In this document: positions 1 through 64,000 of the stretch, piece after piece | How positions within the stretch are numbered: position 1 is the first letter of the stretch | Layout of the letters: every line of letters begins with the position of its first letter | DNA from: an uncultured Clostridia bacterium | GTDB lineage: Bacteria; Bacillota; Clostridia; Christensenellales; CAG-917 | Direction of reading: 5' to 3' | Length of the DNA stretch: 64,000 bases | Assembly: GCA_947625145.1 (NCBI GenBank) | Contig: CANQNC010000006.1 | Location: forward strand, 1-64,000 | Made by a program: the position numbers and the translations under genes | Notes under the pieces: generated by a model | Database searches by the model: none | What the model saw: only the letters and a program-made list of their open reading frames with translations | What the model was told of the DNA's origin: nothing

Positions 1-378
1 ATCGCCACGATTGCAAAGGCGATCACCGCGGTCCTTGCCGTCATAGGTATATATATATTGATCAGACTTTTGCCAAGGCGCATTCGCAACTTTTTCGGAG
101 CGATTGCCGCTTGGGCTTTGTTTTATACGCTTTTCAAGAGCAACTGTTACGACGAATACGCCTTTGCGCTGATCTTGGGCAGGGCGCTCATTCCCATGCT
201 GCCGCGCATTTTGGGGGCGATCTTGCCCGCCGCTTTGGTTGCGTTCGCGCTTTCCCGCGATCTTCCGCAAAGCAAAGGCGAGCGCGTCACGCCAAGCGTA
301 TCCCGCCTGCGCGACGTCCTACGAAAAAACGGCGAAACGGCTTCATTTTTGAGTCGAAGCCCCGTGATGACGCAGTGA
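1..378 (+). CDS. C-terminal part of a hydrophobic membrane protein (5' truncated by window)
   Basis: Open frame continues in frame from base 1 through the listed 58..378 ORF to a stop at 378; hydrophobic segments. Confidence 0.55.
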   Translation: MATIAKAITAVLAVIGIYILIRLLPRRIRNFFGAIAAWALFYTLFKSNCYDEYAFALILGRALIPMLPRILGAILPAALVAFALSRDLPQSKGERVTPSVSRLRDVLRKNGETASFLSRSPVMTQ

Positions 379-420
379 GACTTTCCGCACTGCAAAAAAA
401 AATGAAAGGAGAGATTGATT

Positions 421-1395
421 ATGTTGAAAGTAAAAAACTTAAAAAAGATATATCCCAAAAGCGACAGAGTTGCGGTCGACGACATTTCCTTTGAGCTTCG
501 CCCGGGTGAGATATTCGGGTTTTTGGGGCAGAACGGCGCAGGCAAATCCACGACCATCAAGTGTCTGACGGGCATTTTGCCATTTGACAGCGGCACGATC
601 GAAGTGTGCGGCTACGATATCGTAAAGGAGCCCATCAAGGCGAAGATGAACATGGGCTATGTGCCCGACAACCATTCGGTCTACGAAAAGTTGACGGGCA
701 GGGAGTACGTAAACTACGTCGCCGACCTCTACAAAGTCCCCGCGGATCTGAGGCGGGAGAGGCTTCAAAAGTATTGCAAGCTTTTCAGGTTGGAGTTTGC
801 GATAGACAAGCAGATCAAGTCGTATTCGCACGGCATGAAGCAGAAGATATGCATCATCGCCGCCCTCATCCACGAGCCCAAACTTTGGGTGCTGGACGAA
901 CCTATGATGGGGTTGGACCCTCAGTCCACGGCGGAGATCATCGCCCATATGCGCGAGCATTGCGCAAAGGGCAACACCGTGTTCTTTTCAAGCCACAACC
1001 TCGACCTCGTAAAGAAGCTGTGCCACAGGGTGGCGATCGTCAACGAGGGGCATTTGATAGACCTTTTCGACCTCGCGGGCAACGAGGAGAACAAGGCGAA
1101 TTTGGAGGAGAGATTCTTCCGTATTACGGGCACCTACGACGCGAGACTGTTTGAGGACTACGTGGCGCAGGAGAGCGCGGATATGCGCCCGGATCTTCCC
1201 GTCGAGGAGGCGAGAAGCGAAGAGAGCGCCGAAAACAGCGCGCCCGAAAGCGAGGAGACGGCGGAAGAGAAACCGTTCGAGCTTGAAGAAGCGCCCGAAA
1301 GCGCCGAGGAGAAGCCCGAACAGCCAAAATCCGCGCGTAAGTCGCGGTTGTCCGAGCGCGCCGAGGAGATCGGAAAGCCCACCGAAAAGGAGTGA
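421..1395 (+). CDS. ABC transporter ATP-binding protein with acidic C-terminal tail
   Basis: Walker A GQNGAGKSTT, signature-region YSHGMKQK, Walker B LWVLDEPMMGLDP; SD aaaggagag before ATG 421. Confidence 0.93.
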   Translation: MLKVKNLKKIYPKSDRVAVDDISFELRPGEIFGFLGQNGAGKSTTIKCLTGILPFDSGTIEVCGYDIVKEPIKAKMNMGYVPDNHSVYEKLTGREYVNYVADLYKVPADLRRERLQKYCKLFRLEFAIDKQIKSYSHGMKQKICIIAALIHEPKLWVLDEPMMGLDPQSTAEIIAHMREHCAKGNTVFFSSHNLDLVKKLCHRVAIVNEGHLIDLFDLAGNEENKANLEERFFRITGTYDARLFEDYVAQESADMRPDLPVEEARSEESAENSAPESEETAEEKPFELEEAPESAEEKPEQPKSARKSRLSERAEEIGKPTEKE

Positions 1396-1398
1396 GTT

Positions 1399-3096
1399 AT
1401 GAAGGGAGAGATTTCATTTCAGAGCGTAAAAACGCTGTTTAAGCTGGATCTGCGCTCTCGCTTCGGAACCACTCGCAGACGGGGGATAAAGTACAGGCTG
1501 TTGCAGGCGGCGAACATACTGTTCTTTTTGGGCGTATACGCCATACTGCTTGCGGCGATGTACTTCCTCGCCAAGATATTTGTGGAAAAATCCGGGCTGA
1601 GGCTTGAGTTTTTGGTGATCGTCAGCATGGCGACCATTGTGATCGCAACCGCGGTCTCCACAAGCACCGTGATCAAAAACCTCTATCAAAACGGCGACAA
1701 CGAGTTGCTTTTGCGCTTCCCCGTAAGCGGAAAGGAGATCTTGCTGTCAAAGTCCATTTATTGCTTTTTGCACAATCTGATCGTGTGCGTATTGATGATG
1801 TTTCCGCTGTACGTCATGTTCGGCGTGGTCACGCATGCGCCCTATTACGACTATTTCGCGTACTTTGCGGTGACGCTTGTGGCAAGTCTTTTGCCGTTTG
1901 CGATCGCCAACATCATCGCCGTGCCCGTCATGAAGTTGATGAACGCGGTCAAAAATCAGTTTGTGCTTGTGTTGATCTTCACCATCATTCTGCTTTGCGC
2001 GGCATTTGCGGCGTATTTGCTGTCCCTTGAACGCGTGCTTGTTTACATGCGCGATTCAAATCAAAACATCTTTTCGGGTGGCATGATAGAGCGCTATCGG
2101 GCGTTTGCTTCGGGCGCGTATCCCTTCAGGTGGTACGCCGAGCTGATCAACGGCAGACGTTACGGCGAGTTGACTTCGGGAGGCCTCGCGCTGAGATTTT
2201 TGTATATCGCTCTCATGACGGCGGCGTTTTCGGTGGCGGCGTACTTTATCACCGAAAAGCAGTATTACAGGACCATACTCTACGGCATCGAAACGCAAAA
2301 GGCGACTGTCAGCCGCAAGAGCAAGGACGTCATGCGTCCGCAGTGGGTGGCGTTGCTCAACAGAGAGTTTTATCTGATCTTGCGCAGTTTCAACTATTCC
2401 TTCCAATATCTTGCCATGGCGTGCGCGGCTCCTGTGATGGTGTTTTTCTGCAACAGGCTTGCGGCGGCGCTGGGCACGGCGAGCATTGGTCAGCAGATCA
2501 TGCCGGGGCTTACGCTCATGGTCATCATCATCTTCATCACCATCACCGTGTCGTTTGCCTCCACCTGCATTTCGCGCGAAGGCATGTGCTTTTATCACAC
2601 AAAGGTCATTCCCGTCAGCTACACTAAGCAGGTGGCGGTGAAGTTTGCCATGTACGCGGTCGTGGCGACGATCTCGGTCGCGCTGTGCTGTGTGGTTTCG
2701 GGCGCGTACTACACCTCGGAAGCGGGAGGACATCTGCTGACGGCGGTGGATATGGTCGCGATCTTCTTCATCGCGGAGATGATAGTTGTCGGGCTCACAA
2801 GCCTTTGCATATTGGTGGACGTCAAGTCTCCCACGTTCAACGTTTCGGGGGACGGAGAGCTTGTCAGCGCCAACAAAAACGTTGCGATCGCGCTTATCGT
2901 GGGCATATTTATTGCGGTCGTGTACGGCATTGTCGCGATGGTGTTCAACTTCATCCCCATCGTGATAGGCAACACCTTGTTTTCCATCAACACCATTTAT
3001 ATCATACTGTCGCTCGTCTCCCTCGCGTTTATGGGAGGCTGTCTGGCGGGGCTCTTCGTCAAGCTGGAAAAACACTATGCGCACATCGTGCCGTAA
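1399..3096 (+). CDS. ABC exporter membrane subunit (polytopic permease)
   Basis: 565 aa, many TM segments, immediately downstream of the ATPase gene. Confidence 0.8.
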   Translation: MKGEISFQSVKTLFKLDLRSRFGTTRRRGIKYRLLQAANILFFLGVYAILLAAMYFLAKIFVEKSGLRLEFLVIVSMATIVIATAVSTSTVIKNLYQNGDNELLLRFPVSGKEILLSKSIYCFLHNLIVCVLMMFPLYVMFGVVTHAPYYDYFAYFAVTLVASLLPFAIANIIAVPVMKLMNAVKNQFVLVLIFTIILLCAAFAAYLLSLERVLVYMRDSNQNIFSGGMIERYRAFASGAYPFRWYAELINGRRYGELTSGGLALRFLYIALMTAAFSVAAYFITEKQYYRTILYGIETQKATVSRKSKDVMRPQWVALLNREFYLILRSFNYSFQYLAMACAAPVMVFFCNRLAAALGTASIGQQIMPGLTLMVIIIFITITVSFASTCISREGMCFYHTKVIPVSYTKQVAVKFAMYAVVATISVALCCVVSGAYYTSEAGGHLLTAVDMVAIFFIAEMIVVGLTSLCILVDVKSPTFNVSGDGELVSANKNVAIALIVGIFIAVVYGIVAMVFNFIPIVIGNTLFSINTIYIILSLVSLAFMGGCLAGLFVKLEKHYAHIVP

Positions 3097-3105
3097 GGAG
3101 GGAGT

Positions 3106-6051
3106 ATGAAAAAAGTGATGATTGGTATCTTGATTTTGATACCGATAATTATATTGCTGATCGTGGCGATCGTAGCCAACCTCGTTGCCACTGTCGCGTG
3201 GGTCGCCGTCGAAGATATCACCCTCTATGCAAAGGGGACGGAAAGGCCGATAAGCCATCTTGAACTGCCCTTCGAAGAGGTCGCGGGCAAGACTTTCAAG
3301 CTGGAGGATTATATCTCGGTGAAGGTCAGCCCCGAACGCGCCAACAGATACACGGTCAGTTGGAGCATTGACGGCAAGATCGTCTACGACGACGAGGCGT
3401 ACGAGCAATCCTACAAAAATTACGTAGACAAAAAGGACGAGGACGAAAACCTCGAAGAGGTGCTCCCCGCCGTCATGTTTGTCAACGACCAAAACGTGGA
3501 AACTTCCTCAAACAGCACGAGCGCCTGCGTGGTCAGCTCGTATTGCTCTTTCTACGTGAAGGTGCAGGCGGAGCAGAAAAGCGCGGTCATACCCATTCGC
3601 GTCGTGGGCTTCGCCGTGGAGAGGGTGGACCTCAAAAACAAGGACGGCGAAAGTTCGACTTCGCTGAGAGTCGGGCAGTCCGAAAGGGTGTACGCCAACT
3701 ATTCGCCGCTTGACAGCATCGTGGAAGATGTGAAGTGGAGCAGTAGCGACAGCGACGTCGTGTCTGTGGACGGCAACGGCGTCATCACCGCGCGCTCGAC
3801 GGGCACTGCGCAGATCTACGCGGAGGCGGCGGTTTATCGCTCGGAGGACGGGAAGTACGTCAAAAACGTCGTTCCGTTCAATGTGACCGTCACCGAGGGC
3901 ACGAGTAGCGTTTGGGGAGACGTGCTCTACACGACAAAAACAAATCTCTCTCTCGAGGAGTTGGGGCTTCCAAATGACGCCACCCCCAAGGGAGACGGCT
4001 GTATCGTCGCGGGCGGCATAGTCAATGTCAGGCACAGCGGAGCGGTGTTGACATCGCAAAAGGGAGACTTCACCATCTTCCTGTGCGACGAGGACGATAT
4101 CGCAATTCAACATTCCGAGTTGTTCAATTACGCCAAGGACGACGATTTCGTGCTTGCCGTGGGCGAAAATCCTCTTCGACTCACCGCCGTGTTCAGGGAC
4201 AGCGCCAAGGCAAAAGAGGGCGCTCCCGAGGGCGTGACGTGGGATTCGTCGAACAAGGCCGTCGCCACTATAGGCGCGGACGGAGTTGTGAGAGCGCTAT
4301 CCAGCGGCACGACGACCATTTCCGCCGAAAGAAACGGCAAGAGAGCGGAGTTTACGCTGAACGTGCAAAACAAGGTCAGCACGCTGAGGCTCAAAACTTC
4401 GGACTCCTCGTTTAAGAAAGGGCTTGCGCAGGAGACGGTGTTCGCCTCCGAAAAGTTTGTTCAGCCCGATCTCGACAACACTGTCACGGCAAACAGCACG
4501 CTCATACAGATCGTGGGCGAGCCCGGCGCGGACGAGGCAGGCAATTTGCCCTCCGAGGAGGAGTTGAGGCAATTTTACAACGCGTATTGGTTTGAAGTTG
4601 TAAGCGGCGCGGAGTTCGCGTCCTTCAGCGGCAGGACGCCCAACGAGCTTGTGTTTGACTCGCAAGCGCTCGAGGGCAAGGGCAAACAGATCGTCAAGGT
4701 CAGGGTGAGGGCAAAATATCCCAAGTACGAAGCGGTCTCCAAGTTCACCACCGAGGAGGTCGACGTCAAGGTCATCTACGGCGTGGAAGTCTCCACGGGC
4801 GAGGCGCTTTCGCGCGCGTGCGATATGCAGGAGGCATACGCCAAAGCCGCGGACAATGTGATGCCCGTTGAAAAGGTCTTCACGACCACGACGGCAGAAG
4901 GCGTCACGTACGAAGTGCAAAATTCGGAATACAGCAAAAAGACCTACGCGATCGTGCTTGCAAATGATATAGAGTTCCCCAAAAATTACGCCAACGTCGA
5001 TTTGGACACCTGCTTCGTGCTCAACGGCGATCTGTATGGCAACGACCATAAGATCTCCGCGACCAAACAGCAGAACAGCAAGAGCTCCAATTGGAAGAAT
5101 TGTCTTGTTTTCGTTCAGCGCAGCAACGTCACGGTCAGCAACGTCACCATCAGGGCGAACGAACTTGACGAGGGCGAACAACTCAGCGCGTCCAACAAAC
5201 TCAAGGGATATCCATTGAGGATAGGATGTATGGGAGGCGTCAAGGCGAGGATCTTGAATGTCCTCGTGGAGTACACCGTGCTTGAAAACGGAAACAACGG
5301 CATACGTCCCGACGACTCTGACTTCACGCTTGACGGCGTTGTGATGCGCAACATTTCAAACGTCGGGATTTACTCTTACGCGAGGATAGAGGACGGCCCC
5401 AAGGACGATATCTTCGAACTGAGCTATGTCAGGATCACCGCAAACAATTGCGCGTTTGCAAACGTTTTGGGCCCGACAGTCTCTCTCGCCTACGAGCGCT
5501 ACACCATAACCGACGACAAGGAGTGCAGATTTGTCAAAGGCGATCCCGAAGCAAACGCTCGCTTCTTCCTTGAAAATATCGCAAGCAAAGGCCACAACCT
5601 CACCTTCAAGCAAACGGGCTTTTTGGATATCTACAATTGGAAGAACGTCAACGAAAACATAGACTTCATAGACACGGGCAGCGATACTTACAACCAGATC
5701 ATATCCGTTTTCGCGGGCGCCATGTGCAGAGAAAACCCCGCGTTTAAGCAGGGGTTGTACGATTACGGCGGGGAGAAATGGTTCAACTTGGGCTTCTCGG
5801 TCTTTGGAGTTTCGGTGTCGCAGGGCATCCTTGACGAGCCCACCTATACGGATCTTTCCTTGGAGGATGACAGGATATTCTCGATATATTCCAAGGATCT
5901 GAAGTCGGTCGGAAACGCGGAGTCGGATATCGCAGTCGAGATATTGAAGACAATGGAAATCAAATTGTACGCCTACAAAAACACCTCGGATCTCACTCCC
6001 GCCACGGCGCTTGTGATCAACGACGCCTTCATAAAACGGCTACATTCCTAA
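3106..6051 (+). CDS. Large N-terminally membrane-anchored surface protein with BIG_2-like Ig domains and a beta-helix-like region
   Basis: N-terminal TM; Big_2-like motifs VKWSSSDSDVVSVDGNGVITARSTGTAQIYAEA and VTWDSSNKAVATIGADGVVRALSSGTTTISAE; downstream of ABC permease with SD. Confidence 0.8.
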   Translation: MKKVMIGILILIPIIILLIVAIVANLVATVAWVAVEDITLYAKGTERPISHLELPFEEVAGKTFKLEDYISVKVSPERANRYTVSWSIDGKIVYDDEAYEQSYKNYVDKKDEDENLEEVLPAVMFVNDQNVETSSNSTSACVVSSYCSFYVKVQAEQKSAVIPIRVVGFAVERVDLKNKDGESSTSLRVGQSERVYANYSPLDSIVEDVKWSSSDSDVVSVDGNGVITARSTGTAQIYAEAAVYRSEDGKYVKNVVPFNVTVTEGTSSVWGDVLYTTKTNLSLEELGLPNDATPKGDGCIVAGGIVNVRHSGAVLTSQKGDFTIFLCDEDDIAIQHSELFNYAKDDDFVLAVGENPLRLTAVFRDSAKAKEGAPEGVTWDSSNKAVATIGADGVVRALSSGTTTISAERNGKRAEFTLNVQNKVSTLRLKTSDSSFKKGLAQETVFASEKFVQPDLDNTVTANSTLIQIVGEPGADEAGNLPSEEELRQFYNAYWFEVVSGAEFASFSGRTPNELVFDSQALEGKGKQIVKVRVRAKYPKYEAVSKFTTEEVDVKVIYGVEVSTGEALSRACDMQEAYAKAADNVMPVEKVFTTTTAEGVTYEVQNSEYSKKTYAIVLANDIEFPKNYANVDLDTCFVLNGDLYGNDHKISATKQQNSKSSNWKNCLVFVQRSNVTVSNVTIRANELDEGEQLSASNKLKGYPLRIGCMGGVKARILNVLVEYTVLENGNNGIRPDDSDFTLDGVVMRNISNVGIYSYARIEDGPKDDIFELSYVRITANNCAFANVLGPTVSLAYERYTITDDKECRFVKGDPEANARFFLENIASKGHNLTFKQTGFLDIYNWKNVNENIDFIDTGSDTYNQIISVFAGAMCRENPAFKQGLYDYGGEKWFNLGFSVFGVSVSQGILDEPTYTDLSLEDDRIFSIYSKDLKSVGNAESDIAVEILKTMEIKLYAYKNTSDLTPATALVINDAFIKRLHS

Positions 6052-6072
6052 GTTGCCAAGGCAAACAAAACC

Positions 6073-6102
6073 AAAAAAGGGACTTTCAAAGTCCCTTTTT
6101 TC
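6073..6102. terminator. Bidirectional intrinsic terminator between convergent genes
   Basis: AAAAAAGGGACTTTCAAAGTCCCTTTTTT inverted repeat with A/T flanks. Confidence 0.85.
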
Positions 6103-6122
6103 ATGTGAAATTTGTCCGCGTA

Positions 6123-7292
6123 TCAGTCCAGCGCAAGCACGGCGAATTTGAGATATCTCGTCTCCTCGACCGCGGGCAGGAAGGGATGATCGGGGGATTG
6201 AAAGCTCAAATGCACAAGCCTTGCGCGCCTGCCGCTTTCGCGCGCGGCGTCTTGAAGCATGCGCTCGAAGAGGGTCAGGGTCATGTGTTGTGAGCATGAG
6301 CAGGTGACAAGAAATCCGCCTTGCTCAACCAGTTTCATGCCGAGTATGTTGATGTCCTTGTAGCCGCGATAGGCGTCCTTGACTTCCGCCGCGCTCTTGC
6401 AAAACGCGGGAGGATCCAAGATGACGGTTCCGAATTTTCTCCCTTCGCCGCGCATTGTCCTGAGCGTTTCAAACACGTCCCCTTGAAGGGTCTCGATGTT
6501 GTCAAAGCCGTTTAACGAGGCGTTTAGAACCACATTTTCAAGCGCGGTTTGGGATATGTCCACCGCGGTCACATTGCGCGCGCAGGTCGCGGCGTTCAAG
6601 GAGAAGCCGCCTATATTGCAGAAGCAATCCAGCACGTCTTTGCCCGCGCAAAACCTCCGCGCCGTGAGGCGATTTTCCTTTTGATCAAGGAAGTAGCCCG
6701 TCTTTTGTCCGTTTTTCACGTCCACGGAAAGTTTTATGCTGTTTTCCACTGTCAAAACCCTGTCGGGTACCTCGCCGTACAGCACGCCTTTTGCCTCGCT
6801 CAGCCCCTCTTTTGCGCGTATTGCCACGTCGCTCCGCTCGTATATCCCCTTCGGGTGGAACAGCTCGACCAAACACTCCGCGATCAGCGCTTTGCGGCGG
6901 TCTATGCCGAGGGACGTGCACTGCACGACAAGTATGTCCGCATATCTGTCCACGATCAGGGCGGGCAACCCGTCCGCTTCGGAAAAAACCAATCTGTAAC
7001 AGTTGTCAAAGCCGAGCGACTTCCGCATCTCGTCCGCTTTTGACAGCGCGGTCAAATAGAACTGTTTGTCGTCCGTTTCGTCCTCTTTGCGCAAAAACAC
7101 GCGTACCAAAATTTTGGACAGATGATTTATATATCCCTTGCCCATAAATCTCCCGTCGTGCGTGTATACCGTGGCAAGCGACCCGTTTTTGTCCTTGCCC
7201 TCTATGCGCTCCACCTCGTTTGCGTAAACTCGGCTGTGCCCGTCAAGCAAATCGCGCTCCTCTCCCTTTTTCAGATACACCGAATACGGCAT
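6123..7292 (-). CDS. rlmI: Class I SAM-dependent rRNA methyltransferase (RlmI/RlmK-like, PUA domain)
   Basis: N-terminal PUA-like segment, TGYFLDQKENR, VLDCFCNIGGFSLNAA, DPPAFCKS, CSCSQHM motifs; SD ggaggg. Confidence 0.85.
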   Translation of the reverse strand: MPYSVYLKKGEERDLLDGHSRVYANEVERIEGKDKNGSLATVYTHDGRFMGKGYINHLSKILVRVFLRKEDETDDKQFYLTALSKADEMRKSLGFDNCYRLVFSEADGLPALIVDRYADILVVQCTSLGIDRRKALIAECLVELFHPKGIYERSDVAIRAKEGLSEAKGVLYGEVPDRVLTVENSIKLSVDVKNGQKTGYFLDQKENRLTARRFCAGKDVLDCFCNIGGFSLNAATCARNVTAVDISQTALENVVLNASLNGFDNIETLQGDVFETLRTMRGEGRKFGTVILDPPAFCKSAAEVKDAYRGYKDINILGMKLVEQGGFLVTCSCSQHMTLTLFERMLQDAARESGRRARLVHLSFQSPDHPFLPAVEETRYLKFAVLALD

Positions 7293-7433
7293 ATGTCCCT
7301 CCGAATTCCATTTGGACTTGACCTACGCTGATTATATATCCAAACCCCTCGCGAAAGCAACGCTTTGAGCAAACGGATTTTCGGAAGAGGGGATATCTTG
7401 ACGTTCGGCATATCGTTGGCAACGCGAGATACG

Positions 7434-7462
7434 AAAAAAGAAGTCGGGATACGTCCCGACTT
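7434..7462 (-). terminator. Intrinsic terminator downstream of glyS
   Basis: AAGTCGGGATACGTCCCGACTT hairpin with T-run on minus strand. Confidence 0.75.
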
Positions 7463-7521
7463 CCGTGCAAGATATGCGATTTTGTTGCCTAGCTCTTCCT
7501 CCGCGCTTTCGAATTTGAAAA

Positions 7522-8907
7522 TCAATATTTGAAGCGTTCCTCAAAGAAGGCTGGCAGGGCGTCGATTGCGATGCGGATCTGCGCCATTGTGTCGCGCTCG
7601 CGCACTGTCACACAGCCGTCCTCCAAAGTGTCGAAGTCTACGGTCACGCAATAGGGTGTGCCTATCTCGTCCTGTCTGCGGTAGCGCTTGCCGATTGAGC
7701 CCGAGGCGTCGAAGTCGCAAGCAAAGCGCTTCAACAGGGAGGAGTAGACCTCCTCCGCCTTTTCGTTGAGCTGTTTTTGCAAGGGCAAAACGGCGACCTT
7801 GACGGGCGCGATCGCGGGGTGCAGATGAAGCACGACTCTGACGTCGCCCTCGCCCACCGTCTCCTCGTCGTAGGCGTCGCAGAGGAATGCCAAAAACACT
7901 CTGTCCGCGCCGAGAGATGGCTCTATGACGTAGGGCACGTACTTTTCGTTTGTCGCGGGATCCACATAGCTCAGATCCTTGCCGCTTGTCTTGATATGTT
8001 GATTGAGGTCGTAGTCGGTGCGGTCCGCTATGCCCCACAGCTCGCCCCATCCGAAGGGGAATTTGTACTCGAAGTCCGTCGTCGCCTTCGAGTAGAAGCA
8101 AAGCTCCTGCGCGTCATGGTCGCGGAGTTTGAGGTTTTCCTCCCGCATGCCGAGCTCGAGGAGCCATTTGTGGCAGAAGTCCTTCCAAAATGCAAACCAT
8201 TCGAGGTCGGTGCCGGGCTTGCAGAAAAATTCCAGCTCCATTTGCTCGAATTCGCGTATGCGGAAGATGAAGTTGCCGGGGGTGATCTCGTTGCGGAAGC
8301 TCTTTCCGATTTGTCCTATGCCGAAGGGCACTCTCTTGCGAGTGGTGCGCTGTACGTTTTTGAAGTTTACGAAGATGCCTTGCGCGGTCTCGGGGCGGAG
8401 ATAGACCGTGGACGTGCTGTCCTCTGTCACGCCGATGAAGGTCTTGAACATCAGATTGAACTTGCGCACGCCCGTGAAGTCGGATTTGCCACATACGGGA
8501 CAGGGGACGCTGTGATCGCGAATGTACTGTTCAAGCTGTTCGTTGCTCCAACCCGCGATGTTCTCTTCCTCGCCGTGTTTTGCCATATAGTCCTCAACGA
8601 GGTCGTCCGCGCGGTGGCGGGATCTGCAATTTTTGCAATCCATCAGCGGATCCGAAAAGCCGCCGAGATGCCCCGAAGCCTGCCACGTCGTGGGATTCAT
8701 CAAAATGGCGCTGTCCAGCCCCACGTTGTAGGGATTTTCCACCACAAACTTCTTCCACCAAGCCTGCTTGATGTTGTTTTTCATGGCGGCGCCGAGAGGA
8801 CCGTAGTCCCACGAATTTGAAAGTCCGCCGTAGATCTCGCTGCCCGGATACACAAAGCCGCGATTTTTTGCAAGCGCGACGAGTTTGTCCATTGTCAGTT
8901 GAGCCAT
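7522..8907 (-). CDS. glyS: Glycyl-tRNA synthetase (single-chain type)
   Basis: [50 protein letters not shown]; class II motifs [25 protein letters not shown]. Confidence 0.96.
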
Positions 8908-9009
8908 GTTTACCTCGCATAAAGAAAATTCTTCTAAAATGATAAAGAAAATCACAGGCAAAGTCAAACGTTTGAACACACTTTGTCCCGCCGTCCCGCG
9001 GCGAAAAAA

Positions 9010-9038
9010 GCGAAAGCCCCTTGCATTGCAAGAGGCTT
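9010..9038 (-). terminator. Intrinsic terminator downstream of Cys-rich small ORF
   Basis: AAGCCCCTTGCATTGCAAGAGGCTT inverted repeat followed on minus strand by T-rich run. Confidence 0.65.
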
Positions 9039-9061
9039 AAGCCCGTCAACAGGTCCGACCT

Positions 9062-9244
9062 TTATTTGCAAAGGCAGGAGAGGATGAGGATGAGCCAGAT
9101 GATGTCGCAGCTGTTCATTGAGCATCCGCCGCCCGATCCGCCGCAGCCGCATCCGCCGCAGCTGTTGAGGATGAGAAGAAGCAGTACGAGATCGCAGGTG
9201 TTGCAACCGCATCCGTTTGTGCCACCGTTTGTAAAGAAATTCAT
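9062..9244 (-). CDS. 60-aa Cys/Gly-rich hydrophobic small protein
   Basis: MNFFTNGGTNGCGCNTCDLVLLLLILNSCGGCGCGGSGGGCSMNSCDIIWLILILSCLCK; GGAGG SD 5' of ATG; own terminator. Confidence 0.75.
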   Translation of the reverse strand: MNFFTNGGTNGCGCNTCDLVLLLLILNSCGGCGCGGSGGGCSMNSCDIIWLILILSCLCK

Positions 9245-9351
9245 TGTATGTACCTCCGAAAATTTTAGGATCGCTCCTACATTACCTTACGCTTTCTCGA
9301 AAAAATGTGTGACTTGGCATGGAAAAACTTTGCGGCAAATATAATTTTTGA

Positions 9352-9804
9352 GTGGAACACTTGAAGCGCATCATAGGGCTTGCGGTAGGGGTCTTTTGCA
9401 CGCTGATCGTGGCGGGGCTGTGTTCCTATTGCTTCGGGGACGGCCTCGCGTGGTTTTATCGGCTGCAGCTTCCTTCCTATGTGGTGAGGGGAGGGTGGTT
9501 TTCGGCGTTTGTGGCGATATGTTACGCCTCCTGCATCCTGTCGATAGGCAGCCTCGTCGAGCACAGACATATCTTCCCGTCCATGATATTTTTCGGGATA
9601 TTGGGCTTGTCCGCTGTGCTGTTTGTGTTTGTGTTTTTCAACCTGAAAAGCATAGTCGGCGGGCTTATCTTCATCACGATATGCCTTGCCATGTCCTACG
9701 TTCTGTTCGTCAGATTTCTCACGAAAAATCTTCGGATGGCGCTTTTGTTTTTGCCCACGCTTATCTTCAACATCTACGGCTTTTTGTGTGTGGTTGCGCT
9801 GTAA
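9352..9804 (+). CDS. Small polytopic membrane protein, possibly TspO/MBR family
   Basis: 150 aa, about five TM segments; overall layout resembles TspO. GTG start, TATAAT 6 nt upstream. Confidence 0.5.
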   Translation: MEHLKRIIGLAVGVFCTLIVAGLCSYCFGDGLAWFYRLQLPSYVVRGGWFSAFVAICYASCILSIGSLVEHRHIFPSMIFFGILGLSAVLFVFVFFNLKSIVGGLIFITICLAMSYVLFVRFLTKNLRMALLFLPTLIFNIYGFLCVVAL

Positions 9805-9896
9805 AAGATCCCGTCCGAGGGACGGGGTGAAGGATATCCGAATTTGATAGGGAATGTTGCAACTGTTTGAAGAAAACCTTGTTTAATTGAGCCGGG

Positions 9897-9980
9897 TTCG
9901 GTCGGAAATTTTGATTTAGGTTGAAAAGTTCGGGTTAGGTGACAAATTGGTGAAAAGTTCGAGTTTTGGCGGAAACTTCC
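9897..9980. repeat. Degenerate tandem repeat, about 29-32 bp units (TTCGg..ttaggttgaAAAG)
   Basis: Units start at 9897, 9929 and 9958; motif AGTTTTGGCGGAAA recurs at 9962 and 10076. Confidence 0.5.
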
Positions 9981-10105
9981 TAATACGCGTAGGAAAAGAG
10001 CGTTGACTGTCGCGTACGGCAAAGTCATACCGTCGGGCGACGCGACGCCTACGTTTGGTTTGCGTTTCGGCGGCAAGTTTTGGCGGAAATGTCGCGGGCT
10101 TTTGG

Positions 10106-10375
10106 TCAACCTTCTTTTGCTTCGTCCGCCTTCGCCTTTGCCGCAAGCACGGCGCGCGCAAGCTGATCCGAGCAGGACGTCCCCCGCCTGCCGCATTGTA
10201 CGCCGCCGAGCTTATTTTGGATCTCGTCCACGGTCATGCCGTCCACAAGTTTGGATATGGCTTTGAGGTTGCCGTTGCAACCCCCGTAAAATTGCACGTT
10301 GGTCACGACGTCGCCGTCTATGTCGAAAGTGATGATCTGCGAGCACGTGTTTTGGGTCTTGTATTCGAATTTCAT
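10106..10375 (-). CDS. TSCPD domain-containing protein (TIGR03905-like)
   Basis: MKFEYKTQNTCSQIITFDIDGDVVTNVQFYGGCNGNLKAISKLVDG..RRGTSCSDQLARAV; SD aaggagct. Confidence 0.85.
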   Translation of the reverse strand: MKFEYKTQNTCSQIITFDIDGDVVTNVQFYGGCNGNLKAISKLVDGMTVDEIQNKLGGVQCGRRGTSCSDQLARAVLAAKAKADEAKEG

Positions 10376-10647
10376 ATCAAAAGCTCCTTTGCCTTTCCGT
10401 CGGATTGCCGCAAGCGTGGTCAAACGGAGGCGTTTCCATGTATACAGGCGTATTTATATCGTACGGCGTATCCATATCGCGCGCCAACCTTGTCCATGCC
10501 ATTATACGGCAAGCGTATCCATGCAATTTGAATTTATACAATAAAATCCGAAATGTCAACAAGTTTTTGGGAAGTTTCGGATAGCGGGGATTTGAAAAGT
10601 CAACGTCGAATGAGGAAAATATTTGGGAATGTTTCAAAAACCCTACG

Positions 10648-10723
10648 CTTTGCTGTTGCGTTTTTGTCCGTTGCTTTGCCTGTTGTGTGTTTGTCCGTTG
10701 CTATGCCCGTTATGTTTTGCCTA
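10648..10723. repeat. Degenerate tandem repeat, about 27-bp units (CTTTGCCTGTTGTGTGTTTGTCCGTTG)
   Basis: Units at 10648-10673, 10674-10700 and 10701 onward. Confidence 0.55.
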
Positions 10724-10830
10724 CCCTTTGCACTTTTTCTGTTGTTCTGCCTGTTTACGGAGCGCGGATAGCGGGGCCTCACGGCGGCGCGCAGTTTCAT
10801 AAAAGGGGCGGGGAAAGCATATCTTTTGGC

Positions 10831-11550
10831 ATGAGATCCTCTCGAAGACAAAACGCGTTTGCTGTGTGCGCGATAATCCTATGTTTTGCGCTGACGTTGG
10901 GGCTGTGTTTTTTGCTGTCGGGCAAGGGATTTTTGAGCGTATTTTCCTTTGCGAAGGGGGATGAGAGCGTCTACGCCATCGCGGTCGGGGGATATTCGGA
11001 CATGGAGATCGCGCGCAGTTACGCGGACGTCGTGCGGCTGAAGGGCGGCGCGGGATATGTCTACTCCGAGGATGGCGAGATAGAGATTTTTTACGCGGTG
11101 TATCCCTCGTCCGAAGAGGCAAACGCGGTGCTTTCCGCGCTCGGGGAGGGCGCGTATGTCAAGCGGATAGACATCCCCTCGTCCAAGCTGAAGTGGGCGG
11201 GAGAGCTGAAGCCCGCGGTGAAGGAGGCACTGGGGTATTACGGCGTGGCGTTCGACGCGCTGTACGCGCTTGGCAACGCGCTGAATTCGGGAGAGCGGTC
11301 ACAGCAGGACGCGGCGGTGGACAGAGACGTGCTTGCCTCTCGTCTCGAGGACATAAAATCGACATTCTATTCGGCTGTATCACTGAAAAACGGGGAGGAG
11401 ATCACGCAGGTCAAACTTGCCATCATCACGGCGCAGGCGCTTGTTGGAAACATCCGTTTGGAGGGCACGGTGGCGACGGCGGCGGCGTCGGTGAGATATC
11501 AACTTGTTCAGCTTGCGCTTTGCAGGCGTGCGCTGATGAAAGCGATATGA
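10831..11550 (+). CDS. Membrane-anchored protein with SPOR-like segment, unknown function
   Basis: N-terminal TM; VYAIAVGGYSDMEIARSYADVVRLKGGAGYVY resembles SPOR repeat spacing. Confidence 0.6.
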   Translation: MRSSRRQNAFAVCAIILCFALTLGLCFLLSGKGFLSVFSFAKGDESVYAIAVGGYSDMEIARSYADVVRLKGGAGYVYSEDGEIEIFYAVYPSSEEANAVLSALGEGAYVKRIDIPSSKLKWAGELKPAVKEALGYYGVAFDALYALGNALNSGERSQQDAAVDRDVLASRLEDIKSTFYSAVSLKNGEEITQVKLAIITAQALVGNIRLEGTVATAAASVRYQLVQLALCRRALMKAI

Positions 11551-11656
11551 GGATTTGCGCGCGGGAAACGCGGAGGAAGTTTGCATTGAGAGCGGAAAAG
11601 GGTTGAGAACGTCATAAAAAGCGAGGGAGCGACGGAAAGAGTCGGACAAATTACGC

Positions 11657-11685
11657 TTGCCATAAACGCGCAATTGGGATATAAT
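11657..11685 (+). promoter_or_regulatory. Sigma-A-type promoter TTGCCA-17-TATAAT for dnaX
   Basis: TTGCCA 11657-11662, TATAAT 11680-11685, ATG at 11693. Confidence 0.75.
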
Positions 11686-11692
11686 ACAATTT

Positions 11693-13174
11693 ATGGCATA
11701 CACATCACTTTATCGCAGATATCGTCCCGACACGTTTGACGGCGTGATCGGGCAGGACCATATCGTACGCACGCTCAAAAATCAGCTTGCGATGGGCAGC
11801 GTGGGGCACGCGTACATTTTCACGGGGACGCGCGGCACGGGCAAGACGTCTGTGGCGAAGATATTTGCGCGCGCGGTCAACTGTTTGCATCCCGTGGACG
11901 GCTCCCCTTGCGGCGAGTGCGAAAACTGCAAGGAGCTGTCGCGGAGCGGCAATTTCGACATTTTGGAGATAGACGCGGCGTCCAACAACTCGGTGGAGCA
12001 GATCAGGGAGCTGACGGACAAGATAGGCTTTCCGCCCACGATAGGCAAATACAAGGTCTACATTGTGGACGAAGTGCACATGTTGTCCACGGCGGCGTTC
12101 AACGCCCTGCTCAAGACGTTGGAAGAGCCTCCGCAGCACGCGATCTTCATACTTGCGACGACGGAGATACACAAGATCCCGTCCACGATACTTTCGCGTT
12201 GTTTGCGGTTTGATTTTCGCCTTGTGCCCGTACAGCAGATTGCGAAGCGACTGCGTTTCATCTTTGACGACATCGGCGTGGCGTATGAGGAAGAGGCGTT
12301 GCAACTGATTGCCTCGGCGGGCGGCGGGAGCGTGCGCGACGCGCTGTCGCTTGCGGACATGTGCGTAAGCTATTGTGACGGCAAGATCACCTACGACGGG
12401 GTGTTGGAGGTGCTTGGCGCGTCCGACCCGAAGAGGCTGAAAAAGCTGGCGGAGGAGATCGCGGACGGCGACGCGGACTCTGCGCTTCGGGACGTGGCGG
12501 AGCTTTGCGACCTTGGCAAGAGCGTTGCGATCTTGGCGCAGGACATCGCCACGCTTTTCCGCAACGTGCTTTATATCAAGCTGTGCAAGGACGCCAAGAC
12601 GATCTTGGGACTTCCCGAGGGGATATACGCGGGGCTAAGCGAGCTTGCGGCGAAATATCCCGCCGAGAGATGCATGGACATTTTGAAGATCATGAGCAAG
12701 CTGGAGGGCGAGTTGCGCTACACCTCACAGCACCGCATACTGTTTGAGGCGGCGGTGGTGCAGGCGAGCCTCGGAGGGGGCAAGCCCTCGTTGGAGGAGC
12801 GCGTCGCGCGGCTTGAGCGAGCGGCGAGTCAGAGGAAATCGGGTTTTAATGCCGCACCTGTCCTTGACGCCAGACAGGTGTGGGTGTATGTGGCGTCCGA
12901 ACTGAACAAGCGCAAATACACCTTGCTTGTCAGCGCGCTGAACGACGCGGGGATGAGCATGACGGACGCTGAGTTTGTGCTCAGCGTGACGGACAGGGGC
13001 ACCGAGCGGCTTTTGGAAGCGCCGGGGGCTATGGAAGCGCTGAGGGCGGCGTTTGCCTCGACCGAGCAGGCGGGCGGGCGGGCGCTTGTGATAAAAAAGG
13101 AATATCAGATCGCGAAGGAGCAGGTGATCCCCGTGCTGAAAGAGCAGCTTGGCGACTTTTTGGAGATAAAGTGA
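11693..13174 (+). CDS. dnaX: DNA polymerase III subunit gamma/tau
   Basis: MAYTSLYRRYRPDTFDGVIGQDHIVRTLKNQL, Walker A GTRGTGKTS, zinc-site CGECENCK, DEVHMLS. Confidence 0.97.
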   Translation: MAYTSLYRRYRPDTFDGVIGQDHIVRTLKNQLAMGSVGHAYIFTGTRGTGKTSVAKIFARAVNCLHPVDGSPCGECENCKELSRSGNFDILEIDAASNNSVEQIRELTDKIGFPPTIGKYKVYIVDEVHMLSTAAFNALLKTLEEPPQHAIFILATTEIHKIPSTILSRCLRFDFRLVPVQQIAKRLRFIFDDIGVAYEEEALQLIASAGGGSVRDALSLADMCVSYCDGKITYDGVLEVLGASDPKRLKKLAEEIADGDADSALRDVAELCDLGKSVAILAQDIATLFRNVLYIKLCKDAKTILGLPEGIYAGLSELAAKYPAERCMDILKIMSKLEGELRYTSQHRILFEAAVVQASLGGGKPSLEERVARLERAASQRKSGFNAAPVLDARQVWVYVASELNKRKYTLLVSALNDAGMSMTDAEFVLSVTDRGTERLLEAPGAMEALRAAFASTEQAGGRALVIKKEYQIAKEQVIPVLKEQLGDFLEIK

Positions 13175-13714
13175 CCAAATTCGACAAAGAGTGACAGAAT
13201 ATTTGCACATGCGACAGCGTAAATCGACATGTATCGACATAACCCGACATGAGGGTGCATAAATCTACACGAATAGGCATAAGCCAACACATGACGACAT
13301 AAAACTACGCGGTGTAAAGGCAAAATCCGCCGAAAAGTGGCAAACAGTGCGAAAAATCGACAACATGTGACAAGATAAGTCAACGTGTGACGGCATAAAT
13401 CGACACGAAGTGGCATAAGCCGACACGAAGCGACGTAAACAGACATGAAGATATGTAAACATACAAAATACGCAAAATATCGACGTAAATCAACGGAAAT
13501 ATGCGTAAAACGACATGAAGTCATCTAATACGACAGAATACGACGGCAAACGGCATGTCGCGACAATGTATGACATAATATGACATAAAACAGTAGGATA
13601 TATCAATATATAACAAAATATAGCGGCATATATCAAAACAAATCAAAATACAACTTAAATCGTCAAAAGGCGACTTAAATCGTCAAAAGGCGACTTAAAT
13701 CGTCAAAAGGCGAC
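13175..13714. repeat. 10-bp-period degenerate tandem array, consensus about CGACATAAAT, filling the dnaX-ybaB gap
   Basis: From 13381 to 13714 the units stay in one 10-bp phase with no indel; 30 of 34 units have C at unit position 4. Earlier part (13182-13380) shows CGAC(A/G) in the same spacing with a few phase shifts. Confidence 0.85.
13653..13712. repeat. Three perfect 20-bp tandem copies ACTTAAATCGTCAAAAGGCG
   Basis: Read directly at 13653-13672, 13673-13692, 13693-13712. Confidence 0.98.
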
Positions 13715-13733
13715 AAATCATCAGGAGGTGTGT

Positions 13734-14066
13734 ATGGGACACGGATACGGCGGCTTCGGCGGAGGCGGCAACATGCAACAGGCGCTCAAGCAGGCGCAGG
13801 CGATGCAGAGGCGTTTGCAAGAGGCTCAGCAGAAACTTGCTGAGGAAGAAGTGACGGGCACAGCGGCTGGCGGCATGGTGGAAGTGACGTTGACGGGGGA
13901 CAAATCTCCCGTGGCGGTCAGCATCAAGCCCGAGGCGGTGGATCCCGACGACGTGGAAATGTTGGAGGATCTTGTGCTTGCGGCGCTCAGCGACGCGCTG
14001 AAAAAGGCGGACGACCTTACGCAACAGATCATGGGGACGATGGGCAACCTTGGAGGCATGTTTTAA
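13734..14066 (+). CDS. ybaB: YbaB/EbfC family nucleoid-associated protein
   Basis: [52 protein letters not shown] 5 nt before ATG. Confidence 0.95.
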
Positions 14067-14069
14067 GCT

Positions 14070-14654
14070 ATGAAGTATATCGAGCCGCTTGCAAGGCTTA
14101 TCGCACAACTCAGCAAGTTGCCCTCTGTGGGCGAAAAGACCGCCGCGCGCTATGCCTACGCCATACTCAACGGCTCGGACGAGGACGCGGAGGAGCTTGC
14201 CGACGCGATACGTTGCGTGAAGCGAGAGGTGCATTTTTGCAAGATATGCGGCAATTACACCGAAAACGAGATCTGCGACATATGCGCCGAGCGCAAGGCA
14301 AATGTGATTTGCGTTGTCAAGGAGCCGAAGGACATCATCGCCTTCGAGCGCGTGAAGGACTTCAAGGGGGTCTACCATGTGCTTGGGGGAGTGATATCCC
14401 CGCTTGAGCATATCGGGCCGTCCGACCTTCGCATCAAGCAGTTGCTTGAAAGGCTGGACGGGGTGGAAGAGGTCATCCTCGCCACCAACCCCGACGTGGA
14501 GGGCGAGGCAACGGCAATGTATCTTGCCCGCCTCATCAAGCCGCTTGGCGTGAAGTGCACGCGTATTGCGCGGGGGCTTCCCGAGGGGAGCGTCATCGAG
14601 TACGCGGACGAAAGCACGCTCTCGCGCGCGCTGTCGTCGAGGATAGAGCTGTAA
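14070..14654 (+). CDS. recR: Recombination protein RecR
   Basis: IEPLARLIAQLSKLPSVGEKTAARYA; C4 zinc finger CKICGNYTENEICDIC; TOPRIM VVKEPKDIIAFE. Confidence 0.96.
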   Translation: MKYIEPLARLIAQLSKLPSVGEKTAARYAYAILNGSDEDAEELADAIRCVKREVHFCKICGNYTENEICDICAERKANVICVVKEPKDIIAFERVKDFKGVYHVLGGVISPLEHIGPSDLRIKQLLERLDGVEEVILATNPDVEGEATAMYLARLIKPLGVKCTRIARGLPEGSVIEYADESTLSRALSSRIEL

Positions 14655-14666
14655 AAACAGAGCCGT

Positions 14667-14851
14667 AAACAGCGGGGCTTTCGAGACGTTGGCACGAAGC
14701 GTTCCAACAAAGCGGAGTCCCCGAAGCGAGGCCTCTAAAGCGTATTCCAAGGCGTTTGCACGAAAAGGAGTTTCCGAAGCGTTTTTTCGAGGCGTTCCCG
14801 CGAAGAAAGGCTTCCGAGGCGTATTTCAAGGCGTTTGCACGAGCGTATTCG
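14667..14851. repeat. Degenerate tandem repeat, about 40-bp units ((G/A)A(A/G)GCGT..TTCC/AAGGCGTTTGCACGA)
   Basis: Units 14737-14775, 14776-14815, 14816-14851, plus weaker upstream copies. Confidence 0.6.
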
Positions 14852-14856
14852 TTTTA

Positions 14857-14866
14857 CCCCCCCCCC
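14857..14866. repeat. C10 homopolymer tract upstream of giant surface-protein gene
   Basis: ACCCCCCCCCCG read directly. Confidence 0.95.
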
Positions 14867-14913
14867 GTATTTCTTAAGATTTCTTTAGAAACCGAATTGT
14901 TTTTGCAATTCGT

Positions 14914-14942
14914 TTGCATTTGCCAAATTTTGAAGATACTAT
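14914..14942 (+). promoter_or_regulatory. Putative promoter TTGCAT-17-TACTAT of the surface-protein gene
   Basis: Hexamers at 14914-14919 and 14937-14942. Confidence 0.5.
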
Positions 14943-14946
14943 AAAG

Positions 14947-14973
14947 GTTGATGACGGCGCTCATCAACTTTTT
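14947..14973 (+). terminator. Terminator-like hairpin GTTGATGA-CGGCGC-TCATCAAC-TTTTT at the predicted transcript start
   Basis: Perfect 8-bp stem, 6-nt loop, T5. Confidence 0.6.
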
Positions 14974-15070
14974 GCATGCAGGCGAAAACCGCGGCAAAAT
15001 GTTGGCTTCGTCACGGATATTGCGCAACATATCGCGCAAAATAGTTTTTGAAAAGAGAGGAGTCTTTTTT

Positions 15071-18000
15071 ATGAAAACGTTGAAAAGCAGGGCAATCATT
15101 GCGATCTTCGCGGCGGTCATCCTTGCGTTGTCGCTTGCGGCGGCGCTTAGGACAGACGGAGTGTCCTTTGCGGCGACCACGTACACCGACAACGAGCAAT
15201 CCAACGGCTTGGTTGTGGGCACGTCGGAGGGCGAGACTGACAATGCGTCGGGCAAGCTGTGGGTGGTTGAGGACACCACCGACGACAAACAGAAAAAATA
15301 TGTCGCGCAGAAAAACAGCAAAACGACTCCGTCTCTTAAATTTACAATTGAAGGAGAAAAGTATTTTTCTTTTGAATATTTGATAACTTACACAAGAGAC
15401 ACTTATGCGTATTTTACGGTAGATATCGACAACGTACAGTGTTGCAAAGTAAATTATAAAGGTGCAGATACAACTCCGCAGGAGTATATAATGAAAACCC
15501 ACGGAGATGGGCAACATACTATTGTAGTGTGGGCAAACGGGGCAAAAAATGAAACCGACAGATATCTATGTGACATATATTTTCAAAATTTCCGCCTGCG
15601 CGAGGATAATGATTTTACAAAGCACAACCTTAAAATGGATTACAATGATAAGGTTTTGGCGACATACGTTGTAGAGGGCGGAAACGGCGGTTGGAACGGG
15701 GATAAAGACACCGAAGAGCAAATCAAAGCGGCGGCGACCTATCTTACCCCCAATCAAGAATATCCTCTTCCCGAAGGTATTTCTTTTTGCTTTATTTCAT
15801 TTCCCAAAGCTTACGTTTCATCCATAAGCGGGGAAGAAGTCAAATCCCCTATATTATCGAAGCACATTCAATCTGCCGACGGGAAGAAGCAACTGTCAAG
15901 TTACGGCGGAGCCGCCGAAGTTTACGTGACAGGTTGTAAAATCACCAACACGGGAATAAGGCAAGCACAAAATGACCATGCCAATACAGGCTCTATTTTT
16001 TGGCAATGCGCCGGTTATGATTTAAAAGATATCACCTGCGAATATGCGCCAACGCCGAAAGTGTTTTATGTGGAAAACGGAAATGAGGACGACCAACATT
16101 TGTTGGAATACAACCAAACAGTTGCCCTTCCGTATGGGAAATTCTCCCTCCCCATCCGCATAAAGACTGTGCTCGAGGATTATCAAAACTACTACCAAGT
16201 CAAAGTGGACGGAGTTGCCGCGGACGTGACATGGAAAAAAATGGGGGATACAATCGGCACTTCCGTGGAAGTGAAACAAAGCTGTACGGTCACGGTGTCG
16301 GGCTGGTTTGGAGCAGAGTATAGTTATACGAAAAGCAATTCTTCTTCCAACGAATTGGGCACGGCATATCTATTATCTAACGGGGAACCTAATGAATCGA
16401 CAATAGAGAAAGAATTGTCCTTTTCATTCAACATTGACTTAGAAACAGAACATGGCTTGAGAGACGTGCTTGCAAGCGCGGACGCGGACATAGAAGTCAT
16501 TCAGGACGCAACCTATGCTTGGTATCACGATCAGGACAGAAGCGGAGAGGGCGGCATGGCGTTCACCTCGGGCATTTCGGGAGCGCGCGCGGTCAAACAA
16601 AAGATCTCGCAACTCGGGTTTACCGTCAAAGGCAACGGCGTGTTGATCTTCGACTTCCAAATCGACGGGGTAGGAACGAGCACCGGCACAAAAAACAGTT
16701 GGGCGGCGTACAATGTAGGCACACAGGTGGCGGCTTCAAGTTGGGCTTCCAGCACATTAAGTAGTGGTCAAAAAAAAGACTTTCACGCCTATTATGGTTT
16801 CAACAAAGCGAAAGCAACAAACATTGCATTCGGTTTGTCCGCCAACAATCAGCATAATCATGCCGGTGAAGTCAATAAGGAGTGGATAGATGCGGCATAT
16901 GCAGCGCAAAATGCAAAATATAAGATGCCGGAATACTTTAGTGTTCCGGAGGAATACTTTAGTGCTACCACCACTGTCACACCCTCCCTGAATTACACAA
17001 TACAAGAGACGACGGATTCCGAGTGGTATCGCTGTTCCATAACCTTCAACGACAAAGAGGACGCGGAGGAGACCACCATATATATCGCGCATGCGGTTTA
17101 CGCCGTTTCAACAGGATATACACCTGCGAACGGCTTCGGCGGGGAGCGCATGACCATCCGCAACGTCGGCTATTATCCTTCCGAAACCAACGTCAAATTT
17201 TCCATGACGGACCAAGAGGGGACGGATACAAGCGCGGGCGGTTCGGTCTCGGTCACCGCGGACGGCAAGGAGATATCTTTGCAAGAGGACGGCACTCCGA
17301 AGCTCGACACTCCCATAGCGCGAGGCGCGCGCGTGACGCTCAAAGCAAATTTGAGTTCGGACTATTTCTGCTATGGCTGGCAGGAGATAATCGACGGGAA
17401 GAAGAGGATATTTGCCTACGGCGATACGGCGACCTATTCCGTGCAGTCGAAAGAGGTGCAGATTGTCGCCATTGTCGCAAAGCAGGGAACCTACGCCGTG
17501 CGCCACAACGACGTGTTCTACAAAACGGCGGACATTCAACAAGCTCTGGACGCCGCGGAGATCGGCGAGGACAAAAACGTCATTGCGGTGGACAACGTAA
17601 CAGTGAAGACGGCTCTGAAGGTCCCCAAAGGGGTCAACTTCGTCATACCTTACAACCTCAAAGGCGGTTGGACGGAAGAGGGCACAAACAAGACGGCGGG
17701 AAGTCGCGTTTCTTGGGCAAGCGGCTCCTACAAACAGCCCGTCTACAAGTTCGGCATAGAGGGCGTTTCAGTCACCGTCGAAGGCAACTTCTATGTGGGC
17801 GGCGTAATACACTATCCCGATCAATCCGCGCAAGGGCATACCTCGGGCGCGTACTCCGAATTTGTCAACGACGGCACAGTCACAGTCGCAAAGGGCGGCT
17901 TGATGGACGTGTACGGCAGGGTCACGGGCACAGGCTCCATAGACGTAAAGTCGGGCGGAAAGCTGACGCAACCGTTTTTGATCTGCGACTATGCGGGCGG

Positions 18001-21000
18001 CAACAACACGCAGGATCTGTTCAATCTGACTCCGTCCCAAACTCCGTTCAGGCGCTACGCCATGGTCAACATCCAATGCGCGGGCGGCTACACCATCGAG
18101 TACGGCGGCGAGCTGTTCGGCCACGCAAGCCTCTATTTCTGGAGCAGTATCCACACGCTCGATCAACCCTTCATCAGCTATGTGGGCAGTGTGGACGGCA
18201 AGTCGGGCACCACAACTTTGATCAACTTGAAGTCGGGCGCAAACGCGCATGTCGTCTATGACGATAAGCATCTCCGTCCCGCAGGCGGAAGCAACACCGA
18301 GGACGTGGGCAAAACCACCGTCACGGTCACGGGCGGCGCGACCGCGGGATATATGAACTTCGACCTCGGCATCAACACAAGCAAAGTCGCGTTCTCCATC
18401 CCCTACAACTACGAGCTTGTCCTCGCGGGCAACAAGGCGCAATATGAGATGAATTACGCCTACAAGCTGATGCCCGGCGCCACATTCAAAGTCGCCGAGG
18501 GCGCAACCTTGACCTTGAACGCGGACTTCTATGTGTACGACGGCCTCGTGCAGTCCGCAATGAGCGGCAAGAGCTATCCCACAGCGGATCAACTTCATGA
18601 CGCAAAATATCCCACAAACGCAAACTTCATCGTGGACGGCACGCTGAAGATCACAAATCACAAATTCTTGGGCGCGATCCAGACCTCGGGCGCTTCGGGC
18701 AGAATTGAGGTCGCTTCGGGCGCGACCCTTTCGGGCGACATCGTGGACGGCGGCTTGACGGGCTACGATTGCAACTACGCCACATTCTCAACTTCCGCAA
18801 GGGTCTACGGCGACGGCAAGATCGTTGCCATACAAGCGGGCAAAAACTACGTCGCAAAGGGCGGCGCGGCTTGGACCTTGCCCTCTGTGGAAGTTTCCTA
18901 CGAACAGACAAACGGCGCCTCGCACAAGGGCAAAGGCCACAACCTCGCAACCGCAAATACGCTTGAAGCCGACGTCGTCGGACAGTGGATGCTCGAGCAC
19001 GCTTCGCACTCCTACGTGTGGACGTTGACGGACGGGCAAAAGCCGTCCAAGGATCACCCCGTCGCAAGCGCTACGCTCGAATGTACGGTGTTCGGCTGCG
19101 ACCACTCTCAAGAGTTCAAGGTTCTGTTCGTCACGGACGTCCTCGGCAAATTGCAGTTCGAGGGCAAGGCGTTTGACCCAAGTCGGCTTGTCGGGGAAGG
19201 CTCCCTCGCCTACGCCATGTTCGCAGGCGTCGAGCTTAGCGCGGAGTTTGTGCAGGCAAACGGCGACGCTTTTGTCGGCGAGGTCAAGGACATCGCGGAC
19301 TACTTCGTCAAATTGTCGGGCGAAAACGTGCTGTTCTATGCCTCGGGCGACGCTCCCGTGATGGAGGGCGATCAACCCGCAAACAGCCATATCTTCGGCT
19401 TCAGCGTGTCAAAACGCGAGGTCAAAGTGCGCCTCTTGCCTCAATCGCAGGTCTACAGCGGCGCGGAAGCCGTCGTATCAAGCGCGCAGGGCACGGGCTT
19501 CGAGATCACGGACGGCAGCTTCGCGGATGGCTTCGACCCCGGCATAAACGTCAGCTTTGCGGAGGGCGGCGACCATATCAACCACAAGGCGTACGGCCTT
19601 ACGGCGGATTGGTCTGACAAAGATCACTACGACATCCAAATCGACCAAAACGGCGCAACGCTTTCTGTCACTCAGCGCCGGATCACTGTCAAGATACTCA
19701 ACAAATCAAAGGAATACGACGGCACGACCGTGGTCACGGGCAGCGCAAAGGACGTCGACTTCAGTGTCATCGGCGAGCTGTGCGCGGTGGACCCCGCAAT
19801 AAGGCTGTCTGTCGAGGCGGCGGACAAAAACGCAAAAACGTACCATATCGTGGGCGATTGGGACAACAAAAACTACGGCGTCTCCTTCCAAGGCGAAAGC
19901 GGCGAGGATACATTCGGCTTGTACGAAGTTTCGCCCGCAAAACTGACAGTCACCTTCAAAAAGAGCGCGCTCAGCCGCGTGTATGACGGCGCGGTTGTGA
20001 CCTCTCTCACGTTCAAGCCGCAACAAGACTATACGCTGTCAAGGGCGCTGTTCGATCAAGACGCGCTCACTGTGTCCGCCACTGTCCAAAACGCCAAAAA
20101 CGTCGGAGACTATGTGCTGACCGCAAGCGGCGACAACGCAAACTACGAGCTTGCGTTCGAGGTCGAGGAAGAGGGCGAACTGCAACTCTCCATCTCTCGG
20201 CGCCCCATCACGGTCACCGCAGAGGACAAAAACTCCGCATACGGCGAGGACCTCCAACCCTTGACCCTCAAAATAGACGGCGCGGTCGCAAGCGAGCTCG
20301 AACAGCTCAAAGCGCAGTTCGAACTCTCCACGGACGCCGCTTCGGACAAGGAACCCTCAAAATACACCATCTACGTCAAGACAAAACAGGACGCGGATAT
20401 GGCGCTTCTCGGCAACTATCAGGTCACTCCCGTAAACGGCGAATACACCTTGAATTACGCCGAATTTGCGGGCATCAAGTTCGATTCCGACGAGGTCACA
20501 TACGACGCGCAACAACACAGCGTCGCGGTCAGCGGACAGCCCGAAGACTCAAAGGTGACCTACTCCTACGACGGACAACAACAGGGAACTCCCTTCTTGT
20601 TCACGCAAAAAGGGCTGTACAGGATCTCCGTCACAGTCACGCACGAGGGCTTCGAGCATCCCTTCACGGCGGAAGCCACGCTGGAAATCAAAGCCGCAAA
20701 GCTGACCTTGACGATCAAAAACACGGGCAAGATATATGACGGCGCCGCACCCTCCGTCCTCGCAAAAAAGGACGAAAGTTGGAGCGTAAAACAGGGCACG
20801 CTGTATCCAAACGACGACCTCGGGGTCACCCTCACAGTGGATGGCGCCGCTTCGGCGGGGACATATCAGATCACGGGCAGTTGGGACAACCAAAACTACG
20901 ACGTCACCTTCCAAAGCGAGGACGGCGAAAAGGTTTACGGCGAGTATACCATCAGCCCGCGCCCGCTTAAGATCACAGTCAAAAATCAATCCAAGGTCTA

Positions 21001-22399
21001 CGACGGCGACGCGCCCGTCCCCTCAAACGCGTCGTGGGAAGTCAAGGACGGCCAAATCGCAGATGCGGACAAGCAGTCCTTCTCTCTGACCATCAGGCTC
21101 TTGCAGGCAAGCGCAGAGGCGAACGACTACAACATGATTGCGCAAGCCACCGAACTTGAAAATCGCAACTACGCCATCACTTTCGTCAACGAAAAGGGCG
21201 AAACTATGGACGAAAACGGCGCCTACGCCGTGTTCTCGGTGCAAAAACGCGCGATAACTGTCACCATCAAAAACAAGTCGAGAGTGTACAACGGCAATGT
21301 CGCCTCCGTTGACAGCGTGAAGGACGCGGATTATGTCGTCGTCGGCGATCTGTGCAAGGTCGCGCCCGATATCAGACTGTCTGTCGAGGCGGCGGACAAA
21401 AACGTCAACACCTACCATATCACGGGCGATTGGGACAACAAAAACTACGACGTCACCTTTCAAAGCGAGGACGGCGAAAAAACATACGGCGAGTTTGAGA
21501 TCACCGCGGTGAATGTCGTGGTGCAGATCCTCAACAAACAAAAGCTCTACGACGGAGACCCCGTAAGCGTGACAAGCCTCGAAAATTCGGATTGGCGGCG
21601 CGCGTCGGGCGACCTCGTTGGGCAGGATACGCTTGGCGTAATACTGTCCGTCGCGGCGGAAAGCAATGTCGGCGAATATCGCATCACGGGCGATTGGACC
21701 AACAAAAACTACGCCGTCACCTTCAAGGGCGAGGACAGCGACAACAATTACGCAATTTTCAAAGTCTCGGTGCGCGACATATCCGACGAGCTCGCGCTGT
21801 CCGTGGGCGGAGCGACTGAGCAGGACGGCAGGATAGAAGCCGTGCTGTCGGGCGCAGAACTCGCCCTTGCGGCAACTTCGGGCGATTGGCTCGCCGAGTT
21901 GTCCGTCACAGTGGACGGCGTGGAAACGGCGGCGCTTGACAAACTCGGCGCGTACGTCGTCACTGTCAGCGTCAAGGCAAACGACAACTTGACCGGGCAA
22001 AAAACCTTCGCCGTCACAGTGCGGGATCAAAACGGATACACCTCGCAAAGGCTTGTCGACGCGCTAGAGGCGCTGAGACTGATCGACATCTCGGAGGTCG
22101 ACGTGTCCAACTTCAAGGCGGAGGACTTCGAGATCCTGCAGGCGATCGCGGACGCCACCGCCGAACTCACGCAAGAGGATCTGGCTCAGCTCGACGGCGA
22201 GGGCCACGAGGACGACAAAAAACTTTATCAAAATATGATGGCGCTTGTTGAAAGCTACAACGCTATCCTCAGCGGCGCGGACGGCGTGATCGAAGTCGCA
22301 AAAGAGATTGCAAACGCACCCATCAAGGCGCTGTTTGAACTGCTCGCCGCCGCGGCTTCGCTGATCGCGCTCGCATTTGTGGGAGGGAAGAGAATATGA
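15071..22399 (+). CDS. Giant secreted surface protein with MBG/YDG-type repeats and C-terminal TM
   Basis: Signal peptide MKTLKSRAIIAIFAAVILALSLAAAL; repeated (K/R)xITVxIxNKSKxYDG...Y.ITGDWDNKNYDVTFQSEDGEK.YGE(Y/F); C-terminal hydrophobic helix then GGKRI; no LPXTG seen. Confidence 0.88.
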   Translation: MKTLKSRAIIAIFAAVILALSLAAALRTDGVSFAATTYTDNEQSNGLVVGTSEGETDNASGKLWVVEDTTDDKQKKYVAQKNSKTTPSLKFTIEGEKYFSFEYLITYTRDTYAYFTVDIDNVQCCKVNYKGADTTPQEYIMKTHGDGQHTIVVWANGAKNETDRYLCDIYFQNFRLREDNDFTKHNLKMDYNDKVLATYVVEGGNGGWNGDKDTEEQIKAAATYLTPNQEYPLPEGISFCFISFPKAYVSSISGEEVKSPILSKHIQSADGKKQLSSYGGAAEVYVTGCKITNTGIRQAQNDHANTGSIFWQCAGYDLKDITCEYAPTPKVFYVENGNEDDQHLLEYNQTVALPYGKFSLPIRIKTVLEDYQNYYQVKVDGVAADVTWKKMGDTIGTSVEVKQSCTVTVSGWFGAEYSYTKSNSSSNELGTAYLLSNGEPNESTIEKELSFSFNIDLETEHGLRDVLASADADIEVIQDATYAWYHDQDRSGEGGMAFTSGISGARAVKQKISQLGFTVKGNGVLIFDFQIDGVGTSTGTKNSWAAYNVGTQVAASSWASSTLSSGQKKDFHAYYGFNKAKATNIAFGLSANNQHNHAGEVNKEWIDAAYAAQNAKYKMPEYFSVPEEYFSATTTVTPSLNYTIQETTDSEWYRCSITFNDKEDAEETTIYIAHAVYAVSTGYTPANGFGGERMTIRNVGYYPSETNVKFSMTDQEGTDTSAGGSVSVTADGKEISLQEDGTPKLDTPIARGARVTLKANLSSDYFCYGWQEIIDGKKRIFAYGDTATYSVQSKEVQIVAIVAKQGTYAVRHNDVFYKTADIQQALDAAEIGEDKNVIAVDNVTVKTALKVPKGVNFVIPYNLKGGWTEEGTNKTAGSRVSWASGSYKQPVYKFGIEGVSVTVEGNFYVGGVIHYPDQSAQGHTSGAYSEFVNDGTVTVAKGGLMDVYGRVTGTGSIDVKSGGKLTQPFLICDYAGGNNTQDLFNLTPSQTPFRRYAMVNIQCAGGYTIEYGGELFGHASLYFWSSIHTLDQPFISYVGSVDGKSGTTTLINLKSGANAHVVYDDKHLRPAGGSNTEDVGKTTVTVTGGATAGYMNFDLGINTSKVAFSIPYNYELVLAGNKAQYEMNYAYKLMPGATFKVAEGATLTLNADFYVYDGLVQSAMSGKSYPTADQLHDAKYPTNANFIVDGTLKITNHKFLGAIQTSGASGRIEVASGATLSGDIVDGGLTGYDCNYATFSTSARVYGDGKIVAIQAGKNYVAKGGAAWTLPSVEVSYEQTNGASHKGKGHNLATANTLEADVVGQWMLEHASHSYVWTLTDGQKPSKDHPVASATLECTVFGCDHSQEFKVLFVTDVLGKLQFEGKAFDPSRLVGEGSLAYAMFAGVELSAEFVQANGDAFVGEVKDIADYFVKLSGENVLFYASGDAPVMEGDQPANSHIFGFSVSKREVKVRLLPQSQVYSGAEAVVSSAQGTGFEITDGSFADGFDPGINVSFAEGGDHINHKAYGLTADWSDKDHYDIQIDQNGATLSVTQRRITVKILNKSKEYDGTTVVTGSAKDVDFSVIGELCAVDPAIRLSVEAADKNAKTYHIVGDWDNKNYGVSFQGESGEDTFGLYEVSPAKLTVTFKKSALSRVYDGAVVTSLTFKPQQDYTLSRALFDQDALTVSATVQNAKNVGDYVLTASGDNANYELAFEVEEEGELQLSISRRPITVTAEDKNSAYGEDLQPLTLKIDGAVASELEQLKAQFELSTDAASDKEPSKYTIYVKTKQDADMALLGNYQVTPVNGEYTLNYAEFAGIKFDSDEVTYDAQQHSVAVSGQPEDSKVTYSYDGQQQGTPFLFTQKGLYRISVTVTHEGFEHPFTAEATLEIKAAKLTLTIKNTGKIYDGAAPSVLAKKDESWSVKQGTLYPNDDLGVTLTVDGAASAGTYQITGSWDNQNYDVTFQSEDGEKVYGEYTISPRPLKITVKNQSKVYDGDAPVPSNASWEVKDGQIADADKQSFSLTIRLLQASAEANDYNMIAQATELENRNYAITFVNEKGETMDENGAYAVFSVQKRAITVTIKNKSRVYNGNVASVDSVKDADYVVVGDLCKVAPDIRLSVEAADKNVNTYHITGDWDNKNYDVTFQSEDGEKTYGEFEITAVNVVVQILNKQKLYDGDPVSVTSLENSDWRRASGDLVGQDTLGVILSVAAESNVGEYRITGDWTNKNYAVTFKGEDSDNNYAIFKVSVRDISDELALSVGGATEQDGRIEAVLSGAELALAATSGDWLAELSVTVDGVETAALDKLGAYVVTVSVKANDNLTGQKTFAVTVRDQNGYTSQRLVDALEALRLIDISEVDVSNFKAEDFEILQAIADATAELTQEDLAQLDGEGHEDDKKLYQNMMALVESYNAILSGADGVIEVAKEIANAPIKALFELLAAAASLIALAFVGGKRI
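19676..21500 (+). repeat. Intragenic DNA-level repeats encoding MBG/YDG modules
   Basis: CTGTCTGTCGAGGCGGCGGACAAAAACG and GATTGGGACAACAAAAACTACG recur near 19805 and 21376; ACTACGACGTCACCTT(C/T)CAAAGCGAGGACGGCGAAAA near 20895 and 21446. Confidence 0.8.
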
Positions 22400-22986
22400 A
22401 AAAAGCACTTTTGACATTTGCCATTGCGGCATTGGCGATATTTGCGCTTGTCGGATGCAATCCGATCGACGGAGCAGGCTCGGTGGACGCCACGGTCCGC
22501 TTCGAGGACGCGTTTAAGGCGGCATTGAGCGCCTCCGAGATCAATCAGACCATCTCGGTGACCGCAAGCGGCTTCGAGGGCGAAATATACCGCCTCGACA
22601 AGACCTTCACACAAACCGAGCAGGGCTATCACGCGTCGGGCGAGGAGTTCAAACTGAACAAGGTCGAGTCGGGCGCATCTCCCTCCACAACGGTTACGAT
22701 AGACGAGGATCTGCAAAAGCCCGAAGTGTTCACAAACTCCATCTCGCTGTCCATAGACAGCTTTAAGCCCGGCTTCGTGCTTGGCGGCAACAAGCTGACC
22801 GCGCAGGTGCTCGACGACAAGGTGGACGAGGTGTTTGCCCTCGAGGCAGGCCACGCGCCCATTTCCGATCTGAAATTGGAAATCGAGATCATGGGCAACA
22901 ACGTGTCCAAAATGACCGCGGACTTCGTAAGCGGGACGTACTCCGTGAAGATCGTCTTGACCTTCAAATATTCCCAAGCGGCGTAA
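22396..22986 (+). CDS. Lipoprotein of unknown function, translationally coupled to the giant surface protein
   Basis: Lipobox LVGC; ATGA overlap with upstream stop. Confidence 0.75.
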   Translation: MKKALLTFAIAALAIFALVGCNPIDGAGSVDATVRFEDAFKAALSASEINQTISVTASGFEGEIYRLDKTFTQTEQGYHASGEEFKLNKVESGASPSTTVTIDEDLQKPEVFTNSISLSIDSFKPGFVLGGNKLTAQVLDDKVDEVFALEAGHAPISDLKLEIEIMGNNVSKMTADFVSGTYSVKIVLTFKYSQAA

Positions 22987-23004
22987 GTCGGAATTTTTCA
23001 AACC

Positions 23005-23033
23005 AAGGGTCTTGCTTCGGCAAGGCCCTTTTT
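23005..23033 (+). terminator. Intrinsic terminator
   Basis: AAGGGTCTTGCTTCGGCAAGGCCCTTTTT. Confidence 0.85.
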
Positions 23034-23159
23034 GCATTTGCAAGCGGACGAGCGAGCGCATATCTGTCGCGTAACAGCATATATTTGCGTTTGTTTTTGC
23101 GTTTGAGCCGCGGAAAGAAATCGTTCGGCGGTGATTTTGCCTCGCCGAGCAAGGCGCGC

Positions 23160-23188
23160 TTGATAATCCCTCGCAATTGTGTTATACT
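23160..23188 (+). promoter_or_regulatory. Promoter TTGATA-17-TATACT of coaX
   Basis: Hexamers and spacing read directly. Confidence 0.65.
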
Positions 23189-23215
23189 AACTAAAATCGC
23201 ATCAAGAGGTTTTTT

Positions 23216-23986
23216 ATGCTGCTTGCAATCGACATAGGCAACACAAACATCAAATGGGGCGTGTTTGACGGCGACAATGCCGTCGCATATTGGCGCATAT
23301 CCACCGCGCTCTCGCGCACGGCGGACGAGTACGCCATGGTGCTGTACGACCTTTTGAAACAGCAGGGCGTGGATTTTTGCGACATTCACGCGGCGGTCAT
23401 GTCCTCCGTCGTCCCTCAGCTCAACTACACAGTGGCGCACATGTGCAAGGACTATATCGGCATAGAGCCTATGGTCGTCTCCGCCGCGCTCAAGACGGGG
23501 CTGACGTTCGGCTACGAACAGCCCGAACAGCTCGGAGCGGACAGGATCGTGGGCGCCGCCGCGGCGTTCAGATTTTACGGCGGACCCCTTGTGGAAGTGG
23601 ATTTCGGCTCGGCGACGACTTTCAACCTCGTCACCGCGGACGGCCTCTTTGCGGGAGGGGCGATAGCGCTCGGCATAAAGACCGCCGCAGACGCGCTCGC
23701 TTCGTCCGCCGCAAAACTGCCTAGGATAGAGCTTGCCACCCCAAAAAGCGCGATAGGAAAAAACACGGTCGAGTGCATGCAGAGCGGCGTTGTGTTCGGC
23801 TTTGCGGGATTGGTCAACGGAATGGTGCGGAGATTTAAGCAACAAAAAGGCTTTGAAAACGCGCGCGTTATTGCCACGGGAGGGCTCAGCCGCCTCATCT
23901 GCGACGCGGAGCCCGGGCTTTTTGACGTCGTGGACAGGGAACTTGCGCTGAAAGGGCTCAAATACCTCTATGACGTCAACAGGTGA
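23216..23986 (+). CDS. coaX: Type III pantothenate kinase
   Basis: MLLAIDIGNTNIKWGVFDGD, EQLGADRIVGAAAA, VDFGSATTFNLV, GGAIALGI, IATGG. Confidence 0.96.
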   Translation: MLLAIDIGNTNIKWGVFDGDNAVAYWRISTALSRTADEYAMVLYDLLKQQGVDFCDIHAAVMSSVVPQLNYTVAHMCKDYIGIEPMVVSAALKTGLTFGYEQPEQLGADRIVGAAAAFRFYGGPLVEVDFGSATTFNLVTADGLFAGGAIALGIKTAADALASSAAKLPRIELATPKSAIGKNTVECMQSGVVFGFAGLVNGMVRRFKQQKGFENARVIATGGLSRLICDAEPGLFDVVDRELALKGLKYLYDVNR

Positions 23987-23989
23987 AGC

Positions 23990-25522
23990 ATGAGCGGATT
24001 TCGCGGATTTGCAAGATCGGCGGGAGTGACGCTCGGCATTTTCTCCCTGCCCTCGGAATACGGCATAGGCTGTTTTTCCTCGGACGCGGAGGCGTTTGCG
24101 GAGCTGATCTCGGACATGGGCTTCCATTGGTGGCAGATCCTGCCTTTGACCGCTCCCGGGGCGGGCAATTCGCCCTACGGCGGACATTCCGCGTTTGCGG
24201 GCAATCGCCTTTATGTCTGTCCCGCCGCGCTGAAAGAGCAGGGACTTTTGAGCGAGAGCGAGGCGGCGGCGTGCAAGTACGCTGGCGAGCCGTATCGCGC
24301 GGATTACGATTTTGCGAGGCTCAATTCGGAAAAATACCTTCGCCTTGCGTTCAGCCGCTTGAACGAGGAGATATCCGAGGATATCCGCGAGTTTGAGAGG
24401 AGAGAGGGGGATTGGCTTTTCGACTACGCGCTGTTTATGGCGCTTGCGGCGGACCGCTCGACCTGTTGGTGGAGATGGGAGGAGCCGCTGAAATACAGGC
24501 GTCCCGACGCGCTTGAAGCCGCCATGTGGGAGTACAAGGATGACGTTGACTTTTATATCTTCGAGCAGTATGAGTTTTTCAGGCAGTGGGATATCCTGAA
24601 AAAAAAGATAAACAAACGCGGAGTGGACATCATCGGCGACATGCCCTTTTATCTGTCCCTCGAAAGCGCGGACGTCTGGGCGCGTCCCGAGCTGTTTCAA
24701 CTTGACGACAACATGTTCCCGCGCGCGATCGCGGGGGTCCCGCCGTCCGCTTTTTCAAAGGAAGTGCAGGTGTTGGGCAACGTCCTGTATGATTTCGACA
24801 ACATGCGCAAGGACGGATATCGTTGGTGGCGCAGGCGCACAAGTCACTGTCTCAGACTGTACGACGCGCTCGTGCTGGACCATTTCCGCGGGTTTTACAA
24901 CTATTACGCAATTCCCGTTTGCGACTATCTGACGGCGGCAAACGGACGCTTGGAAGAGGGTCCCGGGGAGGAACTCCTCTCCCTCATGCGCGAGGACAAC
25001 AAAAACGCGCTGTTCATCGCGGAGGACCTTGGAGATATGGACGAGGATTGCAGAAAATTTATCCTTTCCGAGGGTATCCCCACGATGCGGGTTTTTCAAT
25101 TCGGCTTTGACGGCACGCCGAGCATGCACATTCCGTATCGCTACGAGCCAAACACAGTGGCGTATTCGGGCACGCACGACAACAATACCTTGCTCGGCTG
25201 GCTGTATGAGCTTGGCGACAGCACGCGGGACTATGTGCTTGAATATTGCGGATTTCAAGGCGCGGGCTGGGGCGCGGGCGGCCCGAATTGCGGATCGACA
25301 AAGGCAATTGTAAAGACTCTTATGATGTCGTCAAGCTGTCTGTTGGTCTTGCCCTTTCAGGATCTGCTCGGCTATGGCGGCGACGCGAGGATAAACGTCC
25401 CGGGCACTCTCGAGGGAAATTGGACGTTCAGATTGCCGTATCATCTGATGGCGACAGTGGACAGGGACTTTTATCACAACCTGATAAGCGTTTACGGCAG
25501 ACGCGGCAGAGGGGGCGTATGA
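23990..25522 (+). CDS. malQ: 4-alpha-glucanotransferase
   Basis: RSAGVTLGIFSLPSEYGIG, WWQILPL, GNSPY, IIGDMPFYLS, DHFRGF, IAEDLGDM, YSGTHDNNTLLGW. Confidence 0.95.
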   Translation: MSGFRGFARSAGVTLGIFSLPSEYGIGCFSSDAEAFAELISDMGFHWWQILPLTAPGAGNSPYGGHSAFAGNRLYVCPAALKEQGLLSESEAAACKYAGEPYRADYDFARLNSEKYLRLAFSRLNEEISEDIREFERREGDWLFDYALFMALAADRSTCWWRWEEPLKYRRPDALEAAMWEYKDDVDFYIFEQYEFFRQWDILKKKINKRGVDIIGDMPFYLSLESADVWARPELFQLDDNMFPRAIAGVPPSAFSKEVQVLGNVLYDFDNMRKDGYRWWRRRTSHCLRLYDALVLDHFRGFYNYYAIPVCDYLTAANGRLEEGPGEELLSLMREDNKNALFIAEDLGDMDEDCRKFILSEGIPTMRVFQFGFDGTPSMHIPYRYEPNTVAYSGTHDNNTLLGWLYELGDSTRDYVLEYCGFQGAGWGAGGPNCGSTKAIVKTLMMSSSCLLVLPFQDLLGYGGDARINVPGTLEGNWTFRLPYHLMATVDRDFYHNLISVYGRRGRGGV

Positions 25523-26007
25523 TAGTTTTGTTTTTTGTCAGGGGAAACGCGGACAGCGACGCGCTTGTCAAAGTCTGCTATGAGCACTATCGCCAACTTG
25601 TCGGAGGGGACCTTCCGCCCGAAGCGAATGTGTTGCGCAAGCCGAACAAAAAGCCGCAACTTGACGTAGAGGGCGTGCACTTCAACCTCTCCCATTCGCA
25701 CGGGGTATGCGCAGTCGCAATGTCGGATCGCCCCGTGGGCATAGACATAGAAAAGCGCAGGAAGATAGACCCGTCCAAATTCCGCTTCCTGAACGCGACC
25801 GACGAGGAGACCTTCTTCAAGCAGTGGACGGCAAAGGAGAGCTATCTCAAATTTACGGGCGAGGGCTTGAGCGGCATAAGCGGCGAGATCCCGCCCACGG
25901 TACATACCGAGCACTACGAAATCTTTGACGGATACACAGTTTGCGTTTGCAGTGACGAGGAACAGAGCGTTGTGGCATACGAGCTGGACCCCGCGTCCAT
26001 AAATTGA
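25519..26007 (+). CDS. 4'-phosphopantetheinyl transferase superfamily protein
   Basis: FNLSHSHGVCAVAMSDRPVGIDIEKRRKI and TAKESYLKFTGEG motifs; ATGA overlap with malQ. Confidence 0.9.
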   Translation: MIVLFFVRGNADSDALVKVCYEHYRQLVGGDLPPEANVLRKPNKKPQLDVEGVHFNLSHSHGVCAVAMSDRPVGIDIEKRRKIDPSKFRFLNATDEETFFKQWTAKESYLKFTGEGLSGISGEIPPTVHTEHYEIFDGYTVCVCSDEEQSVVAYELDPASIN

Positions 26008-26039
26008 TCTCATCGGGCTTTGCCCGCAAGGAGGATAAA

Positions 26040-26270
26040 ATGATATTGGAAAAATTGAAGGAAATTCTTCACGAACAGCTTGGCGTCGCGCCCGAAAAGA
26101 TCACGGCGGACAGCGACATAATGCAGGACTTCGGCGCGGACAGCTTGGACGTCGTGGAAATGCTTATGAACGTGGAGAGCGAATGGAATGTCATCGTGGA
26201 CGACGACGAGATCGCAAATTTGCACACTGTCGGGGACGTGGAACGCTTGATCCGCGCGAAGATAGGCTGA
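26040..26270 (+). CDS. acpP: Acyl carrier protein
   Basis: MILEKLKEILHEQLGVAPEKITADSDIMQDFGADSLDVVEMLM; DSL serine; SD aaggaggat. Confidence 0.95.
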   Translation: MILEKLKEILHEQLGVAPEKITADSDIMQDFGADSLDVVEMLMNVESEWNVIVDDDEIANLHTVGDVERLIRAKIG

Positions 26271-26284
26271 GCTGTTGCCATCGG

Positions 26285-26400
26285 GTTTTCGGAAAGATCG
26301 TCAAGTTGTTTTCGGAAATACCGCCGAATCGCTCTCGGAAAGACTGTCGATTTTTTCGGAAAGGCTGTCAAATCGCTCTTTGAATTGCTTTCGGAAACTC
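26285..26400. repeat. Degenerate tandem repeat, about 21-23-bp units (TTTTCGGAAAGACTGTCAAATCGC)
   Basis: TCGGAAA at 26289, 26312, 26335, 26356, 26391 with degenerate TTTGAA between the last two. Confidence 0.65.
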
Positions 26401-26412
26401 CGCTTTGAAAAA

Positions 26413-27162
26413 TCAGCGGGGGATGTCGAAGGAATGTTTTAAGATGAAGGGCGCGATGTCCTCTTTGCGCGAGGGGATATACAGCGCGCTCGGCGAGTCC
26501 CCGACAAACGCCTTCGATGGCTCGTCCAAAAGGCTTGCCGCAAGCATGTCGCCTAAAAGCGCGCTTGTCAGCAGGATATCGGCATGCTCTCTGCGCGAGA
26601 GGATGTCCGTCACGTCCGCCATTTTCAGGGGGACGGAGGGGTAGTCCTCGTTTATGTCGCTTACGATCTTGCGCCAAAGGGAGGATGTCAACAGCCCGCG
26701 CCTGTCCGCAAGCGTCAAGGGTTTGCCCTCGCGCTCGGCAAGTTCGTAGGCAACGCGCGCGCAACGCTCTATCTCAAGCTCGCTTATCAGTTCTGTGTCG
26801 AACGCCGCTCTTCCGAACTCCTCCGTCCATTCGTATCCCCGCCTCGCTTGATAAATGCCCGCGCAGTCGGACGCTATGGTCACGCCTCTTGAGGCGCGAA
26901 GCTCACAATAAAGTTTCAGCGCGGATTTTACGCCGCTCAGGGCAGGGGTTATCCTCTCCTCCGCGATATCGCCCACGATCACCGCATGCGACGTCCTCGC
27001 AAGGCGGACAAGCTCCTCCTCGAAGCCGTCGGACAACACGTCGGCATACGCAAATTCAACCTCATGTCCCGCCTTTTTCAGCGCGCTTGAAAGGGACGGA
27101 CATATGCCGTCTATGATCTCGTCGCGATTTGGATTTTTCAGCAAAGTGATTTTGCAATTCAT
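26413..27162 (-). CDS. Shortened, divergent isocitrate/isopropylmalate dehydrogenase family protein
   Basis: FDTELISELEIERCARVAYELAEREGKPLTLADRRGLLTSSLWRKIVSDINEDYPSVPLKM and ADILLTSALLGDMLA match LeuB-family core; only 249 aa. Confidence 0.7.
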   Translation of the reverse strand: MNCKITLLKNPNRDEIIDGICPSLSSALKKAGHEVEFAYADVLSDGFEEELVRLARTSHAVIVGDIAEERITPALSGVKSALKLYCELRASRGVTIASDCAGIYQARRGYEWTEEFGRAAFDTELISELEIERCARVAYELAEREGKPLTLADRRGLLTSSLWRKIVSDINEDYPSVPLKMADVTDILSRREHADILLTSALLGDMLAASLLDEPSKAFVGDSPSALYIPSRKEDIAPFILKHSFDIPR

Positions 27163-27204
27163 GGTTTATCTCATCAAAACGCAAGCGTAAAACGCCGATT
27201 TTGC

Positions 27205-28881
27205 TTATTCTCCGTCGTTTTCGGCGTTGTCGCCGTCGTCTTGCCGCGTTTCTTGTTCGTCCTCGTTTTTCAAGTGTTTTGCGTTGTTGAAATGCGCGGG
27301 AGAGAGTATCTCGTGCACGCGCTGTTCGACCGCGGCTACGTCCTCGGCGTCGCCTTCGAAGTACAACACGTCGTCCGCAAGCAGCACCGTGTCCGCGGTG
27401 GGGACGATGGTTTCGCCCTCCCTCTTCAACGAGCTTATGCGCATATTTTCGGGCCAAAGCACTTCGCGTATCGGTCTGCCTTGCGCGGCGGAGCCGGGCA
27501 GAATCGTCGCGGAAAATTCGTGGTGACCGCGGCGGGCGGACAGGTCTTGAAGCAGATCTTCCATCATCACTTCGTACAGGGACTCGTGGCGGAATACCTC
27601 GCTGAGGATATAGCCCACGAACACGCCGAGCGCAACGGGCAAAAGTACCGTGGCTTGCCACGTGAATTCCACGACCATCAAAATCGCGGAGAAGGGAGTT
27701 TTTATGATGGTGGCAAACACAGTCGCAAGCCCGACGAGTGTGATGAGGTCCGCAAAGGCGGGGTTCATGCCCATCAGCACGCACAGCCTCGCCAACAGCG
27801 CGCCGAGGCAGGCTCCAATCGCAAGGGTCGGGAAGAAGATGCCCACGGGCATATCCGAGCCTGTGTTGAGGCAAAGCCCCGCCACGCGCAACACGATGAT
27901 GACCACAAGCGTCGCCCAAATCGCCGAGTTGTTGATGGACAAAAGCCGCATCGGGTGGGCGCCTCCGTTTGTGCCCAGCGCCTCGATAAGCGCGTGTCCT
28001 CCGCCCATTGCATACACGGTGACAAGCCCCGCCGCTCCCGCAAAAACGAAGGGCAACAACATGCGCAAAAATCCGCCCAAGTGGGTCATTTTGCTCATCA
28101 TCTTGCGCGTAAGGCGGGCGAGTTTGAACACCGCTATCCCGAAAAGCCCGCATATCAGCGCGGCAAACGCGACGTAAAGATAGGTGATCATTGGCGGATT
28201 TGCCACAGTGAAATTGACAAAAGAACTTGCCGTTTCAAGCCCCAACGCGCCTAACAGCAGATTGCGTGTGATGACGCTCGAGATCGCCGAGGCAAATGCG
28301 ACTATCAAAATGGCGGGAGTGACGTGATGATGCGCCTCTTCCAAGACGAACACGACGCCCGTCAAAGGCGCGTTTGTGGCGACCGCAACGCCCGCGCACG
28401 CGCCGCCCGTGATCTGATAGCGCTTGTCCATGTCCGAAAGCCCCAGCAAGGAGCCCACGCCGTCTCCGCACATTCCGCCGATAAACATGCTCGGTTTTTC
28501 CATGCCCGAGGAGACGCCCATAAACGTCATCATCAGCCCCGCGGCGACCATGGAGGGGAGCGCTTTGTACCACTTGACATTCACAAGCCCTCTTGTGACC
28601 GCCTCGACTTGCGAGACTCCGTTTGAGCGGAGCATAGGCATCAGCTTGACCAGCACCGCCATCAAAAACGCGGCGAGCGCAAGCACGGCGAACAAAAGCG
28701 GAATGAAGTAAAGATGAGAGCGTATGTCGGTGTAAACGTTTTGCGTGAAATCGAGTATATAGTCCGCGGCAAGGTTGAAGAAGGTCACGATGACGCCGAC
28801 CGCCACGCCCGTGACGACCCCTATCAGCGTCAACTGAACGCCTATCCTGTATAGGTTGTGCAAAAATTTCGACTTGACCAT
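27205..28881 (-). CDS. ClC-family chloride channel/antiporter with C-terminal RCK_C/TrkA-C domain
   Basis: GVSSGMEKPSMFIGGMCGDGVGSLLG, ITGGACAGVAVATNAPLTGVVFVLEE; C-terminal PGSAAQGRPIREVLWPENMRISSLKREGETIVPTADTVLLADDVLYF. Confidence 0.92.
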   Translation of the reverse strand: MVKSKFLHNLYRIGVQLTLIGVVTGVAVGVIVTFFNLAADYILDFTQNVYTDIRSHLYFIPLLFAVLALAAFLMAVLVKLMPMLRSNGVSQVEAVTRGLVNVKWYKALPSMVAAGLMMTFMGVSSGMEKPSMFIGGMCGDGVGSLLGLSDMDKRYQITGGACAGVAVATNAPLTGVVFVLEEAHHHVTPAILIVAFASAISSVITRNLLLGALGLETASSFVNFTVANPPMITYLYVAFAALICGLFGIAVFKLARLTRKMMSKMTHLGGFLRMLLPFVFAGAAGLVTVYAMGGGHALIEALGTNGGAHPMRLLSINNSAIWATLVVIIVLRVAGLCLNTGSDMPVGIFFPTLAIGACLGALLARLCVLMGMNPAFADLITLVGLATVFATIIKTPFSAILMVVEFTWQATVLLPVALGVFVGYILSEVFRHESLYEVMMEDLLQDLSARRGHHEFSATILPGSAAQGRPIREVLWPENMRISSLKREGETIVPTADTVLLADDVLYFEGDAEDVAAVEQRVHEILSPAHFNNAKHLKNEDEQETRQDDGDNAENDGE

Positions 28882-28990
28882 CTCTTCCTCTTCAATGTTT
28901 CTAAGATATTATAATAGTCGATTCGTTTTATTGCAAGGAAAAATTCAAAATTGTTGCGCCGCGCGACCTGTCGGGACATTCCTCCGCATG

Positions 28991-29086
28991 TGCGGAGCGC
29001 ACAAAAAGTCGGCGCTTTGGAGTTTTTTCGATTGCGTATGCGGAGAGGACAAAAAATCGGCGTTTATGCGTTTTTTCGTTTGCACA
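28991..29086. repeat. 48-bp tandem duplication (2 diverged copies)
   Basis: TGCGGAGCGCACAAAAAGTCGGCG... (28991-29038) and TGCGGAGAGGACAAAAAATCGGCG... (29039-29086). Confidence 0.8.
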
Positions 29087-29283
29087 TGAGGCGCGAAAAT
29101 TTTATAGAAATTGCAAACTTTTGAGGAGACGGAGCAGTTCGGGCAAAACGGAAAAGCAGGATTTTAGGCGCGAGATATTCGATATAAACCTCCCAAACGC
29201 TTGCGCGGAGCAAGGAAAAGCCGTTCTAAGTTTTATTGTCTTTTTCGTTTGCGCTTGTTTTTTGTTTTTGCGGAGCAAAAAAA

Positions 29284-29320
29284 AGCGGGCTCTTAGGGGA
29301 AGAGCCCGCGAAAGGAGACA
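29284..29320 (-). terminator. Intrinsic terminator downstream of DUF362 gene
   Basis: GCGGGCTCTTAGGGGAAGAGCCCGC with T8 on minus strand. Confidence 0.8.
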
Positions 29321-29468
29321 AATTTGCGCTAAACTAAATTTATGATTATATACTCATAATATTACTCCTATATTGATCTGAAATAACATGTCTATATCAT
29401 GCCAATCGTTACGCTGATATTACGCCGATATCATGCCGATCGCATATAAGTTTCTTGTCGATTTTGAG

Positions 29469-30329
29469 TTATATGCGGACAAGTTCGTATTCCCTCGAGC
29501 CTATGCCGTGCGCTGCCGCCGCCTCTATCGTATGCACGCCGTTGCGGCTTTCTATGCGCTCGAGCAGATGCGCTTGCCCGGGGTCGTCCTTTGCGGCGTA
29601 TACGAGGTCAAGGCACGCCTGATCTATCGCCACGGGGTCGAGAGAGGTGAGTATGCCGATGTCCTTCATACACGGATCCTCCGCCACCGCGCAGCAATCG
29701 CAGTCCACGGACATGTTTTTCATCACGTTGATGTACGCGGCGTTGCCCTTGAAAAATCTGACCACGGACGTCGCGGCGTCCGCCATGGATTCGAGGAAGG
29801 AGTTGTGATCGCCCGTCCAAAGCGCGTCGGGATCGCCCGAGCCGTGGATATACGCCTTCCCGTACGACGAGGCTATGCCGATGGACAACTGCTTCAGCGC
29901 GCCGCCGTACCCGCCCATGGGGTGCCCCTTGAAGTGGGAGAGCACAAGCAAGGAGTCGTAGTTTTCAAGCCGTTTGCCCACAAAATTCTTTTTGATCACC
30001 TTTCCGTCGGGGATATCCAGCTCCATATCTTCCTCCGCGTCCAGCAGATCCACGTCGAAAAACTCGTTCCAGCCGTGCTTTTCGAGGGTTTTCAAGTGCT
30101 TTGCCGTGGTGTTGCGCTCGCCCTCGTAGGCGGTGTTGCACTCCGTGATCGTCCCGTGCACATAGTCCACAACGGGCTTCCAGAACGCGGGGCGCAGAAA
30201 GTTTTGATTGCCCACCTCGCCGCTGTGCACCTTGACGGCGACTTTGCCTTTCAGCTCAATGCCAAGCGCTTTGTAAAGTTCCAACACCTTTTCGGGTGTT
30301 ATCGTGGAAGAAAAAAATACCTTTGTCAT
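29469..30329 (-). CDS. DUF362 domain-containing protein
   Basis: VKVHSGEVGNQNFLRP, LVLSHFKGHPMGGYGGALKQLSIG, CxC/CAVAEDPCMKDIGILTSLDPVAIDQA. Confidence 0.85.
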   Translation of the reverse strand: MTKVFFSSTITPEKVLELYKALGIELKGKVAVKVHSGEVGNQNFLRPAFWKPVVDYVHGTITECNTAYEGERNTTAKHLKTLEKHGWNEFFDVDLLDAEEDMELDIPDGKVIKKNFVGKRLENYDSLLVLSHFKGHPMGGYGGALKQLSIGIASSYGKAYIHGSGDPDALWTGDHNSFLESMADAATSVVRFFKGNAAYINVMKNMSVDCDCCAVAEDPCMKDIGILTSLDPVAIDQACLDLVYAAKDDPGQAHLLERIESRNGVHTIEAAAAHGIGSREYELVRI

Positions 30330-30868
30330 ATTCGCTCCGTTTGATTGTTTATACTATTGATATGATAAATTATTGTCGTCAGGATTTCAAGAGATAATTC
30401 GTATTTTTTTCTCGTTTCTTGCAACAAACCGAAAAAATACCGATTTCTATCTTCAAAAAATCGAGGAGTAGACCATCATCCGAAATTTTCGCCGCGACAG
30501 CGCGTGGCGACGTCGAACAGTTGGGCGGACGACAAAATCAAAGCGGCGGAATGCGAAAACTTTGTTGCGTATAAAATCGTATTCAAAATTTTGATAAGTC
30601 GTTTGCATAGCCGCGCATATGAGAATTCTCGTATGCGGAAGAGGGGATATGAGAGTGGCGAGAACTACGCAGGCGGGAGTTTTCGGGCGAAACCAAGCGC
30701 AAAACGGCATAAAACCCGCAGACCATAAGAAGAGTTGAGAAACAGCGGAGAAAATCCCGTAAATCGCCTAAAAGTTGGACGAATATATCCCGCTTCCGAC
30801 GTGTGCAAAACGGCGTACAAATGTTGATTTATTTGCAATTTGCGTAGAACAGCGCAAAACGGCATACA

Positions 30869-30892
30869 AAACGGGGAGAAAACTCCCCGTTT
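30869..30892 (-). terminator. Terminator-like hairpin downstream of rubrerythrin
   Basis: AAACGGGGAGAAAACTCCCCGTTT. Confidence 0.65.
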
Positions 30893-30920
30893 GAATGTGG
30901 TTGAGTTGTTGAGGCCTCGC

Positions 30921-31475
30921 TCAATAGTTCTCCTTTTTGAGTTCGAAATAGGATTGCGGATGATTGCACACGGGGCAGCGTTCGGGGGCGGCGACGCCGA
31001 CGACGATATGTCCGCAGTTGCGGCACTCCCACACGTTCACGCCACACTTTTCAAACACCTGTTTGGTCTCAACGTTTTTCAGCAGAGCGCGATATCTTTC
31101 CTCGTGGGCTTTTTCGATCGCGGCGACCCCTCTGAACTGCGCGGCCAGCTCGTGGAAGCCCTCCTCGTCCGCCTCTCTTGCCATACGCTCGTACATATCC
31201 GTCCACTCGGCGTTTTCGCCCTCGGCGGCGTGCAGAAGGTTTTCCTGCGTATCGCCAAGTTCCCCAAGCGCCTTGAACCACAGTTTTGCGTGTTCCTTTT
31301 CGTTGTCCGCCGTCTTCAAAAACAGCTCGGCGATTTGCTCATAGCCCGCCTTTTTTGCCACGGACGCGAAGTAGGTGTATTTGTTTCTTGCCTGCGATTC
31401 GCCCGCAAACGCTTCCCAAAGGTTTTTTTCCGTCTTTGTCCCGACGTAGGGATTTTTTCTTGTTTCCATAGACAT
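30921..31475 (-). CDS. rbr: Rubrerythrin
   Basis: [36 protein letters not shown] diiron motifs; C-terminal rubredoxin-like CRNCGH..CPVC. Confidence 0.95.
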
Positions 31476-31530
31476 CTCCTTTTTGGATTGATGATTAAAT
31501 CTTAAACCTTTTTTTCTTCCCGCGCAAGAG

Positions 31531-31755
31531 TCAAATTTGCTTTAGTCCGAGCAGATAATCCGCCGAGATGTCGTACAGCTTGCAAAGATATACGATCTGG
31601 TCGTAATTCAGCTCGAAAATGCCATTTTCAAATCGACTGTATTGCTGTTGAGTCATAAGCAACATTTCAGCCACCTGCGCTTGGGTGTAGCCGACAAGCC
31701 TTCTGCTTTCGCGCAGTCTTTTGCCAACGCTTTGTTTGATTGAACTGTTTCCCAT
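31531..31755 (-). CDS. XRE-family HTH transcriptional regulator
   Basis: [36 protein letters not shown]. Confidence 0.92.
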
Positions 31756-31788
31756 ATTTATATTTTTGAGTTTACATCACAAAATGTG

Positions 31789-31817
31789 TTGACTTACATC
31801 ACATTATGATGTAAAAT
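31789..31817 (+). promoter_or_regulatory. Promoter TTGACT-17-TAAAAT of BspA-like lipoprotein gene
   Basis: Hexamers at 31789-31794 and 31812-31817. Confidence 0.65.
31794..31814. promoter_or_regulatory. Putative XRE operator TTACATCA-CATTA-TGATGTAA
   Basis: Perfect 8-bp inverted repeat between -35 and -10; half-site direct repeat TTACATCAC also at 31772. Confidence 0.65.
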
Positions 31818-31845
31818 ATCCAAAATGCAAAAAATGGAGGTTTAT

Positions 31846-33270
31846 ATGAAACAAATTTCTAAAAAGCTGTTTATTTTGATGGCGCTAGGCATGGCGTTGT
31901 TGCTTGCCACATGTCTTGTCGCTTGCAACGACGACGGAAAAAGAGCGGACAAGGCGGGCAACGAAATTGTCGAGGCGTGTATAAGCGAGGACTTCCTCGA
32001 TCATTGGCTCGGTTTTGTCAGTGAGAAAAGCGCGGAGGAAGCCGGTTTGATATTGGAAGCTGTTGCCGATCCAAGCAGCTATAAGGCGGACTATATATGG
32101 GGAGCAAAGGTGGCGCTAGATTTATACTATCATATGGATGGAGAGAACGCGCCGCAAGAGTTTTATGTATTGTACTTTTCCGATGAAAAATCCGCTTCCG
32201 AGTTTGATAAGTCTGAAATATTCGGAGACGATCCATATCTCGACGTTCATCAGACGGTCAAGGGCAATGTGGTTTATCTCGAGACCGTAGAGGGATATAT
32301 CGAGGACGTCATCTTTAAGACAGAGTTGAAGGAAAGCGCGATCTCGAAGAAGAAGCATGATTTTATTTACTCGTCTCTAAACGAAGTCAAAAATGAGAAA
32401 TATATATACTTCGACTATGACACGTATGAATTTGAGTCGGACACATATGACACATATGAAGTCCGTGCCGATCTTGAAGGCAATATAGAAGCGTACTACT
32501 CCATCCTAAATGTAGAAGATAATGAAGAGTTTATCGAAGATATGGACGAAATGATTGAAAGCGGTTTGTATACGGGGTATGTGGACTTCACGCGCGAGGA
32601 AGGTTATGTATATGCAAAACTTGTGGACAAGCCCGGATTCAAATATGCTTTTATCAAAGACGATGAGGGCAACGATACGGACGCAATAGCGGTTTTCGGA
32701 TATTGCTATGACTTATTGAAGGACGCAAATTTTGTCATCCCGTCCTATATCGACGGACATCCCGTCGAAGAGGTTACCGCGACTTGTATTGACTATTATG
32801 ACTATGGCGATCCGGCTTCCTTGGATACCTTTCATTTGTTCAGCAATCCATTTAAGAGCGTAAAATTTCCCAAAACGATGAAACGTTTCGGCAACTATGA
32901 TTTACACTTTTCCGACAGCATTGAAAAGATAGAAGTGGAGGAAGGCAATCCGTACTTCCATGTCAAAAACAACTGCCTTATTGAGACAGCCACAGGCAAG
33001 TTGTATTGGGCGTGCAAGGGCTTCGTCATCCCCGACTATGTGAAGGAGATAGGCTATCAGGCTTTTGCAGGCTGTAATATCACGTCTATTGATATCCCCG
33101 TCAGTGTGGAGAGGATTGATCTTTCGGCTTTTTACACTGTGAAAGTGTTAAATTACAAAGGCACAACAGATCAGTTCAAGGAAATTGAATGGTGGAATGG
33201 ATATATGACTACCTTCACGATCAATTGCACAAACGGAACGCTTACATTGGAAAACGGAAAGATAATCTGA
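31846..33270 (+). CDS. Lipoprotein with BspA-like leucine-rich repeat C-terminus
   Basis: Lipobox LVAC; FVIPDYVKEIGYQAFAGCNITSIDIPVSVERID (LRR_5-like); SD tggagg. Confidence 0.75.
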   Translation: MKQISKKLFILMALGMALLLATCLVACNDDGKRADKAGNEIVEACISEDFLDHWLGFVSEKSAEEAGLILEAVADPSSYKADYIWGAKVALDLYYHMDGENAPQEFYVLYFSDEKSASEFDKSEIFGDDPYLDVHQTVKGNVVYLETVEGYIEDVIFKTELKESAISKKKHDFIYSSLNEVKNEKYIYFDYDTYEFESDTYDTYEVRADLEGNIEAYYSILNVEDNEEFIEDMDEMIESGLYTGYVDFTREEGYVYAKLVDKPGFKYAFIKDDEGNDTDAIAVFGYCYDLLKDANFVIPSYIDGHPVEEVTATCIDYYDYGDPASLDTFHLFSNPFKSVKFPKTMKRFGNYDLHFSDSIEKIEVEEGNPYFHVKNNCLIETATGKLYWACKGFVIPDYVKEIGYQAFAGCNITSIDIPVSVERIDLSAFYTVKVLNYKGTTDQFKEIEWWNGYMTTFTINCTNGTLTLENGKII

Positions 33271-33618
33271 AACATATCCCGAAGAAAAAGCCGAGCGCCG
33301 TATGCAAATTGTCAAACAAGCGACGCTTTGCGGCGGCGCATATGGCGGATATGCGCGGTTCATATGCATTGTCCCGATGATTTTGTCGGTTCTGAAAAAT
33401 CGGACTTTGCATATGAACTTTTTTCTGAGGCGTTGCGCTTGCACACATAAATTGCCGCAAACAAAAACAGCCGCATGCGCGACTGTATTTGCGAAAGATG
33501 AGAAAGTTTATATCACAATTGATTTTCAAAAGCGTTTTCACCTTATATACAAACTCCGCGCGCGATTTATTGGGGAAAGTGAAAAAATTTTTTTGATTTT
33601 TTGTTGCGAAAACAAATC

Positions 33619-34218
33619 TCACTTCAAATATCTGAGCACGACGACGGTGCCCTCCTCGCAATCCACGGTTATGTCGCCGCCCAGCGAGACGTTGGACAGC
33701 CCGCGGGAGTCAGAGGGGGTGAGCCTCAGCTTTTTCAGGGGATAGAAGAGGTTGTCCGAACAGGTGACGACCGCCTCACCGCCGAGAGGAAGGATGGAGA
33801 CGATCTCCCCTTTTTCAGAGGGGATATGCCGCCTGCCGCGCACGACATACATGTCAAGCCCGTTGTCCTCCGCGGTCGCGGGCATGCCGAGGTCCTCGGA
33901 CAGGCGCATGACGGCGAGGTTGCAGAGCATATGGTCAAGCCGCCCGCCCGAAACGCCGTAAAACACAAGCTCGTCCGCGTGCAGTGCGTCGTGGGCATAG
34001 CGGACGGCAAGTTCCCCGTCGCTCGCGTTTTTGACCGAATCGTGCTTGACGACGATCCCGTCGAAGTCGCGCGGCATGGACAGCGAATCGAAATCGCCGA
34101 GCAGGATGTCGCATTTGCCGTCGCAAAGCAGATATCCGCCGTCGCAACAGATGATTTTGTCCGCGGCGATCTTTCGCTTTATCGGCGAGCCGCAATTCAA
34201 GACTATCGCAACTTTCAT
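33619..34218 (-). CDS. thiN: Thiamine pyrophosphokinase (thiamine diphosphokinase)
   Basis: IICCDGGYLL, LLGDFDSL, D..ASDGELAVRYA, YGVSGGRLDHMLCNL. Confidence 0.92.
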   Translation of the reverse strand: MKVAIVLNCGSPIKRKIAADKIICCDGGYLLCDGKCDILLGDFDSLSMPRDFDGIVVKHDSVKNASDGELAVRYAHDALHADELVFYGVSGGRLDHMLCNLAVMRLSEDLGMPATAEDNGLDMYVVRGRRHIPSEKGEIVSILPLGGEAVVTCSDNLFYPLKKLRLTPSDSRGLSNVSLGGDITVDCEEGTVVVLRYLK

Positions 34219-34224
34219 AAACCA

Positions 34225-34253
34225 AATATAGCGCGCTAAGCGGATTTTGTCAA
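34225..34253 (-). promoter_or_regulatory. Promoter TTGACA-17-TATATT of thiN
   Basis: Minus-strand TTGACA (34253-34248), 17 bp, TATATT (34230-34225), 6 nt, ATG. Confidence 0.75.
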
Positions 34254-34373
34254 TCCGAAACCGCGTCCCGTTTTGAAAGCGAGTGGGGCGCAATTTTTGC
34301 GTTTTGCAAAATGGTGCGCAAATCTTCTTGTAATGCGGGCGTTTTTGCGATATACTGATTTTAAGGTGGATAT

Positions 34374-35333
34374 ATGCGAGAATTTTGGCTGAAAAGCTAT
34401 GACGATACAGACATTTACGTCACGCTCTGGGACGACGTTGCCGCTCTGAAGGGCGTGATACAGCTTGTGCACGGCATGGGCGAGTATGCGCGCCGCTACG
34501 ACGAGCTTGCGGAGTTTTTCAACGGGCGGGGCTATATCGTGTTTGCGGACGATCACCGCGCGCACGGCAGGACGGAAAAGCCCGAAAACCTCGGCAAGCA
34601 TTACGGCGACGTCTTTGTCAAAACGCTGCACGACGAGCTGTTTTTCAGGGAGTGGCTGAAAGGTCAATATGAGCTTCCCATCTTCATGCTTGGGCACAGC
34701 TACGGCAGTTTCCTCGCGCAGGCTTTCGCGCAGGCGGGCACTGACATCAAGGCGATCGCGCTGACGGGCAGCGGACATATGAAGTCCCGCTTTTCGGCGG
34801 GGGCGGCGCTGATCGCTCCGCTGAAGCTGTTCGCGCCGAATTGGCGCCCCAAATTTGTGGAAAAGATGGGCGCGAAGATGTACCGCTACGACGGCGAAGA
34901 GGGCAAAAATCTTTGGCTCAACAGCGTCCCCGAACGCAGGGCGGAGTTTGACGACGATCCCCTTGTCCATGTGCCCATGAGCGTCAATTTTTATTACAGC
35001 ATGATGCGCAACACCTCAAAGCTGTATTCCAAGCGGGCGCTTGGACGGCTCAATCCCATGACCGCGATAGGCATTTTCAGCGGGGACGGCGACCCGCTCG
35101 GGGAATACGGAAAGGGCGTCAAGAGGCTGGACGATATGTACAGATCCGTGGGCATACAAAGCGAACTGCACCTCTATGAGGGCGCGCGGCATGAGGTGGC
35201 GTACGACCGCTGTTGCGAGCAGGTGCGGGAGGATATAGCCGAATTTTTCGACCGCTTTGTCATGTATCATCAAACCACGATATACGAAATTATGAACGAG
35301 GAGGAAAACCATGACGACGAGTATGTGTGGTGA
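34374..35333 (+). CDS. Alpha/beta hydrolase (lysophospholipase-like)
   Basis: QLVHGMGEYARRYDELAEFFNGRGY, DDHRAHGRT, LGHSYGSFLAQAF. Confidence 0.9.
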   Translation: MREFWLKSYDDTDIYVTLWDDVAALKGVIQLVHGMGEYARRYDELAEFFNGRGYIVFADDHRAHGRTEKPENLGKHYGDVFVKTLHDELFFREWLKGQYELPIFMLGHSYGSFLAQAFAQAGTDIKAIALTGSGHMKSRFSAGAALIAPLKLFAPNWRPKFVEKMGAKMYRYDGEEGKNLWLNSVPERRAEFDDDPLVHVPMSVNFYYSMMRNTSKLYSKRALGRLNPMTAIGIFSGDGDPLGEYGKGVKRLDDMYRSVGIQSELHLYEGARHEVAYDRCCEQVREDIAEFFDRFVMYHQTTIYEIMNEEENHDDEYVW

Positions 35334-36279
35334 CGCAAAGATCGTCTTGCCGCGCGGGTTTGAAGTGGGACACTTCAACGACGACTTCACAGGCGTCACC
35401 GCGATCATTTCAAAAAGAGGCGCGCTCGGCGGGTGCGATTGCCGCGGAGGGGCTCCCGGCACGCGCGAGACGGATCTGCTTCGCCCCGAAAAGATGATGG
35501 ATATGGTCAACGCCGTCGTGCTTTCGGGAGGCTCCGCCTATGGGCTTGCCTCCACAGTCGGCGTGATGGATTGGCTGAAAAAAGAGGGGTGCGGATTTAA
35601 GACCGCGGGGAAGATCGTCCCCATTGTTTCGGGCGCGGTCATCTTCGACCTAAACCACAAGGAATATCACTTCCCAACCGCGGAATACGGGTTTAAGGCA
35701 TGCGAAAACGCCACAAAAACCCCAAGTTTCGGCGAAATAGGCGCGGGGAAGGGCGCGACTGTCGGTAAACTGCGCGGCTTGAAATACGCCTCGAAAAGCG
35801 GCATAGGCGCCGCCACAGTGAAGGTCGCGGGGCTGAATGTGACCGCGATCGTCGCGGTCAACGCGCTTGGGGATATCGTGGATCCCGATTCGGGGGAGAT
35901 CCTCGCGGGCGCGAGAGGAAAGGACGGAAGTTTCATCAACACCGAAAAATGCCTCGCGTACGGCGAATTTGCAAAGCTGCTGTTCGGCACAAACACGACG
36001 ATCGGCTGTATCCTCACGGACGCAAAGCTGGACAAGGTCGGCGTAAACAAGTTGGCAAGCGTCTCGCACAACGGGCTTGCCCGCGCGATACGCCCCGTGC
36101 ACACCGACTATGACGGCGACACCATGTTTTGCCTGTCCACGTGCAAAAAGCCCGTGATCAACTTCGCTCTGCTGCAATGCGCGGCGGTGCAGGCGACCGC
36201 TCTTGCGATCTGTCGCGCGGCAAGGCCCAACGACTTTGCCTATCTGTCCGAGGTGGATGTCGAGGAGGATGAGGAGTAA
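35311..36279 (+). CDS. P1 family (DmpA-like) peptidase
   Basis: GFEVGHFNDDFTGVTAII, CDCRGGAPGTRETDLL, VVLSGGSAYGLAS. Confidence 0.92.
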   Translation: MTTSMCGDAKIVLPRGFEVGHFNDDFTGVTAIISKRGALGGCDCRGGAPGTRETDLLRPEKMMDMVNAVVLSGGSAYGLASTVGVMDWLKKEGCGFKTAGKIVPIVSGAVIFDLNHKEYHFPTAEYGFKACENATKTPSFGEIGAGKGATVGKLRGLKYASKSGIGAATVKVAGLNVTAIVAVNALGDIVDPDSGEILAGARGKDGSFINTEKCLAYGEFAKLLFGTNTTIGCILTDAKLDKVGVNKLASVSHNGLARAIRPVHTDYDGDTMFCLSTCKKPVINFALLQCAAVQATALAICRAARPNDFAYLSEVDVEEDEE

Positions 36280-36433
36280 GCGGCGGGCGCGTCCTCTTTG
36301 AAAAGGAAAGGCATATCCAAGCGGAATTTTGTCCCTGCAAATATGTATCCGAGCTGAACTTGTGCCCCGGCGGCAATATGTTCTAGTGGAAAGATATATT
36401 CGAACGAAAACGGATATCCAAAAAATCAAATTG

Positions 36434-36468
36434 AAAAAAGACGGCGATTTGCCGTCTTTTCGTTTTGG
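36434..36468 (+). terminator. Intrinsic terminator
   Basis: AAAAAAGACGGCGATTTGCCGTCTTTTCGTTTT. Confidence 0.85.
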
Positions 36469-36672
36469 CAATTGACCTATGCGCTTTGCAACTCGTTCCC
36501 TGCTGTGAGAAGAGATTTACGAGGCGTTTTCCCTCAAAATACACATGATGTGCAAAGCGTTTGTTCGCAAATATGCGCAATTTGCTAGTCGGTTGTTTGT
36601 AGGATACGCGCTGTTCGCAATACGTTTTTCATCAAAACAAGTGTGATGAGAGGCGTTGTCCGCTGGCCTAGG

Positions 36673-38499
36673 TCACTCGGCTTTTTTGCCGTAGGCGAGT
36701 TTCAGGCGCTGTTCGCCCGAGAGGATGACCTTGCGGATGCGGATGTTTTTGGGTGTGACTTCCAACATTTCGTCGTCGTTCAAAAACTCAAGTGACTCTT
36801 CAAGGCTCAAAATGCGCGGGGTGTTCAGTCTCAGCGCCTCGTCCGAGCCTGCGGCGCGCATGTTCGAGACGTGTTTGCGTTTGCACACGTTCACGCGGAT
36901 GTCGTCGCTCTTGGGAGACACGCCCACGACCATGCCCTCGTAGACCATGGTCTGCGGGGTGATGAAAAGTTGACCTCTTTCCTGCGCGTTGAACAGCCCG
37001 TAGGTGGTCGCTTCGCCCGTTTCAAACGCGACGAGCGAGCCCGTGTATCTGCGGGGAATGGGCCCTTTGTAGGGGGCGTAGCCGTCGAAAAGCTGATTCA
37101 TCACGCCCTCGCCCTTTGTGTCCGTCAAAAACTCGTTTTTGAAGCCGAACAGCCCGCGGGCGGGGATCTTGAATTCCATACGTATCCTGCTTCCTATGGG
37201 GTCCATTGTGACAAGTTCGCCCTTCCTGACGCCCATGCGCTCCATCACGGAGCCGACGCACTCGGACGGGACGTCGATGAAAAGCCTCTCCATAGGCTCG
37301 CATTTTGCGCCGTCTATCTCCTTGAAGATGACCTTCGGAGTGCCCACGCCAAACTCGTAGCCCTCGCGGCGCATGGTTTCGATGAGGATGGAAAGGTGCA
37401 TTTCCCCTCTGCCGCAGACCTTGAATGCGTCCGGCGATTCAGTCTGGTAGACCCGCAACGAGACGTCCTTCAAAAGCTCTCTGAACAGCCTTTCCCTAAG
37501 ATGCCTCGACGTGACGTATTTCCCCTCTCTTCCCGCAAAGGGGCTGTCGTTCACGCAAAAGTTCATTTCGATGGTGGGCTCGCCTATCTTGACGAAGGGA
37601 ACGGGGTCTATCTTGTTGGGGGAGCAGATGGTGTTGCCGATGTTGATATTCTCTATGCCGCTGAAGCACACAATGTCGCCCACGTACGCGTTTTCCACGG
37701 GCACGCGCTTGAGCCCCTCTATCTGGAAGAGATTGGCGATCTTGCTCTTGAAGGGGGAGATGCCGCTGTGATAGTCGCAGACGACGATCTCCTTTGCGGC
37801 GTCCACTCTGCCGCGCTCTATCCTGCCTATGCCGATCCTGCCCACATAGTCGTTGTAATCTATCGCGGAAACGAGAAGTTGAAGGTCCCCGTTTTCGTCC
37901 CCTTCGGGGGCGGGGATATAGTCCAAGATTGTGTCGAACAGGGGCTTGAGGTCCACTCCCTTTTCGTGGGGATCGCGCGTCGCCGTGCCCGCCTTGCCCG
38001 AGCAGTATAGGATTGGGCTGTCAAGCTGTTCCTCTGAAGCGTCGAGGTCCAAAAGCAATTCCAAAACCTCGTCCGCCACCTCGTCAAGCCGAGCGTCGGG
38101 TCTGTCTATTTTGTTGACGACGATGATGATCTTAAGCCCAAGCGCAAGCGCTTTTTCCACGACGAAGCGGGTTTGGGGCATAGGTCCCTCGGCGGCGTCC
38201 ACAAGCAGGACAACGCCCGCGACCATTTTCAGCACTCTTTCGACTTCTCCCGAAAAGTCCGCGTGCCCCGGGGTGTCTATGATGTTGATCTTGACGTCCC
38301 CGTAGTGTATGGACGTGTTTTTTGCAAGGATGGTGATGCCTCTTTCCCTTTCGAGGTCGCCCGAGTCCATGACGCAAGTCGCCACCTGCTGATTTTCCCT
38401 GAAAGTGCCCGATTGTTTGAGCATGGCGTCCACAAGCGTGGTCTTACCGTGGTCTACGTGCGCAATGATGGCTATGTTTCTCAAATCCTGTCTTATCAT
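36673..38499 (-). CDS. typA: Translational GTPase TypA/BipA
   Basis: NIAIIAHVDHGKTTLVDAMLKQSG, RERGITI, DTPGHADFSGEVERVLKMV, NKIDRPDAR. Confidence 0.97.
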   Translation of the reverse strand: MIRQDLRNIAIIAHVDHGKTTLVDAMLKQSGTFRENQQVATCVMDSGDLERERGITILAKNTSIHYGDVKINIIDTPGHADFSGEVERVLKMVAGVVLLVDAAEGPMPQTRFVVEKALALGLKIIIVVNKIDRPDARLDEVADEVLELLLDLDASEEQLDSPILYCSGKAGTATRDPHEKGVDLKPLFDTILDYIPAPEGDENGDLQLLVSAIDYNDYVGRIGIGRIERGRVDAAKEIVVCDYHSGISPFKSKIANLFQIEGLKRVPVENAYVGDIVCFSGIENINIGNTICSPNKIDPVPFVKIGEPTIEMNFCVNDSPFAGREGKYVTSRHLRERLFRELLKDVSLRVYQTESPDAFKVCGRGEMHLSILIETMRREGYEFGVGTPKVIFKEIDGAKCEPMERLFIDVPSECVGSVMERMGVRKGELVTMDPIGSRIRMEFKIPARGLFGFKNEFLTDTKGEGVMNQLFDGYAPYKGPIPRRYTGSLVAFETGEATTYGLFNAQERGQLFITPQTMVYEGMVVGVSPKSDDIRVNVCKRKHVSNMRAAGSDEALRLNTPRILSLEESLEFLNDDEMLEVTPKNIRIRKVILSGEQRLKLAYGKKAE

Positions 38500-38625
38500 A
38501 AAAGCCTCTTCTCCGCCGAACGCAAGGACGCGGCGTCTGAATTCAAGTTATAATAGCACATTTCTTTCGGCGTTGGCAATTCTATGAGCGCGTTTGACAA
38601 AAAATATAAAATATTTTTTCACGCA

Positions 38626-38653
38626 TTGTATTTGGGCGCGCGTATGATATAAT
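38626..38653 (+). promoter_or_regulatory. Promoter TTGTAT-16-TATAAT of serine dehydratase gene
   Basis: Hexamers read directly. Confidence 0.55.
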
Positions 38654-38669
38654 TTGTGCGGAGGACGAT

Positions 38670-39887
38670 ATGAAGAGTTTGCGTGAGCTTTACAGGATAG
38701 GAAGAGGCCCTTCCAGCTCGCATACCATAGGCCCCGAAAGGCTTGCGAAAATGTTTGAGGGGGAATATCCCGACGCGGCGGCATACAGAGTGACGCTGTT
38801 CGGCTCGCTTGCGCTCACGGGCAAGGGGCACGGCACGGACGTCGTTTTGAAAAAGACCTTGACAAAGCCCGCCGAGATCGTGTTCGATCGCGACACAAAA
38901 CAACCTCATCCCAACACCATGCTGTTTTGCGCCCTCGACGAGGACGGAAACGTGGTCGCCCAAAGGACGGCAGTCAGTTTGGGCGGCGGCGCGGTGCGCA
39001 TGGAGGGCATGCCCTCCGCGGAGCCCGAGGACGTGTATCCGCAAGACAGCTTCGAGGAGATACGCAGCTTTTGCGAGCAAAAGGGCATCGGACTTGACGA
39101 GTACGCTTTCGAGTTCGAGGGCGAGGACATAAAGGAATATCTGAAAGGAATATGGCGTGTCATGCAACGCTCTGTCTACGAGGGGCTGTCCGCGACGGGC
39201 GAGCTTCCGGGAGGACTTGGCACTCGGCGCAAGGCTAGGACGCTGTTCGATCAGGCGGGGGAAAACGAGGAGCCCGAGACCCGCGAAAACAGGCTTGTAT
39301 GCGCGTACGCGTTTGCCGTGTCCGAGCAAAACGCGGCGGGAGAGACCATAGTCACCGCGCCTACGTGCGGAGCTTCGGGGATATTGCCCGCCGTGCTGAA
39401 ATACGAGCAAATCAAATACGACCTTGACGAAGAGCGCGTCGTTCGCGCGCTCGCCGTAGCGGGGATCATAGGCAATATAGTCAAACAAAACGCCTCGATC
39501 AGCGGGGCTGAGTGCGGCTGTCAGGCGGAATGCGGAACGGCTTGCAGTATGGCGGCGGCTGCCGCGGCGCATATCGCGGGGCTGAATCTCGATCAGATCG
39601 AGTACGCCGCAGAGGTCGCCATGGAGCATCATCTCGGGCTGACCTGCGACCCCGTGGAAGGGCTTGTGCAGATCCCGTGCATAGAGCGTAACGCCGTTTG
39701 CGCCATGCGCGCCATCAATATCGCGTCTCTTGCCAACTTCCTTGCGGGCTCGAGGCAGATATCCTTTGACGCGGTGGTCAAAACCATGTATCTGACGGGC
39801 AAGGACATCAGCGCAAGCTATCGCGAAACTTCGGAGGGCGGCCTTGCAAAGACCTACGAGACCTCTCGCCTCAAAATGAAAAAATAA
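38670..39887 (+). CDS. sdaA: L-serine ammonia-lyase (iron-sulfur, fused alpha/beta type)
   Basis: YRIGRGPSSSHTIGPERLA, NASISGAECGCQAECGTACSMAAAA, PTCGASGILPAVL, DPVEGLVQIPCIERNA. Confidence 0.95.
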   Translation: MKSLRELYRIGRGPSSSHTIGPERLAKMFEGEYPDAAAYRVTLFGSLALTGKGHGTDVVLKKTLTKPAEIVFDRDTKQPHPNTMLFCALDEDGNVVAQRTAVSLGGGAVRMEGMPSAEPEDVYPQDSFEEIRSFCEQKGIGLDEYAFEFEGEDIKEYLKGIWRVMQRSVYEGLSATGELPGGLGTRRKARTLFDQAGENEEPETRENRLVCAYAFAVSEQNAAGETIVTAPTCGASGILPAVLKYEQIKYDLDEERVVRALAVAGIIGNIVKQNASISGAECGCQAECGTACSMAAAAAAHIAGLNLDQIEYAAEVAMEHHLGLTCDPVEGLVQIPCIERNAVCAMRAINIASLANFLAGSRQISFDAVVKTMYLTGKDISASYRETSEGGLAKTYETSRLKMKK

Positions 39888-39933
39888 AGCCTCGCCAAAG
39901 AGCGGAGTTTTCCGAAAAATCAGAGCATAAGGG

Positions 39934-39987
39934 AAAGAGCGCTTGCGTGCTCTTTGTATAAGAAAAAGAGCGTTTGCACGCTCTTTT
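39934..39987 (+). terminator. Two tandem terminator hairpins
   Basis: AAAGAGCGCTTGCGTGCTCTTT and AAAAGAGCGTTTGCACGCTCTTTT. Confidence 0.8.
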
Positions 39988-40014
39988 CGATTTTTGGGTT
40001 TTGTCTGTTTCGAC

Positions 40015-40248
40015 TTATGCCTTTGCGAGGCAGAGATGCTTGAACAGCAGGCACCACACGATGTCCACCCAGCCGATGACCAAGCCAAAGAAGGTGACAA
40101 GGATCGCCGCCACAAGGGTAAGCGCATTCTTCGTCTTGATGAATGCGGACCATCTTACGAGGATCTCTGTGACCCAGTTGACAAACGGGATGAGAAGAAG
40201 GATGATTTGGACCAGTCTACTTTGTTTGTTGAACCATGTTGCAATCAT
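40015..40248 (-). CDS. Small two-TM membrane protein, unknown
   Basis: 77 aa with two hydrophobic helices; SD aaggag. Confidence 0.7.
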   Translation of the reverse strand: MIATWFNKQSRLVQIILLLIPFVNWVTEILVRWSAFIKTKNALTLVAAILVTFFGLVIGWVDIVWCLLFKHLCLAKA

Positions 40249-40450
40249 TTTTTGTTTCTCCTTTTTGTATTTTGATTGTTAAAAATATTATACGTCTTTG
40301 ATGAGTTCAATGTCAAGAACCGCTGAAAAATCTTTATAAAAATTTTTGCGATTTTTTCGGTCGGGAGCGGATATTGTCGATAGGTCGGGGGCACGCCGTA
40401 TCTCCCTCTTTCAAAAACCGCATTTTGCTCGGATTTGTGCAAATTGACCG

Positions 40451-40479
40451 TTGAAATGCGGGAGGAATTATTGTATAAT
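40451..40479 (+). promoter_or_regulatory. Promoter TTGAAA-17-TATAAT of MFS gene
   Basis: Hexamers read directly. Confidence 0.65.
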
Positions 40480-40526
40480 AAAAATACCGCGCGGCAAAAG
40501 CCATCTTATGCGGTTTGGGGGGAGTT

Positions 40527-42281
40527 ATGTCGGACGCCGAACTCATTAAAAAGCCGAAGCGCTTTTTCGGGCTTACGGGCAACATGTGGGTATATGCGCT
40601 TGGAGTGATGGGCATCAACCTTGCGATAGGGCTTGTCAACAGCTATCAGGCGGAGTTTTTCAACAAGATCTTAAACGCCAATCTGATCGCGGTGGCGGTC
40701 ATCATCCTCGTCGCAAAATTCGTAAGCATTTTTGCGGATATCATCATAGGCAATCTCATTGATCGAGCGCACTTCAAATCGGGCAAGATGCGCCCTTGGA
40801 TCCTCATGTCCGCGTTTCCTCTCGCGGTGTTTACGATGTTGTCCTTTGTTGCGATCCCGTTTGGCAACTCCACGGGCGGAAACGTGGGCAAATATATCTA
40901 CATTACGCTGATCCTCATCCTTTGGAACGTGAGTATGACGATGGCGGATATCCCCTCGCAGGGCATGCTGTCCCTTGTCTCGAACAACTCGAACGACACA
41001 AACAACGCCGCGGGCATGGCAAACACCCTCAAATCCCTTGCGCTTGCGGTGTCGGGGCTGTTTATCACCTTCATGTGCGTGCTGACGGGCAGCGGGGACG
41101 TCACGTGGCGCGAATATCTTCTGACGGCGGGCGTAATGTCCGCGATAGGGCTGGGCTTTCAGCTGTTTATGTACTTCAAGTGCAAGGAGACCGTGCGTTC
41201 GACGTCCTCTTCGGGCATGACCTTCAAGGAGATGTTCAGAGAGCTCAGACACAACAAACAGATCATGATCGTGCTCGGCACCTATCTGTTGGGCTTTGCG
41301 AGGAATATCGGCATGGGCATTGCCGTGCAGGCAAGTTGTATCCTCATACGCGACGGAATAGACCTGTCCTTCATTGGCATGGGCGTGCTGAGAGGGGATC
41401 AATGCAGTTGGGCGATTGGCATAACCTCCGCGATATCAAGCGCGATCTTCATTGTGCTCAACCCCGTGATCAACAAGAAGTTGGGAGAAAAGAGATATTT
41501 CATACTCTTCGGGCTGTACGGCTTTTTTGTCAGCTTCGTCTCCTTTTTGCTGTACGTTTTCGCAGGTCCCGCGTTCAGAGGGATAATCGCTATCTTGATA
41601 TATCAATTCTTCATGGGCATATCCTTCGCGCCCAACGGCTATCTGCCCATGGTCATGACCGCGGATATCGTGGATTATCAGGAATGGAAAACGGGCAAAC
41701 GGACCGAGGGCACGCAATTTGCCATCTTGTCCATGTCAAACAAGTTGTCAAACGCGCTGTCCGTGTCCATGGGATTGCTGCTGATCGGTGCGATCGGCTA
41801 CAGTTCGGACAAGTATTTCGGCATAGTCAACGCGGGCGGGGAGGTCTCGACATACGTCACAAACGCCATGCAAAACAAGGCGTGGGCGATCTATTTCCTA
41901 CTGCCCGGGATATGCATGCTTGCAAGCTCGATCCTTATGCTGTTTTACAAGATAGATGAAAAGACAAAGAAGCAGATGCGCGAGGAACTTGCCGCTCGTC
42001 ACGCCCAAGATGAGCTCGACGCGCAAGCGGACGCGTCAGACAAAACAGAACCTATGGACGGCGAAGAGGGCGACAATGCGGAAAACAAATCCGAAGCGGA
42101 ACACTCGGAAGCCGCGGACGAAGCAGAAAACGGCGACTCCGAAGCGGAAGGCGCAAACTCGGACGGCTCCGAGGACAACGCCGAGGAAGCGAACAGAGTC
42201 GAGGAAAGCGCAAGAGAGATCGCGTGCGACGCAAACGCCGCGCCGAACGAAGCAGAAGGCGACGCAGGCGCCGAGCAATAG
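40527..42281 (+). CDS. MFS transporter, GPH (glycoside/pentoside/hexuronide:cation symporter)-like, with acidic C-terminal tail
   Basis: Polytopic; MTADIVDYQEWKTGKRTEGTQFAILSMSNKLSNALS typical of GPH family; about 90-aa E/D/A/S-rich tail. Confidence 0.88.
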   Translation: MSDAELIKKPKRFFGLTGNMWVYALGVMGINLAIGLVNSYQAEFFNKILNANLIAVAVIILVAKFVSIFADIIIGNLIDRAHFKSGKMRPWILMSAFPLAVFTMLSFVAIPFGNSTGGNVGKYIYITLILILWNVSMTMADIPSQGMLSLVSNNSNDTNNAAGMANTLKSLALAVSGLFITFMCVLTGSGDVTWREYLLTAGVMSAIGLGFQLFMYFKCKETVRSTSSSGMTFKEMFRELRHNKQIMIVLGTYLLGFARNIGMGIAVQASCILIRDGIDLSFIGMGVLRGDQCSWAIGITSAISSAIFIVLNPVINKKLGEKRYFILFGLYGFFVSFVSFLLYVFAGPAFRGIIAILIYQFFMGISFAPNGYLPMVMTADIVDYQEWKTGKRTEGTQFAILSMSNKLSNALSVSMGLLLIGAIGYSSDKYFGIVNAGGEVSTYVTNAMQNKAWAIYFLLPGICMLASSILMLFYKIDEKTKKQMREELAARHAQDELDAQADASDKTEPMDGEEGDNAENKSEAEHSEAADEAENGDSEAEGANSDGSEDNAEEANRVEESAREIACDANAAPNEAEGDAGAEQ

Positions 42282-42317
42282 GCTCTCCGCTCAAAACCTT
42301 GTCGCTTGACCATGTAC

Positions 42318-42385
42318 GAAAGCCGAAGTCATCGGGCTTCGGCCAAATGAATGAAAGCCGAAGTCATCGGACTTCGGCTTTTCAA
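42318..42385 (+). terminator. Two near-identical tandem terminator hairpins
   Basis: GAAAGCCGAAGTCATCGGGCTTCGGCC then GAAAGCCGAAGTCATCGGACTTCGGCTTTT. Confidence 0.8.
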
Positions 42386-42566
42386 ATCGTTTGAGTTTTG
42401 ATAATTGTTTATTTTAATACGAGATTAGTTTTATACTATGATTTGTCGATCGTTTTCAAAACTTTTCGGCATTTTAATTTCTTAGTTTTTCACGTCTTCC
42501 CCGATTGTTTTGGACAAAAATCAAAAGCTTGTCAAATTACGTCTATCTGCTTGACAAGACCGAGAA

Positions 42567-42615
42567 CCCGTTTTGGGCGCAAAAAACAAAGGCTCGTCAA
42601 ATCGACAAGCCTATT
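42567..42615 (-). repeat. 49-bp dispersed hairpin/terminator-like element, copy 1
   Basis: CCCGTTTTGGGCGCAAAAAACAAAGGCTCGTCAAATCGACAAGCCTATT; matches 40 of 49 positions with 48511-48559. Confidence 0.7.
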
Positions 42616-42753
42616 TACAACAACAGTTTGATACGCGATTGCTTTTTACGGACTCGCTTACGCGAGTTTGTTTTTGCATCAGCTTGCGTATTGATGCGAA
42701 ATCGTTGTCTTAAACGCTTGCGTTTCAATACGCGTTTTTACACGGGTCTGAGC

Positions 42754-45327
42754 TTAATGCGTTTGGCTCGCTTTGCGCCTTTCAGCGCAAGGGGACCTGT
42801 TCTTTTTGAGGAAGTTGTCCAGCCTTTCGAACACGCCTTCCCAATAGTCGTAATGGCGCTTTGCCACCGCGCGCATCGCAAACACCATTCCGACATAGAT
42901 GGGCAACAGGACCGCGGCAATTGACAAAATGGCTTTGCCCATGTCCCACGTGATGTTGTTGTCGAGTTTGAAGAGGTCGAGGAAGAAGTCGTGGGGCAGG
43001 GGGATGAAGTATACGCCCAAAAAGATGAAGATCATCAGCAGGTATGTCGCAAAGTGCAACCACGTGAAGGGCAGGCTGACCTTTGCAAGCAACATGAAGC
43101 CCACAAAGGCTATGATGAAGATGAACAGCGTGGACATCTGATTCATGTTGAGAGGGGGATGGAAACTGCCCTCGAACAGGTTGCAACACATCAGCACGGC
43201 GATCGCGCCCAGAAGGACAGTCAAGCCGCCGGGCAGGGCGTTGCGCAACACCTTGGGCAAGAAGTGTCCCGTCACGCGGTCGGTGTTTGGCTCAAGCGCG
43301 AGCACTATGGACGGCATGCCTATCGTGACTCCGCCGATTATGGTCAGGTTGGACGGGTCGAAGGGCAGCGCGTTTGGCACAAACAAAAACAGCAACGCGA
43401 TGAAGGTGTTGTAAAGGGTCTTCATCACGTACAGCGCCGCGCTGCGCTCGAGGTTGTTGATGGAGCGTCTGCCCTCGGCGACCACGCGGGGCATGGAGGC
43501 GAAGTTGCTGTCCATCAGCACAAGCGAGCTTACGTTTTTTGCGGCGTCGCTTCCCGAAGCCATGGCGATTGAGCAGTCCGCGGATTTGAGCGCGAGCACG
43601 TCGTTTACGCCGTCTCCCGTCATTGCCACCGTATGACCCGCCGCTTTCAGCGCATTGACGAGCGTCAGCTTTTGATCGGGAAGCACTCTTCCGAAAATGG
43701 TGTACTTTTCCGCCGCTTCCCGCACCTCTTCCTCGGTCGAGAGCGTGGACATGTCAATGATGTTGTCGCAATCTTCAAGCCCCGCGCGCATTGCGACCGC
43801 GCGCACCGTCGCGGGATTGTCGCCCGAGATGATCTTGACCTCCACGCCTTGTTCCTTGAAAAAGCGCAGGGTGTCGGGGGCCTCTTTGCGAATTGTGTCC
43901 GTGATGAACACAAACGCGACGGCTTCAAGCCCCTCGGGCAGGGAGTTTTCGCCGAAATTTGCATTTGAACTTGCCAAAAGCATCACGCGAAAGCCTTTTT
44001 CGGACATTTCCGCGGTTTTTTGTTTGATGTCGTCGGGGGCGTCCCGCAACACAAATTCGGGCGCGCCCAGCACGTAGCTCACGCCGTCGAAACGCGCTCC
44101 GCTCCACTTGCGCTGAGAGGAGAAGGGCACGGTGCCCGTCGCCTCGCGGGAGACTTCCAAAGATTTTGTGTAAAGCCTTATCGCGTTTATGGTGGCGTTG
44201 TCGTCTTTTAAGGCAGAGGTGAAGTCCTTCAAGATTTGCTTCAACTCGTCCTCGCCGCGTCCGCCCAAGGGAAGCACCTCGTTGACGTCCATTGTGCCCT
44301 CGGTGATAGTGCCCGTCTTGTCAAGACAGAGCACGTCCACGCGGGCGAGAGTCTCCACGCAATACAGATCCTGCGCAAGGGTCTTGTGCTTTGAAAGGCG
44401 TATGACGCTTACGCAAAACACTGTTGAGGCAAGCGCAACAAGCCCGCTTGGAATCATGCCGACAACGGAGCCGATCGTCGTGACGACGTACTCGTTCAGG
44501 GTTATGTTTCCGCCGTTGAATTCGCTTCCGCTTTGCAAAAAGTATTTCACCAAAAAAAGCGCTGTGCCTACGGGGACCACCACAAACGCCATCACCTTGA
44601 CGATAAACATCAAGGAGCGCCATATCTCGGAGTTGGGCTTTTTGAAGTATTTCGCGCCCGCGGATATCTTTGAGGCAAAATTGTCCATTCCGACATGCTC
44701 GACTTGCGCCTTCGCGTTGCCCGCCACCACAAACGAGCCCGACATGAGTTTGTCTCCGTTTTGCTTCAAAACCGCGTCCGCCTCGCCCGTGATGAGGCTT
44801 TCGTTGACCTCTATACTGCCTTCCGTGACTATGGCGTCCGCGCAGATCTGACTGCCCGCTTCAAACAACATCACGTCGTCAAGCACGATCTCGGAGACCG
44901 CGATATCAAGTTTTTGTCTGTCGCGTATCACCGTCGCCTTGGGGGCGGAGATGAGAGACAGCTTGTCTATCGTGCGCTTTGCCCTGAGCTCCTGAAAAAT
45001 GCCTATGATCGTGTTGAAAAACACAAGCAACAAAAAGCCGAATTGTCCCACGGCGTTCAAAATGTTGCCCTTCCAATCCACAACGAAGCACAATATGACC
45101 GCAAGCAGGATAAAGACAAAATTGAAAAACGTGAATATGTTTTCACTCAAAATTTGCGCGACGGATTTTGTTTTGATGTTCTGATCGCCGTTGACCTTTC
45201 CTTCCTTCACGCGCGCGGCGACCTCCTCCGAGGACAGCCCGATCTCGGGATCTGTGCGCGCTCTCGGAGCCTCTTCCTCTTTTTCGGCGGACAGGACGTC
45301 CTCTTTCACTGCTTCGGAATCCTCCAT
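42754..45327 (-). CDS. Cation-translocating P-type ATPase (HAD-IC)
   Basis: DKTGTITEG, SGDNPATVRAVA, MTGDGVNDVLALKSADCSIAMASG; SD agaggg before ATG at 45327. Confidence 0.95.
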   Translation of the reverse strand: MEDSEAVKEDVLSAEKEEEAPRARTDPEIGLSSEEVAARVKEGKVNGDQNIKTKSVAQILSENIFTFFNFVFILLAVILCFVVDWKGNILNAVGQFGFLLLVFFNTIIGIFQELRAKRTIDKLSLISAPKATVIRDRQKLDIAVSEIVLDDVMLFEAGSQICADAIVTEGSIEVNESLITGEADAVLKQNGDKLMSGSFVVAGNAKAQVEHVGMDNFASKISAGAKYFKKPNSEIWRSLMFIVKVMAFVVVPVGTALFLVKYFLQSGSEFNGGNITLNEYVVTTIGSVVGMIPSGLVALASTVFCVSVIRLSKHKTLAQDLYCVETLARVDVLCLDKTGTITEGTMDVNEVLPLGGRGEDELKQILKDFTSALKDDNATINAIRLYTKSLEVSREATGTVPFSSQRKWSGARFDGVSYVLGAPEFVLRDAPDDIKQKTAEMSEKGFRVMLLASSNANFGENSLPEGLEAVAFVFITDTIRKEAPDTLRFFKEQGVEVKIISGDNPATVRAVAMRAGLEDCDNIIDMSTLSTEEEVREAAEKYTIFGRVLPDQKLTLVNALKAAGHTVAMTGDGVNDVLALKSADCSIAMASGSDAAKNVSSLVLMDSNFASMPRVVAEGRRSINNLERSAALYVMKTLYNTFIALLFLFVPNALPFDPSNLTIIGGVTIGMPSIVLALEPNTDRVTGHFLPKVLRNALPGGLTVLLGAIAVLMCCNLFEGSFHPPLNMNQMSTLFIFIIAFVGFMLLAKVSLPFTWLHFATYLLMIFIFLGVYFIPLPHDFFLDLFKLDNNITWDMGKAILSIAAVLLPIYVGMVFAMRAVAKRHYDYWEGVFERLDNFLKKNRSPCAERRKASQTH

Positions 45328-45471
45328 ACAACCCTCTTGAAGAATGCTTAGCCGTTTTGTCATTCGGCATAATAGACATATTATAATAAAACAATATAAC
45401 ACAGCGCGCGAAAAAGTGCAATTGTTTGGGCGCAGGTTATATTCGGCTGAGTTCAAACATATCCTTTTGAC

Positions 45472-46134
45472 ATGAAAAAGAAACTGCTTTTCAGCCTTTT
45501 GGCGATCTTGATTGTGGCAACGCTCCCGCTTCTTGCGGCGTGCAATCGGCAGGACGAGACCGAGCCCAAGTCCAACATATGCCGCGAAACGCTCTCCTTT
45601 TATGCAGGCGAAAACGAAAATTTTTCCGCTACGGTGGAATTCGGCAGGCGGGAAAAGCAATTCATCGCCGACGGCAAGGCGACGGACGTGACGGACTTCG
45701 TTCAGCTTACTGTCGTCCCCTTAAAAAGCGGGGAATATGACGCGATAGCCTACGAACTCAAAGCGGAGGACAAGAGCTTGTCCGGCACGCTTGAAAAGCC
45801 CTCGCACGGCGAGTACAATGCGATCGTGACTTTGGATTTCGCTCCGACTTCCATTTGCCTCAACGCAGGGGAAACCTCATGCGAGATCCCTCTTGCAAAC
45901 GTACTGACAGACTGCCTCAGCGCGGACGACGCCATAAACATCGCAAAAGACGCGTTCAAGGACAGACTGGAAAAGGAAGCCGCGGACGGCAAGCCCGAGC
46001 GCGAGATATATCTCAAACTGATCACGGGTGACCGCAAGACCTATTACTATTATGTCTCGTTTATCGGGGAAGGAGTGGACTATTGGGCGGCGCTCGTGTC
46101 GCCGACGGACGGCGAAGTCGTTTCCCGCAAATAG
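45472..46134 (+). CDS. Lipoprotein of unknown function
   Basis: Signal peptide and lipobox LLAAC; C-terminal ITGDRKTYYYYVSFIGEGVDYWAALVSPTDGEVV suggests PepSY-like fold. Confidence 0.7.
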   Translation: MKKKLLFSLLAILIVATLPLLAACNRQDETEPKSNICRETLSFYAGENENFSATVEFGRREKQFIADGKATDVTDFVQLTVVPLKSGEYDAIAYELKAEDKSLSGTLEKPSHGEYNAIVTLDFAPTSICLNAGETSCEIPLANVLTDCLSADDAINIAKDAFKDRLEKEAADGKPEREIYLKLITGDRKTYYYYVSFIGEGVDYWAALVSPTDGEVVSRK

Positions 46135-46137
46135 GTA

Positions 46138-46166
46138 AAACGCCTCGCGGATTTCCGCGGGGCGTT
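46138..46166 (+). terminator. Intrinsic terminator-like hairpin
   Basis: AACGCCTCGCGGATTTCCGCGGGGCGTT. Confidence 0.65.
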
Positions 46167-46407
46167 GCATTTTCAGTTTCCTCTTCGCGTGTTCTGCTGC
46201 GCGAGATCGCCTCATACAAGCGCAAAAAGCGCAAGGGTTTTTCTCCGCGCCGTATTTTGATCTCAAAACTTGACGGAGTTTTGCGGGGAGTATACAATGA
46301 AAAGGTCAAAGATGCGGCATACGCCGAAGCGCTCACAAATTGGCAAATTGTCTTAGGGCGCGCCGCGAAAGCGCCGTCTTTGCAAATACGGACCTTTTCG
46401 GAAAGAT

Positions 46408-47325
46408 ATGAACGAAGCGATCAGCGTAAAAGGACTTAAAAAATCATACGGCGACGTGGAGGCCGTAAAAGGCATAGACTTCCTTGTGGAAGAGGGGAGT
46501 CTGTTCGCCTTTTTGGGGGAAAACGGCGCGGGCAAATCCACCACGATCAACATACTTTGCACTCTGTTGCCCATGGACGAGGGCGAGGTGAAAATTTGCG
46601 GCTTCGACTTGAAAAGCCGACCCGACGAGGTACGCAAGCGCATAGGCGTGGTGTTTCAAGGTTCGGTTTTGGACAAGAGGCTGAGCGTGAAGGAAAACCT
46701 GTCCACAAGGGCGGCGTTTTACGGACTTCGCGGGGACGCCAAAAAGAAGAGGCTGTCCGAGCTTTGCGAGTTCCTCGGCCTCGGGGACTTCTTCAACAGG
46801 GCTTACGGAAAGCTCAGCGGCGGACAGCGCAGAAGAGCGGACGTCGCAAGGGGATTGCTCAACGACCCGCGCGTGCTCTTTTTGGACGAGCCTACGACGG
46901 GGCTGGATCCGCAAACGCGCAGGACTGTCTGGGGGCTTATCCACAAACTTCGCAAGGAGACGGGGCTGACAGTCTTTCTCACCACGCACTATATGGAAGA
47001 GGCGGAGGACGCGGACAGAGTGGTCATCCTCGACGAGGGCGCTATCGTCGCGGAGGGCACGCCCGTGCAACTCAAAAACGAGTACAGCTCGGACTTCATA
47101 CGCGTGCATGCCGAGCGCTCCGCCGATTTGGACGCGCGGTTTGAGCGCTACGGTTTCGAGTACGTCTCGGGCTTTTACAAACTTCCCGTTCGGGACGCGG
47201 ACGCGGCGAAAAAATTCGTCTTTGACAACGGGGATGTCTTGCGCGATTTCGAGATCGTCAAGGGAAATATGGACGACGTGTTTTTGTCCGTTACGGGCAA
47301 GAGGATATCGGGAGGGGAAAGATGA
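46408..47325 (+). CDS. ABC transporter ATP-binding protein (DrrA-like)
   Basis: GENGAGKSTTINIL, LSGGQRRRADVARGL, VLFLDEPTTGLDPQTR. Confidence 0.94.
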   Translation: MNEAISVKGLKKSYGDVEAVKGIDFLVEEGSLFAFLGENGAGKSTTINILCTLLPMDEGEVKICGFDLKSRPDEVRKRIGVVFQGSVLDKRLSVKENLSTRAAFYGLRGDAKKKRLSELCEFLGLGDFFNRAYGKLSGGQRRRADVARGLLNDPRVLFLDEPTTGLDPQTRRTVWGLIHKLRKETGLTVFLTTHYMEEAEDADRVVILDEGAIVAEGTPVQLKNEYSSDFIRVHAERSADLDARFERYGFEYVSGFYKLPVRDADAAKKFVFDNGDVLRDFEIVKGNMDDVFLSVTGKRISGGER

Positions 47326-48287
47326 ATCTGCTTGGAAATCTTGTGCGCCGCGGGCTAAAACTCTATCTTTCGGACAAGATGGCGGTGTTCTTGTCCCTGC
47401 TTTCCCCTATCATCATAATATTCCTCTATCTCATGTTTTTGGGCAATATTCAGTATGACTCCGTGATGGCGGCGCTTGACGGGCTCAAAGTCGGCGACGA
47501 CGCCGTGCACGCCTTCATAGACGGCTGGATGCTCGCGGGCGCGCTTGGCACGTCCTGCGTCACCGTCTCATTTTGCGCGCAGTATATCATGATCGCGGAC
47601 AGGGAGAGCGGGGCGCTCGGCGACATGCTGACATCTCCCATAGACCGCCGCTTGCTCAGCGTAAGCTATCTCATCGTCAATTTTGTCATCACGCTTGTGA
47701 TCGTGGGGATAGTGTGCGCGCTGTCCCTTGTGTATATCGCGATCGCGGGGTGGTATATGAGCGCCGCGGACGTGGGCAAGCTGATAGGCATATTGTTGAT
47801 ATCCGTGCTGTGTTCAAGCCTGTTTACGACGGTCGTGTGCATGTTTATCCGCACGCAGTCCGCGCACGGCGGCGCAAGCGGCATACTCAGCGCCGCGATA
47901 GGGTTTTTCATAGGCGCGTACATGCCCGTCTCCGTGTTCCCCAAAGCCATACAATATTTCGTCGCGCTCATTCCGTCCTCGTACAGCGCGGGCATTTTGC
48001 GCAATATCTTCATGCGAGGCGCGCTCGAAGGCGTCGTCCGCGACATTCCCGCCGCCGCGGCGGAGACAGTGAGACAGAATTTGATGCAGAACTTTTCCAT
48101 GCAAATGGACGCGTTCGGCAACACTGTGGGAGAGGGCAAAATGTGGATGATCTTGGGGATAGGCATTGCCATATTCGCCGTCGTCTACGTCGTCAATTAC
48201 GCCGTCCGCCAAAAGACGGGCACGCTGTTTGCCTGCGCGAGTTTGCCGCAGCGGAAGAAAAAGAGCCTGCCGTCCGAGCAAAATTGA
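47322..48287 (+). CDS. ABC-2 type transporter permease
   Basis: ATGA overlap with ATPase; ABC-2 membrane topology. Confidence 0.9.
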   Translation: MNLLGNLVRRGLKLYLSDKMAVFLSLLSPIIIIFLYLMFLGNIQYDSVMAALDGLKVGDDAVHAFIDGWMLAGALGTSCVTVSFCAQYIMIADRESGALGDMLTSPIDRRLLSVSYLIVNFVITLVIVGIVCALSLVYIAIAGWYMSAADVGKLIGILLISVLCSSLFTTVVCMFIRTQSAHGGASGILSAAIGFFIGAYMPVSVFPKAIQYFVALIPSSYSAGILRNIFMRGALEGVVRDIPAAAAETVRQNLMQNFSMQMDAFGNTVGEGKMWMILGIGIAIFAVVYVVNYAVRQKTGTLFACASLPQRKKKSLPSEQN

Positions 48288-48312
48288 CTCACTGTTCCGA
48301 TTTGCCTATTCT

Positions 48313-48445
48313 AATATCATGATTTTGTCTGTTTTTATATCGCGATTTGCAAATCCGAATTTTCGGATTTGTCAATTCGTATATCGCAATTTGTCAATTC
48401 TTATATTGAGATATGTCAATTCTCATCTTGCGATTTTTCAATAGG
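48313..48445. repeat. 22-bp tandem array (consensus TATATCGCAATTTGTCAATTCT), about 6 units
   Basis: Unit starts at 48314, 48336, 48358, 48380, 48402, 48424 at exactly 22-bp intervals. Confidence 0.75.
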
Positions 48446-48510
48446 TGTTCAAAACTTTTGCAAACTTATTTTTTGTTTCCCGCACTTTTTTGTTTTATGA
48501 GTTGTTCCCG

Positions 48511-48559
48511 CCCGTTTCGAGCGCAAAGATCAAAGGCTAGTCAACCTTACAAGCCTATT
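48511..48559 (-). repeat. 49-bp dispersed hairpin/terminator-like element, copy 2
   Basis: CCCGTTTCGAGCGCAAAGATCAAAGGCTAGTCAACCTTACAAGCCTATT. Confidence 0.7.
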
Positions 48560-48570
48560 GCATGACGACA

Positions 48571-48594
48571 ATTCGATATTCTATTCGATATTCT
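48571..48594. repeat. Perfect 12-bp tandem duplication ATTCGATATTCT
   Basis: Read directly. Confidence 0.95.
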
Positions 48595-48641
48595 ATGCGA
48601 GAGCAACATTCGGCGCGAGAGCAAAAGGCAAGCCCGCGTCT

Positions 48642-49661
48642 TTACGTGCTTTTGTATTTAAGGCGGCGATTTCGTCTTTCGCCGAGCTGACGTTTGAGTT
48701 TAAGCGCGCAATAGGCAAGCAGTTTCAGCGCGATAAGCGCGGTCAGCGCAACGCCGCACCAGCTTATCACGGGATACATTGAGTCCACGATCGCATCGAA
48801 GCCAACAAAGCTGATGGGGTAGGCTATCAAAAGGCAGAAGAACACGACGAATGCCCTCATGCCGTCTCCGCCAAGCGCGGACAGCCGTTTCGTCTCGGCA
48901 AGCGTGAGCCGCACCCTGTCCGACACCAATTTGAGAGAGGACACAAGCGTCGTAAAGATCGCAGTCGCTATCAATATTCCGCACAGCCACTTCAGCCCGA
49001 AGCGCTCCGCAACGCCGAGCACGGGCATGGACGAGGTCAATCCGTCCGCAAGCACGACGGTTTGAAGCATAAACAGCAGCCCGAACAGGCTGAGGCAGAT
49101 GATCGCGCAGGAGAGGAATATCTCTTTGTAGCTGAGCTTCGCCCCCTCTTCCGAGAGTATCACGCCGCCCAAAAGCACGTCCAGCCCGCTGTAAAGCAAC
49201 GGCTTGAACATGGAAAAGGGCAGGGAGTAGGGCTGAGGGTCCAGCTTGAAAAAAATGATCGCGACCGACATCACGATCAGCGGCACCATCAACGCGTTGA
49301 CCGCCTTGATTTTTTCTATGCCCAGCACGACTATCGTTCCGCCCACGATCGCCATGACAAGCCCCAAAAGCGGCACGCCCGTCATGGAGCGAAGCACATA
49401 TTCGCTTCCCGCAAGCATGGAGCACAGGGATATCCCCGCCGAAAAGAATATGCCGAAGCGGACGACCTTTCCTTTCGGCACGAGAGACAGCTTGCCCGCG
49501 ATGAGGAAGAGGTATGCGAGCAGAGCCATAAATACGGAAGAAATCGCCACGTTCAAAGGAGACGCGCTCCCGAAAAACAGCGCCAACTCCTTGCCCGAAG
49601 AGAAGCCCGCGCCGATCGCCGTACCGATATACAAAAATGCGACTTTGAGCGATTTTTTCAC
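48642..49661 (-). CDS. YkvI-like membrane protein (LeuT-fold transporter related)
   Basis: VAFLYIGTAIGAGFSSGKELALFFG start typical of YkvI family; about 10 TM. Confidence 0.75.
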   Translation of the reverse strand: MKKSLKVAFLYIGTAIGAGFSSGKELALFFGSASPLNVAISSVFMALLAYLFLIAGKLSLVPKGKVVRFGIFFSAGISLCSMLAGSEYVLRSMTGVPLLGLVMAIVGGTIVVLGIEKIKAVNALMVPLIVMSVAIIFFKLDPQPYSLPFSMFKPLLYSGLDVLLGGVILSEEGAKLSYKEIFLSCAIICLSLFGLLFMLQTVVLADGLTSSMPVLGVAERFGLKWLCGILIATAIFTTLVSSLKLVSDRVRLTLAETKRLSALGGDGMRAFVVFFCLLIAYPISFVGFDAIVDSMYPVISWCGVALTALIALKLLAYCALKLKRQLGERRNRRLKYKST

Positions 49662-49888
49662 CCTAAAATGTATGCGGCGCGCATTGCGCGTATACTTTGC
49701 GGGGAGGAATTTTGTTGATATCTTTTCTTTTTTGCGCTTTACGGCGAGGAACGAAACGCGCTGCGTTTGGGCTTGAAAAACGCGCGTATCCGTCCGTCCA
49801 AAACAAAAAACCGACTGTGCGTTTCCTCTGCGGCGAAAATGCGGATATGCGCGGAAAAAGAGGATAATGCCTTATTTTGCGTACAATA

Positions 49889-49930
49889 AAACCCCTTTTT
49901 GTCAATTGCGCATGCGTACAAAGGGGTTTT
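49889..49930 (-). terminator. Terminator hairpin downstream of malic enzyme
   Basis: AAAACCCCTTT...AAAGGGGTTTT arms. Confidence 0.7.
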
Positions 49931-49939
49931 GTTTTTGCG

Positions 49940-51109
49940 TCAGATCCTCGCGACTCCCGTATCCCGCGCGGCTTTTGCGACCGCGGCGGCGACGGCGGGG
50001 ACCACGCGCTTGTCAAAGGGCAGAGGGATGATGTTTGTTTCGCTGAGCTCCTCGGGCGGAATGAGATCCGCAAGCGCGCGGGAAGCGGCGATCAGCATCT
50101 CTTCGTTTATGTCCTTTGCGCGAACGTCCAACGCGCCTCTGAATATCCCCGGGAAGGCAAGGACGTTGTTGATCTGATTGGGAAGATCGCTTCGTCCCGT
50201 CGCCACGATCCTCGCGCCCGCTTCAAGCGCGACGGACGGCTCTATTTCGGGGGTCGGATTTGCCATCGCAAACACGATCGGGTCCTTTGCCATATGTCTT
50301 ACGTCCTCCGCTTTCAGCGCGCCCGCCGCGCTTACGCCCACAAAGACGTCCGCGCACGTGACGGCGTCCGAAAGCAAGCCTTTTTTGCGGGAGGGATTGG
50401 TGAGCCTCGCAATGCGGCGTTGCGCTTCGTTGAACAAATCGCTGTCCTCCAAGATCCCCGCTTTGTCGCAGACGACAAGTTGTTTTGCGCCGAGTGCAAT
50501 GAGGAAATCCGCGATTGCTATGCCCGCACTCCCCGCGCCGTTTATGACGATATTTGCCGTACGTATGTCCTTGCCCACCACTTTCAGCGCGTTTTGCAAC
50601 GCGGCGGAAAGCACAGTCGCGGTGCCGTGCTGATCGTCGTGAAAGACGGGGACGTCGCACGTTTCCTTCAACCTTGCCTCCACCTCGAAGCAACGGGGGG
50701 CGGAGATGTCCTCAAGATTTATGCCGCCGAAGCTGTTTGAAATGTTGCGGATAGTGTTGACAAGCTCGTCCACGTCCTGCGTGGATACGCAGATCGGAAT
50801 GGCGTCTATGTCCGCAAACTCCTTGAACAGCACGCACTTGCCCTCCATGACGGGCATGCCCGCTTCGGGGCCTATGTTGCCAAGCCCGAGTATGGCGGAG
50901 CCGTCCGTGACGACGGCGACCGTATTGTGACGCCTTGTCATCTCATAGCTTAGGGACGGGTCCTCTTTGATGGCGAGGCAGGGGCCCGCAACGCCCGGCG
51001 TGTAGGCGAGGGACAACGCCTCTTTGCCGTCTATCTTGACCCTTGAGGAGACTTCCAGCTTCCCCTTCCACTCCAGATGCTTTTTGCAAGACAGTGATTG
51101 ATAGTCCAT
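49940..51109 (-). CDS. NAD(P)-dependent malic enzyme
   Basis: LSLAYTPGVAGPCLAI, VTDGSAILGLGNIGPEAGMPVMEGK, FHDDQHGTA, VINGAGSAGIAIADFL. Confidence 0.95.
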   Translation of the reverse strand: MDYQSLSCKKHLEWKGKLEVSSRVKIDGKEALSLAYTPGVAGPCLAIKEDPSLSYEMTRRHNTVAVVTDGSAILGLGNIGPEAGMPVMEGKCVLFKEFADIDAIPICVSTQDVDELVNTIRNISNSFGGINLEDISAPRCFEVEARLKETCDVPVFHDDQHGTATVLSAALQNALKVVGKDIRTANIVINGAGSAGIAIADFLIALGAKQLVVCDKAGILEDSDLFNEAQRRIARLTNPSRKKGLLSDAVTCADVFVGVSAAGALKAEDVRHMAKDPIVFAMANPTPEIEPSVALEAGARIVATGRSDLPNQINNVLAFPGIFRGALDVRAKDINEEMLIAASRALADLIPPEELSETNIIPLPFDKRVVPAVAAAVAKAARDTGVARI

Positions 51110-51129
51110 AAAAACGCTCCTTTGCGGAT

Positions 51130-51158
51130 ATTATATCGCAATAAGACAATTTGCACAA
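51130..51158 (-). promoter_or_regulatory. Promoter TTGTGC-17-TATAAT of malic enzyme (minus strand)
   Basis: Minus-strand hexamers at 51158-51153 and 51135-51130; SD aaggagcg follows. Confidence 0.6.
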
Positions 51159-51175
51159 CTCATTGCTTCAAAGTG

Positions 51176-51204
51176 TTGAAATATGGCGAGATTTTTAGTA
51201 TAAT
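51176..51204 (+). promoter_or_regulatory. Promoter TTGAAA-17-TATAAT of fumarase alpha
   Basis: TTGAAA 51176-51181, TATAAT 51199-51204, ATG 51211. Confidence 0.75.
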
Positions 51205-51210
51205 CGGCGC

Positions 51211-52047
51211 ATGAGAACAATTTGTTTTTGTCGTATCGTTGACGAGGTGGCGCGTATGACCGAGGCGTGCTTCGGCGTGACGCCGTCCTATCTTGCGGCT
51301 TTGCGGAGCGCAAGGGAGAAGGAAAGCTCTCCCGCCGCGGCGTATGCAATGGATATGTTGCTTCAAAACGCCCGCCTTGCGCAAAAAAATCGGCTTCCCG
51401 TCTGTCAGGACACGGGCATGGCGGTGTTTTTCGTGCGATTGGGGCAGGACGTCAGGATCGAGGGCGGGTTGCTTACGGACGCGATAGACGAGGGAGTGCG
51501 CAGAGGCTACGGCGCAAACGGCTTGCGCGCGAGCGTGCTGGACCCCATCACGCGGAAGAACACGGGGGACAACACTCCCGCCGTCGTGCATGTGGAACTT
51601 GTCGATGGAGACAGCCTCGAAATAGATTTTTTGCCCAAGGGCTTCGGCAGCGAAAACATGTCAAAACTGTATATGCTCACTCCTTCCGAGGGACGAGAGG
51701 GGATAAAGCGTTGCGTGACGGAGGCGGTGCGCGCGGCAGGGGCAAATCCATGTCCTCCCGTGGTTGTGGGCGTGGGGATAGGCGGCACTGCGGATATGGC
51801 GTGCGTCCTCGCAAAAAAACAGCTTTTGCGAGAGGTGGGCGCTCCGTCCGACGACGAGGAACTCGCCGCGCTTGAAACAGAGATAAAGGACGAGATAAAC
51901 GCGTTGCGCATAGGAGCGCAGGGCTTCGGCGGGGATACGACCGCGCTTGCGGTGCACATCGGCAAATATCCCACGCACATCGCCGCGCTTCCCGTGGCGG
52001 TGAACATACAATGCAACGCCGCGAGGCTTGCAAAGGTGGTGCTGTGA
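51211..52047 (+). CDS. Fumarate hydratase, alpha subunit (class I, Fe-S)
   Basis: VCQDTGMAVFFVRLGQDVRIEGG, GDNTPAVVHVELVDGDSLEIDFLPKGFGSENMSKLYML, GIGGTADMACVLAKKQLLRE. Confidence 0.95.
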   Translation: MRTICFCRIVDEVARMTEACFGVTPSYLAALRSAREKESSPAAAYAMDMLLQNARLAQKNRLPVCQDTGMAVFFVRLGQDVRIEGGLLTDAIDEGVRRGYGANGLRASVLDPITRKNTGDNTPAVVHVELVDGDSLEIDFLPKGFGSENMSKLYMLTPSEGREGIKRCVTEAVRAAGANPCPPVVVGVGIGGTADMACVLAKKQLLREVGAPSDDEELAALETEIKDEINALRIGAQGFGGDTTALAVHIGKYPTHIAALPVAVNIQCNAARLAKVVL

Positions 52048-52595
52048 TGGAAACAAAAACCATACGTCTGAACGCTCCTTTCGACAGCGCGGAGCTTGCA
52101 AAGCTGAAAGCGGGGGACAGAGTTGAGATATCGGGCGTTTTGTACACCGCAAGGGACGCCGCGCACAAGAGGCTTGTCGCGTTGCTCGAAAAGGGCGAGC
52201 CTCTTCCCTTTGACATAGATGGGCAGGGGATATATTACGTCGGCCCGTGCGTGAAAGACGGAAGGATCCTCTCCGCGGGGCCAACCACGTCGTACAGAAT
52301 GGACGCATACGCTCCCGCACTTTACGAGCGCGGGCTTGCTGCGACGATCGGCAAGGGGGACAGAAGCGAGGAAGTCTACCGTGCGATAAAGAAGAGCGGA
52401 GGAGTGTATTTTGCGGCGATAGGGGGCGCGGGCGCGCTGTACGCCGCTTGCGTCACGGACGCTCGGATCCTCGCGTACGAGGAGCTCGGCGCGGAGGCGG
52501 TGAGGCGGCTTGTCGTAAAAGATATGCCCGTCGTCGTCGCGATCGACTCAAACGGCGACAGCGTTTATCGCGGGAGTTTCGACTTTGGGGATTGA
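52047..52595 (+). CDS. Fumarate hydratase, beta subunit
   Basis: LNAPFDSAELAKLKAGDRVEISGVLYTARDAAHKRL, YVGPC..ILSAGPTTSYRMDAYAP, GAGALYAACV; TGATG overlap with alpha. Confidence 0.95.
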   Translation: METKTIRLNAPFDSAELAKLKAGDRVEISGVLYTARDAAHKRLVALLEKGEPLPFDIDGQGIYYVGPCVKDGRILSAGPTTSYRMDAYAPALYERGLAATIGKGDRSEEVYRAIKKSGGVYFAAIGGAGALYAACVTDARILAYEELGAEAVRRLVVKDMPVVVAIDSNGDSVYRGSFDFGD

Positions 52596-52669
52596 GCTTT
52601 GTTTTGCGCTCGACTTTCGGATTTGAAAACAGAGCGCTTTTTTGCCTTGTCCGCGTGCGGCGAATAGTC

Positions 52670-52698
52670 TTGACTTTTGTCATAAAATCTTTTAGAAT
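52670..52698 (+). promoter_or_regulatory. Promoter TTGACT-17-TAGAAT of ROK gene
   Basis: Hexamers read directly. Confidence 0.6.
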
Positions 52699-52749
52699 AA
52701 AAAAAGTAATTTTTCGCGGAAATCTTCGCGAAAGCGGCGGGGTGGAACT

Positions 52750-53700
52750 GTGTTTGTAGGTGTGGATATCGGCGGCATGAGCATCAAAGCGGGCGTCGTG
52801 GACGGGTCGGGAAAGATCTTGAGCAAGGCGTCCTGCGAGTGCAACGGCAAACTGAACGAGTCCGAAATTGCGGACAGAATATGCGATCTTGCAACAAAGG
52901 TCGCAAACGACGCGGGCTTTGACATACGCGACGCGGAGGGCATAGGCATAGGCTGTCCCGGCTCGATTTACGACGAGGAGGGGATCGTGCGATATTCCTG
53001 CAATCTCAACCTCAAAAACGCGCCCCTCGCAAAAGACGTGAAGGACAGGCTGGGCGTTGAGGTCAAACTCGGCAACGACGCAAATTGCGCCGCGCTCGGC
53101 GAAACGCTGTTCGGCGCGGGGAAGGGCTGCAAAAACACAGTCATGATCACTCTCGGCACGGGAGTGGGCACGGGGATCGTCGCGGACGGACGACTTGTGA
53201 CAGGCAATCGCTCGGCGGGCGCGGAGGGCGGACATATTCAGCTCAGCGTGGGCGGCGCAAAGTGCGGCTGCGACAAGAGAGGGCACTTCGAGGCGTACGC
53301 TTCCGCAACGGCGCTTATGCGCATGACCGCCGAGGCGGCAAAACGACATCCCGAAAGTTTGCTTGCCAAGCTCGCTGAGGGCGGGATAAGCGGCAAGACC
53401 GCGTTTGAGGCGGCAAGAGCGGGCGACAGGACGGCAAAAGCCGTGGTCAACAGATATCTGACATACGTCGGCATGGGGCTTGTGAGCCTCGCCAACATTT
53501 TTTATCCCGAAAAGATCATCATCGGCGGCGGGATATCCAACGAGGGAGACGCCGTGATGAGACCCCTTCAAAAATATGTGTCCGAAAACGTCTATGGCGC
53601 GGAATACAACCCGAAGATAGAGGTCGTCGCCGCAACGCTCAGAAACAACGCGGGCATAGTCGGCGCCGCCGCGCTGTTTATGACAAAACGCGAGGCATGA
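52750..53700 (+). CDS. ROK family glucokinase-like protein
   Basis: FVGVDIGGMSIKAGVVD, LGNDANCAALGE, TLGTGVGTGIV, GHIQLSVGGAKCGCDKRGHFEAYAS. Confidence 0.93.
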   Translation: MFVGVDIGGMSIKAGVVDGSGKILSKASCECNGKLNESEIADRICDLATKVANDAGFDIRDAEGIGIGCPGSIYDEEGIVRYSCNLNLKNAPLAKDVKDRLGVEVKLGNDANCAALGETLFGAGKGCKNTVMITLGTGVGTGIVADGRLVTGNRSAGAEGGHIQLSVGGAKCGCDKRGHFEAYASATALMRMTAEAAKRHPESLLAKLAEGGISGKTAFEAARAGDRTAKAVVNRYLTYVGMGLVSLANIFYPEKIIIGGGISNEGDAVMRPLQKYVSENVYGAEYNPKIEVVAATLRNNAGIVGAAALFMTKREA

Positions 53701-53707
53701 TTTTCGT

Positions 53708-55474
53708 ATGGATGAGTATGTGACAAAATTCAACAGACTGCTCGCCTCGGTGGAAAAACCGGGGAGATATTCGGGAGGAGAATGGAACACTCCCGACATG
53801 AGCGGCGAGAGACGGGGAGATATGTGCTTTTGCTTCCCCGAACTTTACGAGATAGGCATGAGCAACCTCGGCGTGCAGATCCTCTACGACGTTGTAAACC
53901 GGACGGAGGGCTTCAAGGCGGAGCGTTGCTTCGCGCCCGCGGAAGACATGGCAAAGGCGCTGAAAGAAGCCGATATCCCGCTTTTGTCCATAGAGACAAA
54001 AAAACCTTTGAAAGACTTCACCGTGGTGGGCTTTTCCGTGGGCTTCGAGTTGCTGTACACAAACGTGCTGTATATGATGGACCTTGCGCGCATCCCGTTC
54101 AGATACGCGGACAGAAAGCAGGAGGACCCCGTCGTCATCGCGGGGGGACCATGCTCGGTCAATCCCGAACCGTTTGCGGACTTTTTCGACGCCATCGTCA
54201 TAGGCGAGGGTGAGGAAGCGGACATAGAACTTCTCAAAAGAGTGACGGAGGGCAGAGAAAGGGGACTTTGCAGAGAGGATATCTTGAAAAGCCTCCTCGA
54301 CATAGAGGGCGTGTACGTCCCCGCGCTGTTCAAGGCGGGGGACAAGGTGAAAAAGGCGGTGGTAAGGGACTTTGAAAACGCGCCCTATCCTACAAAGCCC
54401 TTGGTCCCGACCATAGAGAGCGTGCACGACAGGGCCACGCTCGAACTGTATCGCGGTTGCGCGGCGGGCTGTCGCTTCTGCCAAGCGGGGTTTTGGTATC
54501 GCCCCATAAGGGAGCGCAGCGCGGAAAAATGCGCCGAGTACGCGAGGAGCATGATAGAAAGCACGGGCTTCGGCGAGCTGTCGTTGTGCTCGCTGTCCAC
54601 AAGCGATTATTCCGAACTCGAAGCGCTCGAGGACGAGTTGAGCCCGTATTGCAGACAGCGCCGCGTGACAATGGCGCTCCCCAGCCTCAGGATAAGCTCC
54701 TTCAAGCCGGATATGGCGAGGGATTCCCGCAAAAACTCTTTGACGTTTGCGCCCGAGGCGGGCACGCAGAGGCTAAGAGACGTCATCAACAAAAACGTAA
54801 GCGAAGAGGAGATAGACAAAATATCCGTCGCTTTCGAGGCGGGCTACGACAGCGTGAAGTTGTACTTCATGCTTGGGCTTCCCACCGAGACGGACGAGGA
54901 CCTCAAGGGGATAGCGGACATTTGCAGGCGACTCAAATCTTTGTACTTCCAAAAGCGCAACAAAAAGGGGCTGAACATTTCGGTCAGTTGCGCGGTGTTC
55001 ATTCCAAAGCCCTGCACTCCCTTCCAGTGGGAGGCGCAGATATCCCTGTCCGAGATGCTCCGCCGACAAAACTATTTGCGGTCGCTTTTGCGCGAGATCA
55101 AGGGAGTATCCTTCTCGTGGCACGGCGCGGAGAGCTCGGTTTTGGAAGCGGCGCTTGCAAGAGGAGACAGAAAGCAATCGTACGTCATAGAGAGGGCGTA
55201 CGCGCTCGGCGCTCGTTTCGACAGCTGGACGGAGAAGTTCGATTGGGGGATATGGCAACGGGCGTTCACGGACGTGGGCGTCACAATGGAGCAATACACC
55301 CGCGAGAGAGAGGAGGACGAGCCTCTCCCTTGGGACTTTATTGACGCGGGAGCCTCAAAAAGATATCTGCTTGCCGAAAGGAAGAAGTCGCGCGAGGGAG
55401 TCGCCACGCGGAATTGCCGCGAGGGTTGCAACGCTTGCGGCGCGAACAGGCTGGGAAGGTGCACGATATGCTAG
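53708..55474 (+). CDS. TIGR03960-type B12-binding radical SAM protein
   Basis: YRGCAAGCRFCQAGFWYRPIRERS (CxxxCxxC), adjacency to DUF2344 partner. Confidence 0.92.
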   Translation: MDEYVTKFNRLLASVEKPGRYSGGEWNTPDMSGERRGDMCFCFPELYEIGMSNLGVQILYDVVNRTEGFKAERCFAPAEDMAKALKEADIPLLSIETKKPLKDFTVVGFSVGFELLYTNVLYMMDLARIPFRYADRKQEDPVVIAGGPCSVNPEPFADFFDAIVIGEGEEADIELLKRVTEGRERGLCREDILKSLLDIEGVYVPALFKAGDKVKKAVVRDFENAPYPTKPLVPTIESVHDRATLELYRGCAAGCRFCQAGFWYRPIRERSAEKCAEYARSMIESTGFGELSLCSLSTSDYSELEALEDELSPYCRQRRVTMALPSLRISSFKPDMARDSRKNSLTFAPEAGTQRLRDVINKNVSEEEIDKISVAFEAGYDSVKLYFMLGLPTETDEDLKGIADICRRLKSLYFQKRNKKGLNISVSCAVFIPKPCTPFQWEAQISLSEMLRRQNYLRSLLREIKGVSFSWHGAESSVLEAALARGDRKQSYVIERAYALGARFDSWTEKFDWGIWQRAFTDVGVTMEQYTREREEDEPLPWDFIDAGASKRYLLAERKKSREGVATRNCREGCNACGANRLGRCTIC

Positions 55475-56112
55475 TTTTCAAATACGTCAAACTCGAGGAG
55501 AGCAGATATATATCCCACATCGACTTGCTCAGGCATGTTTCGAGGATATTGCGGAGGGCGGGGATACCCGTCAAGCAGTCGCTGGGCTTCAATCCGCACG
55601 CGTTGGTCTTTTTCTCGCCCCCGCTTGCGCTTGGCGTAGGCTCGGTCGCGGAATATCTCGTCGCGGATACGGACATGGACAAGGAAGAGGCGTTTGAACG
55701 TTACAACGCCTCCGTGCCGAACGGCCTGCAAGCGACGGACGTTTTCGAGTGTGAAAAAAATCCGAATCTTCAAGCGCGGATAGTCGCCGCGGATTATGTT
55801 TTCGACGTCCCGTACGCAAGCCTTCCCCTAGGCGACGAGCTGTGGATAGAGTACGACAAAAAAGGGGAGAGGGTCAAAGAGAACGTGCGCGACAAGGTGC
55901 TCTGCCAATTTGAGCAAGACGGCAAACTTGCGCTCAGACTCAGCACGGGCGCGGTCAATCTTCGCCCGGACAGGCTGTTGGACTTTTTGAGGGACAGCAT
56001 GGGAAAACGACTTGACTGTTGCGACGTGACGAGGACGAGGCAATATATCCTTGAAAACGAGGAGCTGAAAGATGTTGACAATGCGTTGCAAAACGCAAGC
56101 ATAAATCGCTAA
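55468..56112 (+). CDS. TIGR03936/DUF2344 radical SAM-associated protein
   Basis: YISHIDLLRHVSRILRRAGIPVKQSLGFNPHALVFFSPPLALGVGS; overlaps upstream stop. Confidence 0.92.
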   Translation: MLVFKYVKLEESRYISHIDLLRHVSRILRRAGIPVKQSLGFNPHALVFFSPPLALGVGSVAEYLVADTDMDKEEAFERYNASVPNGLQATDVFECEKNPNLQARIVAADYVFDVPYASLPLGDELWIEYDKKGERVKENVRDKVLCQFEQDGKLALRLSTGAVNLRPDRLLDFLRDSMGKRLDCCDVTRTRQYILENEELKDVDNALQNASINR

Positions 56113-56209
56113 AACGGCATTTGATTTGTCGATTTTGCGCTTATAAACCGCGTGTTTTGCAAACTGATATACAACAACAAACTGACGCAAAAACGAATCG
56201 GAAGGAAAG

Positions 56210-57712
56210 ATGAAACAACTGATCATTGATTACACCCCATATTGCACGCGAGCGGCGCTCGTGGAAAACGGCGAGATGATAGACTTTGCCGTGGAGACCA
56301 CAAACGCGCACGGGCTGGTCGGCAATATCTACAAGGGTCGCGTGGAAAACGTGCTGGAGGGCATGAAGGCGGCTTTTGTCAACATAGGGCTTGAACGCAA
56401 CGGCTTTTTGTATGTGGGGGACTCCCGCGTGGACAGGGACCGCATACAAAGCACGATGCCGTCGTCGTCGCGCTCCATAAGCGCGGGGGACGTGATCATG
56501 TGTCAGGTGGTCAAGGATCAGTTCGGCAACAAGGGCGCGAGGCTTGCGACGGACATCACGTTGCCCGGGTACTATCTTGTTTTGCTTGCTGGTTCGCACT
56601 TCATCGGCGTTTCCCGAAAGATAGAGGACGACGAGCGCAGGGAATATCTCGAACAGCTCGTGCAATCCATCTGTCCCCCCGACATGGGTTTCATCATCCG
56701 CTCGGCGGCGGACAAGGCGACGGACAGGGACATCGTGATAGAGGCGACTCAGCTTCTGTCCATGTGGGAGAAGATAAAGGCGGACTTTGCCAAAGCCCCC
56801 GAAAAGAGTTTGGTTTTTGCCGAAATGAGCCTTTTTGAAAGGGCAATACGCGACACTTTCAGCGAGGAAGTGGACAAAGTTGTCGTCAACGACGAGGGCG
56901 TGCGTCACGCGCTGGAGGGCAGGATAGGAAGCGCGAAGATAGAGCTGTATCAGGGCGAAAGAAGCATAATGGCGTACTTCGGGCTGAGTTCGCAAATAGA
57001 CCACCTCTGCGACAGAAGAGTGGACATCTTGGGCGGCGCGTATATCGTGATAGACAAGACGGAAGCGCTGACTGTAATAGACGTCAACACGGGGCGATTT
57101 GTTGGAGGCAAAGACCTCGAGGACACGGTTTTCCGCACAAATCTCGCCGCGGCGGAGTGCATCGCCCGTCAGCTTAGGATGCGCAACATCAGCGGCATCG
57201 TCATCATCGACTTCATAGATATGGAGCTGAAGGAGCACCGCGAGAAGGTCGTGGAAAAGCTGAAAAGCGCGCTCAAACACGACACGCACAAGACGTCCAC
57301 GGTGGGCATGACGTCCTTGGGGCTTGTCGAGCTCACCCGCAAAAAAACGCGCGTGGGCATGGACGAATTTATGCTTCAGCCCTGCAAGGAGTGCGGAAGC
57401 GGCTTTGTGAAGAGCGACCTCTCCCTCGCCTTTACGCTTAGGGACGAGCTGATCGACCGATTGCTTGCAAACCGCACGCGCACGGCGTATGTCGGCGTGC
57501 ATCCCGCGATTTTTGCCATCGTCAAAGAGAGCAACCTCATGCAACGCAAACTTGCGACCTCTTGGGCGGACAAGGAGATATACCTGTATGTGGACGAAGG
57601 TTTGCGCAGGGACAAGTTCTTGTTTTCGGAGACCGCTCCCGAGCCTCGTCCCGCGATCTGTTGCAGGCTTGTGGACTTTGACGCCGCGCGGGAGCTTCCC
57701 GCAAGCGACTGA
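56210..57712 (+). CDS. rng: Ribonuclease G/E family protein
   Basis: S1-like NIYKGRVENVLEGMKAAFVNIGLERNGFLY, VIDVNTGRFVGGKDLEDTVFRTNLAAAECIARQLRMRNISGIVIIDFIDM. Confidence 0.95.
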   Translation: MKQLIIDYTPYCTRAALVENGEMIDFAVETTNAHGLVGNIYKGRVENVLEGMKAAFVNIGLERNGFLYVGDSRVDRDRIQSTMPSSSRSISAGDVIMCQVVKDQFGNKGARLATDITLPGYYLVLLAGSHFIGVSRKIEDDERREYLEQLVQSICPPDMGFIIRSAADKATDRDIVIEATQLLSMWEKIKADFAKAPEKSLVFAEMSLFERAIRDTFSEEVDKVVVNDEGVRHALEGRIGSAKIELYQGERSIMAYFGLSSQIDHLCDRRVDILGGAYIVIDKTEALTVIDVNTGRFVGGKDLEDTVFRTNLAAAECIARQLRMRNISGIVIIDFIDMELKEHREKVVEKLKSALKHDTHKTSTVGMTSLGLVELTRKKTRVGMDEFMLQPCKECGSGFVKSDLSLAFTLRDELIDRLLANRTRTAYVGVHPAIFAIVKESNLMQRKLATSWADKEIYLYVDEGLRRDKFLFSETAPEPRPAICCRLVDFDAARELPASD

Positions 57713-57855
57713 CTCTCATAACGGCAACGGGCAAGGCGGCAATGGCTTTTCCGTGCGGTTCGTTCACATTTTACCTCATCGCAAATTATTATGTTTATGT
57801 CGTCGGGCGGCGATAACACGAAGAGTGTATCCGACCGCATTTGCTTCGCTGTCGC

Positions 57856-57884
57856 TTGCAAAACCCGAATATGTGTGCTAAAAT
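57856..57884 (+). promoter_or_regulatory. Promoter TTGCAA-17-TAAAAT
   Basis: Hexamers read directly. Confidence 0.5.
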
Positions 57885-57902
57885 TGCAAACGGTGATATG
57901 TT

Positions 57903-58877
57903 ATGAAGGCTTGGCATATTCTGGATTCAAACGAAGTCAAACTTGAGGAGAGCGCCCTCGTCCGAAAGGAAGGAGAGGTGAAACTTAAGATCACTTCCAT
58001 CGCGGTCAACGCGCAGGAACTTGCGTATCTCGTCAAGGAGGATTCTCCCATTTCCGTCCCCGCTCATTCGGCGATCGCCAACGTCAGCGAAGCGGACGAG
58101 GACAGCGGGCTGAAGTTCGGCTCGCGCGTGGCGATATCCCCCTTCTTCAACGTTGAGGAAAACGGTGAGACCATCGTCAAGACAGTGGGCGTGGACGTGG
58201 ACGGATTGCTGAAAGATTTTGTTTGCGTTCCGCAGGAAAACGTGTTTCCCCTTCCCGACGGCATCACGGACGAACAGGCTGTGTTTGCGGACTATATCGC
58301 CATGGGCAACAAGGTTTTCGAGGAGATGGAGTGCGAACAAGGGGATTACGTCGTCATTGTCGGCGCGGGCACCTTGGGGCTTATCCTCTGCCAACTCGCA
58401 AGCTATTATCAGATGGTCCCCGTGCTTGTCGATCTCGACTCCGAAAAGCTGGAGCTTGCCAAAAAGTGGAACGTCAACTACGTGCTCAACCCCACCTTCG
58501 ACAACCTCGAGCGCAGGGTGGAGCAGATCACGGGCGGCAGAATGTGCGAAGCCGCCGTCTTTGCTGGAGAGGGCGTGGGCTTGAACGCGGCGATACGCCT
58601 TGTCAAAAACAAAGGGGAGATCGTGCTTGCGGGATTCTCCTTCCACGAAAAGCACACCGTCGAGACGGACAGTATCCTCAAAAAACAGCTGAGGCTCAAA
58701 GGCGTTTGCAACGGCGAGGGGGAGATATCCTCCGCCATCAACCTGCTTGCAAACAAGATCGTTCGCACGGACGGCTTGCTCAGCGCCCGCTTCGACTTCG
58801 ACAACGTGCCCAAACTTGTGGACGAATGCGTCAAATATCCTTTCAAATACTCCAACATTCTCGTGACCACCAACTGA
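57903..58877 (+). CDS. MDR-family zinc-binding-type dehydrogenase (possibly lacking catalytic zinc ligands)
   Basis: IVGAGTLGLILCQLASYY Rossmann motif, MDR layout. Confidence 0.8.
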   Translation: MKAWHILDSNEVKLEESALVRKEGEVKLKITSIAVNAQELAYLVKEDSPISVPAHSAIANVSEADEDSGLKFGSRVAISPFFNVEENGETIVKTVGVDVDGLLKDFVCVPQENVFPLPDGITDEQAVFADYIAMGNKVFEEMECEQGDYVVIVGAGTLGLILCQLASYYQMVPVLVDLDSEKLELAKKWNVNYVLNPTFDNLERRVEQITGGRMCEAAVFAGEGVGLNAAIRLVKNKGEIVLAGFSFHEKHTVETDSILKKQLRLKGVCNGEGEISSAINLLANKIVRTDGLLSARFDFDNVPKLVDECVKYPFKYSNILVTTN

Positions 58878-59358
58878 TTTGACCCGCGGGATATAGAGGC
58901 TTGAACCAAGGTATTGCAAATGTGGTTTGCAATACTTTTTCTTTTGCCGTGCTTGAATTTTGCCCCGTTTCGGCGTACGAATGGAAATTTGCATGTGAAT
59001 AGAATTCGAATACGAATGTGATTTGCTTATAAATAAGGATCTTCATGCAAATCGAACTTCGCCTGTAAATATGAATTGAAATTGCGCTTGCGCCCAAATC
59101 CGTTTGCATTTGAAGGAAAATCATTTGAGTTTTTTTGTTCGAGTTTTTGATGTTTGTCGTTTTTGCATTTAGGAAGCGCGCAAAAGAGGGCGTATGCTAG
59201 CGTGTTTGATTGCGCGAAGCGTTTTCCTTTTGAGACAGTTTTCAAAAGTCTGTCATGCGGGCGGGAGTCGATGTCTTCCTCTTCCGCCATGCCGCGCGAG
59301 TTTTGTCTTAATTTGGGCGTAAGCGATATTGCGAGGGCGGCGGGAATATAGTTTGAAT

Positions 59359-60216
59359 ATGTTTGACGGATTGATATGCGGAAGAATCGCCGTGGCGATC
59401 GCCGACAACGTTTCGGAAAATACCCTTGCGGAGCTGAGGCTTCGGATAGGCAAGCCTCCGCTTGCGATAGACATATTCGGCGAGCGGAAGAGGATTGACG
59501 AGGCGGGGGATATGACGGCAAAAATTTTGGACGGCATTTTGACGCGCGCGACAAACATGTCCGTTTACTCCGTCAGCGACGAGCTTGTGAGAGGATACAT
59601 CCCCTCGAAAAACGTCAGGATAGGCGTGGGCGGCGAGGGTGTGCTTGACGAGGGCAAGCTGATAGGCATAAAAAACATATCATATCTTGTTTTGCGGGTG
59701 CCTCGCCAGATAAAAAGCGCGGCGGACGCGCTGATAGACGGAATAATGGGCAAGGGTCAAAGACCTCGCGTCAAAAGCACGCTGATCATTTCCCCTCCGG
59801 GCGGTGGAAAGACCACTGTGCTTCGGGAGCTTGCGAGGCGGATATCCTACAAACTGAACGTGGTCGTCATAGACGAAAGATACGAGCTTGCGGCGATCTC
59901 GGACGGCGCGCCCTCCCTTGACATAGGCGAGTGCGAGGTGGTCAGCGGCGTCCCCAAACAGCTTGCGTACGAAAGTTGTGTGAGGGCGATGAGCCCCGAC
60001 GTCATCATCACGGACGAGCTTTTCAAGGCGTCCGAGGCGGAGGCGATAGAGGACGTGATGCGTTGCGGCGTAAAGGTGATCGCATCCGTCCACGGCGACG
60101 GCGTGCGAAGCCTCGAAGCCTCGAAGGTTTACGCGCCCCTTCTTCAACGCTTCGAGAGGGCGATAGTTTTAGGGCGCTATCCCGCGGGAAGAGTTGTCGA
60201 GGAAGTTGAGCTATGA
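59359..60216 (+). CDS. spoIIIAA: Stage III sporulation protein AA (ATPase)
   Basis: ISPPGGGKTTVLRELARRIS Walker A, DERYELAA, first gene of spoIIIA cluster. Confidence 0.95.
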   Translation: MFDGLICGRIAVAIADNVSENTLAELRLRIGKPPLAIDIFGERKRIDEAGDMTAKILDGILTRATNMSVYSVSDELVRGYIPSKNVRIGVGGEGVLDEGKLIGIKNISYLVLRVPRQIKSAADALIDGIMGKGQRPRVKSTLIISPPGGGKTTVLRELARRISYKLNVVVIDERYELAAISDGAPSLDIGECEVVSGVPKQLAYESCVRAMSPDVIITDELFKASEAEAIEDVMRCGVKVIASVHGDGVRSLEASKVYAPLLQRFERAIVLGRYPAGRVVEEVEL

Positions 60217-60713
60217 GCGGGACGCTCAGGCTTGTCGCGGGCGGGTTGCTCGCGTTGCTTTGCTGCTATGTGGGCGTGCTTATCAAGCGCAGATATCGGC
60301 ACAAGGAGGAGTTCTACAAATCCGCGTGCGATTTTGCGACGTATCTGTCCTCCGAGATAGGCTTCAAAAAGACTCCCATCCCCGAAATCGCCGAAAAGTT
60401 TTCAAAGGGCAAGAGCGGCGCGTTCGAGAGCTTCCTGAAAGACGTGGTGGACAGGCTGAAAAGAGGGGAGAAGGTCACCTGCGACAATACCGAGCTCGCG
60501 CGCTTCAAGACAGAGGAAAAGGAGGAGATGCTTGACTTTTTGGGCTCGCTTGGCAAGACCGAGCTCAAAGATCAGCTTGCGCTTGCGGCGCGCTTTGCGG
60601 CGCGTATGCAGGAAAGACACAAAAAATGCGAGGAGGACAGCAAACGTCTGGGCGGAATGTACTTCAAGCTGTGCGTGCTCCTCGGGCTTGCGATAATTCT
60701 GATTCTTGCGTGA
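60213..60713 (+). CDS. spoIIIAB: Stage III sporulation protein AB
   Basis: Position, size, N- and C-terminal TM segments. Confidence 0.9.
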   Translation: MSGTLRLVAGGLLALLCCYVGVLIKRRYRHKEEFYKSACDFATYLSSEIGFKKTPIPEIAEKFSKGKSGAFESFLKDVVDRLKRGEKVTCDNTELARFKTEEKEEMLDFLGSLGKTELKDQLALAARFAARMQERHKKCEEDSKRLGGMYFKLCVLLGLAIILILA

Positions 60714-60720
60714 GGTGAAT

Positions 60721-60918
60721 ATGGATACGGACATCATCTTGAAGATTGCGGGCGTCGGGCTGTTGACGGCGATCGTGTGCGTGATCCTCAAAAAGAGCGA
60801 CCGCGACGAGATCGCCACGTTCGCGACGCTTGCGGGGTTGATCATCGTCGCCGTCCTCGTCATAGACATGCTCGGCGGGCTGTTTGACACTCTCAAATCC
60901 ATTTTGTCGCTGTATTGA
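60721..60918 (+). CDS. spoIIIAC: Stage III sporulation protein AC
   Basis: 65-aa, two TM, position in cluster. Confidence 0.93.
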   Translation: MDTDIILKIAGVGLLTAIVCVILKKSDRDEIATFATLAGLIIVAVLVIDMLGGLFDTLKSILSLY

Positions 60919-60919
60919 T

Positions 60920-61306
60920 ATGATTTTCAGACTCGTCGGAATTGCGATAATCGGTGTGATAGTGGTGTCTCTTTTGCGCACCGCCAAGCCCGAATTTGCC
61001 GTGTTCGCCACCATTGCCACGGGGGTGGTGATGGTCATCACAATGCTTTCGGGGCTTGAAAAAGTCGTGCTTGCCTTTGACAAGATCGTGGACAAGAGCG
61101 GCATAGAGGACGGCGTGTTCTCCGCCGTGCTCAAAATCATCGGCATAGGCTATTTGACGGAATATTCTGCTTCCGTCGCGACGGACGCGGGCTGTGCTTC
61201 CATCGCGCAAAAACTGCAATTCGGAGGGAAGATAGTGATCTTTTTGATGAGCATGTCCATTGTCTCAGCGCTCGTGGACATAGTAACGGCGCTTGTGAAC
61301 GTATGA
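60920..61306 (+). CDS. spoIIIAD: Stage III sporulation protein AD
   Basis: Four-TM protein, position in cluster. Confidence 0.93.
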   Translation: MIFRLVGIAIIGVIVVSLLRTAKPEFAVFATIATGVVMVITMLSGLEKVVLAFDKIVDKSGIEDGVFSAVLKIIGIGYLTEYSASVATDAGCASIAQKLQFGGKIVIFLMSMSIVSALVDIVTALVNV

Positions 61307-62595
61307 AGAGGATATGCCTGAACCCGTTGCTTTTCGCGCCTCTCGACGCGCGGGAAGATGACAGGGCGCGAGGAAAAACCAAACGTCGGCTTCGCGCGCT
61401 TGTTTGCACAATCGGAGTTTTATCTCTTATTTTTGCAGTGATAATCTTTGTGTTTTGCGATACGAAACTCGCGTTCGCGCAAAAGGACAAGAGCGCGGCG
61501 GAGCTTGAAAAACAGCTCGGCGAGGCGGTGGACGACGCCATAGACGGGCTGGACGCGGACAAGTTGGAAGAATATCTCAGATCCCTTGGCGGCTATGAAA
61601 GAGAGGGGATAGGCATAGAGGACGTGAAGTCCGCGCTCAAAGCGCTTGTGCGGGGAGAGGGCGATTTCTTTTCGAGATTTCTCTCTCTGACGGGCAAGAG
61701 CGTGGGGAGATATTTCGCGGGCTTTTTGCCCGCTTGCGTGACCATGATCATCATATGCCTGCTCAACAACATGTTGGGCGGCCTCACCTCGGAGCTTTCC
61801 CGCGGCGGCACGACGGAAGTTGTGCATATGGTGTGCTATGGCGCGATCATCATCGTCCTGATGAGCGGAGTCGTCGGCGTGATAGGCACCGTGACGGACA
61901 CGGTGTACAGGCTGACCACCTTTGCCGAGGCGGTGTTTCCCCTGCTTCTCACTCTGCTGTCTATGCTGGGCGGAAGTTCCGCGGTGGCGACGTTTTCTCC
62001 GTACATGGCGGCGCTAAGCTCTGCGATCATGCAGGTGATCACGGCGGTCATTGTCCCTGCGTTCATCGCCGCGATCGTGTTTTCGGTGGTGGGGAACCTC
62101 TCGAAAAACGTAAAGCTGGACAAGCTGACAAAGCTGATCAAATCCTCATCCACGTGGCTGATGGGGATAGTGTTCGGGCTGTTCACGACGTTTTTGACCG
62201 TTCAGGGCGTGACGGGCGGAGTGGTGGACAAATTCGGCTTCAACATGGCAAAGTTTGCGCTTTCAAGCTACGTCCCCGTGCTGGGAGGATATCTTTCGGA
62301 CGGCTTCGATCTGTTCAGCGCGTCTTTGGCGCTTGTGAAAAACGCGCTGGGCTATACGGGAGTGGTCATACTTGTGTCCTCCGTGCTCTTTCCCCTTTTG
62401 CAAGTCGCGTCCTTCTCCCTGCTCATCAGGCTCACCGCGGCGATCGCGGAGCCCATCGGGGACAGCCGCGTCGCCTCTCTTCTGACGGCGGTCGCGAGCA
62501 ATATGAAGTTGCTCATAGCCGCGCTTGCGGGCGTTGCGTTTGAGTTTTTCGTGCTGCTGATGTTGCTTATCGGCTCGTGCAATATGGGGATTTAG
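61303..62595 (+). CDS. spoIIIAE: Stage III sporulation protein AE
   Basis: Large polytopic protein, position in cluster, ATGA overlap. Confidence 0.95.
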   Translation: MKRICLNPLLFAPLDAREDDRARGKTKRRLRALVCTIGVLSLIFAVIIFVFCDTKLAFAQKDKSAAELEKQLGEAVDDAIDGLDADKLEEYLRSLGGYEREGIGIEDVKSALKALVRGEGDFFSRFLSLTGKSVGRYFAGFLPACVTMIIICLLNNMLGGLTSELSRGGTTEVVHMVCYGAIIIVLMSGVVGVIGTVTDTVYRLTTFAEAVFPLLLTLLSMLGGSSAVATFSPYMAALSSAIMQVITAVIVPAFIAAIVFSVVGNLSKNVKLDKLTKLIKSSSTWLMGIVFGLFTTFLTVQGVTGGVVDKFGFNMAKFALSSYVPVLGGYLSDGFDLFSASLALVKNALGYTGVVILVSSVLFPLLQVASFSLLIRLTAAIAEPIGDSRVASLLTAVASNMKLLIAALAGVAFEFFVLLMLLIGSCNMGI

Positions 62596-62603
62596 GAGGG
62601 GTT

Positions 62604-63053
62604 ATGAGCGAGGCTGTAAAGGCGTGGATAATCTCTATCGTAGGCGTGATCTGCCTCGGCGTGTTGCTTGAGATCATGCTGCCCGAGGGGAAAACGGCGA
62701 AGTACGTGAAGGGGGCGTTTTCCCTGCTCGTCGTGTTTTGCATCGCGTCCCCTCTTCCCGCGCTTTTGAAAAGGGATACGAGTTTCGATTTCGACGGCGC
62801 GCAAGAGCAATGGGTGGACAAAGGCTACGTTTCAAACGCGTATTCCGCCTACGGCGCGCGGCTTGCGCTTGCGCTTGAGGAATACTTGCGGGACGAGGGC
62901 TATACGGCAAGGCTGGAGGTGGATCTGGACGGCGAAAACGGCAGTTTGTCGCAGATCAGGATATATCCCATGGAAGGGGACGGAGAGGAGATGGCGGCGC
63001 TTGTTCGCGAAAGGCTGGACGCGGAAGAAAATGTCGTGTTTTTGATGAGTTAG
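62604..63053 (+). CDS. spoIIIAF: Stage III sporulation protein AF
   Basis: Two N-terminal TM segments, position. Confidence 0.88.
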   Translation: MSEAVKAWIISIVGVICLGVLLEIMLPEGKTAKYVKGAFSLLVVFCIASPLPALLKRDTSFDFDGAQEQWVDKGYVSNAYSAYGARLALALEEYLRDEGYTARLEVDLDGENGSLSQIRIYPMEGDGEEMAALVRERLDAEENVVFLMS

Positions 63054-63159
63054 GGCATGGCGGGACATACGACAAAACGCAACAAAATTTGCAAGCGCGG
63101 AATGTGCGCGGCGCGTATATCGGCAGGGCGCGCGGCATAGTTTTTAAGGGAGGGCGGAT

Positions 63160-63555
63160 ATGGACGTCGAGGACGCGAGAGGCTCGGGCGTTTCGAAGTG
63201 GCTCAAAGCCGCGGGCAAAAAGCTGAAGGGCACAAAAAACATACAAATTGTCGTCGCGATATTCATAATTGCGGTTGCGTTGATCATATACTCGGGTGTA
63301 GCCGCTTCCAAGGAGAAGAAGACCGACCAAACCGTCATGACGTCCGAGGAAACGAGGCTAAGCGCGATACTCAGCAAGGTGGACGGCGCGGGAGAGGTGG
63401 AAACCATGATCTCCTCGTCGGACGGAAAGATAGTGGGCGTGCTTGTGCTCGCCGAGGGCGCGGACAGCATAAGCGTGAGGATAAGACTGCTTGAAGCCGC
63501 CGCCTGCGCGCTCGGAGTGGACAAAAATATAGTCAGCGTTTACGGCAAAAAATGA
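63160..63555 (+). CDS. spoIIIAG: Stage III sporulation protein AG (short form)
   Basis: N-terminal TM; MTSEETRLSAILSKVDGAGEVETMISSSDGKIVGVLVLAEGADSISVRIRLLEAAACALGVDKNIVSVYGKK. Confidence 0.9.
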   Translation: MDVEDARGSGVSKWLKAAGKKLKGTKNIQIVVAIFIIAVALIIYSGVAASKEKKTDQTVMTSEETRLSAILSKVDGAGEVETMISSSDGKIVGVLVLAEGADSISVRIRLLEAAACALGVDKNIVSVYGKK

Positions 63556-63595
63556 GATCAAAAAAAGTCATCAAAATGACCATATAGGAGGATAT

Positions 63596-64000
63596 ATGAA
63601 AATAAAGCCCAGAACAAAGAAAATTCTTGTGCTGTCCATCATGGTTGCGCTGCTCGTGACGACGGGCGTGCTCAACTTCGTCCTGAACGACAAGCTGACG
63701 CAAGCAAAGGATCAGCCGACAGGGAATGAAAGCCCGAGCGTCACCCAAACTTTCTTCGCGGCGGCGAGGAGCGACAGGGAAGCGACCAGAGAATCCGAAT
63801 TTCTCTATCTCGACGCCATAATCCAATCCGAATCCAGCTCGACAAGCGCAAAGACCACCGCGGAAGAGCAGAAGATGCTTCTTGTCGAGCGCATGGAAAA
63901 GGAACTCGAACTCGAAACCGGCATCAAAGCGAGGGGCTTCGAGGACGCAATAGTGACCATCGGCGACGGCGGCATCATAGTTGTGGTCGGCACGGAGGAG
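63596..64000 (+). CDS. spoIIIAH: Stage III sporulation protein AH (3' truncated by window)
   Basis: MKIKPRTKKILVLSIMVALLVTTGVLNFVLNDKL...FFAAARSDREATRESEFLYLDAII; SD aggagg. Confidence 0.9.
   Translation, partial: MKIKPRTKKILVLSIMVALLVTTGVLNFVLNDKLTQAKDQPTGNESPSVTQTFFAAARSDREATRESEFLYLDAIIQSESSSTSAKTTAEEQKMLLVERMEKELELETGIKARGFEDAIVTIGDGGIIVVVGTEE

Follow-up and report, generated by a model that had tools for sequence, protein, structure and literature searches.

What fills the unusually long gap between dnaX and ybaB in this uncultured Clostridia bacterium, and how did it come to be there? In the window, as we call the whole 64-kb stretch of DNA that was analysed, 559 bp separate the dnaX stop codon (TGA, 13172-13174) from the ybaB start codon (ATG, 13734), and a degenerate tandem array fills them. 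Autocorrelation of positions 13175-13714 gave an identity of 0.491 at lag 10 (z 10.4), 0.569 at lag 20 (z 13.8) and 0.516 at lag 40 (z 11.6), compared with a mean of 0.29 in 500 dinucleotide shuffles, and the series continued at lags 30-60. This bears out the central claim of an earlier note, made from the letters of this DNA, that a degenerate noncoding 10-bp array occupies the gap. The units lie head to tail at a level above chance, outside coding sequence between the dnaX stop and the ybaB start, and are confined to one locus: in its own genome the array DNA matches only itself, with no second copy and no dispersed family. We judge it a genuine intergenic minisatellite, degenerate, restricted to this species and of a kind already known. 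We consider it likely that it is specific to this lineage and grew locally by tandem duplication and mutation, probably without a selected function.

The internal structure of the array is more complex than a simple 10-bp repeat. Identity was higher at lags 20 and 40 than at lags 10 and 30, and therefore the usual copied unit is a 20-bp block of two ten-mers; the array is made largely of such 20-bp dimers. The Fourier spectrum did not contain the lone sharp 10-bp line that had been expected: its strongest powers fell at 5.0, 2.5 and 10.4 bp (top power 4.8, compared with a shuffled maximum of 3.9), and autocorrelation, rather than the Fourier analysis, is the decisive test of periodicity here. 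In the first part of the array the register drifts, the unit start modulo 10 going through 2, 5, 8 and 1 via about six 11-bp spacings; from ~13371 to 13714 there are no indels and the register is constant, in agreement with the indel-free stretch previously described for 13381-13714. A recount of C at unit position 4 in that stretch gave the same 30 of 34 ten-mers. The array had been thought to begin at the dnaX stop, whereas phase tracking placed its periodicity already inside dnaX, in phase with the last codons (GGAGATAAAG TGACCAAATT) from 13162. The features of the locus are collected in Table 1, together with other arrays discussed below.

Table 1. Features of the dnaX-ybaB-recR locus and other tandem arrays (positions are those of the window unless a locus is named)
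Feature	Position	Strand	Evidence or remark
dnaX, DNA polymerase III gamma/tau subunit, 493 aa	11693..13174	+	Pfam DNA_pol3_delta2 E 1e-44, DNAX_ATPase_lid, DNA_pol3_gamma3
Last 13 nt of dnaX (GGAGATAAAGTGA), probable descendant of founder unit	13162..13174	+	Phase tracking; array-profile rank 5 of 2181 positions
Older array part	13175..13380	+	Diverged 10-mers; register shifts via ~six 11-bp spacings
Fixed-register array part	13381..13652	+	CGACATAAAT-like 10-mers; 30/34 units counted to 13714 have C at position 4
Youngest array part	13653..13714	+	3.1 exact copies of 20-bp dimer ACTTAAATCGTCAAAAGGCG; Tandem Repeats Finder, 100% match
Shine-Dalgarno-like region of ybaB, AGGAGGT within ATCAGGAGGTGTGTATG	13717..13727 (approximate)	+	Sequence
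ybaB/ebfC	13734..14066	+	Pfam YbaB_DNA_bd E 5e-32
recR	14070..14654	+	Pfam Toprim_4, RecR_HhH, RecR_ZnF
Array, 40 bp	14655-14947		
Array, 23/44 bp	26271-26412		
Array, 48 bp plus 11 bp	28882-29468		
Array, 22 bp	48288-48641		
Array, 39 bp	L118:13923-14340		Own genome
Array, 13/26 bp	L122:6669-6991		Own genome
Array, 14/28 bp	L124:6466-7501		Own genome
Array, 21 bp	L126:10555-11117		Own genome

In congeners with a readable locus, where DnaX and YbaB align well, the dnaX-ybaB gap is 12-75 bp long and free of the array. The gap in this species is about 8 times that of the congeners with the longest gaps, and the impression that it is unusually long for this cluster was correct. A search of 20 genomes of the genus, including this one, returned a single weak 53-bp match (E 0.007) besides the array itself, and in L003, an unplaced relative whose DnaX is 62% identical, the gap measures 136 bp and does not hold the array. 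Its absence from the gaps of the congeners and of L003 makes an origin on the branch leading to this species the most likely. Waves resembling a 10-bp period in the gaps of another genus (L106 and L108) were weighed as homologous proto-arrays and are suggestive at most, as unrelated spacers reach such profile scores in several percent of strand tests. The dnaX-ybaB gap of G022, a genome of another genus (locus L107), is itself filled by an unrelated AT-rich array of ~14/28 bp (L150:15660-16050).

The sequences of relatives also point to a possible source of the unit. A 10-mer profile was learned only from 13381-13714, its register was set by the species' own genome, and the stop-spanning dnaX 20-mers of relatives were scored against it. 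In three closely related congeners (G016, G004, and G003) this 20-mer, (C/A)GACATAAAATGACAAAA(C/T)A, which encodes D-I-K-stop, ranked first among 6592 positions on both strands, one of the three carrying it as CGACATAAAATGACAAAACA; in G008 it ranked second. The dnaX ends of these three congeners outscored all 908 other gene ends tested, and in an alignment the first repeat after the stop in this species falls opposite the end of dnaX and the following spacer of the congeners. The species' own dnaX end is a moderate match only, equalled by 46 of the 908 gene ends. The congeners with good matches all belong to a single clade. Support for placing that clade with this species is weak (58), and two genomes that branch within the grouping, G007 and G010, have no good dnaX-end match. 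We lean toward the dnaX 3' end as the probable founder of the array, with confidence kept moderate because the matches come from one clade, were noticed before they were tested, and depend on that weak grouping.

From these features we infer how the array may have grown. A piece of the dnaX 3' end with its adjoining spacer, ancestrally near CGACATAAAATGACAAAACA and consisting of two 10-bp halves, would have been duplicated in tandem by replication slippage or unequal exchange. Further rounds, each copying a single unit or several (10, 20, or 40 bp), would have extended it to ~54 units while point mutations eroded the copies, and the exact 20-bp triplet adjoining ybaB would represent the latest round. 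The spacer probably stays within a dnaX-ybaB-recR transcription unit, without a selected role of its own. The excess of lags 20 and 40 over lags 10 and 30, like the perfect young triplet, is as expected from duplication of multiunit blocks, and simulated duplication of blocks of one to several units with point mutation and no selection reproduced the identity levels of the array. In 17-65% of the runs of such neutral simulations, conservation was as unequal among unit positions as in the array; selection, which might be read from the uneven conservation at unit position 4, is therefore not needed. Awkward for a purely neutral history, which need not give such a stretch, are the 334 bp that contain many substitutions and yet no indel. 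If this course of events is correct, the case shows how a handful of gene-end bases can give rise to half a kilobase of spacer in a tightly packed replication and repair cluster.

Other spacers of this genome hold arrays as well. We surveyed 464 kb, consisting of the window and 400 kb of sampled stretches, with a simple gene caller and sliding autocorrelation of spacers of at least 100 bp. Arrays at z>5.5 were found in 18 of 150 spacers, a few of which may be unrecognised coding sequence, and in none of the matched shuffles; the array-bearing spacers account for 9.8 of 67.7 kb of spacer DNA, and the units of the different arrays are mutually unrelated. In G022, which belongs to the same family, arrays were present in 7 of 35 spacers. 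Congeners were array-poor, with 0 of 93 spacers in G001, G002, and G010 (Fisher p 1.8e-4), 2 of 116 in six further congeners, and 2 of 209 overall, and none was detected in the sampled spacers of other families. Isolated examples in otherwise array-poor congeners are a nearly perfect 13-bp array (ATTCGCCATACCC) in G018 (L213:16050-18160) and a 40-bp array in G004 (L197:5558-5968). Founding by a gene end was not supported as a general rule for arrays, none of 16 3' ends adjoining other arrays being significant.

We tentatively speculate that this species and, independently, G022 might be in an array-growing state, their spacers extended again and again as local sequence is duplicated de novo in tandem, with the dnaX-ybaB array, seeded by the dnaX end, as the clearest case. 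Were this true, these species would differ from their array-poor sisters by some heritable change in replication or repair. A comparison of MutS1, MutL, RecJ, MutS2, and SbcC found no difference that accounts for the array-rich state. MutS1, MutL, and RecJ are all present in this genome, while SbcC is below the cut-off in every family member tested and so does not discriminate array-rich from array-poor genomes. Loss of MutS2 was considered as a cause of array growth and rejected: G022 carries the gene, and in this species a piece of MutS2 is present where a contig ends (C35:4-528). Across this family MutS2 stops near profile position 690-700 of 790 and appears to be without its C-terminal part (the copy in this species is cut by the contig end). 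That sister species differ in this way, some array-rich and others array-poor, is the more interesting part of this case, and this species and G022, set against the congeners, offer a natural comparison for what controls the birth of bacterial minisatellites.

The period of the array, near one helical turn, and the neighboring gene had led the earlier note to consider phased sites or intrinsic curvature next to ybaB. In one such reading, YbaB or another nucleoid protein would use them to autoregulate ybaB-recR. There is precedent in Borrelia, where EbfC binds the 5' untranslated region of its own dnaX-ebfC operon at GTnAC (PMC9879097), and both the preference for C at unit position 4 and the long indel-free stretch could be read in this sense. 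The mean predicted curvature of the array also exceeded that of 196 of 200 shuffles (4/200 reached it), calculated with a set of wedge parameters and a phased A-tract control that behaved as expected. This curvature is not exceptional, however, as equal curvature is predicted for 13 of the genome's 86 other spacers, and the uneven conservation of unit positions arises neutrally in simulation. By simple arithmetic, an exact 10.0-bp period drifts by ~1.6 turns over 33 units relative to a 10.5-bp helix. The other arrays of this genome have nonhelical periods; taken with those of G022, their top lags span 13-56 bp and do not favor multiples of 10.5 (Rayleigh p ~0.8), and the 10-bp period therefore needs no helical explanation. 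GTnAC occurs 3 times in the array versus 2.3 expected, a count reached by 202 of 500 shuffles, although this is the motif of Borrelia EbfC and may not be that of the YbaB encoded here; YbaB of E. coli and of Haemophilus shows no high-affinity binding to GTnAC, and Caulobacter YbaB binds nonspecifically (PMC9610160). Congeners that keep dnaX next to ybaB have no such array. A role for YbaB at the array is unsupported, and we regard regulation through phased sites or curvature as quite unlikely. More generally, the case cautions that a 10-bp period is by itself no evidence for helical phasing. A reading as origin iterons or a DnaA-box array is not supported either: DnaA boxes (TTATNCACA) are absent from the array, the sole box in the window being at 46937.

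If the gap is transcribed, it could instead act as a leader or polarity element, a ~560-nt untranslated stretch in which a promoter, terminator, Rho site, or structured RNA sets the expression of ybaB-recR. For either strand, RNA folding was mildly better than that of shuffled sequence (z -2.5 and -2.2) and one weak sigma-70-like site was found (13570-13599, + strand), but promoters and terminators were no more numerous than expected by chance, the + strand of the array had no terminator-like site, and neither an Rfam family at threshold nor inverted repeats of at least 10 bp were detected in it. YC dimers were depleted (29 versus 40 expected) and C and G were balanced, unlike in a Rho utilisation site. 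As the array is, moreover, not conserved, such an element appears unlikely. The genome is a 48-contig draft, and the exact 20-bp triplet might have been miscounted; that the array as a whole is an assembly artefact is nevertheless very improbable. Most units differ from one another and the array can therefore be assembled, it lies in midcontig between genes in the correct order, and degenerate arrays of the same sort, built of other units, are frequent in spacers of this genome and of G022 and nearly absent from other drafts. An origin as a remnant of a coding sequence, mobile element, or CRISPR-like element is scarcely credible. A 139-aa open reading frame on the minus strand does overlap the first half of the array, but it is explained by the scarcity of T on the + strand (95 of 540 nt). 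The array lies outside coding sequence and 10 bp is not a multiple of the codon length, so that the earlier note rightly discounted a protein repeat; DnaX is complete at its C-terminus, which aligns collinearly with those of relatives, and there are no equal spacers, inverted repeats, or second copy.

As a minisatellite, the array resembles the bacterial intergenic minisatellites and variable-number tandem repeat loci used in MLVA typing (PMC2884548), which likewise consist of head-to-tail units of tens of base pairs at single sites in spacers, with young perfect copies next to older ones. Those catalogued loci are usually nearly perfect and are scored as variable between strains, whereas most copies here are strongly diverged and the species is represented by one genome. 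The TAACTGA direct repeats of marine Beggiatoaceae (PMC4679880) are also short, occur across many spacers, and contain stop-codon triplets; there, however, one heptamer with a proposed regulatory role recurs genome-wide, whereas here each array has its own unit. The 10-11-bp A-tract periodicity of prokaryotic genomes (PMC3940949, PMC3372288) shares the near-helical period and the A-rich phases, but it is a statistical spacing of A-tracts, whereas here whole 10- or 20-bp words repeat locally and the other arrays of the genome have other periods.

Directly after recR stands a second degenerate array (z 6.9), so both long spacers of the dnaX-ybaB-recR cluster hold arrays, with unrelated units. 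This second spacer also contains a run of ten C (14857-14866); ~205 bp downstream of the run is the likely ATG (15071) for a probably secreted 2,483-aa protein with MBG domains (open reading frame 14948-22399). Runs of at least nine C or G are rare (3 in the 464 kb sampled), which makes this run a candidate phase-variation tract.
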